DNA of 44,171 bases, taken from contig JAHCHO010000015.1 in the NCBI GenBank assembly GCA_026129685.1, forward strand, positions 1 to 44,171. Direction: 5' to 3'. The DNA is from Fimbriimonadaceae bacterium. Lineage in GTDB: Bacteria; Armatimonadota; Fimbriimonadia; Fimbriimonadales; Fimbriimonadaceae. The translations under genes and the position numbers were made by a program. Shown here piece after piece: positions 1 through 44,171 of the stretch. Positions within the stretch are counted from its first letter, which is position 1. Each line of letters begins with the position of its first letter. The notes below the pieces were generated by a model, which was not told the origin of the DNA, did no database searches, and saw only the letters and a program-made list of their open reading frames with translations.

Positions 1-1
1 C

Positions 2-40
2 GAGGTGATGCAGCAGTTCGAACGAGTCGGCCGAGCGTGA
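2..40 (+). CDS. C-terminal tail of an upstream gene (partial)
   Basis: A 12-codon open stretch enters from the left edge and ends at TGA 38-40, about 60 nt before the promoter of the response regulator. It reads EVMQQFERVGRA. The piece is too short to identify. A partner such as a sensor kinase would fit the context, but that is a guess. The frame may also be fortuitous. Confidence 0.25.
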   Translation, partial: EVMQQFERVGRA

Positions 41-99
41 CGCCGGGGTTCGGATCGCGCGACGGGGAGGCGCCGCCGTCCGGTCCCCGTTGCCCGAAG

Positions 100-105
100 T
101 AGAAT
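100..105 (+). promoter_or_regulatory. -10 hexamer (TAGAAT), leaderless-type
   Basis: TAGAAT lies 7 nt before ATG 113. Transcription would begin at or next to the start codon, giving a leaderless mRNA. No -35 match is evident 17 nt upstream. The same spacing recurs at many genes in this window, and that recurrence is the main support. Confidence 0.55.
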
Positions 106-112
106 GTTGCCC

Positions 113-484
113 ATGCCCAAGATTCTCCTCGTCGAGGACAACGAGATGAACCGCGACATGCTCTCCCGCCGCCTCGAAAGGCGCGGGTACGAAGTGGTCC
201 TGGCGGTGGACGGCGGCGAGGGCGTCGACAAAGCGCAAAGCGAACGCCCCGACCTCATCCTGATGGACATGAGCCTCCCGGTGATCGACGGCTGGGAGGC
301 GACTCGCAGGATCAAGGCTCAGCCGGAGCTTGCGGCGATTCCCGTGATCGCCCTCACGGCCCACGCGATGGCTGGAGACCGGGAGAAGGCGATCGAGGCC
401 GGTTGCGACGACTACGACACCAAACCGATCGAGCTTCCCCGTCTCTTGGAGAAGATCGAAGGGTTGCTCGGCGCTTCGGGCTAG
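113..484 (+). CDS. single-domain response regulator (CheY-like receiver)
   Basis: A 123-aa stand-alone receiver domain with no output domain. The acidic pocket is E8-D9 (in LVEDN), the phospho-acceptor is D52 (LMDMSLP), and the conserved switch Thr and Lys are T82 (ALTA) and K104 (TKP). The DMSLP and GCDDYDTKP signatures resemble receivers fused to or partnered with hybrid histidine kinases. ATG 113 is preferred over the in-frame ATG 104 because the latter lies across the TAGAAT -10 element. It probably relays phosphate from a kinase encoded elsewhere, possibly just left of the window. The output is unknown. Confidence 0.9.
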   Translation: MPKILLVEDNEMNRDMLSRRLERRGYEVVLAVDGGEGVDKAQSERPDLILMDMSLPVIDGWEATRRIKAQPELAAIPVIALTAHAMAGDREKAIEAGCDDYDTKPIELPRLLEKIEGLLGASG

Positions 485-500
485 ACGTCGACTGACGCCT

Positions 501-506
501 CATAAT
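501..506 (+). promoter_or_regulatory. -10 hexamer (CATAAT), leaderless-type
   Basis: CATAAT lies 7 nt before ATG 514, repeating the arrangement at 100-113. The first in-frame ATG (505) overlaps the hexamer, so 514 is the likelier start. No Shine-Dalgarno sequence is seen. Confidence 0.5.
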
Positions 507-513
507 GGACCCC

Positions 514-1269
514 ATGCTCACCGTTGAGACGAGCGGATCCGTCCTGCGCCTGACCCTGGCGAGGCCGGAGGTCCGAAACGCCCTTGACGAAGCCCTCATC
601 GCAAGGCTGTCCCAGGAAGTCCTCGGATTGTCCCCCGAGGTAAGGGTCGTCGTGATCGAAGGCCAGGGCAAGTCCTTCTGTGCGGGCGGCGACCTCGATT
701 GGATGCGCCGAGCCGCCGGGTACACCGAGGAGCAAAACTACCGTGATGCGATGAACCTCGCCGACCTGTACCACGGCATCGTCGCCTGCCCCGCCGTCGT
801 CATCGCCAAGGTTCACGGGGCCGCGATGGGGGGAGGTTGCGGCCTCGTGGCGGCGTGCGACGTAGGGATCGCCGCCCGTGACGCCAAGTTTTCCTTCAGC
901 GAAGTCAAGTTAGGGCTCGTTGCCGCCACGATTTCGCCGATCGTCTTGCCCAAGATCGGCGCCGGCCATGCTCGCGCCCTGTTCGCGACCGGCGAGGTCT
1001 TCGACGCGGACCGAGCCCTCACGATCGGACTCGTACACCAGGTGGTCGAGCCGGGCGACCTGGACGCGGCGGTGGGCCGGGTGATCGACTCCGTGCTGGC
1101 ATCGGGTCCCCTTGCCGTCGCCGCCAGCAAGCGGCTCACCACCCAAGACCCCCTGTCCAAGGAGGATTCTGCGCGCTTGCTCGCGCGGACGCGCGCAGGC
1201 TCCGAAGCGAGAGAGGGGATCGAGGCCTTCCTTCAGAAAAGACCTGCCTCCTTCCGGGTGGAACGGTGA
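514..1269 (+). CDS. enoyl-CoA hydratase/isomerase, probably methylglutaconyl-CoA hydratase
   Basis: 251-aa crotonase-fold enzyme. The oxyanion-hole segment SFCAGGDLDWMRR near residue 65 and the HGAAMGGGCGLVAACD segment near residue 105 are typical. The WMRRAAGYTEE and LGLVAATISP stretches resemble LiuC/AtuE-type methylglutaconyl-CoA hydratases of leucine and acyclic isoprenoid breakdown. Its 3' end overlaps the biotin carboxylase start (GTG 1266) by 4 nt (GTGA), which implies translational coupling and the same pathway. ATG 514 is chosen over 505 because of the upstream hexamer. The exact acyl-CoA substrate cannot be fixed from sequence alone; a general enoyl-CoA hydratase is the alternative. 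Confidence 0.85.
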   Translation: MLTVETSGSVLRLTLARPEVRNALDEALIARLSQEVLGLSPEVRVVVIEGQGKSFCAGGDLDWMRRAAGYTEEQNYRDAMNLADLYHGIVACPAVVIAKVHGAAMGGGCGLVAACDVGIAARDAKFSFSEVKLGLVAATISPIVLPKIGAGHARALFATGEVFDADRALTIGLVHQVVEPGDLDAAVGRVIDSVLASGPLAVAASKRLTTQDPLSKEDSARLLARTRAGSEAREGIEAFLQKRPASFRVER

Positions 1270-2774
1270 GGAAACTCCTCGTCGCGAATCGCGGCGAAAT
1301 CGCCGTCCGCGTGTTGCGAGCCGCCCGAGAGATGGGCATCCGAACGGTGGCGGTGTACAGCGACGCGGACCTCCACGCCCCCCACGCCCTGCTCGCCGAC
1401 GAGGCGGTCTACCTGGGTGCGTCCGAACCGCTCGAAAGCTACCTCCGCGCCGACAAGATCCTCGATGCCGCGCGCCGAACGGGAGCCGACGCCATCCATC
1501 CCGGATACGGCTTTCTGGCCGAAAGCGCCGACTTCGCCGAGGCCTGTGCCGAAGCGGGCCTCCCCTTCGTCGGACCACCGGCCACGGCGATGCGTCGACT
1601 GGGGGCGAAGATCGCCGCCAAGCGCCTCGCCAACGATGCGGGCGTGCCGACCGTGCCCGGCTACTTCGAACCGGATGCGAGCGAAGAGGACCTTCGTCGG
1701 GCCGCCCACCGGGTCGGGTACCCCGTGCTCCTGAAGGCCTCGGCGGGTGGCGGCGGTCGCGGCATGCGTGTGGTCCTTTCCGAATCCGAATTCGGCGCAC
1801 AGTACCGAACGGCCACCGACGAGGCGCGAAACGCCTTTGGGGACGGGGCGATGATGGTCGAGAAATTGGTCGAACGGCCCCACCACGTCGAGGTCCAGAT
1901 TCTGGCCGACACCCACGGACAGGTCGCGGCCTTATTCGAGCGCGAGTGCTCGGTCCAGCGGCGCCACCAGAAACTCATCGAAGAGGCCCCGTCCCCCCTG
2001 TTCGCAAACGGCGCCCGGCCCGAAGTCTGGGCAGCCATGCGCGAGGCGGCGATCTCCCTCGCCCGCGCGGCCGGGTACGTCGGCGCAGGCACCGTTGAGT
2101 TCATCGTCGAACCCACGACGGACGCCTTCTACTTCCTCGAGGTGAACGCCCGTCTTCAGGTCGAACACCCGGTCACCGAGGCGATCACCGGCGTCGATCT
2201 CGTGCAATGGCAGCTTCGCATCGCACGTGGCGAAAGACTGTCGCTCGCGCCCCCCCTGATGGTGGGCGACCGGACGGCGATCCGGGGCCACGCCATCGAA
2301 GCCCGCGTCGTCGCCGAGGATCCCGCCCAGAACTTCGCGCCCTCGACCGGGCGCCTCGTCGGGTGGGCGGAACCCACCGGTCCGGGTATCCGGGTGGACA
2401 CCGGCTATGGACCCGGCGTCGAGGTCCCCCGCTACTACGACTCGCTTCTCGCCAAGACCATCGTCCATGGCGAAAGCCGTGAGGCGGCACGAGTTCGCCT
2501 GCGCCAGGCGCTCGCCGACTTCCACGTCTTGGGGGTCCGAACGAACATCGCCTTCCTGCGAGACCTTCTGGAAGCGCCCGCGTTCCTCGCCGGTTCGGTG
2601 GATACCGGCTTTGTCGAGCGTGAGTTTGACTGGGAGGACACCGCCGACCACTCCGCCGAACTTGGGCTGATCGCCGGCGCCGCCGGCAATGCTCGCCCGA
2701 CAACGGAACGGACCCCGCATACTCGTCCCGCCGGACCTTGGGAGTCCGCCGACGGGTTCCGCAACGTGCGCTGA
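1266..2774 (+). CDS. acyl-CoA carboxylase biotin carboxylase subunit (methylcrotonyl/propionyl type) without biotinyl domain
   Basis: 502-aa biotin carboxylase. The N-domain begins KLLVANRGEIAVRV. The ATP-grasp glycine loop is KASAGGGGRGMRVV near residue 160, the HHVEVQILAD and ERECSVQRRHQK signatures follow, and the catalytic EVNARLQVEHPVTE is near residue 300. The C-terminal domain ends VDTGFVE, as in methylcrotonyl- and propionyl-CoA carboxylase alpha subunits. Those proteins normally continue through a BT domain to a biotinyl domain with a (A/M)MKM lysine, at about 650 aa. Here the protein stops soon after the carboxylase domain in a low-complexity tail, with no biotinylation motif. The carrier must be a separate protein or the gene is truncated. 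GTG start, coupled to the hydratase. A housekeeping AccC is possible but less likely given the partner gene. Confidence 0.85.
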   Translation: MRKLLVANRGEIAVRVLRAAREMGIRTVAVYSDADLHAPHALLADEAVYLGASEPLESYLRADKILDAARRTGADAIHPGYGFLAESADFAEACAEAGLPFVGPPATAMRRLGAKIAAKRLANDAGVPTVPGYFEPDASEEDLRRAAHRVGYPVLLKASAGGGGRGMRVVLSESEFGAQYRTATDEARNAFGDGAMMVEKLVERPHHVEVQILADTHGQVAALFERECSVQRRHQKLIEEAPSPLFANGARPEVWAAMREAAISLARAAGYVGAGTVEFIVEPTTDAFYFLEVNARLQVEHPVTEAITGVDLVQWQLRIARGERLSLAPPLMVGDRTAIRGHAIEARVVAEDPAQNFAPSTGRLVGWAEPTGPGIRVDTGYGPGVEVPRYYDSLLAKTIVHGESREAARVRLRQALADFHVLGVRTNIAFLRDLLEAPAFLAGSVDTGFVEREFDWEDTADHSAELGLIAGAAGNARPTTERTPHTRPAGPWESADGFRNVR

Positions 2775-2877
2775 CCGGGCGATATCGTGCGGCGAAAGGG
2801 GGTCCCGTTTCGTCAGAATGGTGGGCAAGTCCCCCGTGCGATCTCCCCGCGCGAGGCCCCCTCACCACGTTGCGGCG

Positions 2878-5800
2878 ATGAAATTCGTCCACCTGCACAA
2901 CCACACCGAGTACAGCCTCCTGGATGGCGCGAACCGCATCCCGGACATGGTCGCGCGTACCAAGGAACTCGGCATGGACGCCCTCGCGATCTCCGACCAC
3001 GGCGTTATGTTCGGGGTCATGGAGTTCTACTGGGAGTGCAAGAAGGCCGGGATCAAGCCCATCCTCGGTTGCGAGGCCTACATGGCGCCCCGAGGAATCG
3101 CCCGGCGCGGCGGCCGAGAGGACGGGCCGTTCCACCTTCTGCTCCTGGCCCGAGACTTGGAGGGCTACCGAAACCTATGCAAGTTGAGCGCGATCGCTGC
3201 TCTGGACGGCTTCTACGGCAAGCCCCGCATCGATTACGAGGTCCTCGAAAAGCACGCGGCCGGCCTCGTCGCGACCAGCACCTGCCTCGGTAGCGAGGTG
3301 GACCAAGCCCTTCTCGCCGGCAACTACGACCGCGCCCAGTACATCGCCGGCAAGTATGTCGAGATCTTTGGGCGCGAGCATTACTTCATCGAACTCCAGG
3401 ACCACGGCCTCGAAGAGCAGCGTCGGATTCGGGAGCCGCTGATCAGGATGGCGCGCGAACTCAAAGTGCCGCTGATCGCCACGAACGACGCGCACTACCT
3501 CTGCCGTGGCGACGCCGACCCCCACGACGTTCTCCTCTGCATCCAAATGGGCAAGCTCCTCGCCGACTCGAACCGCATGAAGTTCGAGACCCAGGAGTTC
3601 TACGTCAAGTCGCCGGAGGAGATGGCCGCCCTCTTCGCCGACGTCCCCGAAGCGATCGACAATACGAACCTCGTTGCCGAGTTGTGCGACGTGGACCTCG
3701 CCAAACAAACGGCGAATATGCCCGACCCCGATCTGCCGCCGGGTGAAACGCCCCGCTCCTATCTCCGCCGCGTCTCGATGGAGCGCCTCCCCCAACGTGT
3801 CCGAGGAGCCGACGAACGTGCCGTCGAACGGCTCGAGTTCGAACTGGGCGTCATCGAGAAGACGGGCTTCGAGTCCTACTTCCTCCTCGTGAAGCAGTTC
3901 ACCGACTTCGCGCGCGAGCGCGGCATCAACTTCGGACTTCGCGGTTCGGCTGCCGGTTCGCTCGTCTCGTACTGCTTAGGCATCAGCGATGTCGATCCCC
4001 TCCAGTACGACCTAACCTTTGAACGATTCCTCAACCCGGAACGCGTCTCCATGCCCGATATCGACATGGACTTCGAGGACGCCCGCCGGGACGAGATGAT
4101 CCAGTGGGTCACCGAGAAGTTCGGCAAGGAGCACGTCGCTCAGATCGTCACCTTCGGAACCCTCGGCGCCAAAGCCGCGATCAAGGACTGCGGCCGCGTC
4201 ATGGGATACACCCCGCAGGAGACCGACCGCCTCTGCAAGACCGTCCCCAACAACCCCAAGATCACCCTGAAGACCGCCTACGAAGAGAGCGCCGAGTTCC
4301 GGCAGATGGTGGAGGGAGACCCTCGCGTCAAGGTCCTTGTCGAGACCGCGCGGTCGGTCGAAGGCATCTCTCGCCACTGTGGGGTCCACGCCGCCGGAAT
4401 CGTCATCAGCAAAGAACCCCTTGTCGACTACATCCCTCTCTACCGTTCGAACGAAGGAACTCCCGTGACCGCCTTCGAGATGGGCATCCTTGAGAAGATC
4501 GGGCTCCTCAAGATGGATTTCCTAGGCCTCTCGAACCTGACCGTCATCTCCCGCGCCGTCTCCAATATCAGACAAACCCGGGGGATCGACCTCGACGTGC
4601 AGAGCCTTCCCCTCGACGACCAAAACGCCTACGATCTGCTGGCGCGAGCCGAGACCACGGGCGTGTTCCAGTTGGAGTCGGGCGGGATGAAGCGGTACGT
4701 ACGCGACCTCAAACCCCAGGATATCCGCGAACTGGCCGCGATGGTCGCCCTCTACCGGCCCGGCCCGATGGAGCACATTCCGACCTTCATCGACTCGAAG
4801 TTCGGTCGACGCAAAATCGAGTACCTCCACCCGCTGATGGAGCCGATTCTGGCCGAGACCTACGGGGTTATCGTCTATCAAGACCAGGTTCTCAAACTGG
4901 TGCAGGCGCTCGCCGGGTTCAGCCTCGGTAAGGCGGACGTGCTGCGCCGCGCCATGGGCAAGAAGGACGCCAAGGCTATGGACTCCATGAAGGTCGAGTT
5001 CATGGAAGGCGCCGCGACGAAGGGCGTCTCAGAAGACATTGCCGACGCCGTGTGGAAGCTCCTCGAACCCTTCGCCGGCTATGCCTTCAACAAAGCCCAC
5101 GCCGTCTGTTATTCCCTCCTGGCCTACCAAACCGCGTACCTGAAGGCGAACTACCCGGTCGAGTACATGGCCGCCATGCTCGCCTGCTTCCGAGAGAAGG
5201 AGGGCAAGGTGACGACCCTCATTGAGGAATGCCGCCGCATGAAGATCGCCGTCCTTCCCCCGGACGTGAACCGATCCGGTATGGACTTCACGATCGAGGG
5301 GCCCGCGATCCGCTTCGGCTTGGCCGCGATCAAGGGCGTAGGAGAAGGACTCGCGGAGGGGGTCCTGAAGGAGCGAGCGGGCCTATCGGGCAAGCCGGAC
5401 GCCCGCGCGTTCACCCACCTCTACGAGTTCTGCGAGCGAACTCGCCACCTCGGCATGAACAAGACCGCCCTTGAGGCCCTGATCCGGTCCGGGGCGTTCG
5501 ACTCGATCGAGCCGAACCGCAACAAGCTACTGGACGTCGCGGAAGCCGGTCTCGCCTTCGCGGACTCGATGAGCCGAAGTCGGCTCGGAGGACAGGAGTC
5601 GCTGTTCGACGACGCCGGTCCCGCGACCTCCGAAGTGCCCCATTACCCGATCCTGCCCGACCAACCTCCGCCCACGCGCGCACAGAACCTCGCGTGGGAG
5701 AAAGAGGTCATGGGCATCTACGTTTCCGACCACCCCCTGCGCGGCTACCGTCAGGTTCTGGAGAAAGCCTCCTCGCACACCTGTGCCTCGGTTCCCGAAA

Positions 5801-6426
5801 CCGAAGACGGCACGACCGTTCGTCTCGCCGGGGTCATTGCGGGCATCCGCACCATGGTCAGCCGGCGTAGCGGCGAAAGGTTCGCTCAGATCACCTTGGA
5901 GGACTTCACCGGCCAAGCGGACTGCATGGTCTTTGCCAAAATCTATTCCCGGGTCAAGGACCGCCTTCTGAAGGACAGCGTCGTCAAAGTCAAGGGCACC
6001 GTCTCCCACCGAGATCGCCGGGACGCCTCCGGCGAACGGGAGATCGAGGTAAGAGTGGACGAGGTGGAGCGGGTGGACGAGCCTCTCGATCTGGGCCTTG
6101 AGGCGGAAGAAAACGTGGGCCGCGTCGTCTTGCGCCTCGCGCGCGCCGTCCCGAAACAACTCCTGGCCATTCGCCGCGTCTGCGAGCGCTACCCGGGTAC
6201 CCACGAGGTCATCGTCCAGGTCCTCCCCGAGACCGAAATCCTGCCCCTTCACACCGACCGGTTCGTAAACCCTTCCGAAGCCTTCCGGACCGACCTCCAC
6301 GCCGCCGTTCCGAGCGCCAAGATCGAGATCGTCGACGCGGGCGGTACCCCCCTCGACACCTTCGACGAGCACGCGCCTCACCTGGGCAACGGGTTTGCCG
6401 CCGCCCGTCCCGACGAAGCCGCCTAG
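2878..6426 (+). CDS. dnaE: DNA polymerase III alpha subunit
   Basis: 1182-aa replicative polymerase of the DnaE1 type. An N-terminal PHP domain (HLHNHTEYSLLDG, ISDHG, ATNDAHY) retains more metal-type histidines than the E. coli enzyme, so a metal-binding and perhaps proofreading PHP is possible. Catalytic aspartates are D394 and D396 (PDIDMDF) and D547 (KMDFLGL). The fingers motif YQDQVLK, a helix-hairpin-helix region (FGLAAIKGVGEG), and a C-terminal OB fold (VRLAGVIAGI to about residue 1050) follow. The open frame extends upstream to 2689, but homology begins at ATG 2878 (MKFVHLHNHTEYS). Shine-Dalgarno support is weak. A CAGAAT hexamer at 2814-2819 could be its promoter. Its stop shares CTAG with the convergent protease gene. 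Confidence 0.97.
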   Translation: MKFVHLHNHTEYSLLDGANRIPDMVARTKELGMDALAISDHGVMFGVMEFYWECKKAGIKPILGCEAYMAPRGIARRGGREDGPFHLLLLARDLEGYRNLCKLSAIAALDGFYGKPRIDYEVLEKHAAGLVATSTCLGSEVDQALLAGNYDRAQYIAGKYVEIFGREHYFIELQDHGLEEQRRIREPLIRMARELKVPLIATNDAHYLCRGDADPHDVLLCIQMGKLLADSNRMKFETQEFYVKSPEEMAALFADVPEAIDNTNLVAELCDVDLAKQTANMPDPDLPPGETPRSYLRRVSMERLPQRVRGADERAVERLEFELGVIEKTGFESYFLLVKQFTDFARERGINFGLRGSAAGSLVSYCLGISDVDPLQYDLTFERFLNPERVSMPDIDMDFEDARRDEMIQWVTEKFGKEHVAQIVTFGTLGAKAAIKDCGRVMGYTPQETDRLCKTVPNNPKITLKTAYEESAEFRQMVEGDPRVKVLVETARSVEGISRHCGVHAAGIVISKEPLVDYIPLYRSNEGTPVTAFEMGILEKIGLLKMDFLGLSNLTVISRAVSNIRQTRGIDLDVQSLPLDDQNAYDLLARAETTGVFQLESGGMKRYVRDLKPQDIRELAAMVALYRPGPMEHIPTFIDSKFGRRKIEYLHPLMEPILAETYGVIVYQDQVLKLVQALAGFSLGKADVLRRAMGKKDAKAMDSMKVEFMEGAATKGVSEDIADAVWKLLEPFAGYAFNKAHAVCYSLLAYQTAYLKANYPVEYMAAMLACFREKEGKVTTLIEECRRMKIAVLPPDVNRSGMDFTIEGPAIRFGLAAIKGVGEGLAEGVLKERAGLSGKPDARAFTHLYEFCERTRHLGMNKTALEALIRSGAFDSIEPNRNKLLDVAEAGLAFADSMSRSRLGGQESLFDDAGPATSEVPHYPILPDQPPPTRAQNLAWEKEVMGIYVSDHPLRGYRQVLEKASSHTCASVPETEDGTTVRLAGVIAGIRTMVSRRSGERFAQITLEDFTGQADCMVFAKIYSRVKDRLLKDSVVKVKGTVSHRDRRDASGEREIEVRVDEVERVDEPLDLGLEAEENVGRVVLRLARAVPKQLLAIRRVCERYPGTHEVIVQVLPETEILPLHTDRFVNPSEAFRTDLHAAVPSAKIEIVDAGGTPLDTFDEHAPHLGNGFAAARPDEAA

Positions 6427-7583
6427 GGGTTCTCCAGCGCTCGACGCTCGACTGAAAATCGCAGCAACTGCCCCGCTCGCGATACCGCCAACCGTACCGT
6501 GGACCCCGGCTGGCCCTCCAGAAGCCGCTCGACGGCACGGGTTGTCAGGTTCACCAAGTCCTTGTCGTCCACCCCGAGAAGCTCATCGCCCGCTCGCACC
6601 CCCGCCGCGTCCGCCGGTCCGCCCTTCGACGTGCGCCAGACATGGAACCGGCCCGTCGTCGCCACCTTCTGGATCGTCAGACCTGGCTCACCCGGGAGTT
6701 CGTTGCCGACCTGGCCGGTGAAGTTGTCGAGCCAGACGCGGCGTCGTTCCTGGTCCAACACGATGTTGAAGTTCCGCAAGAAGCCGAACCCGACCGTGCC
6801 ATCTCCTTCCGCCGAACTCGAGGGCAGGTCGATAATGGACCAAACGCTGGACGGCACCGGCACCCCGTACACCGTCATCGGCCCCATCCGCTTGTACCAG
6901 GAGTCCACCGGTCCCGATGCGACCCACGACTGCTTGAGGTAAGTGGGCGTCCGGCCGCTCTCCCACAGCCCCACCCGCTCGAGCACGTCCCGATGGGTGG
7001 TCGCAAAGTGACCGTTACCCGTGTCCAGCGCCAGAACCATCTTGCCGCCCGGCGCCTCGACGTGCATTTCCACCGTGTTGCGCCCGATCGGCAATATCCG
7101 CGCGAGAAACGTGCGCCGATTGTCCGGCGTTCGTTTCGTCACGTCCAAGGAACTCGGATGAAAGACCACCCGGGATCGCTCGAAGTTGATTTCCGTGACG
7201 TGGTGGCGAAACGGCGCGAGACCGAGCAACCCGTCCGCGTGCGCGTTGTAGATCGAGGACAGGTGAGCCGTCGGTTGCTGAACCGCCACCATATCCTCCG
7301 GCTCGATCGTCATCTCGCCGATCTTCAGCGACCGAATGTCGACCGTCCGCGCTTCGAACTCGCCCACGAAGTCGCGTAGTTTCTGCGTGCCGCTCGGCCG
7401 ACCTAGGTTGATCGTGTCGCTCAGGACGACCGTCCCCGAGTAACCCGTGTCGAACATGAGCGACACCTTCTTGCCGTTGACCGTCGCATCGAGAAGGATG
7501 GCGTCCTCCGCCACCCGAAACGGCACCTCGACCGAAGCCGGTTGCCGAGCGGCAAGGACAAGCGCCGCGAACCCGAGCAGCAC
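6423..7583 (-). CDS. secreted two-lobed aspartyl protease with C-terminal PDZ domain
   Basis: 386 aa with a short hydrophobic N-terminus (LLGFAALVLAA) that looks like a signal peptide. Two retropepsin-like active-site motifs are present, D45-T-G (LMFDTGYSGT) and D187-T-G (LALDTGNG), so a single chain could carry both catalytic aspartates. A PDZ domain occupies about residues 300-380 (GGPADAAGVRAGDELLGVD). GTG start at 7583, only 2 nt after the stop of the subtilase, so the two proteases are probably one transcript and exported together. Its stop overlaps the dnaE stop tail to tail. Substrate unknown. The similarity is to bacterial 'aspartyl protease family' proteins of unproven activity. Confidence 0.85.
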   Translation of the reverse strand: MLLGFAALVLAARQPASVEVPFRVAEDAILLDATVNGKKVSLMFDTGYSGTVVLSDTINLGRPSGTQKLRDFVGEFEARTVDIRSLKIGEMTIEPEDMVAVQQPTAHLSSIYNAHADGLLGLAPFRHHVTEINFERSRVVFHPSSLDVTKRTPDNRRTFLARILPIGRNTVEMHVEAPGGKMVLALDTGNGHFATTHRDVLERVGLWESGRTPTYLKQSWVASGPVDSWYKRMGPMTVYGVPVPSSVWSIIDLPSSSAEGDGTVGFGFLRNFNIVLDQERRRVWLDNFTGQVGNELPGEPGLTIQKVATTGRFHVWRTSKGGPADAAGVRAGDELLGVDDKDLVNLTTRAVERLLEGQPGSTVRLAVSRAGQLLRFSVERRALENP

Positions 7584-7585
7584 GA

Positions 7586-9427
7586 CTACGCGTCCCCCGC
7601 TCGCCCGAAGTTCCGACGAAGCACGAGAAAGTCGGCGATCCCGACCGCGCCGTCGCCGTTCAGATCGGCGTCCGGGTTCCAGTTAGCCGACCCGCTCGAT
7701 GAGCCGAACGCCGTCCGTAGCTGCAGGAAATCCGCGATGCCGATGCTGTTGTCGCCGTTCACGTCGCCGTTCACGAGCGCGAAGCTCACCCCCGTCAGCT
7801 CGCCGAGCGGATTGTCCAGGTTGAGCGTTCGGCGCAGGAACGTGCGCCACTTGAGCGATAGCGAAAACGGACCCAGCGGAATCGGCGTGGCGTAGTTCCC
7901 GCTTGAGGTGAGCGCCACGTCCTCCGAGTCGAAGGTCGTCGTCTGACCCGCCCGACGGTAATCCAGCGAGATCGTCGGCGGGATCGCGCCCACGAAGTCG
8001 CCAAAGGTCACCGCCCCCACGGCCCGAATCTGGGCGGCCCGGGCGGTCGAGGCGTCCGCGTCCACCAAGCCCCACCCGAACACGGTGTCGTAACCGGGGT
8101 CCCCTAAGTCTCTCGCCTTCTCCTTCAGGATCGTCTCCACGTCGGCGGCGGAAAGGAACCGGTTGATGCTGAGGACCAACGCCGCGACTCCGGCGGCGAA
8201 AGGCGCCGAATACGACGTGCCGCTCAAGAAACCGTAGTCCCCCGCGAAGAACCCTCGCGCTCCCGTACGGTCCGTCGTGTAGATCTGGTCGCCGGGCGCG
8301 GTGAACGCGATGCCCGGTCCCCGGTTGGAGAAACTCGCCAGTTGGCCACGGAAGGTCATCGCGTTCACCGAGTTCACCGTTGCCAAATTGCCCGGGTACG
8401 TGATCCCGCCTTGGCCGTCGTTGCCCGCGCTCGCGAAGTGCACGACCCCTTCGTCCCGCATCTGCGCGTACTTGTCGGCGATGAACGAGCTCTGGAACAG
8501 ATACCAGTTGCTGTTGTTGCTCACCCGTACGCCCTGCTGGCGTCCCCACTCCAGCGAGTCCACCGTCCAAGACACCTGTGTCGTCCACCCCCCCTGCGGG
8601 TTGACGGTGATGAACGTCCTCGCGGAAAGAATCGGGCAACGCGGCGACACCCCCACCGTTCCCAGAGAGTTGTCCACGATCGCCGCCAAGACTCCCGCGA
8701 CCACGGTGCCGTGGTTGTCGTTCGAGTTCACCGGTCCCCCGTTCCCCGCGTCGGTCGTCACGTCGTGACCACCCGCCACGTTAAGGTCCGGGTGGTTCAG
8801 TTGGACGCCCGTGTCGATGACGAGCACCTTGATCCGGTCCTTTCCCAACGACCGATCCCAGGCACCGGGAGCCTTGATGTCATAGCCGGCGATCGCCGTT
8901 TGGAACTGCCCGGTGTTGAGCAACCCCCACGCCACCGAGAAACCGGGGTCGTTCGGCGTGTAGGCGCCCCCGCCCGTGATGATCGCGTCCGGCTCGGCGT
9001 ACACCGTGTCGGGACGGTCGGCGAGAGCGTTCGCGGCCATCAGGACCCCCGGCCCATCGACCGCGAACGCCTTCAGACGGAAGGTGTTCGGGAGGCCGCC
9101 TGCTTCCGCTTCGTCGATCGTGCCGTAGGCGGAAAGCGCCAGCCTGGCCCCGGATTCCGAGACGTCCGGCCGAAAGCGCACCACAAGATAGGGGGTCACG
9201 ATCGTATCGCCCCCAAGGTCCGAACGGTAGACCGGCGACCAGAATCCGGCCAAAGGCTTTCGCGAGCCGACGGACCACCCGTTTGCGCTCCAGCGAGCCC
9301 ACCGACCCGTCTCGTCAAGGCGCCGAGGCTCCTTGAAGTACCGGTACTCTGCCTGGGAGAACGCCAAGCCCGACAAGACCACCGGGGTGAGCGCCACCCA
9401 GAACCGAATCATCCGCCGAGCCGACAT
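7586..9427 (-). CDS. secreted subtilisin-like serine protease (S8) with dockerin-type repeats
   Basis: 613 aa. A signal peptide (hydrophobic residues 9-24, likely cleaved after FSQA) and a propeptide-like segment to about residue 150 precede the catalytic domain. The catalytic triad is D205 (VIDTG), H239 (DNHGT) and S405 (SGTSYSAP), with oxyanion N336 (SAGN). Two calcium-binding dockerin-type repeats end the protein (GDVNGDNSIGIADF and ADLNGDGAVGIADF). Such repeats dock enzymes to cohesins in cellulosomes, but single dockerins are also common in non-cellulosomal Armatimonadota and Planctomycetes, where their role is unclear. No cohesin is seen in the window. ATG 9427 has a TAAACT hexamer 8 nt upstream. 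Followed at once by the aspartyl protease gene. Confidence 0.93.
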   Translation of the reverse strand: MSARRMIRFWVALTPVVLSGLAFSQAEYRYFKEPRRLDETGRWARWSANGWSVGSRKPLAGFWSPVYRSDLGGDTIVTPYLVVRFRPDVSESGARLALSAYGTIDEAEAGGLPNTFRLKAFAVDGPGVLMAANALADRPDTVYAEPDAIITGGGAYTPNDPGFSVAWGLLNTGQFQTAIAGYDIKAPGAWDRSLGKDRIKVLVIDTGVQLNHPDLNVAGGHDVTTDAGNGGPVNSNDNHGTVVAGVLAAIVDNSLGTVGVSPRCPILSARTFITVNPQGGWTTQVSWTVDSLEWGRQQGVRVSNNSNWYLFQSSFIADKYAQMRDEGVVHFASAGNDGQGGITYPGNLATVNSVNAMTFRGQLASFSNRGPGIAFTAPGDQIYTTDRTGARGFFAGDYGFLSGTSYSAPFAAGVAALVLSINRFLSAADVETILKEKARDLGDPGYDTVFGWGLVDADASTARAAQIRAVGAVTFGDFVGAIPPTISLDYRRAGQTTTFDSEDVALTSSGNYATPIPLGPFSLSLKWRTFLRRTLNLDNPLGELTGVSFALVNGDVNGDNSIGIADFLQLRTAFGSSSGSANWNPDADLNGDGAVGIADFLVLRRNFGRAGDA

Positions 9428-9435
9428 AGACCGCT

Positions 9436-9441
9436 AGTTTA
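9436..9441 (-). promoter_or_regulatory. -10 hexamer (TAAACT), leaderless-type, for the subtilase operon
   Basis: On the minus strand TAAACT is 8 nt upstream of ATG 9427, with no Shine-Dalgarno sequence between. The spacing matches the other leaderless-type starts here. Confidence 0.5.
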
Positions 9442-9490
9442 GACGCACGCCGTGCCGACCGGGATCGCTCGTGACTCGAAGTGACGAACC

Positions 9491-9523
9491 GAAGGCCGCT
9501 TCGCGTCCTGCAAAGCGGCCTTC
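9491..9523 (-). terminator. hairpin after the zinc-ribbon gene
   Basis: A perfect 11-bp inverted repeat (GAAGGCCGCTT / AAGCGGCCTTC) with an 11-nt loop lies 30 nt downstream of the zinc-ribbon stop. There is no long U-tract on either strand. It would separate that gene from the subtilase promoter. Strand assigned from the neighbouring gene. Confidence 0.6.
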
Positions 9524-9553
9524 GTCGGAGGAGGGCAACGTAACGTGGAGGGG

Positions 9554-9751
9554 CTAAGACTCTTCCGAGAGCATGACCATGCCGACCGCTTCCGCCGATC
9601 GAACGTCCCAGTTGTCGCAGTCCAGGCGTCGACAGCGAATCAACTGCCGCTTCTTGCCGTCGTGTTCGACCGCCTCGACGATATGGGCGAAGCGGCACTC
9701 CAGACAAAGATCTGGCTCCAGCAGTCGGACGATTCTTAGCTCGCGATCCAT
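9554..9751 (-). CDS. small zinc-ribbon-like protein (65 aa)
   Basis: A 65-aa ORF starting at ATG 9751. Four cysteines form two pairs, C16-x2-C19 (CLEC) and C40-x4-C45 (CRRLDC), consistent with one structural zinc site. The body is charged, with no transmembrane or signal segment. A longer open frame extends upstream to 10030, but that part is antisense to the SpoU gene and not credible. A hairpin follows the stop. Family not recognised, and function unknown: a metal site or nucleic-acid contact is possible. The cysteine spacing and the fitting terminator argue that it is real. Confidence 0.65.
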   Translation of the reverse strand: MDRELRIVRLLEPDLCLECRFAHIVEAVEHDGKKRQLIRCRRLDCDNWDVRSAEAVGMVMLSEES

Positions 9752-9830
9752 GACTTCTTCGGACCTGGGCCCTCGGGGGCTCTGGTACCTTAAGGTTCGG
9801 TCCACCGAGCCCCCAACATGCTCGTCAGAA

Positions 9831-10508
9831 ATGCCTGATCGAACCGAATACCCGCCCCCCGAGCCTGGACGAATGCGGGCGCGCCGGCTCAGAAACCTCG
9901 CCCGGCTCCAAACGGAGGCCGCCCTAGCCGCCAGGGTGTCCTTCGACGACCCGGGCCTCCGAGCCGCGTACCCGTCCCTCGAACGAACCCCGATCCGACT
10001 CATCGCCTGTCCGGTCGTCAAGGACATCAATCAGGGGGGCCTTCTGCGCGTCGCCGACGCCTTTCGACTCGAAGGCGTGGACCTCGCCCCGACTTCGCGC
10101 GAAGGTGCCGACCTGCGTGGTGGTGTGAGCGCCGGCCGCTGGCAGCCCCATCGATGGATCGCACCCCTGGATGCCGTGCGCGAGTCGCGTGCGGCGGGTC
10201 GCCAGGTGGTCGCCCTGACGTTTGACGCCGACGCGATGCCGTACGACCGTTTCGACTGGCGGTTCCCCCTCGCGATCGTCGTCGGGGAAGAGGTCTACGG
10301 CATGCACAGCGAGGTTCGCGCCCTCTGCGACGCCTCCGTCGCCATCCCGATGTACGGCATGGTCGAAAGCCTGAACGTCGCCACCGGCGCCGCAATCGTC
10401 GTGGCGACCGCCTTCCGCCGCTTCCTCGAAACCCGTCCCGATTTCGCCCCTGCCCGAAACGCTTCGCGACGGCTCCTCGGCTTGCCGGACGCCGACTTCC
10501 CTCTCTAG
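9831..10508 (+). CDS. TrmH/SpoU-family RNA 2'-O-methyltransferase
   Basis: 225-aa protein with the SPOUT knotted-fold motifs in order. Motif 1 is NQGGLLRVADAFRLEGV near residue 68, motif 2 is LAIVVGEEVYGM near 150, and motif 3 is IPMYGMVESLNVATGAAIV near 175. The protein should bind S-adenosylmethionine and methylate ribose in tRNA or rRNA; the nucleotide target cannot be named. The start is uncertain. ATG 9831 is chosen, while ATG 9873 would remove 14 residues and ATG 9750 would add 27 non-homologous ones. Its stop shares CTAG with the convergent aat gene. Confidence 0.88.
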   Translation: MPDRTEYPPPEPGRMRARRLRNLARLQTEAALAARVSFDDPGLRAAYPSLERTPIRLIACPVVKDINQGGLLRVADAFRLEGVDLAPTSREGADLRGGVSAGRWQPHRWIAPLDAVRESRAAGRQVVALTFDADAMPYDRFDWRFPLAIVVGEEVYGMHSEVRALCDASVAIPMYGMVESLNVATGAAIVVATAFRRFLETRPDFAPARNASRRLLGLPDADFPL

Positions 10509-11098
10509 CGAAACCGGTTGCTCCACGGGGTTGAGACCCCCTCGGCTCGCTTCAGCGCCAACATGTACGATTCGTGCGTCGATTCGTACGCCCCCAGCGA
10601 AGCCAGGTGCGGGTTCATGATCTGCGCGTCGAACAGCACAAAACCGAGTTCGCGACATCGGTTCACCAGCGCCCAAAGCGCGACCTTGCTCATGTCGGTC
10701 TCAAGATGGAACATCGACTCGGCGCAAAAGCACCCGCCGATCGCCAGGCCGTAGACCCCTCCCACCAGCTGTTCCCCCCGCCAAACTTCCGCACAGTGCG
10801 CCCAACCCTCGTGGTAGGCCTCCACGTACAACTGGATCAGCGGTTCGCTGATCCAGTTGTCCCCCGGTCGCAGGCAACCCCGCATCACCGCCTCGAATCG
10901 CGTGTCGAAGCGAACGTCGAACTCCCGTCGGCGCAACGTCTTCGCGAGCGACCGGGAAACGCGAATCCCCGCGATCGGGAACAGCGCCCGCACCGTCGGG
11001 AGGAACCACCGAATCTCGCCCGACTCGACCGTCATCGGGAAGCAGCCCTGACGGTAGGCCCAGTGGAGGAAGCGGGTCGTCAACTCGCCGTCGGGCAC
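10505..11098 (-). CDS. aat: leucyl/phenylalanyl-tRNA--protein transferase
   Basis: 197-aa Aat, the N-degron enzyme that adds Leu or Phe from aminoacyl-tRNA to proteins with N-terminal Lys or Arg, marking them for ClpAP. Family landmarks are AYRQGCFPM, the WISEPLIQLYVEAYHEGWAHC block, VWRGEQLVGGVYGLAIGG, FCAESMF, and the ASLGA segment near the end. The frame is open far upstream, but similarity starts near GTG 11098 (PDGELTTRFLHWAY); GTG 11110 is the alternative. It overlaps the end of the methyltransferase gene by 19 nt, so the two are co-transcribed. No clpS or clpA is in this window; clpX and clpP lie 18 kb away. Confidence 0.92.
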   Translation of the reverse strand: MPDGELTTRFLHWAYRQGCFPMTVESGEIRWFLPTVRALFPIAGIRVSRSLAKTLRRREFDVRFDTRFEAVMRGCLRPGDNWISEPLIQLYVEAYHEGWAHCAEVWRGEQLVGGVYGLAIGGCFCAESMFHLETDMSKVALWALVNRCRELGFVLFDAQIMNPHLASLGAYESTHESYMLALKRAEGVSTPWSNRFR

Positions 11099-11865
11099 GG
11101 TTTCACCCACTCCATCACCACGAACCACGGCACTCGCGCGTCCTCCGCGAGCGTCGGATCCACCGCGATCTGGTTCGGCGTCGGGGGTTCGACGAACCGG
11201 CGCAGAACGAGGCCGAGAGCGAGCAGCGCCTCCAGGTACGCGCTCAGGGGGCGATGCCAGTTCATCACGTCGATCCCGGCCCATCGCGCCTGCTCCCACC
11301 GCTCCTCGAGATACCGGTCCATTGTGAAAGTCCGATTCCGACGGGCGGCGTCGCGTTGCCAGGTTCCGGACGATGCCATCCCGCTCAGATTCGCGATCAC
11401 CAAGCGTCCTCCCGGTTTCAGAACCCGCGCCTGCTCGGCCAGGGCCGACCGGTAGTCCGCGATGTCGATGAGCGCCAGGTAGCACACCACGAGTTCGAAC
11501 GCGTCGCTCTGAAATGGAAGGACCTCGCCCACCCCGCGCACCAGGGTTCCCCCGCGCCCGTGCGCGGCTTCCAGGAGCGACCTCACCGGGTCGATCCCGA
11601 CGACCTGCGCCCCCCTGGCCGCCAATCGGCGCACGAACCGGCCCTCGCCGCATCCCACATCGAGCGTCCGCAACCCTTTCGGATCGCCGATCGCCTCGAG
11701 CATGGTCGCGTCGAGAAACCGTTCACGGGAGGGGTCGCCCCGCTCGACCCATTCGATCCACGCTTCCGCCGATTCATCCCAGCCCGGGTCGTAGATTGGG
11801 TTCGGTCTGTTGCCATCCTCGGTCGGCGACCGCTGTTGGGCCCCTGATGTATAGTCTGGTCTCAT
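11080..11865 (-). CDS. class I SAM-dependent methyltransferase
   Basis: 261 aa with a Rossmann methyltransferase core. Motif I is LDVGCGEGRF near residue 68, the acidic ribose-binding end is GIDPV near 90, the post-motif II region is FELVVCYLALIDI, and motif III-like RVLKPGGRLVIANL is near 150. It belongs to the broad Methyltransf_11/UbiE-like group; the substrate is not predictable. ATG 11865 overlaps the start codon of the divergent DinB gene (shared CATG 11863-11866), and no better start exists downstream for many codons. Its 3' end overlaps aat. Confidence 0.85.
   Translation of the reverse strand: MRPDYTSGAQQRSPTEDGNRPNPIYDPGWDESAEAWIEWVERGDPSRERFLDATMLEAIGDPKGLRTLDVGCGEGRFVRRLAARGAQVVGIDPVRSLLEAAHGRGGTLVRGVGEVLPFQSDAFELVVCYLALIDIADYRSALAEQARVLKPGGRLVIANLSGMASSGTWQRDAARRNRTFTMDRYLEERWEQARWAGIDVMNWHRPLSAYLEALLALGLVLRRFVEPPTPNQIAVDPTLAEDARVPWFVVMEWVKPCPTAS
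11850..11855 (+). promoter_or_regulatory. -10 hexamer (TATAGT), leaderless-type, for the DinB gene
   Basis: TATAGT ends 8 nt before ATG 11864. The hexamer lies inside the first codons of the divergent methyltransferase gene, so transcription of one probably interferes with the other. Confidence 0.6.
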
Positions 11866-12283
11866 GGAAGCAACCGCACTGGTTCAGTATCTGACGGACA
11901 GCGCCGGCGGGCAACTCTCACAGGTCCTCGCGAATCTCGACGAGACGCAGTGGGACGCCAAGCTCGAGGGCGCGATGTCTCCTCGCGAGGTCGTCATCCA
12001 TTGTAGCGAGTGTTACGCGGCCGGACTCGCCTCGCTTCGTGGCGAATCGCACGAATGGGGCACCTATTCGCCCGTCCCCGGCGGCCCGGCGGAACTGCTC
12101 GCCGAAATGAAGCGCCTGCGCTCCGCCCTCGTCGACGGCGCTCTCGAGGCCGGTACCGACGCGGCCCTGAAATCGATCGTGGATTACGTCGCGTTGCACG
12201 ACGCCTACCACGTCGGCCAACTGGTCACCCTCCGCTCCCAACTCGACCCGGCCTGGAACGTCTACTCGATCTACGAACCCTAG
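11864..12283 (+). CDS. DinB-superfamily protein
   Basis: 139 aa, a four-helix-bundle DinB/YfiT-like protein. The signature HDAYHVGQLVTLR near residue 113 and an upstream histidine (VVIHCSE, about H47) would form the metal-binding site of this superfamily. Members include thiol transferases and damage-induced proteins of unknown role, so no reaction is assigned. A promoter hexamer sits 8 nt upstream, suggesting a leaderless monocistronic mRNA. It ends at a strong hairpin shared with tRNA-fMet. A second DinB-like gene is at 19186-19671. Confidence 0.8.
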   Translation: MEATALVQYLTDSAGGQLSQVLANLDETQWDAKLEGAMSPREVVIHCSECYAAGLASLRGESHEWGTYSPVPGGPAELLAEMKRLRSALVDGALEAGTDAALKSIVDYVALHDAYHVGQLVTLRSQLDPAWNVYSIYEP

Positions 12284-12305
12284 CCCTGAAAGGCAGACAA
12301 ACGGA

Positions 12306-12335
12306 AAGGCCCTCGTTCCTGCGAACGAGGGCCTT
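12306..12335 (-). terminator. bidirectional terminator hairpin between DinB gene and tRNA-fMet
   Basis: A perfect 13-bp inverted repeat (AAGGCCCTCGTTC / GAACGAGGGCCTT) with a 4-nt loop. On the minus strand the stem ends TT and is followed by a T-rich stretch, which fits termination of the tRNA transcript. On the plus strand it lies 22 nt after the DinB stop. Confidence 0.8.
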
Positions 12336-12343
12336 CCGAATCC

Positions 12344-12850
<507 letters not shown>

Positions 12851-12858
<8 letters not shown>

Positions 12859-15433
12859 TTCGAACCCTCACTTCCAGTCGCTCGGTCGCGTTCGGCCCAA
12901 GCGACTGCTCCCACGCGAGCACGCCTTCCTCGGCGGCGAACTCCGTTCCGTTCACGACGAACTCCGCGCCCCAAAGGCCCTCGATGCGCACCCGGGCCGT
13001 GCCCCGAACCCGCGTTGGGTTGCTTAGGATCAGCTTAGCCCAACGCTTGCGCCGGTCCACCCGGACTTCGGCGATTGTCCCGAACGTTGTCTCAAAACGT
13101 ACCCCGGTCAGGCCGAGGACGACGCGTTGGCCGAGCCCGTCCCAAGGTCTCAAGGTGTAGGATTCGTCATCGGCGTCGTAGCTGCAGCCGTACGGCAACG
13201 CCTCGCCCGACTGGCCGCGCAACAGGTAGGAGGCGATGTGCCGCAGGTACAGGTACAGGGTCGCCCCCGTGTCGCCCGTGAAAGGCAGCATCCCCGCCAT
13301 CCGGCTCGACGGATCGGGACAGAAGGCCGCCGCGCTTTGTCCTTCTGGTCCGACAAGCGACCAAGCGGCGAGCATGCCCCCGTACGCCGCCCGCAGAACG
13401 TGCTTCGGCACGAACCGAATGTCGCGCGTGAAGAGGTTCAGCAACATCGCCGAATTGGCCACCGTCGGCGCCGTGATCCCAAGTTCGCCGTTGTCGATCA
13501 GCTTGGGCTGGGGGTTCACGCCCTCGAACAACGCCTTGTCGACGCCGAACCACCACCAACTCGGTCCCAACCCTTTGGCCGCGGTGGCGCAACGAACGAG
13601 CTTGTCCTGCGTGTTCCGGTTTTTCGTGAACACGGCCGCGTTGTACAGGTCCTCAAACGGCTCGCTGCTCCAGTCGCGCCCGTCCCGGAAGTCGTATTCC
13701 AGGATCGCCAGCCGCTCCAATCGCTGAACCAATGGCTGCACGAGCCCCTCGAGCCAAGGCGCCTCTTCGACGTAGTTCGAAAGCTGAAACAGGTCATGGA
13801 GGAGCGGAAACAGGGGCAAGCCGCTTCGCTCGAGGCGGTTGGGGTCGGCGTTGGCGAACATCGCCGTGATCGTTCGGGCGCACAGCGATAGCCAACTCTC
13901 GAAGGGCCACGAGAGCAAGCCCGTCGTGTGGGCGATTCGCGCCATCGACAAGTAGAACAGCGCCACACGGACGTACATCTCCGGGTCGCCGTAGTCCGTC
14001 GCCACCGACGTGGAACTCTGGAACTCGCAACCCACCGCGCAACTCCCCGGATTCTGCAGCGTTGCGTGGAGGAACTCCGTCACGTACTTCTCGAGCAACT
14101 CGATCTCGTCGCGCTTGGGGAACGCCGCGTTCTTCTCCGCCAGAAACAGCGCCTCCCCCAAACCGCAATACACCGCGTAGTCGCTCAAGAACCATTCCGG
14201 GTCGGTCAGCACGTCCCGGGGCGAATTGTTCGCCGACACGAACGACCCGTTCAGGGCGTGCCCGTCTTCTCGAAACACCTGGTGCGCCACCAGCCAACCG
14301 GCCCGCTTCTCGATCAGATCCCGGATCGGCTCCAAGAACAGAAGGTGCGTGTGCCCATCCCGCCCCTGCCCGTCGGAGAACGTGACTCGGAGCGAGCCCG
14401 GCGTTGTCGGACGCACGAAGCAGAAGCCCCCGTTCTCGTCCGTGTCGGTCTCGATCTCCGCCTCGCGATCCGCGCTGAAGTCGCGCACGATCGTGCCCGA
14501 GACCTCGACCGCGATCCCAACGTCCACCGGGGCGATCGCCCCCGGAAAGAGCCTCACCGAGGGCTGGTTCAGGAACTCGAGGTACTCCGGCAGGTCCTGA
14601 GCCGCTCGCTGGTCCACCGGAACGAAACGGGTCTGGAACACCCTCGTCTCGCCCGGTTCCAGAACGAGCGAGGAGTGCCCGTTGAACCACCGGAAGCGTC
14701 CCTCCCGGTCCACCGCCGCGCTGCTGTACAAGTACACGACCGGGATTCCCTCCCAAGCGTGCGGCGCGTTGACCGTCGCGGGCACCGACGACACCATCTC
14801 CCAAGCCGTGTTCTCGCCCGGATACACGAGCAAACCCGGTGGCTCTCCGCTGATGCGCTGCACGTGCACGTACGACGCGGATCCCCCGAGCGCCTTGTGA
14901 ATGTAATAACGGTTACGAAACACCTTGCGCGCGGCATCCGGACTGCCGCCCCCGTCCAGCAGGTTGTGGAAGGCCATCGGCAGCGCCAGTTCGCCAATCT
15001 CCAGGCTCTTGTTCGACCGGTTCTCAAGCGATAAGGCCCAAATCACCACCGGCATCGCGCCTGGTTGCTCGAAGTAGCGGCCCGTAGCCCGAATCTCCGG
15101 GAGAAGGGCGAAATCGTAAGTGAAGCCGGTCGAGGCCGCATCGTCCGATTCGATCGGGAAGGCGGTCTTGTTGCGATCGAAGACCCAGGGATCGTCCGGG
15201 TGGTTGCGCGCGCCAATGAGGACCGTGCCGGGGTAGTAGTCCTCCGCGTACTCTTCCCCGAATGGCATCGGTGGCAAGATGAACTGGAACTCCTCCGCCT
15301 CTTCGGGCAGTTCGGGATCGGTCACCCACAACTGCTGAATTCGTCCTCCTGGGCCGAACTCGAACGCGATGAGCGAAGCGGTGAGTTCTAGGCGATCCGA
15401 ATCGAATTCGTCCATGGGGATGGGTGCGGGCAC
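12851..15433 (-). CDS. large uncharacterised glycosidase-like protein (possibly DUF5695)
   Basis: 860 aa, no signal peptide. The first 300 residues look beta-rich. A transthyretin/carboxypeptidase-regulatory-like segment is near residues 310-360 (GTIVRDF to LRVTFSDG). Residues about 370-780 are helix- and tryptophan-rich, like an alpha/alpha-toroid (SWWWFGVDKALFEGVNPQPKL). A short beta domain ends the protein. I think this matches the DUF5695 family, a group of glycosidase-like proteins, but I cannot verify it. No catalytic residue can be named. GTG 15433 is used; ATG 15415 is an alternative six codons in. It is followed, with an 8-nt overlap, by the coiled-coil membrane gene. Confidence 0.75.
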
Positions 15434-15443
15434 CCGCCCCCCG

Positions 15444-15449
15444 ATGATA
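15444..15449 (-). promoter_or_regulatory. -10 hexamer (TATCAT) for the 12851-15433 gene
   Basis: On the minus strand TATCAT is 10 nt before GTG 15433, giving a leader of a few bases at most. No clear -35. Confidence 0.45.
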
Positions 15450-15481
15450 CCGGTCGGGGGGCGCCGCCGTCCGTCGCGTCC

Positions 15482-16483
15482 CTACTCGGCGACCACCGCC
15501 TTCGCCTTGGGCCAGCGAAGCGAAGCCGCGATCGAGAGGGCGACCAACCCGACCACCACCCCCAGCGAGATCGCCGTCGGAACCTTGAAGCTCGCGTCGC
15601 CAACCACCTCTTTCATGTAGCCGGTCCAGAGGAGCTTTCCGCCCACCCACACCAGCACCACCGCCAACGCGTACTGCAGATAGTGGAACAGCCCGACGAG
15701 GCCGCCCACGGCGAAGAACAGCGCCCGCAGACCCAAAATGGCGAACACGTTCGACGTGTAAACGATGAAGGGATCGGGCGAGATGGCCAAAATCGCCGGA
15801 ATCGAGTCCACGGCGAAGACGAGATCGGTCGCCTCGACCAGAACCAGAACCACAAAGAGAGGCGTCGCCACCCATTTCCCCGTGCGTCGAACGAAGAAGC
15901 GGTCCCCATCGTACGATTCGGCGACCGGCACGAACCGCCTCACGAGCTTCAGCACCGGATTCTTCGCCGGGTCCATCTCGTGCTTCTTCGGCAACGCCAT
16001 CTTAAGGCCCGTCAGGACCAAGAAGGCGCCGAACACGAAAATCATCCACGCAAAGCGCTCGAGAAGCTCGATCCCCGCGAGGATCATGATCGCCCGCATC
16101 GCCAACGCGCCCAGAATGCCCCAGAAGAGAATCTTGTGCTGGTGCTTCGCCGGTACCGCGAAGTAGCTGAAGATCATCCAGAACACGAAGATGTTGTCGA
16201 CGCTCAGCGACTTCTCGATCAGGTAGCCCGTGACGTACTTCGCCGCGAACTCCCTCCCGACCGGGGCGCCGTGCTCACGGGCGTAGAACCAGTACACAAC
16301 GCCCGCAAACCCGAACCCGAGGGTCAACCACACGGCGCTCCAAGAGAGAGCCTCCTTCATCTCCACCGCGTGCGGCTTGCGATGGAAGACTCCAAGGTCA
16401 AGAGCCAACATCGCCAGGATGAGCAGACCGAATGCGAGCCACAACCATGCGGGCACGCCCGAACTGACAAGAACGGTATTCAT
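15482..16483 (-). CDS. TerC/Alx-family integral membrane transporter
   Basis: 333 aa with about nine hydrophobic helices. TerC signatures are LALDLGVF near residue 25, the acidic membrane motif KSLSVDNIFVFWMIF near 90, and EATDLVFAVDSIPAILAIS near 220, which contains the second conserved Asp pair. Family members (Alx, MntP-like function, YceF/YkoY) export Mn2+ or load it onto secreted enzymes. The Mn riboswitch at the head of this operon supports a manganese role directly. ATG 16483 is preceded by GGGAG about 10 nt upstream. It starts 16 nt after the zf-TFIIB gene, with which it is co-transcribed. Confidence 0.93.
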   Translation of the reverse strand: MNTVLVSSGVPAWLWLAFGLLILAMLALDLGVFHRKPHAVEMKEALSWSAVWLTLGFGFAGVVYWFYAREHGAPVGREFAAKYVTGYLIEKSLSVDNIFVFWMIFSYFAVPAKHQHKILFWGILGALAMRAIMILAGIELLERFAWMIFVFGAFLVLTGLKMALPKKHEMDPAKNPVLKLVRRFVPVAESYDGDRFFVRRTGKWVATPLFVVLVLVEATDLVFAVDSIPAILAISPDPFIVYTSNVFAILGLRALFFAVGGLVGLFHYLQYALAVVLVWVGGKLLWTGYMKEVVGDASFKVPTAISLGVVVGLVALSIAASLRWPKAKAVVAE

Positions 16484-16499
16484 CGTGGTGTCTCCCGTC

Positions 16500-16814
16500 T
16501 CAGTCGAGCACGTCGAACACGCGTTCGAGGAACGACTCCTTGCGCTTGGGCTTTCGGCTCCTCGTCGCCTCGTCACCGACCCGGTAAGGGGTGTCCGCTC
16601 GGTCGACCCGATCGAAGTAACCCCGTGGCAACAGGTCGTCTACCGGGCTCGCCCGACCACTCCGCGAGTCGCGGCCGTCCACGCTCGCCCGCTCGATCAG
16701 TTTGTCGAGTTCGCCCCGGTCGAGCCAGACGCCGCGGCACTCGGGGCAGTAGTCGATTTCGATTCCTTGCCGCTCTGCGATCTTGAGCGACACACGACAG
16801 GTAGGACAGTTCAT
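16500..16814 (-). CDS. zf-TFIIB domain protein, first gene of the Mn-riboswitch operon
   Basis: 104 aa. A single zinc ribbon is formed by C3-x2-C6 (CPTC) and C23-x2-C26 (CPEC), with the family motif CRGVWLDRGELDKL following. The second half is charged and probably disordered (SRKPKRKESF) and ends with a short helix (FLERVFDVLD). GGAG lies 8 nt before ATG 16814. It is the first gene after the riboswitch terminator and is followed 16 nt later by terC, so its expression should rise with Mn2+. The family has no established function; a metal-related or assembly role with TerC is inference from the operon. Confidence 0.85.
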   Translation of the reverse strand: MNCPTCRVSLKIAERQGIEIDYCPECRGVWLDRGELDKLIERASVDGRDSRSGRASPVDDLLPRGYFDRVDRADTPYRVGDEATRSRKPKRKESFLERVFDVLD

Positions 16815-16839
16815 CGTTTTGTCTCCGGAACAAAACGAA

Positions 16840-16875
16840 AAGACCTCCGCCGCCCACATGGGCGGTGGAGGTCTT
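16840..16875 (-). terminator. riboswitch expression-platform terminator
   Basis: A stem of about 16 bp (minus-strand 5' arm AAGACCTCCACCGCCC, 3' arm GGGCGGCGGAGGTCTT) with a 4-nt loop, followed by TTTTCGTTTT. This is a canonical intrinsic terminator, 25 nt before the zf-TFIIB start codon. Its 5' arm contains the bases that form the 3' side of aptamer helix P1, so the two structures exclude each other. Confidence 0.9.
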
Positions 16876-16956
16876 GCGGTTGATGATCGCGTCCGGCTCC
16901 GAAGGAGCGTATTGACGAACGCGATCCCTGTTCGAACAGGTGCTACTCCCCTCCAC
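16865..16956 (-). ncRNA. manganese riboswitch (yybP-ykoY) aptamer
   Basis: On the minus strand, P1 is GTGGAGG (16956-16950) pairing with CCTCCAC (16871-16865). The diagnostic junction GGGGAGTAGC follows, then a P2-like hairpin CCTGTTCGAACAGG. P3 GATCGCGT/ACGCGATC encloses the second conserved segment CGTCAATAC, a GCTCC-TTCG-GGAGC hairpin and CGG. These elements match the yybP-ykoY Mn2+ aptamer (RF00080), as I recall from the Lactococcus and E. coli examples. Binding of Mn2+ should stabilise P1, take CCTCCAC away from the terminator and turn the operon on. The downstream terC agrees with known members. Confidence 0.93.
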
Positions 16957-16979
16957 GGGGACTATTCGCTTGTCAGGCT

Positions 16980-17009
16980 ATTATACGCCGCTCCCGCCAT
17001 ATTCGTCAC
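16980..17009 (-). promoter_or_regulatory. promoter of the riboswitch-zf-TFIIB-terC operon
   Basis: Minus strand: -35 GTGACG (17009-17004), 18-nt spacer, perfect -10 TATAAT (16985-16980). The predicted start near 16973 leaves about 17 nt before aptamer helix P1 and a leader of about 160 nt. Confidence 0.8.
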
Positions 17010-17147
17010 GGGTGCGCCAAGACCACCACCGGTCCCTTGGTCCCAACACGTCAACTTCGGGCGAACGAAGTAACGGACCGGGAACGCAAGGCGTGGTCCC
17101 TCCGTATTCACCGTTGCTTTCGAGTGCCCGAGGAGGCGTGAAGACGG

Positions 17148-19130
17148 ATGAAACTGTTTCCCATATTGGCCTTTTCCGCTTTGACCACCGCCCTGACCGG
17201 TGGCTTTGGACCGCACGAAGCGACCAAGGATGGGTCGTCGACGAGTGCTCCGCGAGTCGAGCGACTTTCGGACCGAGCGCGTCGCGTGGTGCTCGCCTCT
17301 GAGCTCGCTTCGTTGCCGAGCGTGAGGATCGGCGAAGACGGCCGCACCTTCATCGCCGCCGATATCCCCGCCAAAGGCATCTGGCTGGAGTTGGATGGAG
17401 AGCGTGCGGTTCGCGGCGGCGCGGGATCGCCGAACGGAGACGCCGGCACGCGCTTCGCCACCGTCTCCGTGCGGCCGATGCCGACCATGGCGTTGGCCGT
17501 TCACCAATCCAAGACGCCCGCCGACGACCCGGTTGACCTCTCCGGCCTCCTCAAGGATCTCAACCTCGAGGGCATCCTCGGCAACCTCCCGAAGAACCTC
17601 GCGCCCATGCTCGGCTCGATCGACGGACTCGTCGGGGATCTGATGAAGGAACTCTCCCCCGTCATCGCCGGCGCGGCCGAACTGGAAGCCCTCAAGCAGG
17701 ACGGGGCCAAGTCCGACCTGAGCGACGCCGACAAGAAGGCCCTTGAGCAACGCATCGCTGCCCTCGAGAAGAAGATCGAGGACTTGGCCGAGAAACTCTC
17801 CAAGCGGTTCGAGAGCTTCGACTCTAAGTTTGATGAAAAGCGCTTCGATGAGATGGGCAAGAAGATCGCCGCCCGCGCCGAAGACATGGCCAAGCGCCTC
17901 GAGAAGAACGCGATCAAAGCCGACGACCCTAAGTTCAAGGCCCGTATCGAGTCCGACCGAAAGGCGTCCGCCAAGGACCGCGAAAGCCTCGAACTGGATG
18001 CGAGGAGGTTGGCGGACGAGGCTCGTGCCATGGCCGAAAGGGCGCGCAACGAGGTCCGCGTCAAGTTCAACGGCCAGGAGTTGAAGAAGTTGACCGACGA
18101 AGCCCGCGCCATGGCCGACAAGGCGCGCAACGAGGTCCGCGTTAAGTTCAACGATCAAGAGCTGAAGAAGATGTCCGACGAGGCTCGTGCCATGGCCGAC
18201 AAGGCGCGCCGAGAGGTCCGCGTCGAGATCGGCAAGGACGGCAAGGCTCCGCAGGTCTACACCTTCCGGTCCGACGGCAAGGGCGACCGGGCGTTCGTCC
18301 TCGACCGCAAACTCGGAACGATGCGGCCCATGACCGGCGACGAGAGGAAGGAGGCCGAGGCTCTTCGCCGCCGGATCATGGAGGAGTTCACCGCCAAGGG
18401 CGTGATGGGAGGCGCCAAGGACACGGCGGACCTGGAAAGGCGCCTAGAAGAGCTGATGAAGAAGCAGGGCAAAGGCGGGAATCCTGGCCTGTTCGTTTTC
18501 GGCGGCACCGCCAAGGACCTCCCCCCGGGACTGTTCGGCGAAAAGGGGTTTCCCCGCGTCTTTGTCGACGACAAGGACTTCGTGTGGGCGCCAAAGGCGC
18601 CGCTGCCCCCGACCATGCCGCGCGTCCCCAACGTCGCCAGCCCAAACGGCATGGCCTTGCCCTTTGACGGGTCCGCCCTCAAGGGATTCCTGAAAGGGAA
18701 CCCGGGCATGCTCGATGAGAAGACCCTCGATGCGCTGACCAAGCAACTGGAAGAGGTGCGGAACGAGATCGCCAAGCTCCGCGACGAGCTCCGCAAGAAG
18801 CGAGAGGGCGGAAGCGCCGCCTCCCTCGGCGCCATCGGGACCAACCTGGCCCGGTGGCAGGCGCCCGAGTTCGAGGGGTTCGGCAAGTTGCGGAAAGGAT
18901 GGCAAGTGCCGGGCGCCGACGCGATGGCCGATCTCCTCGACACCCTGACCCCCGACCAGGTGCAACGCCACGAGGACCAAGGCTTTCTCGCCCTCTCCGA
19001 CCTGACCCCCACCCAGCGTCGTATGCTGGGCGAGATGGACGTGCTGCCCTGGGAGATCGGACTGAGCCTGAACGGCCGCAAGCTCAACCTGAGAACGAGC
19101 CCGAACGCCCGCATTCCCGCCCAGAACTAG
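17148..19130 (+). CDS. secreted coiled-coil repeat protein of unknown function
   Basis: 660 aa. A signal peptide (KLFPILAFSALTTALTGGFG) is followed by a beta-like region to about residue 120. A long charged helical section from about 175 to 365 includes three near-identical 27-residue repeats (DEARAMAxKARNEVRVKFN). A Gly/Pro-rich middle, another coiled coil (LTKQLEEVRNEIAKLRDELRKKREGG, read in two parts) and a conserved-looking C-terminus (LTPDQVQRHEDQGF, LPWEIGLSLNGRKLNL) follow. GAGGAGG lies 12 nt upstream of ATG 17148. A perfect 19-bp terminator ends it. Not recognised; probably an exported structural or envelope protein. The helical section also produces a long spurious antisense ORF. Confidence 0.8.
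   Translation: MKLFPILAFSALTTALTGGFGPHEATKDGSSTSAPRVERLSDRARRVVLASELASLPSVRIGEDGRTFIAADIPAKGIWLELDGERAVRGGAGSPNGDAGTRFATVSVRPMPTMALAVHQSKTPADDPVDLSGLLKDLNLEGILGNLPKNLAPMLGSIDGLVGDLMKELSPVIAGAAELEALKQDGAKSDLSDADKKALEQRIAALEKKIEDLAEKLSKRFESFDSKFDEKRFDEMGKKIAARAEDMAKRLEKNAIKADDPKFKARIESDRKASAKDRESLELDARRLADEARAMAERARNEVRVKFNGQELKKLTDEARAMADKARNEVRVKFNDQELKKMSDEARAMADKARREVRVEIGKDGKAPQVYTFRSDGKGDRAFVLDRKLGTMRPMTGDERKEAEALRRRIMEEFTAKGVMGGAKDTADLERRLEELMKKQGKGGNPGLFVFGGTAKDLPPGLFGEKGFPRVFVDDKDFVWAPKAPLPPTMPRVPNVASPNGMALPFDGSALKGFLKGNPGMLDEKTLDALTKQLEEVRNEIAKLRDELRKKREGGSAASLGAIGTNLARWQAPEFEGFGKLRKGWQVPGADAMADLLDTLTPDQVQRHEDQGFLALSDLTPTQRRMLGEMDVLPWEIGLSLNGRKLNLRTSPNARIPAQN
18015..18227 (+). repeat. 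three tandem 81-bp (27-aa) coding repeats
   Basis: Units begin at 18015, 18096 and 18177, exactly 81 bp apart, each opening GACGA(G/A)GC(T/C)CG(T/C)GCCATGGCCGA. The third is partial. They keep frame and encode helical repeats in the secreted coiled-coil protein. Synonymous differences show they are not a very recent copy event. Confidence 0.9.
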
Positions 19131-19145
19131 CGACGATCCAAGACC

Positions 19146-19188
19146 TGAGGTCGGGGTCGCCACGTCAAGCGTGGCGACCCCGACCTCA
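19146..19188. terminator. 19-bp bidirectional terminator hairpin
   Basis: A perfect 19-bp inverted repeat (TGAGGTCGGGGTCGCCACG and its complement) with a 5-nt loop lies between convergent genes. Its right arm includes the TGA stop of the minus-strand DinB gene (19186-19188). Confidence 0.85.
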
Positions 19189-19671
19189 TTCCTGGGGGAA
19201 CCCGGGCGCCGTCCGGATAAGCCAAACTTGACCCTGGTGGTAGCCCGGATGGAAGGCCAGCCGCGCCATCGCCCCCGTCCCATCGATCACCGGGCCCAGC
19301 GCGCTGACGAGGGACTTCGCACGAACCTCGTCCGTGTTCCGTGCCAGCAAATCGCCCGCGACCGACTTCCCTTCCGCCAACGCCCGTGCGACCAACTCCG
19401 GCGTGATCTCCTCCGGCGCGAATGGGAACGGCTTGTCGTTGACCACCCCGTCCGTGGAGGCTTGCTCCACGCGCTTGGCGAACCCGTCGAGCGACAAGTC
19501 CAGCAACTGCCGCGCGAAGAACAACTCGACCCCCGCGACGTGAATCGCCATTTCGCCGATCGTCAACGCCTGCGGATGGAGGCGCCAATTGAGCTGACGA
19601 TCGCTCAAGTCGGACAACGAATCGACCAGGCGTCCACGGCACAGATTCCACGAGGCGGCGAAATCGCTCAT
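19186..19671 (-). CDS. DinB-superfamily protein (second copy type)
   Basis: 161 aa, starting MSDFAASWNLC at ATG 19671. DinB-like features are LNWRLHPQALTIGEMAIHVAGVELFF, with a histidine near residue 46, and a second histidine pair near the end (AFHPGYHQGQVWLIR), the metal triad arrangement of the superfamily. It shares little with the 139-aa DinB protein at 11864. Reaction unknown. A TACACT hexamer 6 nt upstream suggests a leaderless mRNA. The longer frame to 19791 is antisense to carB and not used. Confidence 0.8.
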   Translation of the reverse strand: MSDFAASWNLCRGRLVDSLSDLSDRQLNWRLHPQALTIGEMAIHVAGVELFFARQLLDLSLDGFAKRVEQASTDGVVNDKPFPFAPEEITPELVARALAEGKSVAGDLLARNTDEVRAKSLVSALGPVIDGTGAMARLAFHPGYHQGQVWLIRTAPGFPQE

Positions 19672-19677
19672 GGCCGG

Positions 19678-19683
19678 AGTGTA
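19678..19683 (-). promoter_or_regulatory. -10 hexamer (TACACT), leaderless-type
   Basis: On the minus strand TACACT ends 6 nt before ATG 19671, with no Shine-Dalgarno sequence between. Confidence 0.5.
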
Positions 19684-19735
19684 TCCCGGCGCGCGGCGCG
19701 GCTCCCCCACCATCGGGTTCAATACCCGGTAGCCC

Positions 19736-21400
19736 ATGAAACCCACCGTCCTTGTGCTCGGGTCCGGTCCCATCCGTATCGGCCAAGGCATCGAGTTCGA
19801 CTACTCCTGCGTTCACTGCATCTGGGCGCTGCAAGAGCTCGGCTACCGCGCCATCATCGTCAACAACAACCCCGAAACCGTCAGCACCGACTTCGATACG
19901 GGCGATGGACTCTACTTCGAGCCCGTCACCTTGGACGACGTGATGGACGTGATCGCGCACGAGAACCCGATTGGCGTCGTCGTCCAATTCGGCGGGCAGA
20001 CGGCGATCAACCTCGCCCAAGGTCTGCACGATCGCGACGTCAAAATCCTTGGCACCTCCGAGTCGGCCATCGCCGCCGCCGAAGACCGCGACCTTTTCGA
20101 GCGCTTCATGACCAAGCTCGGCCTGCCCAAGCCCGAAGGACGCGCCGTGCGGAGCCTGGCCCAGGCCGAAGGGGTCGCGGGGGAGATCGGCTATCCCGTC
20201 TTGGTCCGGCCCTCGTTCGTGCTCGGCGGCCGAGCGATGGAGATTGTCTACGACCTGGATCACCTTCGCGCGTTCTACGCCGAGGCTGAAGACGCCAACC
20301 CCGGCCAGCCCGTCCTCATTGACAAGTACATGCTCGGCAAAGAGGCCGAAGTGGACGTGATCTCGGATGGCGTAGACACCCTCGTTCCCGGGATCATGGA
20401 GCACATCGAGCGCGCCGGGGTCCACAGCGGCGACTCCATGGCCGCCTATCCGGCGGTTACCCTGAGCGAGGCCGTCCAGGCCCAAATGGTCGTCGCCGCC
20501 TGCCGCATCGCCCGTGAACTCGGCGTCAAGGGCCTGATGAACATCCAGTTCGTGGTCGAGGACGACGTCGCCTACGTGCTGGAAGTCAACCCGCGGGCGT
20601 CGCGCACCGTCCCTTACCTCAGTAAGGTCACCGGCGTCCCGATGGTGGATCTCGCGACCCGGTGCATGATGGGGGAGAAGCTCCGCGACCTGGGCTATGA
20701 AAGCGGACTTTGGGTCCTGACCGGCGGACCGAATCCCCCCGCCGGACCCTCCCACACCCCGCGCGCCGCCGGCCGCATCCTCCCCGAACAGGCCTTCGTC
20801 GCAGGTCCCGTCGCTCTGCCAAAGCCCGTCGTCTACGCCGTCAAGGCCCCCGTCTTCAGCTTCCAGAAGTTGCGCAAGGTCGAGCCCCGCTTGGGACCGG
20901 AGATGAAGTCCACCGGGGAGATTCTCGGCATCGACAACACCTATGTGGCGGCCCTCTACAAAGCCTTGGTCGCCAGCCATATCCAGTTCCGGGGCGAAGG
21001 CTACGTGCTCATGACCGTCCGTGACGACGACAAGCCCACCGGCGTCGCCATCGCCCGCGAACTCGTGCGCAACGGCAAGCGCCTCGCCGCCACCGGCGGC
21101 ACCCATCGCGCGCTGGCGGACGCGCGAATCACCGCGCACCGCGTGAACAAGATTCGTGAGGGGAACCCCAACCTGCTCGACCTCATCCTCCAGGGCGAGG
21201 TCAGCCTGATGATCAACACCCCCGGCACCGATCGCGTGGCCGAACTCGAGGCGGCGCACATCCGCCGAGCCTGCATCGAAACCGGTGTCCCCTGCGTCAC
21301 CAGCATCGACACCGCCGAGGCGATCGCCCAAGCGATGGAGTTGTACGCCGACCCGTCGCGCGCTCAGGTCCTGCGTCTCCAGGAGTACTTCACCGCCTAG
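19736..21400 (+). CDS. carB: carbamoyl-phosphate synthase large chain, C-terminal half (split CarB)
   Basis: 554 aa corresponding to the second half of E. coli CarB (about 1073 aa). It contains the carbamoyl-phosphate-forming ATP-grasp unit (VLGSGPIRIGQGIEFDYSCVH, NNNPETVSTD, VRPSFVLGGRAMEIVYD, EVNPRASRTVPYLSKVTG) and the MGS-like allosteric domain from about residue 425 (RELVRNGKRLAATGGTHRAL, INTPGTDR). The start ATG falls exactly at the junction of the two halves, so this is a genuine split subunit and not a broken gene. The N-terminal, bicarbonate-phosphorylating half is not in the window. About 25 extra residues sit near position 330 (GPNPPAGPSHTPRAAG). It feeds arginine and pyrimidine synthesis. 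Confidence 0.95.
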   Translation: MKPTVLVLGSGPIRIGQGIEFDYSCVHCIWALQELGYRAIIVNNNPETVSTDFDTGDGLYFEPVTLDDVMDVIAHENPIGVVVQFGGQTAINLAQGLHDRDVKILGTSESAIAAAEDRDLFERFMTKLGLPKPEGRAVRSLAQAEGVAGEIGYPVLVRPSFVLGGRAMEIVYDLDHLRAFYAEAEDANPGQPVLIDKYMLGKEAEVDVISDGVDTLVPGIMEHIERAGVHSGDSMAAYPAVTLSEAVQAQMVVAACRIARELGVKGLMNIQFVVEDDVAYVLEVNPRASRTVPYLSKVTGVPMVDLATRCMMGEKLRDLGYESGLWVLTGGPNPPAGPSHTPRAAGRILPEQAFVAGPVALPKPVVYAVKAPVFSFQKLRKVEPRLGPEMKSTGEILGIDNTYVAALYKALVASHIQFRGEGYVLMTVRDDDKPTGVAIARELVRNGKRLAATGGTHRALADARITAHRVNKIREGNPNLLDLILQGEVSLMINTPGTDRVAELEAAHIRRACIETGVPCVTSIDTAEAIAQAMELYADPSRAQVLRLQEYFTA

Positions 21401-21430
21401 GACCCAGGCTCCGGTTCGACGGGCGTGCGC

Positions 21431-21436
21431 CACAAT
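21431..21436 (+). promoter_or_regulatory. -10 hexamer (CACAAT), leaderless-type
   Basis: CACAAT ends 6 nt before ATG 21443. The pattern hexamer + 6-9 nt + ATG matches other isolated genes here and decides the start over the in-frame GTG 21425. Confidence 0.45.
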
Positions 21437-21442
21437 GACGCC

Positions 21443-22375
21443 ATGCGACGGGTCAAACTGCCCAACACCGACCTTGAAATCTCGGCGCTCGCGTACGGTT
21501 GCATGCGCGTGGCGGGAACCTGGAACCCGGCCGAAATCACCGCCGAACGCGACACGGCCGGACAGGCGAGCATCTTGGCCGCCTACGACGCCGGGTACAC
21601 GCTCTTCGACCATGCCGACATCTACTGCGCGGGCGGATGCGAGGAGATTCACGGGCGTGTTCTCAAAGGCACGCCCGGGATGCGCCGCGAGATCGTGATC
21701 GCGACCAAGTGCGGCATTCGTTTTGGAGGCGACCCGAATCCCGACTCGCCCCACCGCTTCGACTTCCGGTCCGAGCACATCGTGCGTTCCTGTGAGAAGT
21801 CGCTTGTTCGGCTCCGCACCGATTACATCGACATCTACCAGCTTCACCGGCCCGACTACCTCATGGATCCGGCCGAGGTCGCCGAAGCGTTCGTCGCCTT
21901 GCGGGACGCCGGCAAGGTGCGCTACTTCGGGGTGAGCAACTTCCTGCCCAGCAAGGTTTCGGCCCTCCAGAGGCACCTTGGCTTCCCCCTCGTCGTCAAC
22001 CAGATCGAGGTCCATCTTGGTCGACTTGCTCCCTTCGAGGACGGCACGCTGGACCAGTGCGTCGGCGACCGGATCGCTGCCCTCGCCTGGAGTCCACTGG
22101 CGGGAGGCTGGCTGGGCGAAGGGTTCGACGCCCCGGACTCGGACCCCCGCTCCAAGCTGTTGAGAGCGGTGGACGAGTTCGCCGCGCTTCACCGAGTGAC
22201 CCGCACCGAGATCGCCCTCGCCTGGCTGATGCAGCACCCCGCCCCCATCGTCCCGATCATCGGCACGACCAAACCGACGCGAATCCGGCAGGCCACCAAG
22301 GCCGCCGATCTCGACCTCGGTCGCGAGGCCTGGTACAAGTTGATGGTCGCGGCGCGCGGCGAAGGTCTGCCCTAG
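21443..22375 (+). CDS. aldo/keto reductase (YdhF-like)
   Basis: 310-aa NAD(P)H-dependent aldo/keto reductase with a (beta/alpha)8 barrel. The catalytic tetrad is D56 (FDHADIY), Y61, K89 (IATKCG) and H135 (YQLHRPD). The cofactor-binding segments GVSNFLPSK, AWSPLAGGWLGEG and PIIGTTKPTRIRQA are in their usual order. The sequence style is closest to the E. coli YdhF group; the physiological carbonyl substrate is unknown. It is monocistronic by its own promoter hexamer and follows carB with a 42-nt gap. Confidence 0.92.
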   Translation: MRRVKLPNTDLEISALAYGCMRVAGTWNPAEITAERDTAGQASILAAYDAGYTLFDHADIYCAGGCEEIHGRVLKGTPGMRREIVIATKCGIRFGGDPNPDSPHRFDFRSEHIVRSCEKSLVRLRTDYIDIYQLHRPDYLMDPAEVAEAFVALRDAGKVRYFGVSNFLPSKVSALQRHLGFPLVVNQIEVHLGRLAPFEDGTLDQCVGDRIAALAWSPLAGGWLGEGFDAPDSDPRSKLLRAVDEFAALHRVTRTEIALAWLMQHPAPIVPIIGTTKPTRIRQATKAADLDLGREAWYKLMVAARGEGLP

Positions 22376-22382
22376 GTCGTCC

Positions 22383-22411
22383 TTGGTTTTGGGCGGGGCC
22401 CGTCGTATCAT
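22383..22411 (+). promoter_or_regulatory. promoter of the small 22421 gene
   Basis: -35 TTGGTT (22383-22388), 17-nt spacer, -10 TATCAT (22406-22411). The start codon ATG 22421 lies 9 nt after the -10, so the leader is at most a few bases. Confidence 0.6.
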
Positions 22412-22420
22412 GAAGGTGCT

Positions 22421-22798
22421 ATGGCGGAAACCCTTCGATACGATTGGGAGTGCGCCGAGTACTACCAAGAGGAAGCGTCGGCGCTCGACGAACTCACTGC
22501 TTGGGCGAAGAGCCTGGGCTGGAACATCCTGCCGCGGCCGAAGACGGCCCACGCCGGCGGACGGCCCCGCGAGATCGATCTCTGGATCGACGATACGTGC
22601 CTCCGCGTCGAGGTCGAACCGAAGGCGCGCCGCGCGGAAGCGGCCCTGCGTCTGCAGGGGCAGCCTTCGCATCGCCAGGCTCGCGTCGTCCGACGCCCCG
22701 GCCCCAGTCCGTGGTGCGTCGAAGTAGACGGAACCACCGTGTCGCGGCGCTGGTCTCCGGACACCTTGGCGTGGCTCCATCGCGTCCTGACCGAATAA
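22421..22798 (+). CDS. hypothetical 125-aa protein with a nuclease-like motif
   Basis: 125 aa, soluble, Trp/Arg-rich. Residues 50-68 read REIDLWI then LRVEVEPK: an acidic residue D53 and E66-x-K68 separated by a strand turn, the arrangement seen in PD-(D/E)XK nuclease folds. An upstream Glu in the first helix (E10 or E17) could complete the site. The rest includes a basic patch (KARRAEAALRLQ, QARVVRRPG). No family is recognised. The nuclease reading is inference from one short motif and could be chance. Codon use matches its neighbours, and a -35/-10 pair precedes the gene. Confidence 0.75.
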   Translation: MAETLRYDWECAEYYQEEASALDELTAWAKSLGWNILPRPKTAHAGGRPREIDLWIDDTCLRVEVEPKARRAEAALRLQGQPSHRQARVVRRPGPSPWCVEVDGTTVSRRWSPDTLAWLHRVLTE

Positions 22799-22842
22799 AC
22801 CCGGGCCGACCGGTCACGCCCGAAACGAACCGGTCGGCTAGG

Positions 22843-22848
22843 TAGTCT
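22843..22848 (+). promoter_or_regulatory. -10 hexamer (TAGTCT), leaderless-type
   Basis: TAGTCT ends 7 nt before GTG 22856, supporting that GTG as the start of the secreted GH-like protein. Confidence 0.45.
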
Positions 22849-22855
22849 ATTCCGC

Positions 22856-25162
22856 GTGCCGTTCGTCGCGCTCCTTGGCCTTGTCCTTCTCGCCCAACCG
22901 ATCGAGTGGTCGGTGGACGATCGGCGAACGCTCGTATGGGGCGGTCACCCCTACGTGCCCGTCGGCGCGCGCATCAAGGGCGACCCCGCCGAGATCCTCG
23001 TGGCCAACCAGGCCGGGGTGAAGGACGTGATCGTCGAACTCCCCGCGAACGGTAGCGGCTGGGCCGAGGCCTTCGCCACCCTCGAACAGGCCGGCATGCG
23101 CTACATCGTCGCCATCGGCTCGCTCGCCCCGATGTCCCAGGGCTTCGCCGTCGAACCCCAAAGTTACCGCGTCGCCAAGCTCGACCCGGTTCGCGACTTC
23201 AGCGTTCCGTTGCCGGGCGCCCGCTTCGCGCTCGCGGTTGTCGCCTCCGCCCGCGACGGGGCCGTCGTCAACGTCCAGCGCGTCCAACCGGAAAACGACC
23301 GGCTTGTCTTCACCGCCCGCGCCGCCGCGTTCGACAGTTCGCTCTATCTGTTTCCAAACACGATCAGCCTCAGCCTCCCGAGTTACTGGGAGGGACTCGA
23401 CGCCCATCGCGATGAGTTGTTGAGGAGCCTCGCCTCCATCAAGCCCGGACCCGGCTTCCGGGGACTGCTCAACCCAATGGGAAGGTTGATGGGAATGGGC
23501 AGCGCCGCCGGTCCGTTCGTGCCGGACAGCGACCTTTTCCGCCTCGAGTTCGCCCGCTACCTCGAGCAGAAGTACCGGTCTCCCCAAACCTGCATGCGCG
23601 CCTGGTCCATGAGCAGCGCCGAGATCACCGGGTTCCGGCACCTGGCGCGAATGGTGCCCCTCTGGCGCAACCAGAAGGGACCGCGCGTGTTCTGGGACAC
23701 CGGGACCGACAAGACCGTGCCCTGCGAACCGCGCAACTCCGCCTTTTGGTCGGATGTCGAGCAGGTCGTTGCCGAGGCGGAGACCCGCCGATATGCGCGC
23801 CTGGTTCAGGCGGTACAGTCCGTCGCCCGCGTGCCCGTCCTGCAGGAATGGGCCGGGTACGCGTCCGCCTACGAACTCAAAGGCTCCTCGCTGACCGGCT
23901 TGGGAGTCGCCGCCGGCGGTGACTCCCCGCTCGCCCTTGCCCAGTCCGCCGGCGCGGCCGTCGGAACCGCCTTCCGATGGAACGGCCCGTGTTGGATCGT
24001 CGGCTCGAACCTGACCCTGCCGAAACGTGGCGATGGCGCCCTGTCGGTCGGCGATTACGTCCAGGAACTTGGGTCGATGGGCATGCGCGGCTGGTTCTTC
24101 CGAACGACCGATCCCAAGGCCCTCGCCGAGATCGCCCAAGAGGCCAACGCGCGCGCCCTTGGCGGCATCGAGTCCGTCCAACCCAAGCCTCTCTTCTACC
24201 CGCTGAACGCCGCCAATCCCGCCCACACCATGCGCCTGCCCAACGGCTGGTGGTGGCTCCCCGCGCCCGCTTCGGGCAACCGACTCGACTTCGGATCGTC
24301 CGTTCAGGGCTACCGCTACAGCGAGCCCGGGCGAAGCTTCACCGCTCTTTGGTCGGCCGGCGAGTCGCGGCGCCTCCGCCTGAGGATGGCGAACACGAAG
24401 GGAGTGCAGGTGCAGGCCGTGGACGGCTCGGAACCGAACCCCCGCATCGTGAAGGGCGGCCTCGAAGTGACCCTCACGAACGCGCCCCTGCTTGTTCTGG
24501 GAACCGAGGAGGTGCCCGTGCCCGACTCGGCCGTCGAGGAAACCGTGAAGGCGTTCGACGCGTTTTTGGCCCTCGCCGAGCGCACCCGGGCCGACATGAC
24601 CGAAGAGCGGTTCTTTTTCAAGGACGGAGTCAACGCCATGGAGCGGAACCCGTTTGGCGGCTACGAGGTGCTCCGGACCCAACTCCAACGCGCCAGCCGA
24701 CGGCTGAGCGGTTACGTCTGGCTCGAGGCCGAAAACCTGCGAAGCACCAACTTCAGCGAGGTCCGCGCCGAGCCGTCCGCCAGCGCGCGCTCCGCCCTCG
24801 TGCTGGTCTCGCCGCTGGCCTTGGACGTCGACAACTTCTACGTCGAGTCCGGCCTCAACCTTGCCCCCAGCGGCGAACTGGAAGTGTGGGTCGCCGCCCG
24901 CATCGAACCAAAGGCGCGCAAACTCGTGCGGTTCCGCGTCAACGACCAGACCCTGCGAATCGTGGGCGACCCCGTTTCGGAATACGGGGCCGGGTTCGCG
25001 TGGTACCGCTTCGGCGAAACCCGGCTCAAGGACAGCCAGAACACGGTCCGCCTCGAGGTCGAACCGGCCGAGGGGTTGGATCTTGCGGTCGACCTGATCG
25101 CCCTCGTCCGGCCCGGCTTTCGTCCAAACGCGACCCAGCCGCCGCTGGGACCGGTCGGTTAG
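22856..25162 (+). CDS. secreted glycoside-hydrolase-like protein (GH42/clan A-like)
   Basis: 768 aa with a signal peptide (FVALLGLVLLAQP). The first part describes a cellulase- or beta-galactosidase-like TIM barrel. The segment near residues 225-260 (FARYLEQKYRSPQTCMRAWSMSS) and the FWSDVEQVVAEAETRRYARLVQAVQ segment resemble the same region of GH42 enzymes. C-terminal residues about 590-750 form beta domains. I cannot point to both catalytic glutamates: E286 or E327-329 (VPVLQEWAG) are candidates. GTG start, supported by a TAGTCT hexamer. The last 137 nt overlap the end of a gene on the other strand. Substrate unknown. Confidence 0.75.
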   Translation: MPFVALLGLVLLAQPIEWSVDDRRTLVWGGHPYVPVGARIKGDPAEILVANQAGVKDVIVELPANGSGWAEAFATLEQAGMRYIVAIGSLAPMSQGFAVEPQSYRVAKLDPVRDFSVPLPGARFALAVVASARDGAVVNVQRVQPENDRLVFTARAAAFDSSLYLFPNTISLSLPSYWEGLDAHRDELLRSLASIKPGPGFRGLLNPMGRLMGMGSAAGPFVPDSDLFRLEFARYLEQKYRSPQTCMRAWSMSSAEITGFRHLARMVPLWRNQKGPRVFWDTGTDKTVPCEPRNSAFWSDVEQVVAEAETRRYARLVQAVQSVARVPVLQEWAGYASAYELKGSSLTGLGVAAGGDSPLALAQSAGAAVGTAFRWNGPCWIVGSNLTLPKRGDGALSVGDYVQELGSMGMRGWFFRTTDPKALAEIAQEANARALGGIESVQPKPLFYPLNAANPAHTMRLPNGWWWLPAPASGNRLDFGSSVQGYRYSEPGRSFTALWSAGESRRLRLRMANTKGVQVQAVDGSEPNPRIVKGGLEVTLTNAPLLVLGTEEVPVPDSAVEETVKAFDAFLALAERTRADMTEERFFFKDGVNAMERNPFGGYEVLRTQLQRASRRLSGYVWLEAENLRSTNFSEVRAEPSASARSALVLVSPLALDVDNFYVESGLNLAPSGELEVWVAARIEPKARKLVRFRVNDQTLRIVGDPVSEYGAGFAWYRFGETRLKDSQNTVRLEVEPAEGLDLAVDLIALVRPGFRPNATQPPLGPVG

Positions 25163-25949
25163 GAATCGTCGTCTTGCCCACCGCGCGCAACACACCGCGA
25201 TCCATCGCGACGGATTCCACGCGGATCGCCCCGTGAAGCCCCAAGTCCGCGTCCAAATCCACAACCGGGTTCAGGATTCCCAGCAGAACACCTCGCGTCA
25301 GGTCGTCCGCCGGTTCCGAACCGAAGTCGATCAGCGCGTCCGTCAGTTCGAACCTTGAGCCGCCGACCGGCACGAGCCGCGCCGTCACTCGAAAGTCGCT
25401 CTTGACGATCAGGAATTCACCGTACCCCTCCACGATCACCCGATCCCGCTCGAGCCGGACGGTAACCCGCTTGATCTCGTGGTACTTCCGAAGAATCCAA
25501 TCTTCGAGGTCCTTCGCCTCGATTTCGACCCAACCCTCGCCGGTGCCGCTTCGGCTCAGCACGATCTCCCTACGATCCCGCGCCGCCCGGTAGTCGTAAC
25601 GGCAGTCGGGGACGCTTGCCTCCAGCCGCCGAATCCGAAGCCCCGCAAGCCGGAAGTCGGCCAGCCGGAGCCGCAGGTCGACGATTCGGCCCGATGTCGG
25701 ACGGTCCGGCTCCGTGAACAGCGGAAGCCCCGCCGTCGAGAAGCGCGATGCCTCGATAAGGACCTCCGACAAGTCGCCGAAGGGACCCGCCACCACCCCG
25801 TTGAACTTCGTCTTGACCTTGACCCGCGCCTCCTTGCCCTCGAGTCGCCCTCGGATGCTCTCGGCGGCGAGCCGCTCGAACCGGCGCACCTCCGACGAAC
25901 CCGCCCCGAACAGGATTCCGAACAAGGCCAGCGCGACCAATGGACTCAT
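25026..25949 (-). CDS. LmeA-like (DUF2993) envelope lipid-binding protein
   Basis: 307 aa, starting MSPLVALALFGILFGAG, a signal peptide or anchor. The body has the DUF2993 pattern of repeated short beta elements (VKVKTKFNGVVAGPFGDLSEVLIEASRF, LRLADFRLAGLRIRRLEASV, VRLERDRVIVEGYGEF, VESVAMDRGVLRAVGKT). LmeA-type proteins bind phospholipid or glycolipid precursors at the envelope. The last 45 residues, Arg/Pro/Gly-rich, are read antisense to the 3' end of the GH-like gene and look like non-conserved read-through. Divergent from ygfZ, with a possible -10 TATCCT near 25981-25986 (reverse strand) for this gene. Confidence 0.75.
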   Translation of the reverse strand: MSPLVALALFGILFGAGSSEVRRFERLAAESIRGRLEGKEARVKVKTKFNGVVAGPFGDLSEVLIEASRFSTAGLPLFTEPDRPTSGRIVDLRLRLADFRLAGLRIRRLEASVPDCRYDYRAARDRREIVLSRSGTGEGWVEIEAKDLEDWILRKYHEIKRVTVRLERDRVIVEGYGEFLIVKSDFRVTARLVPVGGSRFELTDALIDFGSEPADDLTRGVLLGILNPVVDLDADLGLHGAIRVESVAMDRGVLRAVGKTTIPNRPVPAAAGSRLDESRAGRGRSGRPQDPTPRPVRPRGGPCSGCP

Positions 25950-26040
25950 CGGGCCGCCACCAACGGGCCGTCCTTGGCGTAGGATAGGTCGGAATCGGGC
26001 ATTCTGCCACCATTCTGTCGCCTGACCAGGCAATTCCGTC

Positions 26041-27027
26041 ATGAGAGTCAACGAAGCGGTCCGTGGATTCACCGAAGCCGACGCGGCAGGCTACCGTCTC
26101 GCCGTCGAGCGTTGTGTTCGCGTTCCCGTCGACGACGCGTTCCTGCGCGTCACCGGAGACGACCGAAAGGGCTGGCTCCAGGGCCAGGCCTCCAACGATT
26201 TGCGCCAGATCCGGGAGGGCGGTTCCCTGCGCTTCTGCTTCTGCCAACCCACCGGACAGATCGTCGCGCCCGCAAAGCTGTGGGCCATGCCGGATGCCTT
26301 CTACCTCGCCGTCCCGCGCGCCACCCTCCCGGCCGTCCTGAATCGATTCGAGACCATGGTCGTCATGGAGGACGTCGCCGTCGAGGACGTCTCCGGCTCC
26401 CATCGTCGCATCAGTCTGCAGGGCCCCGCCGCCGCCGAACTCCTGGGCGCCAACCTTCCTCCCTTGGACTGTGGCGAGGTCGCGATAGGCGAAACCCGGG
26501 CGCTCGCCTTTCGCGCCAACCGTACGGGGCTGGGCGGCTGGGACGTCTGGTTCCCCACGGACCGTCCGGCGGGATTCCTGAAGTTGGAGCGGAAGGTCCC
26601 ACCGCTCTCACCCGCCCCGCTCGAAGCCCTACGCCTCGAAGCGGGCATCCCAACCTGGGGACGAGACGTCGCCGCGACGATCCTCCCGCCCGAAATGGGT
26701 CCCGCCTTCGAACAACGGCACGTCAGCTACACCAAGGGTTGCTACACGGGCCAAGAGGTGTTGATGCGAATCCACGCGCGTGGTCACACGAACCGCACTT
26801 GGCGCGGCCTGGTCACCGACGAACCGCTTATTCCGGGCGAAAAGCTCGCGCACCCCGAAAGGCCGGACGCCGGAGAGGTCACGAGCGTCGCCTTCTCACC
26901 GGAACTGGGTTGGATCGCCGGGGCGATGCTCCGCAACGTGGTCCAACCGGGCCAGAAGGTCTGGGCCGACCGGGACGGGCGACGCCTCCGCGCCGAGGTT
27001 CGGGAGATGCCGTTGCTCGGGCCCTAA
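26041..27027 (+). CDS. ygfZ: YgfZ/GcvT-family folate-binding protein
   Basis: 328 aa with the aminomethyltransferase-like beta-barrel fold. The family signature K-G-C-Y-x-G-Q-E is intact (YTKGCYTGQEVLMRI, near residue 240), including the conserved cysteine. The N-terminal half (VDDAFLRVTGDDRKGWLQGQASND) matches YgfZ, a folate-dependent protein that helps maintain certain Fe-S enzymes such as MiaB. It lacks the GcvH-interacting features of a true glycine-cleavage T protein, and no gcvH or gcvP is nearby. ATG 26041 is used. It ends 13 nt before the convergent nusG stop. Confidence 0.9.
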   Translation: MRVNEAVRGFTEADAAGYRLAVERCVRVPVDDAFLRVTGDDRKGWLQGQASNDLRQIREGGSLRFCFCQPTGQIVAPAKLWAMPDAFYLAVPRATLPAVLNRFETMVVMEDVAVEDVSGSHRRISLQGPAAAELLGANLPPLDCGEVAIGETRALAFRANRTGLGGWDVWFPTDRPAGFLKLERKVPPLSPAPLEALRLEAGIPTWGRDVAATILPPEMGPAFEQRHVSYTKGCYTGQEVLMRIHARGHTNRTWRGLVTDEPLIPGEKLAHPERPDAGEVTSVAFSPELGWIAGAMLRNVVQPGQKVWADRDGRRLRAEVREMPLLGP

Positions 27028-27040
27028 GCGGGTCGCAGCC

Positions 27041-27568
27041 CTAGAGTTTCTCGACCTGAACGAACTCGAGTTCCACGGGCGTGTCGCGGCCGAAGATGTT
27101 GATCAGCACCTTGAGCTTCTCGCGCTCGGCGTTGACCTCCTCGATCTTGCCCGTGTAGTCCACGAACGGCCCGTCGATGACGCGGATCGTCTCGCCCTTT
27201 TCCCAGGCCACCTTCGGCGTCTCTTCGCTCGCCTCGAGGTTGCGCAAGATGCGCTGGACCTCGTAATCCTCGAGCGGAACCGGACGGTTGCCGCTCTGCA
27301 CGAATCCGGTGACCCCGCTCGTGCTCTTGACGAGCTTGTACACGTCGTCCGTCAGGCTCATGTTGACCAAGATGTAGCCAGGAAAGACCTTCTTCTTGAT
27401 GAGGGTCTTCTTGCCGCCCCGGGTGCTCATCTCTTGCTCGGTCGGAATCAGGACCTCGTAGATGTCGCGATCCCAGAACCCCTCGACGATGGCGCGACGG
27501 GTGAGAACGTCCTTGACCTTGTTCTCGTGACCCGCGATGGTGTGGATGGCGTACCAAGACTTGGGCAT
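27041..27568 (-). CDS. nusG: transcription termination/antitermination protein NusG
   Basis: 175-aa NusG. The NGN domain (SWYAIHTIAGHENKVKDVL, KKVFPGYILVNM, TSGVTGFVQSGNRPVPL) binds RNA polymerase beta' clamp helices, and the C-terminal KOW domain (GETIRVIDGPFVDYTGKIEEVN, VELEFVQVEKL) contacts ribosomal protein S10 or Rho. GAGG lies 7 nt before ATG 27568. secE is 4 nt upstream, the usual secE-nusG pair, but the gene order then stops: the convergent ygfZ follows instead of rplK-rplA. Confidence 0.97.
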   Translation of the reverse strand: MPKSWYAIHTIAGHENKVKDVLTRRAIVEGFWDRDIYEVLIPTEQEMSTRGGKKTLIKKKVFPGYILVNMSLTDDVYKLVKSTSGVTGFVQSGNRPVPLEDYEVQRILRNLEASEETPKVAWEKGETIRVIDGPFVDYTGKIEEVNAEREKLKVLINIFGRDTPVELEFVQVEKL

Positions 27569-27572
27569 GGCC

Positions 27573-27815
27573 TTACCTCTTCTGAAGCAGCATGTGCAGA
27601 CCGCTGCTCACCAGCAAGGACATGATGTACAGCACGGCCACGATGAGGCCGCAGATGGCGAGCACCACCCCGGTCATCCGGTTCGTCTCGCTCCGGGTGG
27701 GCCAGGTGACGCGCTTCATCTCGCGCAGAACCTCGTTGAGAAACGCCTTCGGACCCCGACGCATGCGGGGCACGGGCACGGTGCCGGACGGCTTGCTTAC
27801 CTTGCTTTCTTCCAT
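27573..27815 (-). CDS. secE: preprotein translocase subunit SecE
   Basis: 80 aa, of the short single-helix type. A basic Pro-rich N-terminus precedes the amphipathic helix and hinge (FLNEVLREMKRVTWPTRSE), with the invariant VTWP motif, then one transmembrane segment (MTGVVLAICGLIVAVLYIMSLLV). It forms the SecYEG channel clamp. ATG 27815 is used; the TTG-initiated longer form (27842) adds only unrelated residues. It is followed 4 nt later by nusG and so is the first gene of this two-gene unit. Confidence 0.95.
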   Translation of the reverse strand: MEESKVSKPSGTVPVPRMRRGPKAFLNEVLREMKRVTWPTRSETNRMTGVVLAICGLIVAVLYIMSLLVSSGLHMLLQKR

Positions 27816-28184
27816 GCTAGGGAGAGTCCTAGACGACCCCAACTAAGCCTAGGGGCGTGGGGAATGCGCGAAGTGTACCCACTGAACGCCCCGGAAAGCG
27901 CGTCCGTGGGCCAACCCAAGAGTGCGCAGACTTTGACGGAAGGACTCCCTGGAGATGGGCGACATAGGCAAGTTCGCTCGGGCTTGGGCCTACCGTTGCG
28001 CCGCCAGTGGGGCCGTCCCCCACCAGGAAGTCGGGCCGTTCGGCCCGACTTCCTGGTGTCTTCGTGGAACCGATCGCCGCCCCTAAGCCCTTTGCGCGCG
28101 GGACATCAAGAGTCTGCATCGCCTGGTGGCTGTCTCGACGCCTAGAGATTCATCCTCATTCCCGTGCCCACGCCACGGTGAACG
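27816..28184 (-). other. intergenic region between clpX and secE
   Basis: 369 nt with no convincing gene. It holds a strong hairpin (28021-28058). A TACACT hexamer at 27877-27872 on the minus strand may be the secE-nusG promoter, leaving a leader of about 55 nt. A 7-bp inverted repeat (GGGGCGT 27853-27859 with ACGCCCC 27886-27892) encloses that hexamer. No rpmG or tRNA-Trp, often found next to secE, is visible. Confidence 0.5.
28021..28058 (-). terminator. hairpin downstream of clpX
   Basis: A near-continuous inverted repeat, CACCAGGAAGTCGGGCC then GTTC then GGCCCGACTTCCTGGTG (17 bp, 4-nt loop). It lies 127 nt after the clpX stop. No U-tract follows on either strand. It probably ends or protects the tig-clpP-clpX transcript. 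Confidence 0.65.
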
Positions 28185-29453
28185 CTAACTCGCCCGCTTT
28201 TGGGCCGAATCCTCGCTGAGCATCAGAGCCGGGATCCCCTGCGCGACCGCCCCCCGAGGGATGACCACCCGCTTGATGTGCTCGTTGCTCGGCACCTCGT
28301 ACATCACGTCCAGCATGACCTTCTCGATGATCCCGCGCAGGGCACGCGCGCCCGTCTTCCGCTTGAGCGCCTCCGCCGCGATCTCCGTCAGGACGTCCGG
28401 CTCGAACTCCAGTTCCACCCCGTCCAACTCGAAGAACTTCGCGTACTGCTTGACGATCGCGTTCTTCGGTTGCGTCAAGATGGCGATCAGCGCCTGCTCG
28501 TCCAAGTTGTCCAAGGTCGCGATGACCGGTAGCCGGCCGATGAACTCGGGGATGAGGCCGAACTTGAGCAGGTCCTCCGGAAGCACGTTGCTCAGGAAGT
28601 CGGCGGGCCGCTGGCGCTTCCCTTCCGGCGTGGCGCGGAAGCCCATCACGTTCTCCTTCATCCGTCGACCGATCATCTCCTCGATGCCCTCGAAGGCGCC
28701 GCCGCAGATGAACAGGATGTTCGACGTGTCGATCTGAATGTACTCCTGCTGCGGGTGCTTGCGGCCCCCGCCCGGAGGCACGTTCGCCAAGGTCCCCTCG
28801 AGGATTTTCAGCAACGCCTGTTGGACCCCTTCGCCGCTCACGTCGCGCGTGATCGAGGGGTTGTCGGACTTGCGGGCGATCTTGTCGATCTCATCCACGT
28901 AGATGATCCCGCGCTCGCACGCCGACTTCGGATCCCGAGGGTCGAGCGACTCCGCCGACTGGTACAGCTTGAGCAGAATATTCTCGACGTCCTCCCCAAC
29001 GTAGCCCGCCTCCGTCAGAGCGGTGGCGTCCGCGATCGCGAACGGGACGTTCAGCATCCGGGCGAGGGTCTGGGCGAGCAACGTCTTGCCCGAGCCCGTC
29101 GGCCCGATGAGCAGGATGTTGCTCTTCTGGAGTTCGACGCCGTCCTGAACTGGGTGGTGGATGCGCTTGTAGTGGTTGTAGACCGCGACGCTCAACGTCC
29201 GCTTCGCCTCTTCCTGGCCGATCACGTACGAGTCCAGGAACTCGACGATGTCGCGCGGCTTCGGGACCGCCTCCTTGCGCCGTTCCGGCTCCGGGTTCCG
29301 ACGGTGGTCTCCGTCGGAGGTCAGGATGTCGTTGCACAGATCGATGCAATCCGAACATACGGCTCCGTGGAGCCCCACGATGAGTTTGGGTACCTGGTCT
29401 TTGTGCTTTCCACAAAGGCAACACTGGTCTCGGCGTTCCGTCGTCGTCGGCAT
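28185..29453 (-). CDS. clpX: ATP-dependent Clp protease ATP-binding subunit ClpX
   Basis: 422 aa. An N-terminal zinc-binding domain ([10 protein letters not shown] and VCSDCIDLC) recognises adaptors. The AAA+ core has Walker A GPTGSGKT, the pore loop [14 protein letters not shown], Walker B IIYVDEID, and the [23 protein letters not shown] block. The IGRRMKEN-type loop near residue 290 would be positioned to meet ClpP and substrate. It unfolds tagged proteins and feeds them to ClpP. ATG 29453 with AGGA about 10 nt upstream. It has its own likely promoter (29477-29482) and follows clpP by 91 nt. Confidence 0.97.
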
Positions 29454-29476
29454 CTGCGCTTGTCCTACCAGGCTCT

Positions 29477-29510
29477 ACTATATCGGACGTTCGACCCGGG
29501 CCGAACGTCC
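29477..29510 (-). promoter_or_regulatory. clpX promoter overlapped by a palindrome
   Basis: Minus strand: -10 TATAGT at 29482-29477. Directly upstream, GGACGTTCG (29485-29493) and CGAACGTCC (29502-29510) form a perfect 9-bp inverted repeat around 8 nt, covering the spacer and -35 region. It could be an operator for a stress repressor or a weak terminator for clpP. It is not CIRCE (which has TTAGCACTC arms) and not the CGAAC-N4-GTTCG LexA box. Confidence 0.55.
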
Positions 29511-29544
29511 GCTAAAACGGGTACCGCATCCCGTTGCGCCAAAC

Positions 29545-30162
29545 TTACCGGGTTCCGGGCGCCAGGACCTTGTCCACGAGCCCGTACGCGACCGCTTCTT
29601 CGGACGACATGAAGTAGTCGCGATCGACGTCCTTGCGGATCTCGTCGCGATCTCTCCCGGTGTGGTCCGCCAGGATGCCCGTGAGGGTGTCCATGTACTT
29701 GTTGATCTCGGCAACCTGAACGTTAATATCGGCGGCCGTGCCGCGAAACCCAGCCGAAACCTGGTGAATCATGACGCGAGCGTGCGGAAGCACGAACCGC
29801 TTCGACTTCGCCCCGCCCGCCAGCAACACCGCCCCCATCGAGGCCGCCATCCCCACGCAGATCGTCGCCACGTCCGGCTTGATGATCTGCATCGCGTCGT
29901 AGATCGCCAGACCCGCCGTCACCGAACCGCCCGGGCTGTTGATGTAGAAATCGATGTCCTTGTCCGGGTCTTCCTTCTCCAAGAACAGCAACTGCGCGAC
30001 GATCAGGTTCGCCACGTAATCGTCCACCTCGGTTCCCAGGAACACGATCCGATCCTTGAGGAGCCGACTCCAGAGGTCGTAGCTTCGTTCGCCGCGCCCC
30101 GTCTGCTCGATGACGAACGGAACTCCCATCGCCGTGGGACGGTTGGCCGTGTACTCGATCAT
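29545..30162 (-). CDS. clpP: ATP-dependent Clp protease proteolytic subunit
   Basis: 205-aa ClpP. The catalytic triad is S108 (GMAASMG), H133 (MIHQ) and D182 (RDYFMS). The oligomerisation and handle segments [16 protein letters not shown] and [12 protein letters not shown] are present. The short N-terminal extension ([29 protein letters not shown]) is typical of the propeptide and axial loop. GGAG lies 7 nt before ATG 30162. It is 13 nt after tig, so the two are one transcript, with clpX following 91 nt later. Confidence 0.97.
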
Positions 30163-30175
30163 GGTGTCTCCAGTC

Positions 30176-31468
30176 TTACTCCGCCGACGCGGCGTCCACT
30201 TCTTCGATCTTCGCGTTCTGCGTCAGATACTCGGCGACCTTCCGGTACAGCGCCCGATTGCGCAACTCGCCGAGGGCGTCGTTGCGCTTGAGGAGGGCGA
30301 CCATCTCGTCCGGCGTCACCCGGTACTCGCGCGCCATGTCGAAAAGCTCCTTGTTGAAGTCGTCGTTCGTGATCTTGAGCGCCTCGCGCTGGAAGATCTC
30401 CTGGGCGATCACCGCCCGCTCGACCTGGACCTTCGACTCCTCGAGCAGCGCCTCGCGCAACTCCTCGACCGTCATGCCCTTGTCCTTGGCGTAGTCCTCG
30501 AGCGTTCGCTTGCTCTGGGACTGAGTCTCCGCGATGTCGCGCAACTGCTGGGCGGCCACCGTCTCGACCATCGTGATCGGAACGTGAATCTCGCTCGTGC
30601 GAACGATCTCCGCCATCAACTGCTCGTTGACGTAGTCCTGCGCCATGCCGACCCGCGTGTCCGTCAGGAACTCGCGCACCCGCCGCTCCAACTCTTCGAC
30701 CGACTCGAACTGCAGGCTCCGGGCGAACTCGTCGTCCAGTTCCGGCGACTTCACCGCGCTGAGCGAGCGCAACGTCAGCTTGCACTTCAGGGTCTTGCCC
30801 GCCCAGTCTTTCTCCTGGAAGTTGTCGGGAAACGAGAGTTCGGCGACCTTGACCTCCTCCGCTCCCATGTGACGAAGCTCCTCGTCAAGTGCGGCGAAGG
30901 TCTGCCCGACGACGCTCATGAAGTTGCGGCCGTCCCCCTCCTCACCCTCGACCTTGATGTTCACGACCGCGATGTCGCCGTCCTGAACCGTCCGGCCCGT
31001 CACCTGCTCGCGCGTCGCCTTGCTGCTCCGCAGCGCCTCGATTTGCTTGGCGACGTCCTCGTCGGACACCTCAACCCTGGGCCGAACGACCGCGATTCCC
31101 TTGTAGTCAGAGAGGTTCACCACCGGCTTGAGCGGCACCTTGATCGAGAACTCGCACTTCGGCGGGTTCTCCTCGATCTCCGCCTTGTCGACCGCCGGCT
31201 GAGCGTAGGGCTCCAAGCCCTGCTCCTTCAGCGCCGCCCGGTACGCGCGGTTCATCACGATGTCGATCGCCGTGTCCCGAATCTTCTCCGGGTTGACCAA
31301 CTGCTCGACGACGGATCGCGGCGCCTGACCGGGTCGGAAGCCCGGCACGCGAATCTCCTTCGCCGCTTCCTTATAGGCCCGCGCGAAGCCCTCGCTCACG
31401 AGTTCTTCCGGGCACACGATCGTAAGCCGCACCGTACACGGGTTCAGGTCTTCTCGGGTGACTTGCAT
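30176..31468 (-). CDS. tig: trigger factor (ribosome-associated chaperone)
   Basis: 430 aa. The N-terminal ribosome-binding domain has the signature [12 protein letters not shown]. The PPIase (FKBP-like) domain at about residues 155-240 ([28 protein letters not shown]) is shortened in its active-site loops, so prolyl isomerase activity may be weak. The C-terminal arms ([38 protein letters not shown]) are typical. ATG 31468 is chosen for family similarity ([17 protein letters not shown]); the open frame extends upstream without homology. It is the first gene of tig-clpP-clpX. Confidence 0.96.
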
Positions 31469-31561
31469 CTTGGGAAATCTTGGGCGGCCCGCTCCTACGG
31501 GTCGGCCCCGAGATGGTACCCCGCAGGCCGATTGCCGTTCTAAGCCGTCGCCGAGCGAACC

Positions 31562-31591
31562 TGCGGGCGCGACCAAGGCGTCGCGCCCGCA
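31562..31591 (-). terminator. hairpin after the Asp-box propeller gene
   Basis: A perfect 12-bp inverted repeat (TGCGGGCGCGAC / GTCGCGCCCGCA) with a 6-nt loop lies 9 nt beyond the stop of the minus-strand propeller gene and 94 nt before tig. No U-tract. Confidence 0.6.
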
Positions 31592-31599
31592 AGGCCCCT

Positions 31600-34122
31600 T
31601 CAGCCGCCGTGGACCGAGGCCGACACGTCCACCACCGTCACCGTCGTCGTCTTCTCCGTCTCCCCCACCCTGAGGGTGACCTTGTAGGTGCCTGGGGCGG
31701 CCGAAGTGCGACCCGCGCGCCCGTTCCAGGCGACCCGGTTCAGACCCTTCGACTTTGAACCCGTGAGCGATGCCACTTCCCGCCCCGTGACGTCCGTGAT
31801 CGTCAGGCGCGGTTCCTCGGTCGCGTCCGCCTTCAGCCAGTACCAGAGCGAGGTGCCCGGTTGGGTGTTCCTTGAGAGGTACACCCGGGCCCCGTCCCCC
31901 GTCGAGTAACCGGAAAAGCCGAGCGACAGCACGTCTTGGGGCTTGAACAGCGCGACCTCTTCCTCCCGCGCCTTCGCCGTGAGCTGATCGAGCCCGTTCA
32001 CGTCCATCAACCACAGGCTGCGCCCGTGAGTGCCGATCACCAGTTCACCCTCCGTCGGCTGGATCGCCACGTCGTGAACCGCCACCGTCGGGAACCCGCC
32101 GGTGAAACGCTCCCAGGTCGTGCCTCGGTCGAGCGAGACCCAAAGCGACATCTCCGTCCCGAGGAACAGCAGGTCCTCGTTCCGCAAGCCCTCCTTGATC
32201 ACGTAGGCGCAGTCGCCCTCCGGAATGCCCGCGTTGAGCTTGCTCCAGGTCTTTCCGAAATCCTCCGTCACGTACACGTACGACTTGTAGTCGTTCGACC
32301 GGTGATTGTCGAAGGTGACGTAACAGCGTTCGAGCTTGTACCGGCTGGGGGTCACCCGCGAGCACCAGGAGTTCGCGGGCAAGTCCGGGATGTTCGCCAC
32401 CACGTTCTCCCAAGTCTTGCCGTCGTCCTGGCTGAGCTGCACGTTGCCATCATCGGTACCCACCCAGACGACGCCCGCCTTCACCGGGGATTCGCCGATC
32501 GTAATGATCGTACAGTGCCGCTCCGCCCCCGTGTCCTCCGGCGTCACCCCGGCTCGCGGGTTCAGCTTGGCCGGGTCGTTCGTGGTGAGGTCGTCGGTGC
32601 GTTCCCAGGTGTCGCCCCGATTCACGCTCTTGAACAGCCGATTCCCCCCAAACCACAGCGTCTTCGCGTTGTGGGGCGAGATCACCACCGGGGCGCTCCA
32701 GTTGAACCGGTACGTTTCGCCCTGCGGCGGCCGAGGACGGATCAGTCGGCTCGAACCCGTGACGATGTCGGTGCGCTGCAGGAACCCGCCCTGACTCTCC
32801 GCGTAGACCGTCCGCCAGTCCTCAGGATCGACCTGAACGTGAAAGCCGTCGCCGCCCGCCACGTTGAACGTGTGCCAAAAGGCCACCCCCCCGTGCGCCG
32901 TCTGCGTCGGTGTCCCCCAGGACCCATTGTCCTGCAGCCCGCCGTAGACGTAATAGGGACGGCGCATGTCGAACGCGACCGCATAGAACTGCCCGATCGG
33001 CATCGAATTGATGTGCTCCCACTTCTCGCCGCGATCGCGGGTTTGTGCGAGTCCACCGTCCTCGCCGATCATCATGTGGTTGCCGTCCGTCGGGTTGATC
33101 CACATCGCGTGGTGGTCCACGTGGACGTCGGTTTCGAGCCGACGGAACGTGGCCCCCTTATCGTCGCTGACCATCAACTGCACGCCGGGGACGTACACCC
33201 GGTTCTCGTCCAACGGGTCCTGACGCGGAATCGAGAAATAAAAGGGCCGGGGATTGGTGTTCCCCATCTTGGTCCAAGTCTCGCCACCGTCCGTGCTTCG
33301 GAAGAAGCCGCCGCCGCCTTGGCCGGCTTCGATCGTGGCGATCACAATCTTCGGGTCCTTGTCGAAGTAGTCCAGTCCGATGCGGCCCAGCGGCCCGGCC
33401 GGGATTCCCTTCTCGACCTTCTTCCAGCTCTTGCCGCCGTCGGTCGAACGGTACAGCCCGCTCCCTGGTCCGCCGCTCGCGAACTGCCAAGGCTTCCGCA
33501 TGCGCTCGTACATGGCGCACAGCATGTTGCGCGGGTTCTTCGGGTCCATGACAAGGTCGATGACCCCCGTCCGGTCGTCCACGTACAGCGTCCGCTCCCA
33601 GGTCTTGCCCCCGTCCGTCGTTCGGTACAACCCACGCTCGTCGCCCGTTCCCCACAGGGGGCCGAGCGCACCGACAAACACGGTGTTCGGGTCTTTGGGG
33701 TGGATGAGGATCGAGCTGACGTGTTTGCTGTTCCTCAGCCCGACCGATTCCCAGGTCTTGCCCCCATCCGTCGACTTGTACACCCCGTCTCCCCACGCCG
33801 TCGAGTTCCGGCTGTTAGCCTCGCCCGTGCCGATCCACACGAGATTCGGGTCCTCCGAACCCACCGCGACCGCACCCAATGCCACCGAAGACCCGCGATC
33901 CCACACCGGGGCCATCGTGATCCCACCGTTCGACGACTTCCACAGCCCTCCGCTCGCCGTCGCCACGTAGAAAATGCGTGGGTCCTTGTCGAAAGGGGCG
34001 ATGTCCGCGATTCGGCCCCCCATCACTGTCGGCCCAAGCTGGCGCGGTTGAAGGTTCGACAGCAACGATTGTGACTGGAGCAGCGCCGGCAAGAGCCCGA
34101 GGAAAAGGAGCGCTCGTTTCAT
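31600..34122 (-). CDS. secreted Asp-box (BNR/VPS10-like) beta-propeller protein
   Basis: 840 aa with a signal peptide (KRALLFLGLLPALLQSQS). About eleven Asp-box motifs of the S-x-D-x-G-x-T-W type recur through residues 60-680 (for example KSTDGGKTWESV, RTTDGGKTWERT, RSTDGGETWTKM, VTEDFGKTWSKL, VSLDRGTTWERF), predicting one or two propellers as in sortilin-type proteins. The last 90 residues form a FlgD/FN3-like Ig fold (WYWLKADATEEPRLTITDVTGREVA). Such proteins are often named 'glycosyl hydrolase' without evidence, and no sialidase Arg triad or catalytic Tyr is evident. Probably an exported binding protein. ATG 34122 is chosen at the signal peptide; upstream in-frame codons lack homology. Confidence 0.85.
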   Translation of the reverse strand: MKRALLFLGLLPALLQSQSLLSNLQPRQLGPTVMGGRIADIAPFDKDPRIFYVATASGGLWKSSNGGITMAPVWDRGSSVALGAVAVGSEDPNLVWIGTGEANSRNSTAWGDGVYKSTDGGKTWESVGLRNSKHVSSILIHPKDPNTVFVGALGPLWGTGDERGLYRTTDGGKTWERTLYVDDRTGVIDLVMDPKNPRNMLCAMYERMRKPWQFASGGPGSGLYRSTDGGKSWKKVEKGIPAGPLGRIGLDYFDKDPKIVIATIEAGQGGGGFFRSTDGGETWTKMGNTNPRPFYFSIPRQDPLDENRVYVPGVQLMVSDDKGATFRRLETDVHVDHHAMWINPTDGNHMMIGEDGGLAQTRDRGEKWEHINSMPIGQFYAVAFDMRRPYYVYGGLQDNGSWGTPTQTAHGGVAFWHTFNVAGGDGFHVQVDPEDWRTVYAESQGGFLQRTDIVTGSSRLIRPRPPQGETYRFNWSAPVVISPHNAKTLWFGGNRLFKSVNRGDTWERTDDLTTNDPAKLNPRAGVTPEDTGAERHCTIITIGESPVKAGVVWVGTDDGNVQLSQDDGKTWENVVANIPDLPANSWCSRVTPSRYKLERCYVTFDNHRSNDYKSYVYVTEDFGKTWSKLNAGIPEGDCAYVIKEGLRNEDLLFLGTEMSLWVSLDRGTTWERFTGGFPTVAVHDVAIQPTEGELVIGTHGRSLWLMDVNGLDQLTAKAREEEVALFKPQDVLSLGFSGYSTGDGARVYLSRNTQPGTSLWYWLKADATEEPRLTITDVTGREVASLTGSKSKGLNRVAWNGRAGRTSAAPGTYKVTLRVGETEKTTTVTVVDVSASVHGG

Positions 34123-34224
34123 TACCGCGCGTTTTACCCAAGCTCGCTTCGGATCGGACTCCCTGTCGAATATTCTCCGAGCCGAGCCCGAACCACACGG
34201 CGGCGCACCGGCACCCGCGTCTGC

Positions 34225-34230
34225 TAGAAT
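34225..34230 (+). promoter_or_regulatory. -10 hexamer (TAGAAT) of SRP RNA
   Basis: TAGAAT ends 6 nt before the SRP RNA 5' strand begins at 34237. No strong -35. Confidence 0.6.
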
Positions 34231-34236
34231 GATCGT

Positions 34237-34332
34237 CGCCGGGAACTGCGCGGCGTGTGGTCGGTGAACCCCGCCAGGGCCGGAAGGCAGCAACGGTAAA
34301 CCGTTCCAGCGTGCGACGCATCCTTCCCGGCG
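34237..34332 (+). ncRNA. ffs: signal recognition particle RNA (4.5S, bacterial small type)
   Basis: A 96-nt hairpin RNA. The terminal helix is CGCCGGGAA (34237-34245) paired with TTCCCGGCG (34324-34332). The apical domain carries the Ffh-binding asymmetric loop and tetraloop: CCAGGGCCGGAAGGCAGCAAC, with the GGAA loop and AGCA signature. It pairs with Ffh to target membrane proteins co-translationally. It sits directly ahead of dnaX, the arrangement seen in many bacteria. Confidence 0.96.
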
Positions 34333-34348
34333 TTCCTCTGGAGTCCCC

Positions 34349-35953
34349 TTGGCCTACGTCTCGCTGTACCGCAAATACCGGAGCCAGACGTTTGGCGACC
34401 TGATCGGCCAGAACCACGTCGTCCGCACCCTCCAGAACGCCATCTCCTCGAACCGCATCGCCCAGGCCTACCTCTTCACGGGACCGCGCGGCACCGGCAA
34501 AACCTCCACCGCCCGCCTCCTCGCCAAGGCCCTTTGTTGCGAGAACGGGCCGACCGGGGAGCCCTGCAACGTGTGCGACATCTGCACGAGCATCACCGCC
34601 AACACCTGCCTCGACGTCGTCGAAATGGACGCGGCCAGCGAGTCGAGCGTGGACTCCGTGCGAGAGAGCATCGTCGAGCGCGTAGGGCAACGGCCCGCCT
34701 ACGCCCGGTACCGCGTCATGATCATCGACGAGGTCCACGACCTTTCGGCCAAGGCCTTTGACGCCCTCCTCAAGACCATCGAGGAACCGCCCCCGCACCT
34801 AATCTTCATATTGGCGACGACCGAGTACAACAAGGTCCCGCCGACCATTCGCAGCCGCTGCCAGAAGTACGAGTTCCACCGCGCGACGCTGAAGGATTTG
34901 ATCGGTCGCCTTGCGTACGTCGCCGACCAAGAAGGAGCCCAGGCCGACCCGAACGCGCTCCTCGCCATCGCCCGTATGGCCGACGGCGGGTACCGAGACG
35001 CCCTCACCCTGCTCGAGCAGGCCCTCCTTACCTACGACGGCAAAATCGGCACCGATGAGGTCTACGCCCAACTCGGACTCGTGCCCGAAGAGGTCGTGGA
35101 CCGGTTGCTCGTCGCGATCACCGCCCAGGACGCCGCCACCATCATGAACGTCGTCGGCGACGTCACCCGAATGGGCCGCGATCCCCGCGCCATCCTCGAG
35201 TCCATGATGTACCGCCTAGCGGACCTGACCCGCGCCGCCTACGGCGTCGAAACGGGCATCGTGGATTCCGCGCAGGAGGCGGCTATGAAGGAGCTGTCGG
35301 TCCGCCTTGGGGCTCCGCAACTCCTGCGTCTGCGCGGTCTCGTCGCCGAGGCGCACAAGACGATTCGCGACGTCACCCTCCCCCGCCTTTGGCTCGAGTC
35401 GGAGCTGCTTCGTCTCGCGACGACACCCCCTGCCACCGAAACCGCCCCTAAGAAGAACCCGGTCCCGACCCCAACCCCCGCCCCCCACGAACCACCACCC
35501 CCCGCGTCTCCGCCAAAGAGCGAGCCTCGCCCATCGGTCCCCCCCGCCGAAACCGCGCCGCCAAAGCCCGCCCCCGTATCCAGCCACGAACCCCCCGAGT
35601 TGCGTCAGGCCAGGGAGATCTGGGCTCGCGTCGTCCAAGACCTCTCCTCGGTCTCGAAACTGATGAAGGCGAAACTGGGAAGCGCGAACGTGCTCGAATT
35701 CTCCGCAAACCGCTTGGTCGTCGGCTTCGGGCGCAAACTGGACCTAGATTGGGTCACCGAGGTGCCCAAACGTGAGGCCGCCCTCCGAGAGAAGGTCCGC
35801 CAATTCGCCGGCGAGCAATGGGAAGTCGCCTTCGTGCCGGGCACGAACGGCCCCACGAAAGACGCCGGCGGCGACGACCCGGTAGAATTGGTGCTCGACG
35901 GCGAACGCTTGCGCGCCGAGGCGGAGAAGATTCTCCGAAACGCGGGCAACTAG
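34349..35953 (+). CDS. dnaX: DNA polymerase III gamma/tau subunit
   Basis: 534-aa clamp-loader ATPase. The N-terminus is AYVSLYRKYRSQTFGDLIGQ, Walker A is GPRGTGKTS, the zinc-binding cysteines are CCENGPTGEPCNVCDIC, Walker B is IIDEVHDLS, and sensor 1 is ILATTE with the SRCQ arginine finger. A Pro-rich linker (about residues 355-420) leads to a tau-like C-terminal domain (AREIWARVVQDLSSVSKLMKAKL). No poly-A slippery run is visible, so a programmed gamma frameshift is not indicated. TTG start at 34349, with GGAG 7 nt upstream. Followed by ybaB and recR. Confidence 0.96.
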   Translation: MAYVSLYRKYRSQTFGDLIGQNHVVRTLQNAISSNRIAQAYLFTGPRGTGKTSTARLLAKALCCENGPTGEPCNVCDICTSITANTCLDVVEMDAASESSVDSVRESIVERVGQRPAYARYRVMIIDEVHDLSAKAFDALLKTIEEPPPHLIFILATTEYNKVPPTIRSRCQKYEFHRATLKDLIGRLAYVADQEGAQADPNALLAIARMADGGYRDALTLLEQALLTYDGKIGTDEVYAQLGLVPEEVVDRLLVAITAQDAATIMNVVGDVTRMGRDPRAILESMMYRLADLTRAAYGVETGIVDSAQEAAMKELSVRLGAPQLLRLRGLVAEAHKTIRDVTLPRLWLESELLRLATTPPATETAPKKNPVPTPTPAPHEPPPPASPPKSEPRPSVPPAETAPPKPAPVSSHEPPELRQAREIWARVVQDLSSVSKLMKAKLGSANVLEFSANRLVVGFGRKLDLDWVTEVPKREAALREKVRQFAGEQWEVAFVPGTNGPTKDAGGDDPVELVLDGERLRAEAEKILRNAGN

Positions 35954-35967
35954 GAACTGAAGAGCGG

Positions 35968-36303
35968 ATGAAACTCCCCAAACATTTCGGCGGACAAGGG
36001 TTCCAGGGCATGATGTCGCAGGTTCAGGGCGCTATGGCGCGAGCCCAAAACCTCGAGGACGAACTCGCCGCCGAGCGAATCCCGATCGACAAGGGCCAGG
36101 TCAAAGCCGTGTTCAACGGGCGCGGCGAACTGCTGAAGCTTAGCCTCGACCCCGCGATCGTCGACCCCGAAGACATTGAGGGCCTCGAGGACCTGATCGT
36201 GGGCACCATCCGGGACGGATTCACCAAGGCGACCGAGTTGCGGGACGCGAAGGTTCAGTCCATCCTTCCCAACATGCCCGATATTCCCGGCCTCAACCGC
36301 TAG
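35968..36303 (+). CDS. YbaB/EbfC-family nucleoid-associated protein
   Basis: 111 aa. A central ~90-residue YbaB fold (FQGMMSQVQGAMARAQNLEDELAAERI, VKAVFNGRGELLKLSLDPAIVDPEDIEGLEDLIVGTIRDG) is flanked by short ends. YbaB proteins form DNA-binding tweezer-shaped dimers. It lies 14 nt after dnaX and 2 nt before recR, the conserved dnaX-ybaB-recR order linking replication and repair. Confidence 0.93.
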   Translation: MKLPKHFGGQGFQGMMSQVQGAMARAQNLEDELAAERIPIDKGQVKAVFNGRGELLKLSLDPAIVDPEDIEGLEDLIVGTIRDGFTKATELRDAKVQSILPNMPDIPGLNR

Positions 36304-36305
36304 GG

Positions 36306-36905
36306 ATGCTCTTCGCCAAACCCCTCGCCGACCTCATCGCCGAACTGGAGCGGCTTCCCGGGGTCGGGCCGAAGTCCGCCCAGCGACTCGCGTTTCACCT
36401 GCTCAAGGTGCCCCTCGCCCAAACCCAACGGCTGGCCGACGCCATCGTCCGGGCCCGCGAGCGCCTCTGCTTCTGCTCGCGCTGCCAAAACGTCAGCGAA
36501 CACGAGGTTTGCGAGATCTGTGCCAGCGCCCGTCGTGACGAGCACCTCGTCTGCGTCGTCGCCGAAGCCCGGGACATCGCCGCCATCGAACGCGTCAACG
36601 AGTACAAAGGCCTCTACCATGTGCTTCACGGTCTCCTGAATCCGATGGACGGAGTCGGCCCCGAGCAACTCCGGATTCGCGAACTGCTCGAACGCCTTGG
36701 CCCCGACTCGAACGTCACCGAGGTTATCGTCGCCACCAACCCGACCATCGAAGGCGACGCGACCGCCCTCTACCTGGCCAAGCTCCTCAAGCCTCTCGGC
36801 GTGCGCGTCACGCGCCTCGCCCACGGCATGCCGATCGGCGGCGAACTGGACTACGCCGATGCGGCGACCCTCCTGAGCGCCATCGAGTACCGGCGCGAAA
36901 TGTGA
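36306..36905 (+). CDS. recR: recombination mediator RecR
   Basis: 199-aa RecR. The helix-hairpin-helix is LPGVGPKSAQRLAFHLL, the zinc finger cysteines are CSRCQNVSEHEVCEICAS, and the Toprim domain is VCVVAEARDIAAIER with VIVATNPTIEGDATALYLAKLL. It loads RecA at gaps together with RecF and RecO. It starts 2 nt after ybaB. Confidence 0.97.
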   Translation: MLFAKPLADLIAELERLPGVGPKSAQRLAFHLLKVPLAQTQRLADAIVRARERLCFCSRCQNVSEHEVCEICASARRDEHLVCVVAEARDIAAIERVNEYKGLYHVLHGLLNPMDGVGPEQLRIRELLERLGPDSNVTEVIVATNPTIEGDATALYLAKLLKPLGVRVTRLAHGMPIGGELDYADAATLLSAIEYRREM

Positions 36906-37020
36906 TGCTTGGGTCCCAGACCCGCAACGCTTTGCCAACGCCCAACGTCCCGACCATGAAGGCCGCGCCCCCCGAAAGTCCCGGCCTGAAACCGTCAACT
37001 GTGCAAACTGTTCCGCAGCC

Positions 37021-38682
37021 ATGAAAAAGGCAACTCTGATCGTGCTCGTCGTCTTGGTCGCCCTCTGCGGCTTTGGCGGCTTCGCCGCCTACAAGTACAT
37101 GCAGATGCAGGGCGCCGCCGCCATGGCGGGCCAAGCCAAGCGAGACACGAAAGTCGAGAAGGGAGACCTGACCGTCCAAGTTGTGGAGACTGGTCAGATT
37201 GACGCCGTCAAGGCCGTCGAGGTTAAGAGCCGCGTCTCTGGGCGCGTCGCCCAGCTCCTCGTCGACGAAGGGGCGACCGTCCAGAAGGGGCAGTTGATCG
37301 CGATCATCGATCCCCAGGAGACCCAACTTCGCGTCCAACAGGACCAGGCCCAAAAGCGAGGGGCCGAGGCCGCCGTCCGGCGTCTCGCCATCGAGATCGC
37401 CCAGCGCCAAGCCACGAGCCGCGCGGCCTACAACGAAGCGGCGACCAGGCTGAAACAGATCGAGGCGCAGATGAAGGCCCAGCCCACCCTCACGCGCACC
37501 GCTATCGCGTCTGCCGACGCGAGCCTCGACACCGCGCGCCGCGAACGAGACCGGCTCGTCATGTCGGCCCATCCGTCCCAGAGGGTCGCCGCCGAGTCGT
37601 CCTTGCGCGAGGCCCGGGCCAGCCTCCTGAACGCGGAGCAGGAATACGAGCGTCAGAAGGAGTTGGTCGCCCTCGGCTATGCACCGGGACGCCAGGAAGA
37701 GTCCGCCAAACTGCAATTGGACCTGTCGCGAGCGAGGCTCGACTCCTCCCAAGAGCAGCTCGATCGGCTCGCCGCCCAACAGCGCGTCGAACTGGACAAG
37801 GCCGACGCGAGCATTCGGCAAGCCGAAGCCGAAGCGCAACGCGCCAAGGCGAACGCCTTCCAAGACCAAAGCAAGCGTCAGGACTACGACAACGCCCTGA
37901 GCGAACTCCGGCGAGCCGAGACCGCCTTGCGCGACGTGGAGGCCCTCCGCCAGTCCCAGGCCCAAAGCGCCGCGAGCGTGGACCAGATCTCCAGCGTGCT
38001 TGGCGACAGCATGCGGCAACTCGGCGAAACCGAAATCCGCGCGCCCATCGACGGCGTCGTCACCCGCAAGTACATTCAGGAAGGCGAACTGGTTGCCAGC
38101 CTCAGCAGCTTCTCCAGCGGCACTCCCATCGTCCGGATCGAGGACCGAACGGCGATGATGGTGAAGCTCAGCATCAACGAAATCGACGTGGCGAAACTTC
38201 GGCACGGAATGGAAGCCAGCGTCACCGTCGACGCGTACCCCGACCGCGAACTCAAGGGCGTCGTCAAGAAGATCGCACCCTCGACCCAAGAAGGCACCAC
38301 GAACGTCTCCTCGGACGCCGTCGTCAAGTACCAGGTCGAAGTCTGGCTCACCGACCCCGCCGCATTCCTCAAGAGCGGCATGAGCGCCAAGTGCACCATG
38401 ATCGTTCAGCAGGTCAAGGACGCGCTCCAGGCGCCCAGCGAGTTCGTCGGAAAGGATGACAAAGGGGCCTTTGTGTTGCTCAAGCCCGACAAGCCCACCG
38501 ACAAACCGACCGAGATTCGGGTGAAGACCGGCATCGTGACCGGCGCCAAGACCCAACTCCTCGACGGCGTGAAGGACGGCCAAGCCATCATCAAACCCGA
38601 CTACAAAGGCCCGACTCGAAAGGGCGCCATGCAGTTCGGTAACGGCGAAGAGGAAGAGCCGGCCCCCGGAGAATCCAAGTAG
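37021..38682 (+). CDS. periplasmic adaptor (HlyD/MacA-like membrane-fusion protein)
   Basis: 553 aa. One N-terminal transmembrane helix (LIVLVVLVALCGFGGFAAY) is followed by a biotinyl-lipoyl-like half motif (VEVKSRVSGRVAQLLVDEGATVQKGQLIAIID), a long alpha-hairpin coiled coil (about residues 105-330), the second lipoyl half (EIRAPIDGVVTRKYIQEGELVAS) and beta-barrel domains (MVKLSINEIDVAKLRHGMEASVTVDAYP). It is larger than MacA (about 370 aa) because of the long hairpin. The next gene, its permease, starts immediately after the stop. It would couple an inner-membrane pump to an outer conduit. No TolC-like gene is nearby. Confidence 0.9.
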   Translation: MKKATLIVLVVLVALCGFGGFAAYKYMQMQGAAAMAGQAKRDTKVEKGDLTVQVVETGQIDAVKAVEVKSRVSGRVAQLLVDEGATVQKGQLIAIIDPQETQLRVQQDQAQKRGAEAAVRRLAIEIAQRQATSRAAYNEAATRLKQIEAQMKAQPTLTRTAIASADASLDTARRERDRLVMSAHPSQRVAAESSLREARASLLNAEQEYERQKELVALGYAPGRQEESAKLQLDLSRARLDSSQEQLDRLAAQQRVELDKADASIRQAEAEAQRAKANAFQDQSKRQDYDNALSELRRAETALRDVEALRQSQAQSAASVDQISSVLGDSMRQLGETEIRAPIDGVVTRKYIQEGELVASLSSFSSGTPIVRIEDRTAMMVKLSINEIDVAKLRHGMEASVTVDAYPDRELKGVVKKIAPSTQEGTTNVSSDAVVKYQVEVWLTDPAAFLKSGMSAKCTMIVQQVKDALQAPSEFVGKDDKGAFVLLKPDKPTDKPTEIRVKTGIVTGAKTQLLDGVKDGQAIIKPDYKGPTRKGAMQFGNGEEEEPAPGESK

Positions 38683-39912
38683 ATGATCGTCGTCCAGTCC
38701 CTGATGGTCGCGCTGGACATGTTGCGCCGCAACAAGTTGCGCGCCTTCTTGACCATGCTCGGGGTGATCATCGGCGTGATGAGCGTCACCCTCATCGTTA
38801 TGATCTCGGGTGGGTTCCAGAACTACCTGAACGTGCAGTTCCGCAAACTCGGCGCCGACACGATGTTCGTCTTCTTCGATCCGGGTCGACGCGAACGAGG
38901 GCAAGCTCTGGGCTCGATCGAGGGCTTGACGATGGACGACATGCGCTACCTTTTGGAGCGCGCCACCGTCCTCGACATCGCTTCGCCCCTCACCCAGGTG
39001 CCGGCCCAACCGGTTCGCTACGGCGAACGCGAGTATAAGAACCCCCAAATCTTCGCCTCGGACGAGAACTTCTCCGAACTGAACCGCATGGCGATCGTCC
39101 AGGGACGCCATCTCACGAAGGCGGACCTCGATTCCCGGGCCAACGTCGCCGTGATCGGCGAGGATGTGCGAGACCGTATCTTCGGCAAGACCGACCCCAT
39201 CGGCAAACGCATGACCCTCAAAGGCATCTCCCTCGAGGTCGTCGGCGTCGTCGAGAAGATGGAGTTTATGGGCGATAACACGGGCCGCCTGTTGCTCCTG
39301 CCCCTTACCACCGCCCAGGACAAGTGGGTCGGCGGCAAAAACTTGATGATGATCATGCTGAGGGCCAAGAAGGGCACCCCCGTCGATCAGGCGATGCAGG
39401 AGGTTTGGGAGGCGTTGATGAGCCGCTCGAACAACAAGCCGATCTACCGGCTCGACTCACGAGAGTCCATCCTCGACGTGTTCAAGGGCGTTCTCGGCGT
39501 CGCCGGAATGGCCCTGGCCGCCGTCGCCGCCCTCTCCCTCCTCGTCGGCGGCATCGGCATCATGAACATCATGCTTGTCTCCGTGACCGAGCGGACCCGG
39601 GAAATCGGCCTCCGCAAGGCCGTCGGCGCCAAGAACAAGTTTGTCCTGACCCAGTTCCTGATCGAGGCCGCCACCCTTTCCCTCATCGGAGGCATCATCG
39701 GCATGCTTTTCGCGCGTGGGCTGGGCTACGCGGTGACTCTCGTGACCGCCGCGCGCGAGTGGCCGGCAAAAGGGGGCTTGGAGTTGCCCTTCCCCATCCT
39801 CGCCGCCCTGATGGCCGCCGCCTTCTCGGCCCTGATCGGTATGGTGTTCGGCTTCTTCCCCGCCGCCTCCGCGGCGAAGCTGGACCCGATCGTGGCCCTG
39901 CGCCACGAATGA
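38683..39912 (+). CDS. MacB/FtsX-type ABC transporter permease
   Basis: 409 aa with the type VII ABC permease layout. TM1 (MLRRNKLRAFLTMLGVIIGVMSVTLIVMI) is followed by a large periplasmic MacB_PCD domain (about residues 45-270) and three C-terminal helices with the FtsX signature (LVGGIGIMNIMLVSVTERTREIGLRKAVGA). It lacks a nucleotide-binding domain, and no ABC ATPase gene lies beside it; the upp gene converges 3 nt later. It starts directly at the adaptor's stop (TAGATG). The cargo, perhaps a lipoprotein, peptide or antibiotic, cannot be told. Confidence 0.92.
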   Translation: MIVVQSLMVALDMLRRNKLRAFLTMLGVIIGVMSVTLIVMISGGFQNYLNVQFRKLGADTMFVFFDPGRRERGQALGSIEGLTMDDMRYLLERATVLDIASPLTQVPAQPVRYGEREYKNPQIFASDENFSELNRMAIVQGRHLTKADLDSRANVAVIGEDVRDRIFGKTDPIGKRMTLKGISLEVVGVVEKMEFMGDNTGRLLLLPLTTAQDKWVGGKNLMMIMLRAKKGTPVDQAMQEVWEALMSRSNNKPIYRLDSRESILDVFKGVLGVAGMALAAVAALSLLVGGIGIMNIMLVSVTERTREIGLRKAVGAKNKFVLTQFLIEAATLSLIGGIIGMLFARGLGYAVTLVTAAREWPAKGGLELPFPILAALMAAAFSALIGMVFGFFPAASAAKLDPIVALRHE

Positions 39913-39915
39913 GCG

Positions 39916-40536
39916 TCAGAACGTCCCGTAAAGCCGGTCGCCGAAGTCTCCCAGTCCGGGCAGGATGTACTTCCGGTCGTTAAGACCCCGGTCGAGCGAT
40001 GCGGTGAAGACGTCCACGTCCGGGTGCTCGCGCCCCAGATGCGCGACCCCCTCCGGCGTCGCCACGATCGCCAGCATCGTCACCGACTTGGCCCCCGCTT
40101 CCTTCATGTAGTGGATCGCCTGCGCCGCCGAACCCCCCGTCGCCAGCATGGGGTCGAGACACAGGCAGAAGGCGTCGTCCAAGGGAGGCAGCTTTCGGTA
40201 GTAAATCCGGGCGATCGCGGTCTCTTCGTTGCGCTCGAGGCCAATGTATCCCACCCGAACTTCGGGGAACATCAGCGTGACCGGTTCGAGCATCCCGAGC
40301 CCCGCCCGTAGCACCGGCACCGCCGCGATCGCCTGGTCGATTCGACGCCCTTCCGTCGTCTCCAGCGGCGTCTCGACCGAGACCGGCCGCGTCCGAATCG
40401 CGCGGGTGGCCTCGAACACCAAGGCCATCGTCAGGTCGCGGGCTCGACGGCGGAACGTATCGGGCGTCGTGTCCCGGTCGCGAAGGTCGGCGAGCAGATG
40501 GGCGGCGAGCGGATGATCGACGAGGTGCAGAGCCAT
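39916..40536 (-). CDS. upp: uracil phosphoribosyltransferase
   Basis: 206-aa UPRT that salvages uracil with PRPP to UMP. The PRPP loop is LDPMLATGGSA (about residue 128), the N-terminal dimer region is LVDHPLAAHLLADLRDRDT, the uracil-binding C-terminus is YILPGLGDFGDRLYG, and GLGMLEPV is near residue 78. ATG 40536 is used. It ends 3 nt from the convergent permease stop and is divergent from murA. It complements the pyrimidine route that carB feeds. Confidence 0.96.
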   Translation of the reverse strand: MALHLVDHPLAAHLLADLRDRDTTPDTFRRRARDLTMALVFEATRAIRTRPVSVETPLETTEGRRIDQAIAAVPVLRAGLGMLEPVTLMFPEVRVGYIGLERNEETAIARIYYRKLPPLDDAFCLCLDPMLATGGSAAQAIHYMKEAGAKSVTMLAIVATPEGVAHLGREHPDVDVFTASLDRGLNDRKYILPGLGDFGDRLYGTF

Positions 40537-40740
40537 GCCGCCGGTACCAATTCGCCCCCGACCCCATTCCTCCTTCGCAAAACGACTCGCCGCGCGTGAT
40601 CGCCGTCACACTGCGGTTCGCCGGTGGGTCCTATTCTTGACTCGCTCCCGCGATGGCGGAGCGAGCCCGTGTTACCGGGTATCCTGCGACGTCCGTTTTC
40701 GTTTTTGGCGGTCGGGTATGCGTTTCGGGGTTTTTCGAGT

Positions 40741-40776
40741 TACAATGGACACGCTCAACCATCCATGGAGGGAAGG
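40741..40776 (+). promoter_or_regulatory. murA promoter and ribosome binding site
   Basis: -10 TACAAT (40741-40746) predicts a start near 40753. A strong Shine-Dalgarno GGAGGGAAGG (40767-40776) sits 6 nt before GTG 40783. This is a conventional leader of about 30 nt, unlike the leaderless starts elsewhere, and it decides the GTG over the in-frame ATG 40765, which overlaps the Shine-Dalgarno sequence. Confidence 0.65.
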
Positions 40777-40782
40777 TTAGAC

Positions 40783-42084
40783 GTGAATACACTAAAAATC
40801 CGCGGCGGCAAGCCGCTCATCGGGGAACTGGAAGTCCCCGGAAGTAAGAACTCGGCACTGGCCATTCTCAGTTCCGTCATCCTCTGCGAAGGAGAGGTGA
40901 TGCTGGAGCACGTCCCGAACGTCTCCGACACCTTGACCAAGCTCGAGCTCCTGCACACCTTTGGCGTCCGCACACAGTGGGTTGAGGGCTCCCTGCTGAT
41001 CGACGCCGGTGAGTTGCGCTCCGCCGAGCCCGATCCCGACGCCGTTGGCCGAATCCGCACCGGCTTCTACCTGCTCGGCCCCCTGTTGGCCCGCTTGGGC
41101 CACGTGCGCCTTCCCGCCCCCGGCGGATGCAAGATTGGTGCCCGCCCGGTGGATTTCCACGTCAAGGGCCTGCGGCTGTTGGGCGCCGAGATTGAACTGG
41201 AGAACGGCTACTACATCGCGCGTGCCGACCGGCTCGTGGGCGCCGAGATTTACCTCGACTTCCCGAGCGCGGGCGCGACGCAACACCTGATGTCCACCGC
41301 GACCCTCGCCGAAGGCATCACGACCATCCAGAACGCCGCCATCGAGCCGGAGGTCGTCAGCCTCGCGGAGTTCCTCAACCGCATGGGCGCCCGGATCGAA
41401 GGGGCCGGAACCGGCACCATCACCGTGATCGGGGTCGAGCGGCTGGAACCCTGCCAGTTCCGAATCCCCGCCGACCGCCTCCAAGCGGGAACCTTCCTCC
41501 TCGCCGGGGCAATCACTCAGGGTGACGTCACCGTCCACGGCATCATGCCGGACCATCAGACTCCGGTCGTGAACAAACTGCGGGAGGCGGGAGCCATCGT
41601 CCACGAGGGACCCGACTGGGTCCGCGTCTCCTCCGTCGGTCGCTTGGACGCTATCCAAGTCAAGACGATGCCCTACCCCGGTTTCCCCACCGACATGCAG
41701 CAGCCCATGGCGGCCGTGCTCGCCCTCGCCGACGGAACCAGCCTGATCGACGAAACGATCTACGAAAGCCGGATCGGCCATATCTCCGAACTGAACCGAA
41801 TGGGCGCCCGAATCCAACTTCAGGGACGAGCTTCCGTCATCACCGGCGTCGAGCGGCTCAAGGGCGCCGTCGTGGAGGCGTCCGACCTACGGGCCGGCGC
41901 CGCCCTCTGTCTCGCGGGGCTGGCCGCGCACGGCGAGACCACCGTGCGCAACGTGCACTTTATCGACCGGGGCTACGAGAACCTGGAGGCGATTCTGACC
42001 GGCCTCGGCGCGGACGTCGTTCGGCTCGACGCGAACGGGAAACGCGTCGAGGTAACCCAAGCGGGGCCCGGCATTCCACGTTGA
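40783..42084 (+). CDS. murA: UDP-N-acetylglucosamine 1-carboxyvinyltransferase
   Basis: 433-aa MurA, which transfers enolpyruvate from PEP to UDP-GlcNAc, the first committed step of peptidoglycan synthesis. Key residues K22 (PGSKNSALAIL) and the catalytic C116 (GGCKIGARPVDFH) are present. Because the active-site residue is Cys, not Asp, the enzyme should be alkylated by fosfomycin. The domains are tandem EPT repeats. GTG 40783 has a strong Shine-Dalgarno sequence. Its stop overlaps the mreB start (TTGA), coupling cell-wall precursor synthesis to shape determination. Confidence 0.97.
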   Translation: MNTLKIRGGKPLIGELEVPGSKNSALAILSSVILCEGEVMLEHVPNVSDTLTKLELLHTFGVRTQWVEGSLLIDAGELRSAEPDPDAVGRIRTGFYLLGPLLARLGHVRLPAPGGCKIGARPVDFHVKGLRLLGAEIELENGYYIARADRLVGAEIYLDFPSAGATQHLMSTATLAEGITTIQNAAIEPEVVSLAEFLNRMGARIEGAGTGTITVIGVERLEPCQFRIPADRLQAGTFLLAGAITQGDVTVHGIMPDHQTPVVNKLREAGAIVHEGPDWVRVSSVGRLDAIQVKTMPYPGFPTDMQQPMAAVLALADGTSLIDETIYESRIGHISELNRMGARIQLQGRASVITGVERLKGAVVEASDLRAGAALCLAGLAAHGETTVRNVHFIDRGYENLEAILTGLGADVVRLDANGKRVEVTQAGPGIPR

Positions 42085-43094
42085 GGCTCGTTCCCGAGAT
42101 CGGGATTGACCTGGGCACGGCGAACATCCTCGTGTTCCGCCGGGGCAAGGGCATCGTTCTTCGGGAACCCACCGTGGTCGCCATCAACAACCAGAACGGG
42201 CGCGTCTTGGCCGTCGGCTCGGAAGCCCGAGAAATGCTCGGGCGCACCCCCGGGAACATCTCGGCCATCCGACCGCTTCGCGACGGCGTTATCGCGGACT
42301 ACACGACCACCCAGAAGATGATGGAGTACCTCCTGAACAAGGTCTGCGGCAAGCGCCGTCTGTTCGGGCCCACCGTCCTCGTCTGCGTTCCCAGCGGAGT
42401 CACCAACGTCGAGCGGCGCGCCGTCCTCCAGGCCACCAAGCAAGCGGGCGCCGGAACCGCCATGACGATCGAGGAACCGATGGCCGCCGCCATCGGCGCC
42501 GGCCTCCCCATCGCCAGCCCCGGCGGCAACATGGTTGTGGATATCGGCGGCGGTACCTCCGACATCGCCGTCATCAGCCTCGGCGCCCCCGTTATCGCCC
42601 AGAGCCTCCGGGTCGGCGGCAACAAGTTGGACGAGGCGATCATCCGCCACATGCGGAACGCCTTCAACCTCATGGTCGGGGAGCCGACCGCCGAGGAGAT
42701 CAAGATTCGCATCGGCTCCGCCTACCCCCTCGAACAGGAACTCACCATGGAAGTCCGCGGTCGAGACATGATCGCCGGACTCCCGAAGACCGTCACCATC
42801 AGCAGCGAGGAAATCCGCGAGGCCCTCGCCGATCCGGTCCGCCAAATCGCCGAAAAGGTCTGTCAGGTCCTTGAGGAAACGCCTCCCGAGCTCGCATCCG
42901 ACATCATCGAACGCGGCATCACCCTCACCGGCGGCGGCGCGCTGTTGCGCGGACTCGACAAGCTCCTCTACACCGTCACCGATATCCCCGTCCGCGTTGC
43001 GGACAACGCCCTCGAGTGCGTCGCGCTCGGGACCGGCAAGGCGCTCGAAGAAGTCGATCGTATCAAGGCGAGCGGCGCTGTCTCCACGATCTAG
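42081..43094 (+). CDS. mreB: rod shape-determining protein MreB
   Basis: 337-aa bacterial actin. The phosphate 1 loop is GIDLGTANILVF, phosphate 2 is VDIGGGTSDIAVISLG, the adenosine motif is GGGALLRGLDKLL, and an MreB-specific EEPMAAAIGAGLPI segment is present. It forms filaments under the membrane that guide elongasome movement. TTG start at 42081, within the murA stop (TTGA). No mreC or mreD follows; the next gene is an unrelated DUF454 protein, so the usual mreBCD cluster is broken. Confidence 0.96.
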   Translation: MRLVPEIGIDLGTANILVFRRGKGIVLREPTVVAINNQNGRVLAVGSEAREMLGRTPGNISAIRPLRDGVIADYTTTQKMMEYLLNKVCGKRRLFGPTVLVCVPSGVTNVERRAVLQATKQAGAGTAMTIEEPMAAAIGAGLPIASPGGNMVVDIGGGTSDIAVISLGAPVIAQSLRVGGNKLDEAIIRHMRNAFNLMVGEPTAEEIKIRIGSAYPLEQELTMEVRGRDMIAGLPKTVTISSEEIREALADPVRQIAEKVCQVLEETPPELASDIIERGITLTGGGALLRGLDKLLYTVTDIPVRVADNALECVALGTGKALEEVDRIKASGAVSTI

Positions 43095-43159
43095 TAAGGA
43101 TTCGTTCCCTGCCGCAACTCGGCGTCAGTTTCGCAAAGCCGATCGCCAACCCCGGACCG

Positions 43160-43165
43160 CATACT
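43160..43165 (+). promoter_or_regulatory. -10 hexamer (CATACT), leaderless-type
   Basis: CATACT ends 9 nt before GTG 43175, supporting that GTG as the start of the DUF454 gene. No -35 seen. Confidence 0.4.
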
Positions 43166-43174
43166 GGCATCCTC

Positions 43175-43624
43175 GTGCCCGCCGAAACCGAGCCGATTCC
43201 GCGGATCGCCCGCCAAACGCCCGTTCGCTGGGCGTTCCTGGCGCTCGGGTGCGTCAGCGTGACCAGCGGCGTCATCGGGCACTTCGTGCCCATCTGGCCC
43301 TCCACCGTCTTCTATCTCATCGCCCTCTGGTGCTTCAAACGATCCAGTCCGCGGCTCGAGGCCGCCATCCTCGATCACCGGATCATCGGGCCTCCCCTTC
43401 GCGACTGGCAGGAGTATCGCGGCATCCGTGCGGGTACGCGGCGCACCGCCCTGATCACCCTCTGGGTCGGACTCGCCGTATCGGCGGCGATCGCCCGCCG
43501 TCTCGAGGTGTACGCCATCTTGGGCGCCGTCGCGATCGGGGTCACCTGGTACCTCTTCACCCGACCCACCGTCCCTGAGCCGTGCCCGGAGGGTCCACGG
43601 TCGGCGCCCGACGAGCCGGTGTAG
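43175..43624 (+). CDS. DUF454 (YbaN-like) inner-membrane protein
   Basis: 149 aa with three or four hydrophobic helices. The DUF454 pattern is visible: VRWAFLALGCVSVTSGVIGHFVP, PIWPSTVFYLIALWCFKRSS, DHRIIGPPLRDWQEYRGIR, then a pair of helices (LITLWVGLAVSAAIA, YAILGAVAIGVTWYLF). The family is conserved but functionally uncharacterised. The frame is open further upstream over the end of mreB; GTG 43175 is preferred for homology and the hexamer 9 nt before it. Its TAG stop is also the start of the tRNA-Val -10 element. Confidence 0.8.
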   Translation: MPAETEPIPRIARQTPVRWAFLALGCVSVTSGVIGHFVPIWPSTVFYLIALWCFKRSSPRLEAAILDHRIIGPPLRDWQEYRGIRAGTRRTALITLWVGLAVSAAIARRLEVYAILGAVAIGVTWYLFTRPTVPEPCPEGPRSAPDEPV

Positions 43625-43627
43625 AAT
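43622..43627 (+). promoter_or_regulatory. -10 hexamer (TAGAAT) of tRNA-Val
   Basis: TAGAAT overlaps the stop codon of the DUF454 gene (TAG 43622-43624) and lies 14 nt before the tRNA 5' end, giving a leader of about 8 nt. Confidence 0.6.
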
Positions 43628-43641
43628 CGGTCCGCCCGCCC

Positions 43642-44171
<530 letters not shown>

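Follow-up and report, generated by a model that had tools for sequence, protein, structure and literature searches.

The leader of a zf-TFIIB–terC operon in the window (the whole stretch of 44,171 nucleotides of Fimbriimonadaceae DNA that was analysed) is very probably a Mn2+-ON transcriptional riboswitch of the yybP-ykoY class that lacks helix P4, with both the ligand and the direction of the response being features that we infer. By all comparative tests applied to its sequence, the element is a real member of this class. The most interesting aspect, judged from gene order in the genomes compared, appears to be that Mn2+ riboswitches are repeatedly associated with genes for small zinc-ribbon proteins and for membrane zinc proteases. 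An earlier note on this DNA had described a TATAAT element, both yybP-ykoY signatures, the closing helix P1 and a terminator reusing CCTCCAC, and this description and its coordinates proved right (Table 1); the absence of P4 is a feature beyond it. Its reading of a transcriptional yybP-ykoY switch ahead of zf-TFIIB–terC was likewise upheld, through covariation, a conserved overlap of P1 with the terminator and recognition of the Escherichia coli mntP and alx leaders. The GTGACG and TATAAT hexamers make up a sigma-70-like pair (10 of 12 matches, 18-nt spacer), with a predicted transcription start about 15 nt ahead of P1, and -10-like hexamers matching in at least five of six positions lie upstream of 39 of 93 aptamer sites, compared with 14% in shuffles.

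Table 1. Features of the riboswitch leader and the genes behind it (positions in the window)
Feature	Position	Strand	Basis
-35-like hexamer GTGACG	17004-17009	-	consensus match only
-10 element TATAAT	16980-16985	-	sequence
yybP-ykoY-type (Mn2+) aptamer, 95 nt, P1-P2-P3 three-way junction without P4	16863-16957	-	covariance models, covariation
P1 5' strand GTGGAGG	16950-16956	-	fold and covariation
L1 signature GGGGAGTAGC	16942-16951	-	sequence
P2 hairpin	16927-16940	-	fold and covariation
P3, with L3 signature inside facing CCGG	16885-16926	-	fold and covariation
L3 signature CGTCAATACG	16908-16917	-	sequence
P1 3' strand CCTCCAC, common to terminator 5' arm	16865-16871	-	fold
Intrinsic terminator hairpin AAGACCTCCaCCGCCC-ATGT-GGGCGGcGGAGGTCTT	16840-16875	-	fold
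RBS-like GGAG ahead of zf-TFIIB	16823-16826	-	sequence inspection
zf-TFIIB zinc-ribbon protein, 104 aa, relative of Thermus ZifS (PDB 8yoz)	16500-16814	-	Pfam, fold match
terC, TerC/Alx family membrane protein, 333 aa, 16 nt past zf-TFIIB stop	15482-16483	-	NCBIfam/Pfam

The window element carries both the L1 (GGGGAGUAG) and the L3 (CGUCAxxACG) consensus of the yybP-ykoY class, and the adenosine at 16913 in L3 is, by analogy, presumably a Mn2+ ligand. The pattern GGGGAGTAGC-N12..42-CGTCANNACG was present in 48 of the 113 genomes of the bacterium's order, while the reversed pattern gave one match, and by this comparison the signature in the order is not a product of chance. A covariance model built on a plain MAFFT alignment (R1) recovered P1 alone and was replaced. 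A second model (R2), for which the window sequence and its fold were the sole input, recovered all 11 aptamers beside zf-TFIIB relatives, with E values from 5e-14 to 5e-5, and returned 54 matches in 56 sources (the window plus 55 signature-bearing loci of the order), 53 of them besides the window itself. When these 54 matches were aligned, 91.8% of cells paired, versus at most 42.3% in slid-partner controls, and 23 of 30 pairs changed on both sides (5 of 7 in P1, 5 of 5 in P2 and 13 of 16 in P3), amounting to 323 such cells versus 90 after shuffling; these numbers are flattered by an alignment fitted to the window structure and by the relatedness of the sequences, though the margin is still large. 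One pattern match without a model match (locus L111, genome G041) was dropped as an aptamer and is still counted among the 14 "other" sites given below.

The 54 sequences of the order were used for a refined model (R3), whose training set did not include E. coli mntP or alx. R3 recognised both of these leaders (E = 1.4e-4 for mntP and 0.004 for alx) and found matches in 91 of the 291 genomes of the phylum. It also gave 96 matches when run on 100 loci of other bacteria, although these loci had been picked by the same signature, which by itself contributes to their score. The models, the covariation and the recognition of mntP and alx together make yybP-ykoY membership well supported by sequence and structure.

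The Rfam model of the class, RF00080, gave a different result. The earlier note had proposed that a covariance-model score below threshold would refute its reading, and the score was indeed below threshold: the window element did not reach the gathering score of 45 bits, and no match to it was returned at the gathering level, at E values up to 10, or genome-wide. The RF00080 alignment shows, however, that this model is without P1, ends on the P4 hairpin and depends on P4, and even the E. coli mntP leader (locus L119, 962-1058) scores 41.6 bits against the model's own cut-off of 45. The proposed refutation is therefore unsound, and the silence of RF00080 is not diagnostic. Across the 291 genomes of the phylum no match exceeded the cut-off and an E value of 0.001 was reached in seven, so that, for a riboswitch class among the most widespread, the Rfam model overlooks virtually every member in this phylum (0 genomes versus 91 of 291 with R3). 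Rfam was dropped as a membership test owing to its insensitivity for this class. Among other Rfam models, SSRC10 (RF02617, Streptococcus sRNA 10) aligns at 16835-16944 on the minus strand with 24.8 bits (cut-off 56), and the alignment runs along both the aptamer and the terminator, L3 signature included; from this resemblance, it is possible that SSRC10, too, is a Mn riboswitch leader ending in a terminator. The weak matches of Rfam microRNA and sRNA models in the window were set aside as chance or indirect.

The window aptamer and its relatives in the order depart from the solved structures in one respect, as the P4 helix and the four-way junction were not encountered in either. The Lactococcus lactis yybP aptamer has the same L1 and L3 signatures, P1, P2 and P3 helices and GCAAGACC 3' strand as the window element, but it contains extra sequence at the P4 position and forms a four-way junction, whereas the window and its order are three-way. 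The E. coli mntP and alx leaders, although recognised by a model of the window's own order, likewise have additional sequence or a hairpin here, and each precedes a single exporter gene without zf-TFIIB or htpX. In the solved form, P3 is stacked on P4 in the four-way junction (PMC11087558). Among the 54 aptamers of the order, 52 fold as P2 and P3 alone and a third hairpin occurs in none, which makes the group a three-way-junction variant of the yybP-ykoY class; a short third hairpin may be present in some members that are more distant within the phylum. We consider P4 to be common in the class but not defining for it. With P4 missing, affinity or selectivity could differ, and it might be argued that the loss of P4 from a conserved fold has changed the ligand itself, to a divalent ion other than Mn2+ or to several ions together. 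The absence of P4 at the order's sites would be in keeping with such a change, as would targets with no obvious Mn link, including an outer-membrane efflux protein and genes that by eye resemble a universal-stress protein and a carbonic anhydrase. However, the core formed by L1 and L3 has not changed, and terC, P-type ATPases and htpX dominate the targets; we regard a changed ligand as very unlikely.

A transcriptional switch is consistent with how the leader is predicted to fold. The aptamer by itself folds with P1 closed over P2 and P3 (-42.1 kcal/mol, z -4.4) and the terminator by itself is also stable (-30.8 kcal/mol, z -7.7), whereas in the full leader (-64.5 kcal/mol, z -6.2) the terminator forms and P1 is broken, with CCTCCAC shifting in the predicted fold from P1 to the terminator stem once the terminator sequence is included. 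The terminator is followed by TTTCGTTTTGTT, and the U-rich tract extends to about 16829. A terminator scanner did not report the window terminator stem, presumably because of an A.C mismatch in it. The reuse of the P1 3' strand by the terminator, claimed earlier for the window, was borne out across the aptamer sites, as this strand forms the 5' arm of a hairpin with a T-rich tract at 79 of 90 sites versus 2.3% when the downstream sequence was shuffled.

The L. lactis yybP leader, in which P1 likewise competes with an intrinsic terminator, has been shown experimentally to be ON with Mn2+ (PMC11087558). The conserved overlap of P1 and terminator argues for a transcriptional ON switch of the same kind, and the Mn2+-ON direction in the window leader would follow from this common anatomy. 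Termination is not universal in the yybP-ykoY class, as a Vibrio study reports read coverage without a drop at one such riboswitch (PMC13274385). For alx-type leaders, pH, RNA polymerase pausing or NusA has been proposed as the main cue, and it could be supposed that the same applies here and that Mn2+ plays a secondary part. Such a reading might draw on the membership of the window terC in the Alx subfamily and on the finding that NusA acts on the switch helix in L. lactis (PMC11087558), but what is conserved here is the mutual exclusion of P1 and terminator, unlike the alx arrangement, and we regard this reading as very unlikely.

Under the Mn2+-ON reading, the downstream repeat would capture the P1 3' strand at low Mn2+, and the terminator would form and stop transcription ahead of zf-TFIIB. 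At high Mn2+ the metal would dock L1 and L3 together, P1 would close and the terminator would be blocked, allowing transcription of zf-TFIIB and terC, after which TerC would export Mn2+ or pass it to exported proteins.

The identity and order of the controlled genes agree with the earlier account, in which a 104-aa zf-TFIIB protein and not terC comes first. The zf-TFIIB protein matches Zn_ribbon_TFIIB (PF13453) with 73.4 bits (cut-off 22), with the metal-binding cysteines C3, C6, C23 and C26 invariant, and terC matches TerC/Alx (TIGR03718) with 412.9 bits (cut-off 246.4). That account had also suggested searching genomes for zf-TFIIB genes between the aptamer and terC, and such arrangements were found repeatedly. 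Among 95 fetched aptamer sites in the phylum, counted as sites and not as independent events, the aptamer is followed by terC alone at 22, zf-TFIIB then terC at 20, htpX alone at 19, htpX, zf-TFIIB and terC at 10, htpX then a P-type ATPase at 3, a P-type ATPase at 3, zf-TFIIB alone at 2, zf-TFIIB then an ATPase at 1, terC then zf-TFIIB at 1, and other genes at 14. The genes downstream are mostly Mn-related (terC and P-type ATPases), and htpX, which encodes a membrane zinc protease, is a target as often as the zf-TFIIB–terC pairing. The M48 peptidases of the window genome are located elsewhere. The pairing of the switch with zf-TFIIB, which had been offered as undescribed, remains so in the literature searched, but it recurs and is not peculiar to this genome. 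No paper was found there that joins yybP-ykoY with zf-TFIIB or zf-TFIIB with TerC, subscription titles being mostly outside the search, and within that literature the novelty of the pairing holds.

The zf-TFIIB gene may nevertheless be a passenger behind a real riboswitch, its role being one of housekeeping or regulation that has nothing to do with Mn. Genes for zf-TFIIB proteins occur without an aptamer elsewhere in these genomes (R3 searches of zf-TFIIB loci lacking the aptamer signature were all negative), and in two congeners (G001 and G002) terC lies directly behind the aptamer, so zf-TFIIB is not obligatory. On the other hand, zf-TFIIB is present in 34 of the 95 aptamer operons, which is far beyond chance placement given at most about four such genes per genome, and Thermus and at least three Nitrospirae records also have it behind Mn-type aptamers; we therefore hold the passenger role to be rather unlikely. 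A role for zf-TFIIB as an Mn-stress partner of TerC and HtpX is our best guess, which we infer tentatively: the protein would most likely stand beside TerC and, in relatives, also HtpX in a membrane Mn-overload response.

Cases beyond the phylum are among the matches listed from a scan of named genomes. In at least three of the Nitrospirae records listed, the gene behind the aptamer codes for another zf-TFIIB subtype and a P-type ATPase gene lies further downstream; a further record, Nitrospirae MnB_6 (locus L257), has tandem Mn-type aptamers at 3440-3480 and 4567-4600, the first followed by htpX and the second by a P-type ATPase; its contig name suggests a manganese enrichment. Also among the matches listed are Geobacter and Geomonas (aptamer, HtpX, then TerC), Selenomonas (aptamer, a TerC-like gene, then htpX) and Thermus, where a Zn_peptidase_2 gene and then zf-TFIIB lie behind the aptamer. 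The T. tenuipuniceus protein in this position is the orthologue of ZifS, and Thermus thermophilus ZifS (TTHA0897, PDB 8yoz) is the best match to the window zf-TFIIB in both sequence and fold. The two proteins have in common a zinc-ribbon core and a C-terminal tail of basic residues plus FDLFD, but ZifS has a shorter linker and terC is absent from the Thermus stretch seen. In the predicted structure of the 104-aa protein (mean pLDDT 70) only the zinc ribbon is confident; the tail is uncertain, and nothing was inferred from its fold for that reason. In the literature searched, no paper on the function of ZifS was found.

The TerC proteins MeeF and MeeY of Bacillus subtilis belong to the same protein family as the window TerC, and HtpX co-purifies with them; in the part of that study covered here, neither a zf-TFIIB partner nor a shared htpX operon was seen (PMC10550928). 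This study is also the only one in the literature searched in which yybP-ykoY and htpX occur together (PMC10550928). The shared regulation described here ties HtpX to manganese homeostasis, in line with the co-purification reported in B. subtilis (PMC10550928). It is conceivable, and put forward with the same reserve as the role of zf-TFIIB itself, that ZifS-like zf-TFIIB proteins together with HtpX or Zn_peptidase_2 and TerC or P-type ATPases make up a Mn-overload module under Mn2+ riboswitches in several phyla. If so, the module would protect membrane or secreted proteins under conditions where other metals are displaced by Mn2+, and the zinc-ribbon protein would assist the protease or TerC as a partner or metal guard. 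The association with Mn2+ riboswitches offers a functional lead, manganese stress, for the zf-TFIIB/ZifS proteins, which are little studied.

Several further observations concern the neighbouring genes and the outlying sites. At loci L027 and L030, htpX–zf-TFIIB–terC and htpX–zf-TFIIB clusters have no detectable aptamer, and such a gene cluster can thus persist without the switch. Divergent aptamers lie ahead of an outer membrane efflux protein gene in three genomes of one genus (L065, identified by Pfam, and L068 and L189, which look alike) and ahead of a sodium/calcium exchanger-like gene at two loci of one genus (L178, Pfam 27.9 bits, and L179). In the window, a DUF5695 gene (12851-15433, minus strand) starts 48 nt past the terC stop, and the gap holds a GC-rich hairpin; the gene may or may not be part of the terC operon. 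The Rfam scan of the window also identified a bacterial small SRP RNA at 34237-34335 on the plus strand (62.3 bits).
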